Shown here in pieces: positions 1-36,779 of a DNA stretch of 36,779 nt. Below the pieces are notes generated by a model. The model was not told the DNA's origin. It worked only from the letters and a program-made list of their open reading frames with translations, and made no database searches. The DNA is from Bacillota bacterium (lineage in GTDB: Bacteria; Bacillota; Limnochordia; Limnochordales; DUMU01): assembly GCA_012839805.1 (NCBI GenBank), contig DUMU01000040.1:1-36779 (forward strand), read 5' to 3'. The position numbers were made by a program, and so were the translations under genes. The stretch's first letter is position 1; the number at the start of each line of letters is the position of its first letter.

Positions 1-684
1 CCGGGTGAGCCGAACTGGCACTTGTGTGATGATCTGGAGAACTGGCCGCTCTTGGAGAGGTACGTCAGGGACATCGTAAGGACCTTTGCCAGTGATGAAC
101 GTATCCTAGCCTGGGACATATGGAACGAACCCGGCAATAGTGGCAGGGGTAACGCAAGCGCAGCAGCAATGGAAGCTGCCTTCAGCTGGGCGCGAGAGGA
201 GCATCCTGTTCAACCCCTTACAGCAGGTCCGTGGGAGTTCTATGGTAAGTACTTTCACACACGGGCGTCGGGAGAACTGTCTCCTATCGAGTCTAAAGCA
301 GTTGAACTGTCTGATGTGGTGTCGTTCCATTACTACGGGGATCTGGACCACACCATGCAATTAGTGAATGCTTTTAAGAAGTACGGGCGACCGGTGTTGA
401 TCACAGAGTGGCTGCACCGCCCCTTCAGAAGCCTTGTCGAGACCCATCTGCCGTTCTTCAAGAAAGAGCGGATCGGCTGCTACCACTGGGGCCTTGTGAA
501 CGGTAAGACACAAACCCATGAGCCATGGGATTGGATCAGGGGTATGAACTTGGACTTCAGCCTATGGCAACACGACATCTATAAAGGGGACGGAACGCCG
601 TACCGGGAAGAGGAGATACGGATCTTTAGGCAACTGACAGGGAAGGAAGCCGTAGAAGGGCAGTCGACAAGGGGGTCGCTATGA
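1..684 (+). CDS. GH5-like (cellulase-fold) glycoside hydrolase, 5'-truncated by the window edge
   Basis: The reading frame is open from base 1, so the true start lies upstream and only the C-terminal ~227 residues are visible. The clan-A TIM-barrel hallmarks are present. The acid/base glutamate is in WDIWNEP (Glu codon 127-129). The nucleophile candidate is in VLITEW (Glu codon 406-408), at the end of a later strand. The SFHYYGD segment matches the conserved His/Tyr strand of GH5-like enzymes. Such enzymes hydrolyse beta-linked glycans such as glucans, mannans or xylans; the substrate cannot be read from this fragment. Any signal peptide would be outside the window. The stop codon overlaps the next gene start as ATGA (681-684), so the two are probably translationally coupled and work on related substrates. 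GH5 is the best guess; a related clan-A family (GH2 or GH39-like barrel) is the alternative. Confidence 0.75.
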   Translation, partial: PGEPNWHLCDDLENWPLLERYVRDIVRTFASDERILAWDIWNEPGNSGRGNASAAAMEAAFSWAREEHPVQPLTAGPWEFYGKYFHTRASGELSPIESKAVELSDVVSFHYYGDLDHTMQLVNAFKKYGRPVLITEWLHRPFRSLVETHLPFFKKERIGCYHWGLVNGKTQTHEPWDWIRGMNLDFSLWQHDIYKGDGTPYREEEIRIFRQLTGKEAVEGQSTRGSL

Positions 685-3600
685 TGAACAGTAAGTGTCC
701 GCTGCCCCTGGTGGGCCTAGCGTTGCCGGTTTGCTTTCTCGTATGGGGGCTGGCGGTCACATGGAAGGCTGCCCCGGCCAACGCTGCTGGGCAGGCAACT
801 CCCGAGAAGGCTTCGGGCTCCGACGGGAAGGCAGAAATCGTTCTACCCTATGATCTTTCGGAGACCGCACGCTTGTGGTCCCACGTAATGCTTGAGTCAC
901 CGCTCGGGCATGTGGAAATCCTTGACGCTGACGGGCAGAAGGTCCGGTTGTATGGAAGAGGCCCCATGGGACGCACTGGCCTTCTGTCGCGCTGGCGGGT
1001 CGATCCCACATCAGCCAGCGTAAGAGTGCTTCTTCAGGAAGCGGAACTCGGTGCCGCGTTGGCGCTGTACGGCGGGACAGGTGGCTGGGAGCGCAGCCTG
1101 GAGTTGAGAGTAGAAAAAGCCAATGCAACGGTCTGGACGGCAACGGCTTTCGCGGTCGGTCCCGGAGGGGAAACGGAACAGCTTGGGCAGATCGAAGGTA
1201 TCAAGCTGCCAATAGAACTGGCGATAAGCGCGAGCAACAGCGTTTTCGAAGTGAGCGCAGGGGGCCGGACGGTCTGGCGGGGTCGGCTGAAGTTTGACTT
1301 ACCTGCTCCACGGGTTTTCCTGCGTGCTTGCGGTGACTGGGGGCTCGGCCCGCGTGAGCGCGGGGCTGTGTTCGGAGTTGTCCATCTGAGGGGAGTGGCA
1401 GCCGAAAAAGAGATTAGCGGACAAGTGGTGGACGACCGGGGCAAACCGGTGCCGTATGCTTGGGTGCACGTTGCGGGCGATCCTTTTGCCCATACTACCG
1501 CAGCTGCCGACGGTACCTTCTCGCTGCACTTCGTCCCGTTGCCTGGGGACAAATTGGTCTGCGGGGCCGAGGGCTATGGCTTTTTCACTCACGCGCTCGG
1601 TGACCGGGCGGGCACGGATCCGGTGATCTTGGTGTGCTCAACAGAGCCAACGCCACGTCCGGAATACCCGCGGCCTGAGTTTGACCGGTCCTCCGGTTGG
1701 TGGCAGAACCTAAACGGCGTCTGGCAGTTTGCTCCTGACCCAAGGAATGTTGGTACGGAGGAGAAGTGGGAATCGCTGCCGGAACCGTACCCGTACTGTA
1801 TCCGCGTGCCGTTTCCGTGGACGTCTCTTCTTGCGTGCGGCGAAGAGGCCATGGCCTCGCCAATCAAATATACGGGCATCTGGGGTGGCTATGCGGGCGC
1901 TGCGTGGTATCGGAGGACAGTGCGCATCAGGGATGACTTGCCCGCTGGTGCCGACGTACTCCTCAAGTTTGGCGCCGTGAACTTCAGTGCCGACGTCTAT
2001 TGGGACGGCACCCTAGTCGGCCACCACGAAGGAGGTTTCGATCCGTTCGCGATCAACCTGGGCCCCCTAACTCCTGGATCTGAGCATACCCTTACCGTGC
2101 GGGTGTACTTCCCCCAGGACGTAGAGGCGGCCGGAATCCCGGTTGGCAAGCAAGGATGGTGGTTCAGTCATGCCCCGGGCATCTGGCAGACGGTATGGCT
2201 GGAGGCAGTCTCTCCATTGGGACAAATCACGCGGTTGCACGTCACTCCTAAAGTGGCGTTCGCCAGCAACGGCCGTCTGAAGGAGGGCACCGCGTTTACC
2301 GTACGCGTGGATGCCGAAGGCTGCTGGGAACAGATACAACTGCGAGTGCTCGATGCTGCCGGACAGCCAGTGGGTGAGGCAATGCTACCTCGGGGTAAGA
2401 ACCAGAACGAAGTGGATATCGGTGTTGCCAACCCCCAGCTGTGGGATATCGATTCGCCATATCTCTACACGGTGACTGCAGCCCTTGTATTCCAGGGCCA
2501 GATCATCGACAAGGTGAGTACCTATGCGGGTTTGCGCGAGGTCCGGGTCGACTGGGCCCCGGGACATGATCCCAGCTCAGCCGCGGTGAATGATCAGTAC
2601 AAGTACGTCTATCTCAACAACAAACCCCTCTATGTACTTGGCGTATTAGACCAAGGCTACAATCCCTGGGGGATCTACACCTACCCGTCCTACGGACCAG
2701 CCGACAGACCAGGCTCCATAATGGCGGACGTTGCGGCTGCTCGCCAACTGGGCTACAACTTGGTTCGCCTGCATATCAAGCAAAACGAGCCGCTATGGTT
2801 GTATGAGGCAGCAAGGACGGGGCTACTCGTATGGGACGAGATACCCTGCCAACTCGCGGCGCTGAGGGGACAAGCCTGGGAACGATGGATGTACCAGTTC
2901 AACGCACAGTATGAACGGGACTATAACAATCCGGCCATTATCATCCGTTCACTATTCAACGAAGCGTGGGGTGCGTCCGACATTAGCTACAATCCACAAA
3001 CACAACAGCTGATTAGAGAGGCTGTTGCGCTGCAAAGAAAGCGGGAACCCCACCGTCTGGTGATCGACAACTCAGCTGTGCAAGCCTTGAACAACCGCCA
3101 CATCGACACTGATATCAACGACGAGCACATCTACCTGCCCGAGTGGCGTCCCTGGCGGGAGACCCTTGCCACAATTGAGCGACTAATCTTCCCGGGTTCT
3201 ACATACAACTTCCACGTCGGCGCCCAGACCGGCCAGCCGTATATCCTCAGCGAGTTCTCTGCGACAAGTGGAAATACGTTGGCGATACGGATGTTCCCCA
3301 AGGTCGCTGGATACGTGAAGGTCAACCTGGCAGATCAAGAGTGGGAACGGGGACGCGCCCAGTGGAACCGTGGCAACGCTCTTTCTGCCGACCGTAGCTG
3401 GAATCAGCTGGACTACGCCGGCCTGCCAGCCGAGGCGGTCACAGAGAACGCGCCGGATGTTGTCGTTTTTGACGCACCACCGCAAGGCTGGCTACCAGAC
3501 GAGGAAGACGCAGCGACGGTCGGGGTGTACGTATCCTCGTTCGAACGAACGCGGTTTGACCTGCCATTACGTCTGGCTATCCGTGTTGTTGCGGCACGGG

Positions 3601-3788
3601 AGGCCCGCGGCCCGGAGGTGCTGAAAGATGTCCAGCTTGACCTCTGTCTGCCTCCTTTCTCGGTCACCCGTGTAACCGACATCGTTCTCCCAGCGGACGA
3701 AGATATTCTGTTCGTAACGGTCGTTGCGTCGCTGTCCCGGGGCGAGCGTGTCGTTGCTCGCAACGTAGGTATGTGGAAAAGGCACTGA
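681..3788 (+). CDS. Secreted multidomain glycoside hydrolase family 2 protein (beta-galactosidase/beta-glucuronidase-like)
   Basis: 1035 residues beginning with a signal-peptide-like segment (hydrophobic ~9-30, ANA-A cleavage site near 36). Residues ~45-240 form a beta-rich, LamG/concanavalin-like region. Residues ~244-300 look like a carboxypeptidase-regulatory-like Ig domain (ISGQVVDDRGKPVPYAWV). The canonical GH2 order follows: sugar-binding jelly roll (~335-520, with WWQNLNGVWQF), Ig-like domain (~530-640) and TIM barrel (~650-900). The acid/base Glu is at residue 761 in FNEAWG and the nucleophile Glu at 858 in LSEFSA, a spacing of 97 that is normal for GH2. It probably removes terminal galactosyl, glucuronyl or mannosyl residues outside the cytoplasm. 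The ATGA overlap with the upstream GH5-like gene indicates one polysaccharide-degradation operon. The N-terminal accessory domains are unusual for simple LacZ-type enzymes and suggest carbohydrate or cell-surface binding. Exact substrate unknown. Confidence 0.85.
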   Translation: MMNSKCPLPLVGLALPVCFLVWGLAVTWKAAPANAAGQATPEKASGSDGKAEIVLPYDLSETARLWSHVMLESPLGHVEILDADGQKVRLYGRGPMGRTGLLSRWRVDPTSASVRVLLQEAELGAALALYGGTGGWERSLELRVEKANATVWTATAFAVGPGGETEQLGQIEGIKLPIELAISASNSVFEVSAGGRTVWRGRLKFDLPAPRVFLRACGDWGLGPRERGAVFGVVHLRGVAAEKEISGQVVDDRGKPVPYAWVHVAGDPFAHTTAAADGTFSLHFVPLPGDKLVCGAEGYGFFTHALGDRAGTDPVILVCSTEPTPRPEYPRPEFDRSSGWWQNLNGVWQFAPDPRNVGTEEKWESLPEPYPYCIRVPFPWTSLLACGEEAMASPIKYTGIWGGYAGAAWYRRTVRIRDDLPAGADVLLKFGAVNFSADVYWDGTLVGHHEGGFDPFAINLGPLTPGSEHTLTVRVYFPQDVEAAGIPVGKQGWWFSHAPGIWQTVWLEAVSPLGQITRLHVTPKVAFASNGRLKEGTAFTVRVDAEGCWEQIQLRVLDAAGQPVGEAMLPRGKNQNEVDIGVANPQLWDIDSPYLYTVTAALVFQGQIIDKVSTYAGLREVRVDWAPGHDPSSAAVNDQYKYVYLNNKPLYVLGVLDQGYNPWGIYTYPSYGPADRPGSIMADVAAARQLGYNLVRLHIKQNEPLWLYEAARTGLLVWDEIPCQLAALRGQAWERWMYQFNAQYERDYNNPAIIIRSLFNEAWGASDISYNPQTQQLIREAVALQRKREPHRLVIDNSAVQALNNRHIDTDINDEHIYLPEWRPWRETLATIERLIFPGSTYNFHVGAQTGQPYILSEFSATSGNTLAIRMFPKVAGYVKVNLADQEWERGRAQWNRGNALSADRSWNQLDYAGLPAEAVTENAPDVVVFDAPPQGWLPDEEDAATVGVYVSSFERTRFDLPLRLAIRVVAAREARGPEVLKDVQLDLCLPPFSVTRVTDIVLPADEDILFVTVVASLSRGERVVARNVGMWKRH

Positions 3789-3841
3789 GTGATTAACAAA
3801 ACGACGAGAGTTCGAGTAGGCGATGGTCAGGATGTTGTTGA

Positions 3842-3874
3842 GGGGACCGTGGGCCATGCGCCACGGCCCTTTCC
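3842..3874. terminator. Possible bidirectional hairpin between convergent GH2 and addA
   Basis: A perfect 6-bp stem (CCGTGG at 3847-3852 with CCACGG at 3861-3866) is flanked by GGGG and CCCT, which extend it with one mismatch, and is followed by a short TTT. It lies in the 238-base gap between two convergent genes, where a terminator is expected. The T-run is too short to be sure. Confidence 0.3.
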
Positions 3875-3974
3875 GCGCGTTGGCGAAACAGCCCGGATCA
3901 CGACATTGTCTCCCCGAATCCGGCATCGCTTTGTCGATCTGGCCTTGGCCGCGTCACGAGTACCCGGAGGCAAA

Positions 3975-4013
3975 CCCCGGCCCGCCCCCGGCCCCACCCC
4001 GCCCGTCTCCCCC
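3975..4013 (-). repeat. G-quadruplex-prone G-run cluster just past the addA stop
   Basis: The plus strand shows seven C-runs of 3-5 bases separated by 1-4 bases, so the minus strand, which is the addA mRNA sense, has seven closely spaced G-runs. This fits an intramolecular G-quadruplex motif. It starts 14 bases after the addA stop and no protein in this gap explains it. Confidence 0.4.
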
Positions 4014-4026
4014 GGGATAGCCGTAT

Positions 4027-7000
4027 CTATGTTTCCGGAATCACCATTTCCTCGGGCAGCACCGTTTCCTCTGGTATCGCCACCACCTCGCCCAGGGTTA
4101 GAAACACGAGGTAGGCCGCGCTGACCGGGCGGCGCCAGATCGAAGCCATCGCCTGCCGGTAGAGGACGATCTGGAGTCGATAGCGATCCACCAGCGTAGA
4201 GAGGGGTTCACCCGGTTGGTCGGTCTTATAGTCGATGAGGAGCAGACTCCCGTCATCCCGTTCGACCAGACAGTCGACCGTTCCCTGGATGATTTGCCGG
4301 TCGCCGTTCCCGTTACCGGTCCGGTTCGGCTTCGGCTCCCACCCCCACATGAAGCGAACCTCCCGGTGAACCCGCGCCTTACTACTGCGAGCCACGGCCT
4401 GCAACTCCTGGCCCAAATCGGTGGCAAAGAAGCGAAGCACGTTTTCCACCGAGACGGCTGCCGCCTGCTCTCGCGTCAGGATTTCCCGCGCTACCAGGTC
4501 GGCCAGCGCGTCCCGGATGGCCCCGGCGTCCAGCGGTGAGCGGGCGAGGTCGAGATGCTGGAGCAGCAAGTGAGTAGCGGTGCCCCGTTCGGCCGCCGAA
4601 ACCGTGGTATCCTCCTGCTCCAGCATAAATCTGGGTGGCGGGGAAGGCGGGGTGAACCGCCGTCGCCCCTCACCCCGCTGCCACCAGTTGACGGACTCTT
4701 CTGAACCGGGTTCTACCCCCGCTTCGCCCCCCGCCCCGCCGGTTACTCCGATCCTCCCGGCCAGGCTCTCCCGCTTCCATTCGGTCACGCTGACCTTGGC
4801 CGGTGTACGGGTAGCCCACGCTTGCGGGTAACTCCACTCCAGGCACGCTCTTAGCCGGTCCAGCCCCAGGTCCAGGCCCAGCGACTGATCCTCCCCCCCC
4901 GCCGCCTGCACAGCCCCCGCCGTCTCGTCATCCTGCCTCCCGCGCCCGCGAGCGGCTTGACCGGCCGGCCGCCCGCTGCTCGCACCTTTCGTCAGGCTAT
5001 CCACCAGGCGGTCCATCTCCAGAGCCGGGTAACACGTAAATAACCAACGGGAGGGTTCGTTCCTGGTCGCTGTCGTCGGCCCATTGACCGGCTCTTCCCC
5101 GTCAGCAGCAGCCAGACGCCGGAGAAGTCCCGCGTCGGGATGATGGATGAGAGCCGGGCCGATCCAGTCGAGATAACTACCGGCACGGGCCAGCAGGAAG
5201 GGGGGGAGCCTGCCCCGACCATCCCGTGGGGCTCTGGCCCAACCGGCGGCCTTCTCCGGCAGATCGCGAGCACTGCCCACCAGGATCAATCGTTCCCGGG
5301 CCCGGGTCAAAGCAACGTAGAGCACGCGCATCTCCTCCGCCAGGAGCTCTCGTTGCCGGGCATGACGTACGGCCTGGTAAGGGGGCAGCTCGTAGCGCAG
5401 GGCCCTCTCTTCGTCTACGCTCTGGAACGCCACGCCCAGATGCTGGTGAAAGAGGATCTTCTCCCTGACCTCTTTCAGATTGAACGGTCTTCCGATCCCG
5501 GCCACGATAACGACGGGAAACTCAAGCCCCTTGCTCTTGTGAACGCTCATGATGCGGACCACGTCATCCGCCTCACCGAGGATGGGAGCCTCCGGCGACT
5601 CCACCTCGGCTTTCTCGAGCTGTTCCAGAAAACGGACGAAGCGGGAAAGGCCCTGGCGCGCGAAACCGTCGAACTGCCGGGCCCGGTCATAGAAATGGCG
5701 TAAATTCGCCTGGCGCTGTTCACCGGCGGGAAGCCCCGCGACGTAATAGTAGAAGCCGGTCTCCTGGTAAACCTGCCAGATCAACTTGCTCAAGGGTTGG
5801 CGGCGGGCCTCGGTCCGCCAGCGCTCGATCTGCTCCACCGCCCGGGCCACCCGGGGCATAGCTGCCTGCGCTGCCCGGCAGGCGTCCCAGAACGATCCCC
5901 GGGGCTTGGCCAACCGGATCTTGGCGAGGTCGGCCACCTCCAGGCCGATGAGGGGCGAGCGCAGCAGCGCCGCCAATGGTATGTCCCGCCGCGGGTTGTC
6001 CAGCACGAGGAGGAGCGACCGTATGGTCTCTATTTCCGTCGCCCGCATGAACCCGCTCCCCACCTCTGCATACGCAGGGACTCCGGCGGCCTCCAGCATT
6101 TCCACCAGGATCGAAGCGACGCGAGTGGCCGACCGGTGCAAGACCACTATGTCGCGGTAACGTACCGGGCGATACGATTTCTCGTTCTCGTCCCAGACCG
6201 GCATGGGACGGCCGTGGGGAGGTTCAACCATCTCTTTGATCTTCGTCGCAATCAAGGCCGCTTCCCGCGCGGCCGCCTCCTCTTCACCCAGTTCCTCTTC
6301 TTCCTCTCCCCCTTCTTCCTCGTCCCCCGGCTCTGGTTCCTCGGAGTTTGCCCCCTCCTGCCCTGGTACACTCCGGCTCGTATCATCCGAGGCATTCGCT
6401 ACGGACACATCCCGGCGCGCTTCGATCAGGTGAACCTCGATGGGCCATCGCTCACCTTCCTCCGCCGCCCCCCCGGTCTCCCATATCGCTCCGGTCGCCG
6501 GCGTATCCCTGCTTTCCGATACCGCTCCGTTAACCGATACCCCGCCTGTCTCCGGCACCGCCCCCGTTGCCGGTAGCCCCCCGGGCAACCCAGAAAGGGC
6601 CGGATACTCGTAACCGGGCACGAGATACGCCTCGTCATCGTAGTCCAGCTCACCCACTTCGGTCCGCAGGATTTGTGAAAACAGGAAGTTGACCCCGTCC
6701 AGAATCAGCCGGCGGCTGCGGAAGTTCTGTTGCAGGTTGACCCGCCACCCGCACTCGCGGACCTCCCCTTGAACGGCTGCGCCGGCCGGTACTCGCCCAT
6801 CCCCACCACCGGGTCCCGCCGTGCTCTCACCTCCGGGGGGCAACGGCGGGAACTCCCGGTATTTTCGCAGGAAGATCCCGGGCTCCGCCAGGCGGAAACG
6901 ATAGATGCTCTGTTTGACATCACCCACCAAGAACCGGGGAGTGACACCTCCCCTCGTCGCCTGCAAATCCTGAACCGGGTCCTGAACCTGATCTCTTGCC

Positions 7001-8520
7001 GGCCCTTCCTCGGGGAGAACCTCACTCTTAACCCGCACGTTTCCCTGTACATTCTCCCGTGCCTTCGCCCGTATCCCGGCGACCGCCAAGAGTACTGCCT
7101 CTTGCAGCGGGTTGATATCCTGGTACTCGTCGATCAGGATTTCGTCGAACCGGACCGCCGGCCAGCCGGTATTTCCATTCTCTCTGGTCAGGATGTCGAG
7201 GGCGAGGTGCTCGAGGTCACCGAAGTCGACCAGGTTGAGCTCTCGCTTGCGCGCCGCCAACTTCGCCGAGAACTCCTGAACCAGCTCGATGAGGCCCTGG
7301 AGAAGAGAGCGATGCTGTTCCAGCTCGGTCCGCACCTGGGCGGAGGAGAATCCGATGAGCGCCGCCAGTTGTCGTATCCGGCGCCGGCCCAGCTCATAGA
7401 GTTTCTTTGCCCGCTCCCGGAGTTCCGGATCATCGCCGGTACTGCGAGAAGACCTGGGTAAGGCTGGAAAAGCCAGTCCCGCAAGACGCGCTTGCCACCC
7501 GTCCCAGTCGTCTATCTTCCCTTCCCGGGCGAGGATCCACTCCTGCAGCGACCTCAACTCATCCAAAGCTTCCGTGAGTGCTGCTTCGTAGTAGCGGGGA
7601 CCGGCGGGCAGGTGCGAAATCCGTAATGCTTCGGTGACGGTGTCCATCGCGCCGGCCACGGCTTCTTCCACCATAGATGCGATCTCCCGTTGCCAGGCGG
7701 CATTCCATCCTTTCCCGGCCGGCTCCCCCGCCCCCTCCGGCGCCCCGGCCTCGCTCCGCCCCTCGTCCGGCTCGCTTCCCGTCTCCCTTCCCACCTCCCA
7801 CTCGTACCCTTGCGCCAGCGACCGAAGCCACCCGTCCGGATCGGGCAGGGAACGGGCGTAATGGTAGAGCCGCAGTACCGTCTTTCGCAGTAGCCCGGCG
7901 TCCCGGCGCCCGCCGTACCTCAAAAGCAAGCGGAGCAGATCGCCTTCCTGGCCGCCCCCGTTACCGTCGCTCGGGGCATACACCTGGGCCCGGGCCTGGG
8001 CCGGGCCGTCAAGCCCGCCGCCTGCTCCCCTGCCGGGCACCTCGCCCGTGCCGGCCACTCGGGCATAAGCCGCAGCAAATACTTCATCCAGAACCTCTTC
8101 CTCCAGAAGCCGTATCTCATCCTCATCGGCCACGCGAAAATCCGGATCGAGGTCCACCAGGGAGAACCGGTGCCGCACCAGCCAAAGACAGAAAGAATCG
8201 ATCGTGGTTATGTGGGCGCGGGGGAGCAAAACGAGCTGCATACGCAACCACTTATCGTGAGGTCTTTCCCCGGCTCTGGCCTCCAGCCGGCACCGGATTC
8301 GCTCTCGCATCTCCTCCGCTGCCGAACGGGTAAAGGTGACCACCAGCAACCGATCAAGCGACACAGGCCGCTCGGGATCGAGTACCAGCCGGACTATCCT
8401 CTCGGTGAGGACCGCGGTCTTACCTGCGCCTGCCGAGGCCGAAACCAATAGTGGTACACCCCGGGTCTCGATCGCCAGGCGCTGCGCCGGCGTCCACCGG
8501 GGTTCGTTCGCCGGAGTCAT
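4027..8520 (-). CDS. addA: ATP-dependent helicase/nuclease AddA
   Basis: 1497 residues; the AddAB subunit with UvrD-type 3'-5' helicase and RecB-family nuclease activity, which resects double-strand breaks for RecA loading. Visible motifs: Q-motif and Walker A (SASAGAGKT, residues 27-35), Walker B DEYQD, motif III GDVKQSIYRF, motif V HKSKGLEFPVV, motif VI ALTRARERL, and the C-terminal nuclease LLIDYKTD. It is longer than the familiar ~1230-residue Firmicutes AddA. The excess sits in low-complexity inserts, including Gly/Ala-rich stretches near residues 160-280, three 12-residue repeats (653-688) and an acidic Glu-rich tract just after them. It begins with ATG (8518-8520), 20 bases after the addB stop, so both are transcribed as addB-addA. 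A G-rich run follows the stop. Confidence 0.96.
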   Translation of the reverse strand: MTPANEPRWTPAQRLAIETRGVPLLVSASAGAGKTAVLTERIVRLVLDPERPVSLDRLLVVTFTRSAAEEMRERIRCRLEARAGERPHDKWLRMQLVLLPRAHITTIDSFCLWLVRHRFSLVDLDPDFRVADEDEIRLLEEEVLDEVFAAAYARVAGTGEVPGRGAGGGLDGPAQARAQVYAPSDGNGGGQEGDLLRLLLRYGGRRDAGLLRKTVLRLYHYARSLPDPDGWLRSLAQGYEWEVGRETGSEPDEGRSEAGAPEGAGEPAGKGWNAAWQREIASMVEEAVAGAMDTVTEALRISHLPAGPRYYEAALTEALDELRSLQEWILAREGKIDDWDGWQARLAGLAFPALPRSSRSTGDDPELRERAKKLYELGRRRIRQLAALIGFSSAQVRTELEQHRSLLQGLIELVQEFSAKLAARKRELNLVDFGDLEHLALDILTRENGNTGWPAVRFDEILIDEYQDINPLQEAVLLAVAGIRAKARENVQGNVRVKSEVLPEEGPARDQVQDPVQDLQATRGGVTPRFLVGDVKQSIYRFRLAEPGIFLRKYREFPPLPPGGESTAGPGGGDGRVPAGAAVQGEVRECGWRVNLQQNFRSRRLILDGVNFLFSQILRTEVGELDYDDEAYLVPGYEYPALSGLPGGLPATGAVPETGGVSVNGAVSESRDTPATGAIWETGGAAEEGERWPIEVHLIEARRDVSVANASDDTSRSVPGQEGANSEEPEPGDEEEGGEEEEELGEEEAAAREAALIATKIKEMVEPPHGRPMPVWDENEKSYRPVRYRDIVVLHRSATRVASILVEMLEAAGVPAYAEVGSGFMRATEIETIRSLLLVLDNPRRDIPLAALLRSPLIGLEVADLAKIRLAKPRGSFWDACRAAQAAMPRVARAVEQIERWRTEARRQPLSKLIWQVYQETGFYYYVAGLPAGEQRQANLRHFYDRARQFDGFARQGLSRFVRFLEQLEKAEVESPEAPILGEADDVVRIMSVHKSKGLEFPVVIVAGIGRPFNLKEVREKILFHQHLGVAFQSVDEERALRYELPPYQAVRHARQRELLAEEMRVLYVALTRARERLILVGSARDLPEKAAGWARAPRDGRGRLPPFLLARAGSYLDWIGPALIHHPDAGLLRRLAAADGEEPVNGPTTATRNEPSRWLFTCYPALEMDRLVDSLTKGASSGRPAGQAARGRGRQDDETAGAVQAAGGEDQSLGLDLGLDRLRACLEWSYPQAWATRTPAKVSVTEWKRESLAGRIGVTGGAGGEAGVEPGSEESVNWWQRGEGRRRFTPPSPPPRFMLEQEDTTVSAAERGTATHLLLQHLDLARSPLDAGAIRDALADLVAREILTREQAAAVSVENVLRFFATDLGQELQAVARSSKARVHREVRFMWGWEPKPNRTGNGNGDRQIIQGTVDCLVERDDGSLLLIDYKTDQPGEPLSTLVDRYRLQIVLYRQAMASIWRRPVSAAYLVFLTLGEVVAIPEETVLPEEMVIPET
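6457..6564 (-). repeat. Three 36-base in-frame tandem repeats inside addA
   Basis: Three degenerate 12-codon units, each beginning Gly-Ala-Val/Ile and carrying Glu-Thr or Glu-Ser at positions 5-6 (GAVPETGGVSVN, GAVSESRDTPAT, GAIWETGGAAEE), lie at residues 653-688 between conserved helicase motifs. They are probably a flexible surface linker generated by repeat expansion; a partial unit precedes them. Confidence 0.7.
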
Positions 8521-8540
8521 TCACCCTTCCCCCCCGCCAT

Positions 8541-11500
8541 CTACTCCCCCTCGTCATCTGCCGTGCCGGCAACCGCGGTGATCTCCTCCCACAGGTCCTC
8601 CCGGGAACGATCCGCGAGCCACCGGTAACCGCCGCCCGGCAAGCGGCGGTCGAAACGGCACAGGGGATGGAAAGGACATCCAGAACACGCCCGCCCCCTG
8701 GCCCGGCGCCAGGGCCGGGGAGCCACCTCTCCCGCCGCCATCTGCCCTCCCAGTTGAACCACCTTCTGCTTCACGTAAGAGAGCAAGGCCTCCATCTGCT
8801 CCCGCGTCACCTGATCGGCCTGACCGGCATGCGGCTGCCCGTCCTTCCGCAGCCGCAGCGGGACCAGCACCGAACTCCCGCCCCCCCGTGTGAGTTGGCG
8901 GTCCATCAGCTCTGGCACCGGCTCATCCCGCACTACGACACCTCGAAGTTGGTATAGCTTGACACGTTCCCGATCCAGGGCTGCCGTCTCCGGTTGCCCT
9001 TCGCCCGCCTCCGGCGGCCGGGCGAGACGCCGTTCCTGCCAGGCCACCGGGAAGTAGAAAAGGCCGGCGGGAACGACCTCTTTACCCCGGTCTCCGTCCG
9101 GTATGAACTGTCCGAGCTGCGCGAGCTGCTCTACGGCGGCCAGGAGGTAGAAGGGCAGTTGCAGCGAGAGTCCGTCGGCTACCTCCTCCAGTTTCCAGCG
9201 GGCCCTTCCGGTCTTGTAGTCGATCACCCGCACGTACCGGGTATCGTCTCGCACGGCCACGTCCAGGCGGTCAATCCGTCCTTTCACCAGCACTTTACCC
9301 ACCCGTAGCTCGAACCCGGCCTCCAGGGCCCACGGCCGGAAGCTCCCTCCCTCAATCTGGGCCACCAGGGCAGGTACCGCCGCGGCCAGGACCCGCCAGA
9401 GCAGTTCGATCTGGAAGCGCAGCTCGCTCGAGTCCGGCAGTTCACGAGCAAGAAGCGAACTCATCGAGGTGAAAACCTGCCGCAGCCGCGGTATGACCTC
9501 TGTTTCTGCTCCTGATTGGACCCATTCGGATACGAACCGCCGTAAACTTTCGTGAACGAACTCCCCCCACATGGTTGCCTCAAGGCGCGGCTCCTGCCAC
9601 TCGGCCAGCCGCAGCCCGTACTCGGCGAAATGACGGAAAGGACAGGCGGCAAACGTCTCAAGCCGGGAGACGCTGGTAGGTAAACACCCGGTATCTTCCC
9701 GTATGCCATAGAGCGGACCCGCTATCTCCCCGGGAAGAGGCGGGAGGTCGTTGGTCTCCTCCAGGCTCGAGAGGACTTTTTGCGCCTGCGGATGTCCCTG
9801 CAAAAGGGGCACGACCGGCGCCCGCCTAATGCGGTTTTGCCGCAGTTCCGCCGCCACCAAAGCGGCGAGCGACCCCCAGCCGGCCGGCGGTAGCCCGGTG
9901 CTTGAGGTCACACGGGTGACGGGCAAATCCGGAAATAGCGCTTGGAGCTGGCGGAAAGCAGCGGCCGGCCGCAGCGCTCGCCCGGCTTCGTCGCTCTGGC
10001 TATAGCTCACCCAGAGTCGCTCTGAGGGCCGAGTCAGGGCAATGTAGACGAGATAGCGCTGGTGCAGGAGCCGGGTACCTGCAGTATCGGCCAGGTTGAA
10101 CCGAACCCGGGCGAGCAGGTCACGCTCCTCATCGGGGAAGAAAGAGTCTTCCTCTGGCACCGGAGGGAACGACCCGTCGGCCACGCCCAAAACCAGAGTA
10201 GCCCGCACTGCCGGAGTTCTGGACCGTTCCACGCTTCCCACGACCACCTGGTCCAAGGTCGGTGGCACCAGGCCTAGCGTCAGCCCCTCCAGGCCACTCT
10301 CGAGGACTCGGGCAAACTCGGGAAGGGTCAGGGCCTGGTCACCTAGCCCATCGGCGATCTCCTGGAAAAGACGCATAAGCAGCGGCCAGACTTCCTCATG
10401 CTCCCGCGCCTGGTCCAAATCCCCCCGGGCTCGGGCCTCCTCGGCCCATTGCGCCAGCTGCTCTTCGACTCGCTGGCCGACCAGGAAGCGGTAAAGCGCC
10501 CGGACGTACTCCCGGGCCGAGCCCCGAGCCCCGTTCTGGTCGATCGCCTCTACCTCCCGGGCCAGTGCCTCGAGCCCCTGGATCGCCCTCCGGCGAATCC
10601 GGTCGAGCTCCCGTAGTTCCTTCTCGGTGTCAGCAAGATGATTGCCAGCGAGCCCGTCTTCTCCCGGGGTGCCGGACAACGTGTACCGGCGCCAGTATGA
10701 CCAGGGCTCGCCGGTCGTCCAGATCCGCCGGCCCTCCAGCCCGTGCTGGAAAGCGTACTCCTCCAAACGGTCAACCTCGTCACGACCGACGGGCATCAGA
10801 TCGGTCTTGAACAGCCGGAAGAGCGGCTCCCGGGCAAAATCCGACTTCACCGTCTCTACTGCTGAACGAACCAGCTCAATCAAGGGATGATGGGCGAGAA
10901 ACCGCCTCAGGTCGAGGAAGTAAGGAATACCATACTCGCGAAAGACGTTTTCGACCAGCGCCCGGTAGGGTTCGAGGCTCCAGGTGAGCACGCTTATCTC
11001 ACGGTAACGGTACCCTTCTTCCCGGCAGAGTCGAAGAATCTCGCTCGCCGCCGCCTCTACCTCCAGCCGGCGGTTGGATGCCTCCACGAGTTGCAGCTGA
11101 CCGCCTTGACGGTAGGAGGGACAGCCACCAGCCGCACCACCCGCAGCGCCTTTAACCCCGCCCGCAGCACTGCCGGCGCTGCGGAACGTCGTGCGGCCGA
11201 GCTCTCGTTCAATCCGGGCCAGGAGGGGCGCCGACCGAAAACGTGGTGGCACGACGGGCGATAGCCTGACCGCCGGTCCTACCGCCACCCCTAGCTCGTC
11301 CAGTCGCTCGCGCAGCTCGCGGTAGGTGCGCAGCGTAGGCGCAAACACAAAGGCGTCGCTTTGGTCCGCTTCGAACTGGCCGGTAGCGGGTGCCGGCGGT
11401 GCCACGGCCCGTAACGATGATGCCCGCGCGGGCGAGGTTGCCGCGGGAATCCGGCCATCAGCCGCCTGCCAATCAGGTATCCACCGGACGTAGGGAGGCT

Positions 11501-12257
11501 CATCCAGACAAAGAGACGGCTCCACGCAAAGGGCGATCTCCGCCTCCCGGGCCTGCCGGAGCAGTGCGCCGAGCAGCCGGTATTCCTGAGGGGTGAAGCC
11601 GGCGAAGCCGTCCACCCAAAGCGACGCGCCGGCAAAGGGAGAACACCCGCTGCGCCCCATCTCTTCCAGGGCCAGCGCAGCTCGATCGACCGCGACGTCG
11701 GGGTCGAGACAACCCCGCTCCCGCAGCTCCTCCTGGTACCTGCGGTATATGAGCCCGAGGTCATGCAGCTTGGCAACCAGAAAAGAGGGGGCGGGCCCCC
11801 CGGGGGAATCCCCGGACAAGGCGGCCAGCGCCGTCTCTACCTCCTCCGGGCGGCGGGCATAGGCATGGAGCTCACCAAGCAAGCGGGACAGGCGTTCCAG
11901 GAAACCGGGCCGGTCGGCGTAACCGCCAAATACCTGAAGCTCCGGCTCCAGCCTCAGCAATAGCGAGCGCAGCAGCATGCGCCGGCCCACTTCGCCGAGC
12001 CGCGGCTTGGCCGTTCCGCCTGCGATCTCCATGACCCGGTATACGAGCCGGGCAAAAGAGAGCACCTGCGCCCGGACGAAGCCGCTCAGCCCGGGGGTCT
12101 CGATCAATGCCCGCTCCATCTGGAAGGTGGCCTGTTCAGGCACGAGCAAGACCAGCGGAGGTCCCGCCGAGGCGCGCCGCAGTCGGTCACGCACTGCCTG
12201 TAAGCAGCGAAACGTTTTCCCGCTCCCTGCCCTGCCCAAAACGAACCGTACCGCCAC
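8541..12257 (-). CDS. addB: ATP-dependent helicase/deoxyribonuclease subunit AddB
   Basis: 1238 residues, close to the ~1170 usual for AddB. AddB pairs with AddA; in studied homologues it carries the second nuclease domain and recognises Chi. It starts GTG at 12255-12257 (Met-Ala-Val-Arg-Phe-Val) with an AAAGGGG ribosome-binding site upstream. The N-terminal Walker A is GRAGSGKT (~8-15). The C-terminal RecB-like nuclease has VIDYKTG. The four-cysteine iron-sulfur staple is visible as one Cys in the AACPFRHF segment before the nuclease core and three near the C-terminus in CSGCPFHPLC. It is first in the operon, with a good promoter ~70 bases upstream of the start codon. The substrate-side Chi sequence cannot be inferred. 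Confidence 0.96.
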   Translation of the reverse strand: MAVRFVLGRAGSGKTFRCLQAVRDRLRRASAGPPLVLLVPEQATFQMERALIETPGLSGFVRAQVLSFARLVYRVMEIAGGTAKPRLGEVGRRMLLRSLLLRLEPELQVFGGYADRPGFLERLSRLLGELHAYARRPEEVETALAALSGDSPGGPAPSFLVAKLHDLGLIYRRYQEELRERGCLDPDVAVDRAALALEEMGRSGCSPFAGASLWVDGFAGFTPQEYRLLGALLRQAREAEIALCVEPSLCLDEPPYVRWIPDWQAADGRIPAATSPARASSLRAVAPPAPATGQFEADQSDAFVFAPTLRTYRELRERLDELGVAVGPAVRLSPVVPPRFRSAPLLARIERELGRTTFRSAGSAAGGVKGAAGGAAGGCPSYRQGGQLQLVEASNRRLEVEAAASEILRLCREEGYRYREISVLTWSLEPYRALVENVFREYGIPYFLDLRRFLAHHPLIELVRSAVETVKSDFAREPLFRLFKTDLMPVGRDEVDRLEEYAFQHGLEGRRIWTTGEPWSYWRRYTLSGTPGEDGLAGNHLADTEKELRELDRIRRRAIQGLEALAREVEAIDQNGARGSAREYVRALYRFLVGQRVEEQLAQWAEEARARGDLDQAREHEEVWPLLMRLFQEIADGLGDQALTLPEFARVLESGLEGLTLGLVPPTLDQVVVGSVERSRTPAVRATLVLGVADGSFPPVPEEDSFFPDEERDLLARVRFNLADTAGTRLLHQRYLVYIALTRPSERLWVSYSQSDEAGRALRPAAAFRQLQALFPDLPVTRVTSSTGLPPAGWGSLAALVAAELRQNRIRRAPVVPLLQGHPQAQKVLSSLEETNDLPPLPGEIAGPLYGIREDTGCLPTSVSRLETFAACPFRHFAEYGLRLAEWQEPRLEATMWGEFVHESLRRFVSEWVQSGAETEVIPRLRQVFTSMSSLLARELPDSSELRFQIELLWRVLAAAVPALVAQIEGGSFRPWALEAGFELRVGKVLVKGRIDRLDVAVRDDTRYVRVIDYKTGRARWKLEEVADGLSLQLPFYLLAAVEQLAQLGQFIPDGDRGKEVVPAGLFYFPVAWQERRLARPPEAGEGQPETAALDRERVKLYQLRGVVVRDEPVPELMDRQLTRGGGSSVLVPLRLRKDGQPHAGQADQVTREQMEALLSYVKQKVVQLGGQMAAGEVAPRPWRRARGRACSGCPFHPLCRFDRRLPGGGYRWLADRSREDLWEEITAVAGTADDEGE

Positions 12258-12326
12258 GACCGGCGCTGCCCCTTTCGCCCCTGGGTAGCTTCAGGAGACC
12301 TGCCCATCCGGCCCAAACTTGGTTAC

Positions 12327-12356
12327 AGTATATCACACCCGCGCCGGAAATAGCAA
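12327..12356 (-). promoter_or_regulatory. Sigma-A type promoter for addB-addA
   Basis: On the minus strand the -35 is TTGCTA (12351-12356) and the -10 is TATACT (12327-12332), with 18-base spacing: 4/6 and 5/6 matches to consensus. It lies about 70 bases upstream of the addB GTG, in an AT-richer island between two GC-rich genes. Confidence 0.6.
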
Positions 12357-12445
12357 TCGTATGTTCGCCTTTAGTGCGGGTGCTTGCCCTGTCCGCGGTC
12401 CGCGGCGTCTCAGCAGGCTGAACGGGTGCAGGTGAACGTCGCAGC

Positions 12446-12474
12446 TTGTTCAACCAGATAGTTCGTGATAGAGT
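12446..12474 (+). promoter_or_regulatory. Weak candidate promoter for the aldolase gene
   Basis: TTGTTC (12446-12451) and TAGAGT (12469-12474) are separated by 17 bases and lie ~50 bases upstream of the ATG. The -35 match is only 3/6 and the -10 match 4/6. The -35 sits within the octamer TTGTTCAA, which recurs at 12498-12505. Confidence 0.3.
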
Positions 12475-12495
12475 GCAAAGGACAAGCGGGAGTAG

Positions 12496-13500
<1,005 letters not shown>

Positions 13501-13549
13501 GCTCCGCACAGCCGGGGCGCGGGGCCATGACCGTGGATCGTACGACCAG

Positions 13550-13579
13550 TTGACCGCGGGGAGCTGGCTGTAGTAGGCT
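13550..13579 (+). promoter_or_regulatory. Candidate promoter of the fluoride riboswitch transcript
   Basis: TTGACC (13550-13555, 5/6 match) is followed after 18 bases by TAGGCT (13574-13579, 3/6 match). This would start transcription near 13586, shortly before the riboswitch aptamer at ~13600. The position is right but the -10 is weak. Confidence 0.4.
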
Positions 13580-13597
13580 AACGGCTAGAGTACAGGC

Positions 13598-13662
13598 CAG
13601 AGGGCGATGGAGCTCGCCCCAACTGCCGATAGCGCATAGCGTCGGATGATAGCTCCTACCGT
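13598..13662 (+). promoter_or_regulatory. Fluoride riboswitch (crcB motif) aptamer
   Basis: The sequence follows the crcB-motif architecture. A GGGCG/CGCCC stem (13602-13606 with 13615-13619) encloses the loop ATGGAGCT. A second hairpin follows, CCGAT (13626-13630) with GTCGG (13641-13645). The conserved GATGA then leads into AGCTCC TACC (13651-13660). The loop GGAGCT (13609-13614) is complementary to AGCTCC (13651-13656), giving the pseudoknot that encloses fluoride and Mg2+ in the known structure. It resembles the Thermotoga petrophila aptamer element by element. It lies upstream of a DUF6062-like gene and crcB, the classic regulon. Fluoride binding should stabilise the pseudoknot and allow read-through. 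Confidence 0.93.
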
Positions 13663-13727
13663 GTGGTTACCGGGGGTGCGTCGCCGGAGGCGGTTCACCC
13701 GGAATACCGTCGGTAGGAGCTTTTCTA
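13651..13727 (+). terminator. Riboswitch-controlled intrinsic terminator (expression platform)
   Basis: The 11-base arm AGCTCCTACCG (13651-13661) is perfectly complementary to CGGTAGGAGCT (13711-13721), which runs straight into TTTTCTATTT. Between them a further GC stem (ACCGGGGGTG near 13669 with CACCCGG near 13697, and GTCGCC/GGCGGT) extends the hairpin. The 5' arm is also the 3' strand of the aptamer pseudoknot, so ligand binding and terminator formation are mutually exclusive: fluoride ON, default OFF. Confidence 0.88.
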
Positions 13728-13742
13728 TTTGAGGTGAACGCC

Positions 13743-14498
13743 ATGGGTACTCAAAATACCCACCGCTCCCGTGCCGGTTCGGGCCTGGCCGCCATGCCGG
13801 TGCTCGAGGCATTCGAGGAGGCAGTTACGCCCGATTGCTGTCCCCTTTGCTCACTGGAGGCCCGGTCCGAGGAGGCTGCTGTCTGCCGCCTGCTCGGGGA
13901 AGACCTGATGGACCCGGGCTTTCGAAGCCGCCTCGCGAGGACCGGCCTTTGCCGGCATCACGTTCAGCGGTTGCTTGCCGGGCGGGACCGCCTGGGTACG
14001 GCACTGGTGCTGCTCGAACTGGTGCGGCACGGTCGCCGGCAGTTGTCCGGGGTGGCGGGGGAAGGCTCGGAAACCAGGACTGCCGGGTCGATCCCCGAAA
14101 CAGGCGTGTATCAGGACTGTCTCGTTTGTGCCGAGGTCCGGGAAGCCATGGCCCGCTATGCCCGGACGGTGGCCGCCCTCTATCGCGATGATGCCGCCTT
14201 CCGGCAGCGGCTCGCCGGGCACGATGGGATCTGCCTGCCGCATGCGGCCCTCCTGGTTCATCAGTCCTCTGCTGAACTGCCTCCCGCCCTGCGCCCCGCT
14301 TTCCGCCAGGCGGTGCTCAACCGGCTGGCCGGGGGGCTCGAGAGGCTGGAAGCGGAACTCGCCTGGTTTGTTCAGAAGTTCGACTACCGCTACCGGGAGG
14401 CGGATTGGAAAGGAACGCAAAACGCCCCGGATCGGGCCGCAGCTCGCCTGTGGGGGCGCAGCCCCGGGGTGCGGCAGCACCGGACCGCGGGACAGTAG
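13743..14498 (+). CDS. DUF6062-like Cys/His-rich protein under fluoride riboswitch control
   Basis: About 251 residues of unknown function. The start ATG (13743) is chosen because GAGGTG (13731-13736) lies six bases upstream; a GTG at 13734 would overlap that site. The protein contains two related halves. Each has a CxxC pair (CCPLC near residue 33; CLVC near 125) followed by a Gly-[Leu/Ile]-Cys-x-x-His motif (LCRHH near 71; ICLPH near 163). This suggests two CxxC...CxxH metal, probably zinc, sites in a mostly helical protein. There is no signal peptide or membrane helix, so it is probably cytoplasmic. It is the first gene after the riboswitch terminator and precedes crcB by 120 bases, so it should be induced by fluoride. 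I assign it to DUF6062 from memory of the motif pattern; the biochemical role is not known to me. Confidence 0.75.
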   Translation: MGTQNTHRSRAGSGLAAMPVLEAFEEAVTPDCCPLCSLEARSEEAAVCRLLGEDLMDPGFRSRLARTGLCRHHVQRLLAGRDRLGTALVLLELVRHGRRQLSGVAGEGSETRTAGSIPETGVYQDCLVCAEVREAMARYARTVAALYRDDAAFRQRLAGHDGICLPHAALLVHQSSAELPPALRPAFRQAVLNRLAGGLERLEAELAWFVQKFDYRYREADWKGTQNAPDRAAARLWGRSPGVRQHRTAGQ

Positions 14499-14501
14499 CG
14501 A

Positions 14502-14600
14502 GTGACCATCGATCATTGCTGGGTGACATCGATCATCGCTGGGGTCTTGAGGGTCTGAGGGTCTGCAGGCTGGCGGGTTGGCGGGTTGCAGGCTCGCAAG
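14502..14600 (+). repeat. Cluster of short tandem repeats between the DUF6062-like gene and crcB
   Basis: Two ~21-base near-identical units (14502-14522 and 14523-14542, built on GTGACATCGATCAT and GCTGG) are followed by three copies of a GGGTCTGA-like octamer and two of TGGCGGGT. Together they fill most of the 120-base spacer, leaving only the crcB ribosome-binding site. This looks like replication slippage, possibly altering spacing in the operon. Confidence 0.6.
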
Positions 14601-14618
14601 CGCAGAGGAGGAGTCTAG

Positions 14619-15242
14619 TTGCAACCCAGAACGATAGCTCTTTGGGCAGCGGTGGCCATAGCCGGCGCGCTGGGCGCACTCACCCGCTACGTGTTCTCCG
14701 CGTGGGTCGCCCGGCGATGGGGGAACTGCGCTTTCCCGTGGGGCACCTGGCTGGTCAACATCCTCGGGGCCTTTGTCCTGGGCTTTGCCTACGCATACAC
14801 CTCTGAACGCGAGCTGCCAGGTGTCTGGCAAACGGCGTTCACCAGTGGATTCATCGGGGCTTTTACCACGTTCTCGACGTTCAATTACGAAGCATGGGTC
14901 ATGCTCTCGGCCGCCAACTGGGGGCCCGGCCTCTTGTACCTCGCCAGCAGCTGGCTTCTGGGGCTGGCGGCAGTGGCGGCGGGCACGGCCACGGCCCGGG
15001 TCTTCGCCCGGGCGATCGCCGTGGCCGTCACCGCCGCCCTGGGCCTGGGTGTAGTCCGGGCCCTGGCCGGGCGGGCGCCGGACGGCACCCGCCCTCCGGC
15101 CGTGCCCCGCCCGCCGGCCGCATCTCCCGGGCCGGCCATCTCCCGCCCGCCAGCAATTCCCGATCCGCCGCCGCCGGCCGCCCCGGGGCGGCCGCCCGTA
15201 CCCCGGCGGCCACCGCAAACCCGGAGCGGGGTCACCCCATGA
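14619..15242 (+). CDS. crcB: Fluoride-specific ion channel CrcB/FluC with long proline-rich tail
   Basis: FluC channels are dual-topology homodimers in the inner membrane that export F-. Residues 1-~125 match the family: four hydrophobic helices, the GALTRY N-terminus, WLVNILGAFVLG, and the GFIGAFTTFSTF signature that contributes the Phe-box and polar-track residues. The start is TTG at 14619 with AGAGGAGG eight bases upstream; no better ATG precedes the conserved GALTRY. At 207 residues it is much longer than the usual ~125. The extra C-terminal ~65 residues are a Pro/Arg/Ala-rich tail with PPA and PPPP repeats and no conserved fold. The gene lies downstream of the fluoride riboswitch and is convergent with the UROD-like gene, whose stop is five bases away. 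Confidence 0.92.
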   Translation: MQPRTIALWAAVAIAGALGALTRYVFSAWVARRWGNCAFPWGTWLVNILGAFVLGFAYAYTSERELPGVWQTAFTSGFIGAFTTFSTFNYEAWVMLSAANWGPGLLYLASSWLLGLAAVAAGTATARVFARAIAVAVTAALGLGVVRALAGRAPDGTRPPAVPRPPAASPGPAISRPPAIPDPPPPAAPGRPPVPRRPPQTRSGVTP

Positions 15243-15247
15243 CCCCG

Positions 15248-22489
<7,242 letters not shown>

Positions 22490-22732
22490 CGACCTTTCAC
22501 TCCTCCGTTCGTTCGTTACTCCCGCCCCGCCCTCCAGCCGGGGGTAATGTTCTATCAACCTAACTTATCCGCGCTCTTCCCGTTCGCCGCGGGTGGCGCA
22601 GAATCCTGCCCGCTGCCGGCGCGTACCGCCGCCGCGCCCCTGCAGCCAGGTGGCCGGAGAAACCTCCGCCGGAGGATGTAGAGCGCGACCAGCCCGGCAA
22701 ACCCAGAAGATCACGAGTAAGGAGGAACAGGG

Positions 22733-22767
22733 AGCGGCTTGTCGAACACCAAGTTTGCCGCTTTTTT
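22733..22767 (+). terminator. Terminator-like hairpin with T6 upstream of the ABC exporter genes (possible attenuator)
   Basis: AGCGGC (22733-22738) pairs with GCCGCT (22757-22762), with a second small stem TTG/CAA inside, and is followed directly by six Ts. It lies in the 301-base divergent gap between the GH42 and ABC genes, only 24 bases before the ABC start. Terminating there would switch the exporter off, so it could be an attenuator. The rest of the gap (22490-22732) holds ribosome-binding-like AAGGAGG at 22719-22725 and no convincing promoter. Confidence 0.4.
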
Positions 22768-22810
22768 CCTGGTCCGGGAGGCTCTCGCCGATGAGAGGAA
22801 AGCACAATGA
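22739..22810 (+). CDS. Possible 23-residue leader peptide before the ABC exporter
   Basis: A short open frame starts with TTG at 22739, runs through the terminator-like hairpin and stops with TGA at 22808-22810, overlapping the exporter start by 20 bases. It would begin MSNTKFAAFFLVRE. AAGGAGG lies 13 bases upstream, which is longer than ideal; AGGGAG is nearer. Its overlap with the hairpin would allow translation-coupled control, or it could encode a small exported peptide. It may equally be chance. Confidence 0.15.
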   Translation: MSNTKFAAFFLVREALADERKAQ

Positions 22811-24590
22811 ATTTGGATTCGCTGCCGACCGCCTTTCAATATACGATTTTCTCGCTTATCACAAGCCTCTCTTTCTGCTTCTTGGCGTATGTGCGATAGC
22901 CTTTTCCCTAACGTTCCTGTATACTCAGCTCCTCTACTCCTCGTACATAGATCGCCTCAAGACCGGGGATTTCGTCGTTAACCTCATTATAGCCTATACC
23001 GCGGTCAACGTTTTCCAAGGCTTGGCATCTTACGTCCGGAACCGCTGGCGTGATACCTATATCAAACGGTTTATGGCACGCCTGCACGTCAGACTGTTCA
23101 GTAAGTTGCTCAATGCCAAGTATCAGGATCTCCAGTCACTGGGCAGCGGTACCATATACAATATTGTTGTTGACGATGCCGTCAGTGTGTACGACTTTCT
23201 GTTTTCAACGGTGATAACGACTATTTACTTGATGATCGATATTGCCATCGCGGCCACCGTACTTTTTCTGGCCGACTGGCGTTTTGCCGTACTGGCGCTG
23301 GTGAGTTTCCCACTCGTCATGACCGTATTGCCTAAGATTGCCGACGCCATCAGACGGCAAAATGAGCGATACCGCGTCGAGATGGACCAGTACAACAGTG
23401 CCATGCTCAATGCCCTGGAGGGGCTAGAAGATATCTATGCGTTAGGCATCGAGGAAGAAGTACAAAAAGACCTCGTGGACAGGATGCGAAGTATCGAGCG
23501 CCTGCGGATACGGATGCAAGTCATCTCCGAGCTGGCCAACCTGGTCAATAGCCTGCAGTATACCTGGCAGGCCATCGTGCAGTTCGGCTTGGGGGGGTAC
23601 CTGTTGGCCACCGGTTCCGCATCTATCGGGGGCGTCGTTCTTATCAGCACTTACCTGGAGCAGTACATCTCCTCGTTCAACCGGGCCGGTGCTACATACA
23701 AAGAATGGAAAACCATACAGGTTAGTATCGACAGGGTGAACCAGTTACTAAACGTCTTAAGGGAGCAACCGGTGCCGGAGGCCAGCGACCGGCCACCGCA
23801 GTTGCTCACGTCAAGCTCAATGGTACCGGCGATTACGCTGGAGGACGTGTACTTCTCATATGTGGAGGGCATGCCGGTTTTGGTTATTGACCACCTGGAA
23901 ATCCGTGCCGGCGAGAAGGTTGTAATCGTCGGACGCAACGGATCAGGCAAGAGCACACTGCTCAGGTGCATCGCCAACCTGTTGCCCGGGTATAGCGGGC
24001 GAATAGTTCTTATGGGCCTGGACGCTAAAGCCTGGCCGGGCAAATCAATTTACAGCATTCTCTCTTACCTGCCGCAGTTTGCCTATTTGCTGCCAGTGTC
24101 CATCCGCGACAATGTCTGGCTGGGGGCGCGGGATGACGTCAACGTTGGCCAGGATGACCTGTATGCCCGTGCTGTAGAGCGCTCCTGTTTGCGGAAAGTG
24201 CTGGATGAGGTACCAGGCGGCGACAGGTACATGCTCACGGAGAACGGGCAAAACCTTTCGGGAGGGCAGCGACAGTTGGTGGCGCTCGCACGCGCCTACA
24301 TGTCTCACACGCCGATTATGATCCTGGATGAATGCTTCTCCGCCGTTGACGCCCGGACCGAAGCAGAACTCATCGACAACATCATGCACGACGAAGGCAC
24401 CTATCTCATCGTATCGCATCGACTCCAGGTCTGTTCCCGAGCGGATCGTGTCCTGGTCATGGACCAGGGGCGGGTGATAGACGACGGCCCGCACGCGGAA
24501 CTCTTGCACAGGTGCGAGTTATACCGGCAACTTCTGCGGGAAGGAGAGAGCGGCGATGAAGGCGCTTGGGACCGCGCTGAAGCCGTTTAG
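22791..24590 (+). CDS. ABC exporter half-transporter (ABCB type), subunit 1
   Basis: About 599 residues: six-helix exporter domain (residues ~25-330) fused to a nucleotide-binding domain (~360-585). Walker A GRNGSGKST, signature LSGGQRQ, Walker B IMILDE with catalytic Glu, and switch His (IVSHRL) are all present, so the ATPase looks competent. The ATG at 22791 is preferred over an upstream frame extension because GGGAGG lies nine bases before it and the extra N-terminus would be low-complexity and unrelated. It overlaps the next ABC gene by 35 bases, so the two probably form a heterodimer. The substrate is unknown. The gene is visibly less GC-rich than its neighbours. A C-terminal acidic tail follows the last conserved strand. 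Confidence 0.9.
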   Translation: MRGKHNEFGFAADRLSIYDFLAYHKPLFLLLGVCAIAFSLTFLYTQLLYSSYIDRLKTGDFVVNLIIAYTAVNVFQGLASYVRNRWRDTYIKRFMARLHVRLFSKLLNAKYQDLQSLGSGTIYNIVVDDAVSVYDFLFSTVITTIYLMIDIAIAATVLFLADWRFAVLALVSFPLVMTVLPKIADAIRRQNERYRVEMDQYNSAMLNALEGLEDIYALGIEEEVQKDLVDRMRSIERLRIRMQVISELANLVNSLQYTWQAIVQFGLGGYLLATGSASIGGVVLISTYLEQYISSFNRAGATYKEWKTIQVSIDRVNQLLNVLREQPVPEASDRPPQLLTSSSMVPAITLEDVYFSYVEGMPVLVIDHLEIRAGEKVVIVGRNGSGKSTLLRCIANLLPGYSGRIVLMGLDAKAWPGKSIYSILSYLPQFAYLLPVSIRDNVWLGARDDVNVGQDDLYARAVERSCLRKVLDEVPGGDRYMLTENGQNLSGGQRQLVALARAYMSHTPIMILDECFSAVDARTEAELIDNIMHDEGTYLIVSHRLQVCSRADRVLVMDQGRVIDDGPHAELLHRCELYRQLLREGESGDEGAWDRAEAV

Positions 24591-26223
24591 CCAGGAGCTT
24601 GTGCTGCGTACCTTTCGCCAAATCCGCCCCAGCCCCTGGTTGTATACCCTCTTTATTTCGCTGGACGGCATCGTCAACGTCTGCAACAACGCTCTCTGGG
24701 CATACTTTTTCGTTCTCCTGGGAGATATCGCGACCGGTGGCGGATGGGAAGCTTACCGCCGGCTTTGGATCTATATCGCGCTTACCCTGCTTTTTTGGGC
24801 CCTTTACTTTATCAACGGTCTCACGAGCGAAGTGATGGCAATACGCACCGAATTCGCTATTAAGGGACGCATCTTGGATGGGGTGTTTCATACCGACTAC
24901 GCTGAAGTGTCCCGGCTGGGTTCAGGCGAAATCATCAACAGGTACAGTGACCTCGTAACCAATCTGACCGGTGTCTATCGTTCCTGGTTTCGGTGGAACG
25001 TGGTATCTCTCTGGCAGGTCATCGGAGCCTTTGTCTTTGGAGCTATCTTCGATTGGCGTATGACCATTGGCATCGTAGCCTTCGGACTTCTGACGATACT
25101 AGTTAACAAACTGTATCAAAAGACTTTCTACAAGCTTGCCAATGCGCTGCAAGCTGAGATAGGCAGAGTGAAGCAGTCGTACATCAGTTTTGTGCGCGGG
25201 ATCGAGACCCTAGTCACGTTACCAAGCGACCGCCTCGTAAAGCGGCTCTTTAACGAGACAATAGGCGGCCTTCTAGAAAAAGAGGTAAAGTTGGTGCGCG
25301 TCCGGCAAAATCTGCAACTGGCGCAGTTCCTGTTGTCGAATTTGTTTAGCATAGGGTTGTTGCTATTTGGTGGCTTGCTCATTGTGTCGGGCAGTATGAC
25401 GCTGGGGACACTGCTAGGTATCAAAATGCTGGCGCTTCTCATGTACAACGTCTTCAACCACTTTGGTTCTTTCTTCTCGTCATTCCAAACCTCCCAGAGT
25501 GCGATGGAGAAGGTTTATGAGTTGGTCGATATAGGCCGCCCGGCGGAGAGGCCCGCCGGTCAGTTGAGCCCATCCTCCGAGGAGAGGGACGCCATAAAGG
25601 TTGAGGACCTGTCCTTTGGGTATGATTCCGACCGGCCGATCATCCGCCACCTGAGCTTAAGTATACCTGCAGGACAGATCACAGCTATTATGGGGCCCAA
25701 CGGTTCCGGCAAGACTACGCTCATTCGGCTGCTCCTCGGCCTACTCACGCCGAACGAGGGAAGGATATATTACTACGGGCAGTGCTTGGACATGGCTATG
25801 GTACAGGAGTTCCGCAGAAAGAAGGTAGGATACGTGCCGCAAAGATTCTTCTTGTTCAATGGCACAGTTCGGCAAAACATTACGGGTTTTAGCCCTGTTG
25901 TAGATGAGGAGAGGCTACAGCGGGCCGTTAGGCTGGCGGGTGTGGATGTGGATTTAGATCTGGTGCTGAAGGATAATGGCAGGCAGCTTTCAGGGGGGCA
26001 GCGGCAACGGATTGCAATAGCACGGGCGCTGTATCGAGACGGGGAGTTGTTTATATTGGATGAACCTGCTTCGGCACTGGATACATTTGGAACGGATGCG
26101 CTAGCCAACATCATGCAGCGGTTAGTTCAAGAGGGCAAGACGGTGATCTTGGTATCCCACCGTGAGGAGTTGTTCAGGAACGTAGAGAACACCATACTGC
26201 TAGCACCGTATACGGCGCTCTAA
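24556..26223 (+). CDS. ABC exporter half-transporter (ABCB type), subunit 2
   Basis: 555 residues with an N-terminal six-helix membrane domain (~20-310) and C-terminal ATPase: Walker A GPNGSGKTT, Q-loop region GYVPQRFF, signature LSGGQRQRIAIARAL, Walker B LFILDEPASALD and His-loop ILVSHREEL. It starts inside the end of subunit 1, after AAGGAGAG. The pair is typical of heterodimeric exporters of lipids, drugs or peptides; no precursor-processing peptidase domain is fused to either. The G+C looks lower than the surrounding genes, suggesting acquisition. The neighbours downstream (HEPN and nucleotidyltransferase) are 205 bases away and may be independent. Confidence 0.9.
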   Translation: MKALGTALKPFSQELVLRTFRQIRPSPWLYTLFISLDGIVNVCNNALWAYFFVLLGDIATGGGWEAYRRLWIYIALTLLFWALYFINGLTSEVMAIRTEFAIKGRILDGVFHTDYAEVSRLGSGEIINRYSDLVTNLTGVYRSWFRWNVVSLWQVIGAFVFGAIFDWRMTIGIVAFGLLTILVNKLYQKTFYKLANALQAEIGRVKQSYISFVRGIETLVTLPSDRLVKRLFNETIGGLLEKEVKLVRVRQNLQLAQFLLSNLFSIGLLLFGGLLIVSGSMTLGTLLGIKMLALLMYNVFNHFGSFFSSFQTSQSAMEKVYELVDIGRPAERPAGQLSPSSEERDAIKVEDLSFGYDSDRPIIRHLSLSIPAGQITAIMGPNGSGKTTLIRLLLGLLTPNEGRIYYYGQCLDMAMVQEFRRKKVGYVPQRFFLFNGTVRQNITGFSPVVDEERLQRAVRLAGVDVDLDLVLKDNGRQLSGGQRQRIAIARALYRDGELFILDEPASALDTFGTDALANIMQRLVQEGKTVILVSHREELFRNVENTILLAPYTAL

Positions 26224-26428
26224 CATCTGTAGCGCAAAGGGTGGCTATCTATCCAAGAGCTATCTGGACAACCCGCCCCGCCCGCTCCCGGGCCGGCTGG
26301 TTCTCTGCTTTGACTCGAGGGATACCCGGAACGCCCGAGGAAGTGTAAGCTTAAGACGTGCATAAACCGCTCGCTTCGGCGACAGGCTGAAGTCGAAAGC
26401 AGGTCGGAACCGGGCGGGCGACAGAAGG
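26224..26428. other. Gap between ABC exporter and HEPN gene, nothing supported
   Basis: 205 bases with mixed GC-rich palindromic fragments (for example around 26275-26300) but no T-run, no convincing promoter and no coding frame with a ribosome-binding site. Whether the HEPN pair has its own promoter is not visible here. Confidence 0.5.
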
Positions 26429-26842
26429 GTGACCCAGGTGAACCGGGCAGATGACTGGCTGGCGCAAGCGGAACACGATCTGCAGCACGCCCGGCATGCG
26501 CAGGAAGACGGAGACTGGGAGTGGGCCTGTTTTGCCGGCCAGCAGGCGGCCGAGAAGGCGGTCAAAGCCCTGATCATGTACCAGGGCGGTGAGGGATGGG
26601 GGCATTCCATAACCCGGTTGCTGATGGATCTCAAGCATCTTCGTCCCGTCCCCGACGCCGTGCTCGATGCCGCGCGGCGATTGGACAGGCATTATATACC
26701 TGCCCGCTACCCCAACAGTTTCGATCGGGGGATACCGCGTGAGTACTACACGGCCGAGGACGCAAGGCAGGCGATCGCCGATGCAGAGACCGTTTGTCTC
26801 TTTGTCCGTAACTCGATTCGTGAACCGGGAGAGGGTAATTGA
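26429..26842 (+). CDS. HEPN domain protein
   Basis: 137 residues. It shows the HEPN helical pattern of the nucleotidyltransferase-associated class: DDWLAQAEHDLQHAR at the start, the WACFAGQQAAEKAVKAL helix, then RHYIPARYPNSFDRG and YYTAEDARQAI. It starts GTG at 26429 (or 26438) after AAGGGTGA. A R-x4-H arrangement (in ARRLDRHY) resembles the RNase motif of HepT-type toxins, but its position and conservation are uncertain. The gene overlaps the nucleotidyltransferase by 62 bases if the latter starts at 26781. The pair may be a HepT/MntA-like toxin-antitoxin or a simple two-subunit nucleotidyltransferase. Cytoplasmic. Confidence 0.85.
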   Translation: MTQVNRADDWLAQAEHDLQHARHAQEDGDWEWACFAGQQAAEKAVKALIMYQGGEGWGHSITRLLMDLKHLRPVPDAVLDAARRLDRHYIPARYPNSFDRGIPREYYTAEDARQAIADAETVCLFVRNSIREPGEGN

Positions 26843-27149
26843 GCTCCTGCGCCAGTGTGCGCGGCAACTCGTGGCCAGCATTCCCGACACCAGGGTTTAC
26901 CTTTTCGGATCGTACGCCACCGGCCGGCCCACCCCTCGCAGCGACGCCGACGTGGCGGTGGTCATCCGCGGACCTCTACCCTCCTCGCCCGCCTACCCTG
27001 CCGAGGTAGAACGCCTGGCCCGTGACATCTTCCTGCAAGCTCCCGTACCGGTCGACCTCTTCGTGTTCACCGAAGCAGAGTTTCGCGAAGGCGCACAGAC
27101 TGGAAAAGGAGTGGCCGGAGTCGCCGCGCGCCACGGAATCCCACTCTGA
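26781..27149 (+). CDS. Minimal nucleotidyltransferase (MNT/MntA-like) domain protein
   Basis: About 122 residues. The polymerase-beta type site is intact: GS at FGSYATG, DAD ten residues after it (the GS-x10-DxD motif), and a third carboxylate in VDLFVF. The family transfers nucleotides; the MntA antitoxin adds AMP to tyrosine on its HEPN partner. ATG at 26781 keeps the family-like TRFVNRERVIELLRQ N-terminus. A GTG at 26820 is the alternative; both lie inside the HEPN gene, so translation is coupled. The ribosome-binding site for either is weak. Confidence 0.85.
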   Translation: MQRPFVSLSVTRFVNRERVIELLRQCARQLVASIPDTRVYLFGSYATGRPTPRSDADVAVVIRGPLPSSPAYPAEVERLARDIFLQAPVPVDLFVFTEAEFREGAQTGKGVAGVAARHGIPL

Positions 27150-27263
27150 AGCCGTCAGCTCGATCCGTCCGTCGCTCATTCACCGGGAGAGCCCGGGTCT
27201 GGTAGCCAGACGAGAGAGGTCTCGCGCCCGGGCCCGCCCCGGCACTACCTGCTTCTTCGTTTG

Positions 27264-27914
27264 TCACTCCAAAGCCCGTGCAAGGGCCACGAGTTGTTCG
27301 GCGGTCACCGACTCATCAGCCGCCCAAATCCCAATCGCGATGGTGCCAGTTGACATTCTCAGGATCCACCGCCGCAGGCTGATGAGCAGTGCCGGCCTCC
27401 CGCCGACTATCGTAGCCACGCACTCTATGGTCCGTAGCTTCCGCGGTACATAGTCTGACTCAATCCATTCTTTAGGAACCCTGATTGCCCACAATCCCGG
27501 AGTCCACGGCTCTCCCTCGAAGAAAGTCTCGCTAAGCTCAAGGATCCCAGGTATGTAGAGCACCGCTCCCTTTCCTTCTTGCACCTCCACGGTTAGGGTT
27601 GATGGGTCAACACCGGGAAAGATCGAGATGACAGCTTCCGGCGCTGGAAGGAGAAACTTGTCGCCGTAGCGTTCAATAGCTTGTACGAGGGGCAACTTTA
27701 CGGTAGTAACCGGTGTGGGCGCGTTGCACGGGCAGTAGTAGCACGACCACGGCTCGACGTCGGGTTCGCTGCCCCAGTAGATATGGAACTCAAAGCTAGG
27801 GCCTAGCGACGGGTGACCGCATTGTGGGGGCTGCGCTGCCACTACGCCCGTGGATAAAGCACTTACGATGAACCCCATCAGAGCCAGAACGCGCCAGCTC
27901 ATACAAAACCTCAC
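27264..27914 (-). CDS. Secreted protein of unknown function (last gene of FtsX-like cassette)
   Basis: 216 residues from GTG at 27914, set by AAGGAGGT seven bases upstream. The N-terminus is a signal peptide (MSWRVLALMGFIVSALSTG, cleavage near VVAAQ). The mature N-terminal part has a CGHP and a CYYCPC cluster, four or five cysteines that could bind metal or form disulfides outside the cytoplasm. The rest is a soluble alpha/beta region with no motif I recognise (SIFPGVDPSTLTVEV, LWAIRVPKEW). It ends the minus-strand run 27264-34559, 82 bases after the Cys-rich gene stop. It is convergent with the nucleotidyltransferase gene; no clear terminator was seen between them. Confidence 0.75.
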   Translation of the reverse strand: MRFCMSWRVLALMGFIVSALSTGVVAAQPPQCGHPSLGPSFEFHIYWGSEPDVEPWSCYYCPCNAPTPVTTVKLPLVQAIERYGDKFLLPAPEAVISIFPGVDPSTLTVEVQEGKGAVLYIPGILELSETFFEGEPWTPGLWAIRVPKEWIESDYVPRKLRTIECVATIVGGRPALLISLRRWILRMSTGTIAIGIWAADESVTAEQLVALARALE

Positions 27915-27996
27915 TTCTTACACCTCCTTCAGCCTGTTATCATAAGTCGGTAAGCTCCCTCGCTAAGCTCCCTCTCGTATTGCTGCCTCTGATCCT

Positions 27997-28512
27997 TCAG
28001 TATGGGGGAGGAGGTGGTGGAGGACATTGCCACGGAGGAAGCGGCTCCTGTTTACGGCAGTCCTGACATATCCGTATGCACCGCAGAAGATCGGACACCC
28101 AAGTATGGAGGAACCCTTCGAGAATGCAATGCTTCTGGTAGCCGCAGTAGCAGTAGCATTCGCAAATGGCGAGGTGAGATTCGTCATCTCGTGGATCGGG
28201 GACATAGCCAAGTATTCGACGCATGTACTCGGGAAACGAATGAGGCGACCAAGGATCGTATATGTAAAACCGTCCACACTGAGAACAATCCCAGACGTGC
28301 ACGTATCGGTGCCCGGTTTCATCGTATTCGAAGTGGGAGTAAGCGTCGTTGTAGTAGGCGTCTGGGGCCCCGCACTGAGGACACGGTCCGAACCAATCAG
28401 GATGTACACTGGCCGCTCCAGCAGCGTAATGCAACTGAAAAGCCAATAGAACACTCAGGATAGTACTGGCCAAAAACATACACGGCCTGCGTGTTGTCCG
28501 CCCCTCTCGCAT
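27997..28512 (-). CDS. Secreted cysteine-rich zinc-ribbon-like protein with polyproline tail
   Basis: 171 residues from ATG 28512, after an AGGAGG-containing site. An open extension to 28635 has no signal-peptide logic and is rejected. A signal peptide is evident (CMFLASTILSVLLAF, cleavage near AAGAA). The mature protein has CPQCG, CSQCGRFY about 40 residues later, then CECYCYCGYQKHC, CIRICQDC and a final Cys before PPPPPPY. The two CxxCG pairs form a zinc-ribbon-type quartet; the later cluster could hold another metal or disulfides. It is rare for such motifs to be extracytoplasmic. It lies between the FtsX-like permease 28744-30132 and the other secreted protein, 231 bases after the permease. 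Function unknown. Confidence 0.7.
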   Translation of the reverse strand: MREGRTTRRPCMFLASTILSVLLAFQLHYAAGAASVHPDWFGPCPQCGAPDAYYNDAYSHFEYDETGHRYVHVWDCSQCGRFYIYDPWSPHSFPEYMRRILGYVPDPRDDESHLAICECYCYCGYQKHCILEGFLHTWVSDLLRCIRICQDCRKQEPLPPWQCPPPPPPPY

Positions 28513-28644
28513 GACCTCTTCGCCTCCTCCTGCTGCCGTGGTGTTGTCCAAACCGACCTTCTCGTACCACCTGTTCGGTAACCACGCAGCGTCAACGTAC
28601 GAAATCGCCCGGGGTTGCTTCAAGTCCGGTAACAACTAACAACG

Positions 28645-28724
28645 GGAATCCTGCGCCCAAGAAAGAGCGCCCGTCGTCGATAGCGTCGCTACGCTTGCCC
28701 GGAGAACCGATCGCTCAGGATTCC
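28645..28724. repeat. Perfect 9-base inverted repeat between permease and Cys-rich gene
   Basis: GGAATCCTG (28645-28653) and CAGGATTCC (28716-28724) are exact complements 62 bases apart, in the 231-base gap before the Cys-rich gene. They could close a structured RNA leader or be a protein-binding site; the apical sequence shows no recognised riboswitch. Confidence 0.35.
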
Positions 28725-28743
28725 GCGCCGAACAGGTCGCCCG

Positions 28744-30132
28744 CTAAGGGCTTTCGGACAGGGCAAGACCGGGGGGGAGGCGGCTTGCCTCATACGTCGC
28801 AGCCAGGGCGATTGCCCAAACGAGCAGCAGCACCCCGCCGGCGGCGGCAACGGCGGCGGTCAGCATTGTTCCCAAGCTGGCCGGTGGTACCACCGGGATG
28901 TCCCCTATCACTAGTGTTAGGATGCTCGGGCGCACCAGGTGGTTCAAGATGAACCATGCCACGGGAATGACCACGATAAAGGCGGGTAAACAAAGCAAGG
29001 TCACCTCGATCGCCGTGCCTAACACGAGCCGGCCTCGCCTCATGCCGAGGCACCGTCGTAGCCCGAATTCCCAGATCCGCCTGGTCAAAACCGACCATAC
29101 GACGGCGAACTGGCTGGCCAGTGCGACGACCATCGAAAGAAGAATTTGCAGGCGGGCCTGAGCCGCGTTCCGTCTGAGCACCTCGAGGGCTCGTGCGCGA
29201 ATAGGCTCTTTTTCGACGCTAAATGATGCCGCTCGCGCAAATCCTGACCGGGTAGGGGGTCCATTCAGCAGGACCTCTAGATCACGGATGGCTTCATCGG
29301 TACGGCTCGCAGCCGGCTTAGCGATTCCGGCAGGTACCACCCGGCGCGTCGCCGGTGATCCCGATGCTGTCGACGTTCCGGTGGCGAACAGGGCTGCCGG
29401 GGCAACACTGGACGGCAACAGCATCATCGGTACGGCTCCCGCCCAGGCCAGTTCGGGCGAGGCATCAAAGACACCGATGACCGTATAGACCTGGCTTGAC
29501 GCTACACCAGCCGGCGCTTCCGCTTTCTCTTCGGTGGTCTTCCGTTGTCTTTCGGTTTCGCCGGCGGCCGGGTCGGTCTCCGGGTACACGCGGACCGAAG
29601 GAGCAGGGCCATCACTCAACAGGAACTGGCGGCCCACCCAGGCGGCAGGGCTATTTTCCCCGCCAAACAAGGCGGCCGCCACTCGGGTGGAGAGAAGCGC
29701 GACTTTTGCCTGGTTACGCCAATCCACCTCGCTCATGGGTTGCCCGGCGACCATCTCCAGCTGGGCGATCTCAACGGCCTCCGGGTATACCCAGTAGGAT
29801 GTGATCCGCCAGGCACTCTCGGTACTCACCGGTTTGCCTTCGGGCGAAAGCGGGATGGCGTACTGGACCGAGGCGACCCACGGGGAGATACGACGCAGGT
29901 TCGGACTTTGACCGACCAAAGAGCGGAGTGTGGCATCATCCAGACCGGCCCCCTGCGCTCGCCAGTAGAATACGACCGGTATATCCCGGTCCAGCACCTT
30001 TTCGATGCGGGAGACTTCCAGATGGGTATACAGGCCGAGGGTCACGACCACCGCCGCCAGTACCGTGGTGACCAGGAGTAGAACGCTCGCCAGGGGCTGC
30101 CGGCGAGCAAAAAGGATGGTGTCCCGAAACAA
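28744..30132 (-). CDS. MacB/FtsX-type permease (single unit)
   Basis: 462 residues, starting TTG at 30132 after GAGGAGG. The topology is typical MacB/LolCE: one N-terminal helix (~15-38), a large extracytoplasmic MacB core domain (~40-310) and three C-terminal helices (~325-450). The FtsX-type cytoplasmic segment RRCLGMRRGRL follows helix two, where the family contacts its ATPase. The core domain resembles those of the two upstream paralogues (e.g. RRISPWVAS versus VSPWIPT). It starts 12 bases after the 986-residue permease stops, so they are co-transcribed and probably form one complex. No ATPase gene adjoins. In diderms such permeases move lipoproteins or drugs or act by mechanotransmission; the role here is inferred only at fold level. 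Confidence 0.85.
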   Translation of the reverse strand: MFRDTILFARRQPLASVLLLVTTVLAAVVVTLGLYTHLEVSRIEKVLDRDIPVVFYWRAQGAGLDDATLRSLVGQSPNLRRISPWVASVQYAIPLSPEGKPVSTESAWRITSYWVYPEAVEIAQLEMVAGQPMSEVDWRNQAKVALLSTRVAAALFGGENSPAAWVGRQFLLSDGPAPSVRVYPETDPAAGETERQRKTTEEKAEAPAGVASSQVYTVIGVFDASPELAWAGAVPMMLLPSSVAPAALFATGTSTASGSPATRRVVPAGIAKPAASRTDEAIRDLEVLLNGPPTRSGFARAASFSVEKEPIRARALEVLRRNAAQARLQILLSMVVALASQFAVVWSVLTRRIWEFGLRRCLGMRRGRLVLGTAIEVTLLCLPAFIVVIPVAWFILNHLVRPSILTLVIGDIPVVPPASLGTMLTAAVAAAGGVLLLVWAIALAATYEASRLPPGLALSESP

Positions 30133-30144
30133 CCTGGCCCCTCC

Positions 30145-33105
30145 TCAACGTTCAAACAGGAGCACCCTGGGGTCAGAACGAACCGCCAGCCACGCGGGGA
30201 CGATCCCTGCCATCACCTCGGCCGCCAGCGTTCCGGCCACGCCAGCCAGAATGGCCGAAAGGCCGGGTAGTTGAACTTCGTTCACATTCAGGCCCACCCA
30301 GCGGAAAAGCGCCGGAGCAAGAACCCAGGTAGCGATGGCCGCGGGTGCAGCACCGGCAGCACCGATAGTCAGCAACTCGACCATGATGTCCCTGGCAATC
30401 TCCGTTCTTGATGCACCGAGTGCTCTGGCCAGCGCGATCTGGCCGAGGCGCCGGGACGTATGCAAGAGATACACCCCGAGCGTGGCCAGGCTAGCAAGGG
30501 CAAGGGTAAAGGCTACGAGGAGAAGAGCGCGCTGCCGGAGTGCACGCCATGGCATGGACCGCCGGTTCAAATCGTCGACCGTAGCGACCACCTCAAACCT
30601 TCCCTCGCCCCATTCACGATCCACGAGCCTGCCGAGATAATGCGAAAGGCCAGTAAGGTCCACGCCGGGGCGCGCGATCACGGTAACACTTGGCACTTCG
30701 TCCCAATCGTAGAGTGGGAGTAACAAAACCACACCGGGTCGCTCATGACCCTGCGAGCCGGCCGGGAACATCCCGGGCAGCTTGAGGTAGGAAGAAGGAG
30801 TGACGACGCCTACGATGCGATACCAACCCACGTGTTCGCCCGGCTGAACTGGCAGCTTAGAGATCACTTCCTTGTCCTCGGTTGAAAGCGAATACGGCAA
30901 GGAGGCAGATCCGTTTCCTAAACGTCCCCGGATCAAGATCTGGTCGCCCAGCTCAAGGGCGGGCCGGCTGCCGGACCCGCCCCTCACAAGCAGGGCAGCC
31001 CCCGTGCCGCCGACCGGTACCCACTCGTTAATGGTCGAAAAATACATCCAGCCGGGCGACAAGGCCGGTATTTTTCGCAGGTCTTCTTCTAACCATTTCG
31101 CACCGGCCTCGAAGACGGCTCCCCGTGATTTTGCGCTGTCGAACCACGAAGGGGTCACCCGAATAACCGTTGCCTTTACCGGTTCAACCTCCGCCCGCTC
31201 CCCATCGGGGGTCGAAGTGCCCTCAGAACCAGTGACACCCCCCTTGGCTGGCCGAAGGTGACCGCTGGCGTCGCGTATGGCCAGGATCGCGGCTTCCGGT
31301 ACGACCGTCTCGGCTACGGCTGCCTCGACGCCCTCGACTTCTTCAAGCAAGCGGAGGTCACGAACAGAAATCGGTCGGACACTTTCATCCGTGATACGCA
31401 CGCGGACGGGCGAAATGTACGAACTCCAACCCAGGAGCCGAGGTCGAATAGTAATGGTACGCTGCTCAACCGGTGAAAGGTGGGTTAACGCCGTCGAGTA
31501 GGGGTCTTTCCCCCGTACGACCGGCCAGGACAAGGTGAGCGCTGCCCCCCCGATGCCTGCTGCCAGCAGCATAACCGCGGTATCAAGCGGCAAGAAGGTT
31601 ACCCGGCGCCAGATCCAACGCCAACGTGAGAATTTGCCCGGGAGGTCTATAATGTATGGGCGTGTGGAAGGCTCCACCCTTCGCCGCTTACGCTCCTCTT
31701 TCGAGCTGCGGAGGTAACGGATGTAAGAGATAGCGGCCGGGATAGCCACGACCAGAACCACCAGGCCGACGGTCACGAGGAAGAGCCGGCTCAGCGGAAG
31801 AAGGCGGGCTAAGGCATCGGCGGACTGTGTAACAACCTTCTTGAACTCACTTGAGTGTTCAGGAAGCACATATGCTTGCGGGCTCAAGAAGATCGAACGG
31901 ACGGCCACCAGAAGGGCCGCGACAACAACGGCACCAATTAGTCCGGGCACCCAGTCCCACAGGCTCTCGAAGATTCCCAACTGCTGACGCAGCCGGTAGT
32001 TCAAGCGACGCAAGGTTCCCCAAAAAGCATATCCGGCTACAAACGGGAGAACCAACACCAAGACAAGCACGAGCACGACACCGGCGACCGGGTCAAGGTT
32101 CCTGGTCCAGGCAAGCCACCCCTCCTGGTTGTAGCTCTCTTCGGCGGGGCTGCTCGCTTGGTCGAGGTTGCCGGCACCGGGTTGGTCGCGACCCCCATCG
32201 GTCCCTTGGTCTGGAAGGCTGACCCCTGAAGGGGTCCAGAGTTGTCCTAAGACCGCCTCGAGCTGACCGTGCTCAACCGTGATTAGATAAGATCGAAAAC
32301 CCGGCGAGATGGAGGCAGTAAGTAGAGTGTAAGGTACGACGAGTTGAGGGAGCACGTCGGCCTCTCCAGCTGGAAGTGCTTCTGGTGCTAGCATCTGGCC
32401 CGCCTCGCTCAAGAAGGCTAGAAGGGATGGGAGGTTGTCGTTGTCGTCTATCGCGCGAACAACGCCCCCTCTCTCTTCAGGCGATGCGAAGATCCCGACC
32501 ACTTCCAGGTCGATCCACGGTCCGCTTTCTCCAAACGATACGGACACGGTGCGGCCGATCATCTGTTGCTCTTTGCCGGAGGATAGACCGTTCCGGCGCG
32601 CGAACGAGGCCGACGCCAGGGCCACCCTGGCGCCCCCGGTCACTTCCCGCTCGAAGAAATAGCGTCCGCTAACCACCTGCCCGGGCAGCCCCGCCGAATC
32701 GGTGCCGAGGCCGAGGAACCATGCTTGGCGAGGGCCGGAGGAAAGCGCGAGGGTGGCGGAGGTTTTAACCCACCCCGGGAATGGAATCCAGGGTTTCACA
32801 GATATGACTCCGGGGAGGGTGGCCCACCAATTGGCGACCGGCGCGTCCTCGCCGAAGAGCAACACGTTTACCAGGTTGGCCCTTTCGTCATACAGCGCAA
32901 TGAGATGCCGGTCTAGATCCTCGATCACCCGTTTCCCAATGGTAAAGTCGCTGGAACTGGATGTCGGGGTCGGGAGACCGGCCACCAAGGGGGCCGCTAA
33001 GGCGGAGTCCGGGCCAAGCAGGGGAATACTGGCTGCACAGGATGAAAGCCACAGACCGGGTAGGAAGCCGAGACTTACTGCAACGGCCCGGACCGGACGA
33101 AGCAT
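30145..33105 (-). CDS. Double FtsX/MacB-type permease (fused two-unit)
   Basis: 986 residues from ATG 33105, fixed by AGGAGG nine bases upstream; a longer frame to 33159 lacks support. Unit one: N-terminal hydrophobic segment with a lipobox-like LSSC near residue 22, MacB-type core (~35-330), then three helices (~345-480) including a Val/Leu-repeat helix (VLVLVLVLVLP). Unit two: a new helix near 525, second core domain (~550-810) and three FtsX helices (~830-970) with LARALGASRTEI in the cytoplasmic loop. So one chain provides two permease units, as in the BceB/FtsX duplications. It lies between a stand-alone core-domain protein and a single-unit permease. The absence of an ATPase gene is notable. 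Substrate unknown. Confidence 0.85.
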   Translation of the reverse strand: MLRPVRAVAVSLGFLPGLWLSSCAASIPLLGPDSALAAPLVAGLPTPTSSSSDFTIGKRVIEDLDRHLIALYDERANLVNVLLFGEDAPVANWWATLPGVISVKPWIPFPGWVKTSATLALSSGPRQAWFLGLGTDSAGLPGQVVSGRYFFEREVTGGARVALASASFARRNGLSSGKEQQMIGRTVSVSFGESGPWIDLEVVGIFASPEERGGVVRAIDDNDNLPSLLAFLSEAGQMLAPEALPAGEADVLPQLVVPYTLLTASISPGFRSYLITVEHGQLEAVLGQLWTPSGVSLPDQGTDGGRDQPGAGNLDQASSPAEESYNQEGWLAWTRNLDPVAGVVLVLVLVLVLPFVAGYAFWGTLRRLNYRLRQQLGIFESLWDWVPGLIGAVVVAALLVAVRSIFLSPQAYVLPEHSSEFKKVVTQSADALARLLPLSRLFLVTVGLVVLVVAIPAAISYIRYLRSSKEERKRRRVEPSTRPYIIDLPGKFSRWRWIWRRVTFLPLDTAVMLLAAGIGGAALTLSWPVVRGKDPYSTALTHLSPVEQRTITIRPRLLGWSSYISPVRVRITDESVRPISVRDLRLLEEVEGVEAAVAETVVPEAAILAIRDASGHLRPAKGGVTGSEGTSTPDGERAEVEPVKATVIRVTPSWFDSAKSRGAVFEAGAKWLEEDLRKIPALSPGWMYFSTINEWVPVGGTGAALLVRGGSGSRPALELGDQILIRGRLGNGSASLPYSLSTEDKEVISKLPVQPGEHVGWYRIVGVVTPSSYLKLPGMFPAGSQGHERPGVVLLLPLYDWDEVPSVTVIARPGVDLTGLSHYLGRLVDREWGEGRFEVVATVDDLNRRSMPWRALRQRALLLVAFTLALASLATLGVYLLHTSRRLGQIALARALGASRTEIARDIMVELLTIGAAGAAPAAIATWVLAPALFRWVGLNVNEVQLPGLSAILAGVAGTLAAEVMAGIVPAWLAVRSDPRVLLFER

Positions 33106-33182
33106 AGCACCTGCCCTCCTTTTCTGACGCAGCCCACGGACGACCACCGGGCAAAGCATGGGCGTGGCGACACGGCCGGCCT

Positions 33183-33989
33183 CTAGCCGGCTTGAGGCGT
33201 GAGCAAACCCCCGAAGAAGGCTTGTCGTAGAAACTCAGCCGTACGGGCGGCTTCGCCAGGTTTGGTCACGACAACATGCCCCTGGCTGTGGCGTTGCTCT
33301 TTGGCGGACGGAACAAGGCTGTATGGGATGAGGAGGTCCTCTTCCTTAACACCCATGAACAGCTCTACACTCTTGGGAAACTCGCCGATGGCCGGTCCAC
33401 CTGATTGAACTAACGGGCCGGTCTCGTACTGGTAGACGCCGACTACTTTGATCTCGAGCCGGGTCGCTCCGCCGTCAAACGATACGAGGAGGCTTTTGCC
33501 CAGCACCTGCATGGGGTCCGTGAATCCCGCTCTGAGCATCAATCGCCTGGAGATCACGCCTATCTTGGCCTGGCCCGTGAGATCCGCAGGGATGAAGAAA
33601 CGGCCCGACAACAGCCGAACGGGAGTCTTAGGGGGTTCACCGTCTTTTCTTTTACCGATCGGGTACCCCGTGCCAACACCGCATGCCCAAGCATCTGTCA
33701 AGCCGGCAGGCATCACGATCTGGATGGGGGTCGGGATCCAAGGGGAGACGGACTTAACTGCCGGAAGCTGCGAAAGCAGACCGGTCAGCCGGGGTTCGGC
33801 CCAAGACGCCAATACTAAGACGTAATTGTAACTTTCGTTTATCTCCAGTGATAGGGCGAAATCGCCGCGACCCAAGTGCCAGGCGATTGTTCCGTCACCG
33901 GCCAAAACCGTCGCATGGGCTGTGATGATCTCCAGCGCTATCGCGACGATTACCGGACCTGCTGCGACCTGAACCCTTCGACGGCTCAC
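33183..33989 (-). CDS. Stand-alone MacB-type extracytoplasmic core-domain protein
   Basis: 268 residues. GTG at 33989 is fixed by AAGGAGGT eight bases upstream. An N-terminal hydrophobic segment (~8-28) may be a signal peptide or anchor. The remainder parallels the first core domain of the following double permease: PAVKSVSPWIPTP matches PGVISVKPWIPFP, VRLLSGRFF matches QVVSGRYFF, and VSFDGGATRLEIKVVGVY matches VSFGESGPWIDLEVVGIF. The three C-terminal FtsX helices are missing, so it cannot be a permease alone. It may be a truncated paralogue or a dedicated partner. The reading frame is clean, its ribosome-binding site is strong and the gap to the next gene is 77 bases, so it looks functional. 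Confidence 0.75.
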   Translation of the reverse strand: MSRRRVQVAAGPVIVAIALEIITAHATVLAGDGTIAWHLGRGDFALSLEINESYNYVLVLASWAEPRLTGLLSQLPAVKSVSPWIPTPIQIVMPAGLTDAWACGVGTGYPIGKRKDGEPPKTPVRLLSGRFFIPADLTGQAKIGVISRRLMLRAGFTDPMQVLGKSLLVSFDGGATRLEIKVVGVYQYETGPLVQSGGPAIGEFPKSVELFMGVKEEDLLIPYSLVPSAKEQRHSQGHVVVTKPGEAARTAEFLRQAFFGGLLTPQAG

Positions 33990-34076
33990 AGCAGGCGACC
34001 TCCTTTGCGTAACGGGATCCGGGTAGAGCGTGGGCCCGGGTCTCCACTATTCACTCAATTCTGCTTTGGGTACTTA

Positions 34077-34559
34077 CTAGAGCTGGAACTCGTGTATGTC
34101 CCACCACGCACTCCAGTCTCCGGCCACCCTGTCAAGCACGATGTAACCGTATTCGCCCGGATACGGGACCCCGTACTCATTGTGGTCACCATGCCAATTG
34201 TTTGAGTACATGGGGATCTGTGCTCCGTAAGAACCAGACAAGCCCCATCCGGGTTGGACCGGATAGTCCCTCTCAAAATGCTTGCCGATTATTAGCGCGA
34301 ACGACGGATTGACACCTGCTATCGCCTGGGCTTCGTAATCAGAATGGTTTGACGTGTTACGCAGCTCGTAAGATAACCGTGAAGGATCCTGGGTGACAGT
34401 ACGAATTACCTGCGTAGTTCCTCTGTTCTCGTAATAGTAGTAATTCCACGTTCCGTCTGTCCACCACCACTCTTCATAGAAGTGGTGGCCCAACACCGTC
34501 GGCTGGAGCAAGAGAAGGCATAGCGCCAGGATCGACCCAGCTATCCTGCGATTGGTCAT
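34077..34559 (-). CDS. Secreted aromatic-rich protein of unknown function, first in the FtsX-like cassette
   Basis: 160 residues with a clear signal peptide (RRIAGSILALCLLLLQPTVLG, cleaved before HHFYEEWWW). The mature ~137 residues are very rich in Trp, Tyr and His: EEWWWTDGTWNYYYYENRG at the start, WHGDHNEYG and WSAWWDIHEF at the end, with no cysteine. This composition suggests an extracellular beta-structured domain or ligand-binding/antimicrobial protein. No known family is recognised; the lactococcin-972 type was considered but does not fit. The ATG (34559) follows GAGAGG. The gene lies directly behind a near-consensus promoter, so it is likely the most strongly expressed member of the run. 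Confidence 0.7.
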   Translation of the reverse strand: MTNRRIAGSILALCLLLLQPTVLGHHFYEEWWWTDGTWNYYYYENRGTTQVIRTVTQDPSRLSYELRNTSNHSDYEAQAIAGVNPSFALIIGKHFERDYPVQPGWGLSGSYGAQIPMYSNNWHGDHNEYGVPYPGEYGYIVLDRVAGDWSAWWDIHEFQL

Positions 34560-34603
34560 GACCCTCTCATCCTCTCCTTCGACTCCGGGCCCACGCCACT
34601 TTC

Positions 34604-34632
34604 ATCGTACTAGGCCGGTGGAGAACTGTCAA
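34604..34632 (-). promoter_or_regulatory. Near-consensus sigma-A promoter of the FtsX-like cassette
   Basis: On the minus strand a perfect TTGACA (-35, 34627-34632) is followed after exactly 17 bases by TACGAT (-10, 34604-34609). Predicted start near 34597 leaves a leader of about 38 bases before the ATG at 34559. It faces away from the CDF gene. Confidence 0.72.
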
Positions 34633-34764
34633 CCCAAAATTTGCCTGCATTGTATCTGCAGCCAGCCTCCCAGCACGGCGCCGGGCAAGCAGACCCCCCG
34701 GAAGAATGGTAAACTAGACGCTGAGGCCCCGGACAAGCTGACAACGAAGGGTAGCGATAACCGG

Positions 34765-35856
34765 ATGAGAAGTACCACCACCGAAGAGCAGCCGAAAGCT
34801 AACGGTTCTCCAATGCGAGCGGCAAAAACAGGCGATGGCAGGCTGCCGGGCCAAGATCCGGGCCCGGGTCAGACTGTCCCCCCCGTAGCTCACACATCTT
34901 CTGCGCTCTCAGCAGGCAACCCCGAGCGCACCCCTGGCTCCGAACGGGCGACCCCCCGCGGGCTTACCGTGGCCGGCGTCGTTCTGGCCGCGACCCTTCT
35001 TCTGCTAAAAAGCCTGGCTACCGTCCTCACCGGTAGCATCTCGATCCTCTCCGACGCGCTCAACTCGTTCCTCGACCTGTTTTCGTACAGCGCCATACAC
35101 CTGGCCGTGCGTATGCAAAACGTCGCTCCGGACGTCGACCACCCCTTTGGCCACCGCCGCGCCGAACCCCTGGCCGGGTTGATCATTGCCATTCTCGCCG
35201 CGGTCCTGGGGTTCAATATCCTGAGGGAAGCCATCACCTCGCTCGCCACCGACCATGCGGTTGTCCTGGCTCCAGCCGCGCTGGTCGTGATGACCATCGC
35301 CGTCGGAAGCAAGGTCGTCATGGCCATTCTCTACCGCACCGCTTCCCGTCGTACGGGGAGTCCGGCCATGGAGGCAAGCTATGTCGATACTCGTAACGAC
35401 ATCCTGGCCTCTTCCATCGCCTTCGTCGGGTTCTTCCTGGGCGGGCACTGGGACAGCGTCGCAGCCTTGTTGGTCGGGGTCTGGGTCATATACTCCGGCA
35501 CGCGTGTAGGTCTCGAGAATATCCACTACCTTATGGGCCGGGCACCCGCAGCCGAAGTGCAGGAGGAGATAAGAAGCGCCGCTTTACGCGTACCCGGGGT
35601 TAAGGACGTGCCTTTTCTGCGGGCCCATTTCGTAGGCGACCGGGTAGACGCCGAACTTCACGTCACCGTGGATGAGGACATGCCCCTCCGGGAGGCTCAC
35701 GCCATCAGCGAAACCGTAAAGCGGGAAGTAGAACGGATACCCGACCTGCAATACGCTTTCGTCCACATCGAACCGGTGCCGTCAAATTCAAACGAACGGG
35801 CCCGGGAAGGAGCGCCGGTCCCGCAGCCAGGCGCCGGAAAATCAACCCGCCGGTAG
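34765..35856 (+). CDS. Cation diffusion facilitator, manganese-type metal site
   Basis: About 363 residues: six helices (from ~residue 65 to ~265) and a C-terminal ferredoxin-like cytoplasmic domain (~280-350, VDAELHVTVDEDMPLREAHAI). CDF proteins expel divalent metals by proton antiport. The TM2 motif is NSFLD (Asn-x3-Asp) and the TM5 motif is DTRND (Asp-x3-Asp). Zinc exporters of the YiiP or CzcD type instead have Asp or His at the first position of TM2 and His in TM5; the Asn/Asp/Asp/Asp set is the one reported for manganese exporters. The N-terminus is long, hydrophilic and low-complexity. ATG 34765 is a compromise, as no start has a good ribosome-binding site and ATG 34813 is possible. 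It is divergent from the FtsX-like cassette and convergent with flgJ, with no gap. Confidence 0.9.
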   Translation: MRSTTTEEQPKANGSPMRAAKTGDGRLPGQDPGPGQTVPPVAHTSSALSAGNPERTPGSERATPRGLTVAGVVLAATLLLLKSLATVLTGSISILSDALNSFLDLFSYSAIHLAVRMQNVAPDVDHPFGHRRAEPLAGLIIAILAAVLGFNILREAITSLATDHAVVLAPAALVVMTIAVGSKVVMAILYRTASRRTGSPAMEASYVDTRNDILASSIAFVGFFLGGHWDSVAALLVGVWVIYSGTRVGLENIHYLMGRAPAAEVQEEIRSAALRVPGVKDVPFLRAHFVGDRVDAELHVTVDEDMPLREAHAISETVKREVERIPDLQYAFVHIEPVPSNSNERAREGAPVPQPGAGKSTRR

Positions 35857-36330
35857 TTAGTGCTGCCGGCAACCATACGCTCTTCGTGCCAGCTCGCTCC
35901 GGTACGCTTCCGGCAAGGCCACCGGGGTGTCACACGGCATTCTCAGATCGTCCGCCATTCGGGCATTGCTCGCAACCGGAGCATCGGCCATTGCCGGGGC
36001 GTGACCCGGTTCCGGGGTATCGCCCGCCTGAACGGCGGGCATCAGCTGGTTGACGAGAAGATCGGCGATGCCGAAGCTTCCGGTTTGGGCCAGCTCCCGG
36101 GCGAGAGCTTCGAGGAAGAGCGAACCGTAGACCTCCGCCCCCGGCCCTTTCCCCCAGAAAGCGCTCTCACCCGGCCGGAGCCCAGCGGCCAGCAAGTCCC
36201 GGATGAGGGTGGCCTCGAGCTCGCGGGCCGCCCATCGCAACCGTTCGGGGTCATCTTTCATCCATTCCAGCTCAGGGGCGACGGCCGCCCCCGCCGGAGC
36301 TTCCACGCGGGCCAGGGCCGGACTGCTCAT
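35857..36330 (-). CDS. flgJ: FlgJ N-terminal-type flagellar rod-binding protein
   Basis: 157 residues corresponding only to the rod-binding domain (residues ~20-100): RWAARELEATLIRDLLAAGLRP, then YGSLFLEALARELAQTGSFGIADLL, which is the conserved end of the domain. The peptidoglycan-hydrolase half present in enterobacterial FlgJ is absent, as in many Bacillota and epsilon-proteobacteria. It helps assemble the flagellar rod through the cell wall. The start overlaps the flgI stop as ATGA (36327-36330), indicating translational coupling. The C-terminal ~50 residues after the domain are variable and Ala/Pro-rich with a few cysteines. Confidence 0.88.
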   Translation of the reverse strand: MSSPALARVEAPAGAAVAPELEWMKDDPERLRWAARELEATLIRDLLAAGLRPGESAFWGKGPGAEVYGSLFLEALARELAQTGSFGIADLLVNQLMPAVQAGDTPEPGHAPAMADAPVASNARMADDLRMPCDTPVALPEAYRSELARRAYGCRQH

Positions 36331-36779
36331 TCGATCACCAGCTCCCCGTAGAGCGCTCCCGCAGCCTTGATCGCCTGCAGGATGGCGATGAGATCCCGAG
36401 GGGTAGCCCCCAGGGCATTGAGGGCGGAAACCAGTTCAGTAAGGGAAGCCTGGCCTTCGATTAACTGAAGTGAACCGGGCTCTTCTGACACCAGCACTTC
36501 CTCGCCGGCCGGGATCGCCACGACGCCAGGGCTGGTCGAAGATGGCGCCGGGGCCTGGGCAACGGCCGGATTTGCCCCCGGCGAGTTCTCAGGGGTGGCC
36601 GCGGTCGAGGCCGGTCCGGAGGCCGATGACGGCACCACCACGGTCTCATAGCGAGGCCGGATGTCGACCCGGAGGTTGCCGTGGGCAACGGCCACCGGGG
36701 CGATGCGAACATCGGCGCCGATGACGATCGTCCCGGTACGTTCGTTAATCACGACTTGGGCCTTGCGTCCCGGTTCGAG
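36327..36779 (-). CDS. flgI: Flagellar P-ring protein FlgI, C-terminal part (cut by window end)
   Basis: The frame is open through the last base, so only the C-terminal ~150 of a usual ~360 residues are visible. The FlgI signature is strong: VVINERTGTIVIGADVRIAPVAVAHGNLRV, a variable low-complexity loop (Pro/Ala/Ser-rich, ~45 residues), then GSLQLIEGQASLTELVSALNALGATPRDLIAILQAIKAAGALYGELVIE. FlgI forms the ring around the rod in the peptidoglycan layer of diderm bacteria. Its presence beside AddAB is the main reason to infer an outer membrane. The ATGA overlap with flgJ shows one flgI-flgJ operon. Confidence 0.93.
   Translation of the reverse strand, partial: LEPGRKAQVVINERTGTIVIGADVRIAPVAVAHGNLRVDIRPRYETVVVPSSASGPASTAATPENSPGANPAVAQAPAPSSTSPGVVAIPAGEEVLVSEEPGSLQLIEGQASLTELVSALNALGATPRDLIAILQAIKAAGALYGELVIE

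Follow-up and report, generated by a model that had tools for sequence, protein, structure and literature searches.

A double and a single MacB/FtsX-type permease encoded without a dedicated ATPase on a variable segment of a Limnochordales genome

We found that a six-gene cassette in the window (the whole stretch of 36,779 nucleotides that was analyzed) has as its core a double and a single permease of the MacB/FtsX superfamily, encoded without a dedicated ATPase alongside, and that a pair of the same kind recurs elsewhere in the same genome. The accepted view of MacB/FtsX permeases is that their movement depends on a dedicated ATPase. We tentatively interpret the core of the cassette as an orphan type VII (MacB/FtsX-superfamily) permease complex, in which the double and the single permease would work with variable exported partners and ATP, if any, would be supplied in trans.

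The six minus-strand genes of the preliminary description were borne out by the ORF listing as intact open frames at 34559-27264, with ribosome sites upstream of most of them. The features are as follows.

34604-34632, minus strand: promoter-like site TTGACA-17-TACGAT (10/12 consensus match)
34077-34559, minus strand: aromatic-rich exported protein, 160 aa (ORF; hydrophobic N-terminal stretch)
33183-33989, minus strand: exported MacB-type periplasmic core domain, 268 aa, without the transmembrane permease part (PF12704)
30145-33159, minus strand: double FtsX/MacB permease, 1004 aa, or 986 aa from ATG 33105 (Pfam)
28744-30132, minus strand: single FtsX/MacB permease, 462 aa (Pfam; coupling signature RRIWEFGLRRCLGMRRGRL)
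27997-28512, minus strand: Cys-rich exported protein (CPQCG...CSQCG), 171 aa (ORF, which itself opens at 28635)
27264-27914, minus strand: exported protein, 216 aa (ORF; hydrophobic N-terminal stretch)

In cassette order, the genes are separated by 87, 23, 12, 231, and 82 bp, and the core domain, double permease, and single permease genes form the most tightly packed part. Because the 231-bp interval parts the single permease gene from the Cys-rich gene, one transcript spanning all six genes is possible at most. The near-consensus promoter from which the run had been proposed to be expressed does exist as a site at 34632-34604 matching the consensus at 10 of 12 positions, but the region has no surplus of such sites, with 5 found versus 3.9 expected from shuffled sequence.

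Domain searches agreed with the earlier assignment of a core-domain-only protein, a double permease, and a single permease. The 268-aa protein matched Pfam MacB_PCD (PF12704) alone, at 27.1 bits versus a cut-off of 27; its sole hydrophobic stretch is N-terminal, and it is 28% identical to the N-terminal periplasmic domain of the double permease (E=3e-13). Both the 1004-aa and the 462-aa proteins carried FtsX and MacB_PCD matches. For the double permease, ATG 33105, with AAGGAGG upstream, is the better start.

No gene for a LolD/MacB-type ATPase was present in the cassette or beside it within the window, and the six-gene run itself contained no hidden ATPase of the MacB type. The claim that the window lacks an ATPase holds for the LolD/MacB type, but it does not hold in general, since the two ABC exporters encoded at 22593-26223 each combine a membrane domain with an ATPase domain whose motifs are intact. 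Type IV exporters carry their own membrane domains, which makes these two poor ATPase donors. Among the stand-alone ABC ATPases elsewhere in the genome, only three belong to the LolD/MacB type (54-57% identity to the one on contig 2, versus <44% for the remaining stand-alone ATPases). Each of the three lies beside its own FtsX gene: the one on contig 2 is accompanied by MacB, adaptor, and TolC-like genes, the one on contig 46 belongs to a MacAB set with a TolC-like gene, and the one on contig 23, at 180.9 kb, belongs to an FtsX and ABC-2-like set. A free LolD/MacB-type ATPase was sought among the stand-alone ATPases fetched from the genome, and none was found; this census covers a draft assembly of 51 contigs that is 96.4% complete, from which a further ATPase may be missing. 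Since each candidate has its own permease, an ATPase acting in trans would have to be shared. Contig 2 (G000:C2, L018 8612-10159) also ends inside a MacB-like permease, beside a complete MacB-type gene set.

On contig 23 of the same genome we detected a further pair (L017 6650-11163), made up of a 999-aa double and a 505-aa single permease, with no ATPase gene near. The order of double followed by single is the same in both cassettes, with a 12-bp gap in the window and a 4-bp overlap on contig 23, and identity between the cassettes is 29% for the doubles and 30% for the singles. This second, distantly related pair marks the pair as a real unit, and the conserved core is the double and the single permease only. 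The window run had been described as a dedicated cassette whose genes should co-occur elsewhere. This was true of the double and the single permease, which recur in the same genome. The full set of six, however, is not conserved, and the homologues do not co-occur: the partner on contig 23 is a 480-aa solute-binding-type protein (PF01547), whose gene precedes the pair, and the aromatic-rich and 216-aa proteins are orphans without relatives. We therefore rejected a conserved six-gene device, and no result spoke directly for the role in surface assembly, secretion, or immunity that had been suggested for it. A third, lone duplicated FtsX/MacB permease of 958 aa is encoded on contig 21 (G000:C21, L019 5149-8025), again with no ATPase gene near; its neighbors are a 6-phosphogluconate-dehydrogenase-like gene on one side and a murB-like gene on the other.

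Profile searches with both pairs in a sample of 398 genomes of the phylum, at E 1e-20 and 1e-12, returned nothing outside this genome, and in closer relatives a profile search returned only ordinary FtsX domains, matching the permease C-terminus. A GTDB peptide-pattern search with the double permease, which detects close relatives only, found no relatives.

The ATPase contact of MacB is its major coupling helix, which lies between TM2 and TM3 (PMC5985334). A coupling signature of the kind R..EIG.R.ALGA is present in the window single permease (RRIWEFGLRRCLGMRRGRL), in the C-terminal half of the window double (RRLGQIALARALGASRTEI), and in the contig-23 single (RVRELGLRRSLGAGRAML), and it is only partly kept in the C-terminal half of the contig-23 double; C-terminal halves and singles read R..E.GLRR.LG or a near variant. 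The N-terminal half of either double has no recognizable coupling signature, no Pfam FtsX match, and no match to an FtsX model built from nine relatives. With that model the window single itself scored poorly, at 2.9 bits versus 42.7 bits with Pfam FtsX. Because this derived state is common to two doubles that are only 29% identical, it suggests an old arrangement rather than recent damage. The window double has 7-8 predicted helices, and both doubles open with a weak hydrophobic segment that is signal-peptide-like rather than a strong TM1. Read from ATG 33105, the window double closes this first segment with LSSC, which might be a lipobox although not a standard one; PVPGC occupies the corresponding position in the contig-23 double.

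In the complex that we tentatively propose, two FtsX modules would be competent for coupling, as in a normal type VII transporter: the single permease and the double's C-terminal half. The double's N-terminal half, like the free 268-aa core domain, would be an extra periplasmic module that has lost its drive. A coupling signature in just two of three modules fits drive by a pair of ATPases, as the corresponding helix of MacB is the ATPase contact (PMC5985334). A LolD/MacB-type ATPase from another locus would supply the energy, the candidates being those on contigs 2, 23, and 46, and the resulting movement would be exerted, in the periplasm, on the exported proteins encoded with the permeases. 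Complex formation, an ATPase in trans, and the exported proteins as clients are what we infer. That three ATPases of the LolD/MacB type exist in the genome counts in favor of a complex energized in trans, as do the recurrence of the tightly packed pair and the derived state common to both doubles; against it count that none of the three is free, that the signature of the contig-23 double is partial, that the window single reached only 2.9 bits with the relatives' model, and that the exported proteins differ between the cassettes.

The same anatomy can be read without ATP. The permeases would then be anchored in the membrane and act in the periplasm as scaffolds or sensors for the exported proteins, and the ATPase would have been lost as unneeded, which agrees with the lack of an ATPase beside any of the three duplicated permeases (window, contig 23, and contig 21), with the retention of the periplasmic part in the N-terminal halves and the free 268-aa domain where the driven part is gone, and with the word "orphan" in the full name of the named family ADOP (TIGR03434). 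However, a coupling signature that is still recognizable in singles and C-terminal halves at ∼30% identity is unexpected if an ATPase never binds, and we place this explanation on the unlikely side.

The cassette lies on a segment that is missing from the nearest relatives compared, a sister species of the same genus (G001) and a member of the same family (G002). Besides the cassette, the segment contains the following features.

22400-34900, no strand: insertion of about 12.3 kb relative to G001 and G002, ends approximate (DNA comparison, G+C)
22593-24590, plus strand: ABC exporter (membrane domain and ATPase), 665 aa (intact ATPase motifs)
24556-26223, plus strand: ABC exporter (membrane domain and ATPase), 555 aa, overlapping the preceding exporter gene (intact ATPase motifs)
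26429-27149, plus strand: HEPN (137 aa) and nucleotidyltransferase (MNT) pair, toxin-antitoxin-like (PF05168, PF01909)

The genes bordering the insertion, a glycoside hydrolase gene (20.15-22.39 kb) and a cation diffusion facilitator gene (from 34.96 kb), are adjacent in the relatives, where they lie ∼310 bp (G001) and ∼0.6 kb (G002) apart. The G+C content of the insertion is 58.5%, compared to 63.8% and 64.8% outside, and its third-position G+C is lower too. The ∼12.3 kb would be either an insertion in the window or a loss in both relatives, and gain appears to be the simpler reading, since the segment is missing from both relatives and differs in composition. No direct repeats of >10 bp were found between the ends of the island. 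A phage or plasmid origin of the cassette was considered and rejected, as searches of viral contigs and plasmids, which detect close relatives only, found none. The contig-23 set is likewise missing from G001, with 179 bp between the flanking matches versus 6.8 kb here; its G+C content of 65.6% is normal, so composition does not argue for recent transfer, and the set was either gained here or lost in the sister species. Another stretch of the window, 13500-20050, is also absent from G001, where the flanking matches are only ∼0.1 kb apart, and from G002 as far as covered; it encodes a LacZ-type beta-galactosidase (16288-19947), a URO-D-like protein (15248-16330), and a 492-aa frame without assignment.

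The two exporters might be linked to the cassette; the HEPN-MNT pair sits between them, and a peptide-pattern search across GTDB with the neighboring exporter returned only generic ABC exporters (26-31%). The insertion as a whole might serve peptide or small-protein export and self-protection, the exporters exporting, the exported proteins being the product or its carriers, and the permeases protecting the producer. All the genes lie on one insertion of similarly low G+C, an HEPN-MNT pair is also present, and MacB-type permeases take part in bacteriocin export or protection elsewhere (AS-48H and YknXYZ; PMC5985334). Yet the exporters are on the opposite strand, and the contig-23 pair has no exporters. 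Moreover, none of the six cassette proteins had an NCBIfam match to bacteriocin families, including the lactococcin-972 type, or to bacteriocin-associated membrane proteins; PADLOC models gave nothing for the six except a 10.6-bit chance match, and for the exporters generic ATPase matches only. With no family match and no convincing precursor-like small ORF in the gaps, we rejected a bacteriocin or defense system, and we consider an export and self-protection island decidedly unlikely.

As claimed for the three secreted proteins, the 160-aa, 171-aa, and 216-aa products each have a single N-terminal hydrophobic stretch, consistent with export. No relatives of the aromatic-rich 160-aa protein were found in 151 genomes, viral contigs, plasmids, or the PDB, and genome searches found none for the 216-aa protein; a 31-residue match (E=0.009) in one genome, obtained with these orphan exported proteins, was taken as chance. 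Their predicted structures are poor models (pLDDT 41 for the aromatic-rich and 43 for the 216-aa protein). The Cys-rich gene probably starts at ATG 28512, upstream of which lies the site GGAGGAGG, and not at 28635. The sole relative of its product is a frameshifted remnant in the sister species (G001:C12:106142-106292; L084 7142-7292). It lies 40 kb away from the empty insertion site, with tRNA-Pro(ggg) ∼115 bp upstream of it. The 3' side of tRNA genes is a usual place for mobile DNA, and since the remnant sits there, the Cys-rich gene family has probably moved and decayed within the genus.

This broken relative, together with the absence of the distinctly composed cassette from both nearest relatives and the failure to find a conserved copy elsewhere, would also suit a cassette in decay, left over from an acquired ABC system that lost its ATPase gene, and having no present function. 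Against such decay stand the six frames, which are all intact and mostly preceded by ribosome sites, and the very diverged second pair, whose architecture is the same and which also lacks an ATPase, something that recent loss does not explain. We regard decay as unlikely.

Permeases that lack an ATPase but keep the contact for one in two of three modules would make both the role of orphan permeases and the sharing of MacB-type ATPases between systems directly testable. Under the orphan-complex interpretation, the cassette would encode an envelope machine that some close relatives possess and others lack, within a lineage of Firmicutes that probably has two membranes; cultured Limnochordales have an outer membrane (PMC11456536). 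Whether it stands for a new class seems doubtful to us; in such a class, a half-inactivated double and a single permease, accompanied by free core domains and by exported partners that can be swapped, would borrow the ATPases of resident MacB/Lol-type systems while the cassette comes and goes between genomes.

Among known systems, the duplicated MacB/FtsX permease is shared with ADOP (Acidobacterial duplicated orphan permease), the best NCBIfam match (TIGR03434) of both the double (49.8 bits, E=1.5e-13) and the single (22.4 bits). The score of the double is far under the family cut-off of 622.3 bits, so that it is not filed as a member. Where ADOP has two FtsX/core-domain modules in one chain, the window double shows a topology of two modules, but Pfam FtsX is found in its C-terminal half only, its N-terminal half having neither a recognizable FtsX domain nor the signature. 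In addition, the double here always adjoins a single permease and, in the window, also a free core domain. ADOP genes are not known to have neighboring ATPases; likewise, no LolD/MacB-type ATPase is fused or adjacent in the window or on contig 23. The ATPases that lie closest belong to exporters, which bring membrane domains of their own. The literature searched for the phrase "duplicated orphan permease" held no explanation of its function.

The nearest characterized architecture is YbbP of the E. coli YbbAP-TesA system, in which an old duplication has placed two MacB-like periplasmic domains in one chain, each with transmembrane helices behind it, along with two coupling helices, ten transmembrane helices, and an ATPase of its own, YbbA (PMC12646458). 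The window double similarly has duplicated periplasmic and transmembrane modules in one chain, but it has a single coupling signature, in the C-terminal half, and 7-8 predicted helices, and no gene for a YbbA-like partner ATPase lies near the window permeases. With MacB of MacAB-TolC the window permeases share MacB_PCD and FtsX, and the C-terminal part gave a profile match to solved MacB chains (E=1e-7); they differ in having no N-terminal ATPase domain and no adjacent ATPase, MacA, or TolC-like gene, whereas the true MacB systems of this genome are on contigs 2 and 46. LolCDE and LolDF belong to the same permease superfamily, with a weak profile match to LolF (E=0.003), but no LolD is adjacent here and no recognized lipoprotein carrier is encoded in the insertion. 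Compared with these systems, the cassette is a variation on the orphan duplicated MacB/FtsX permease, here joined by a single permease and, in the window, by a free core domain.
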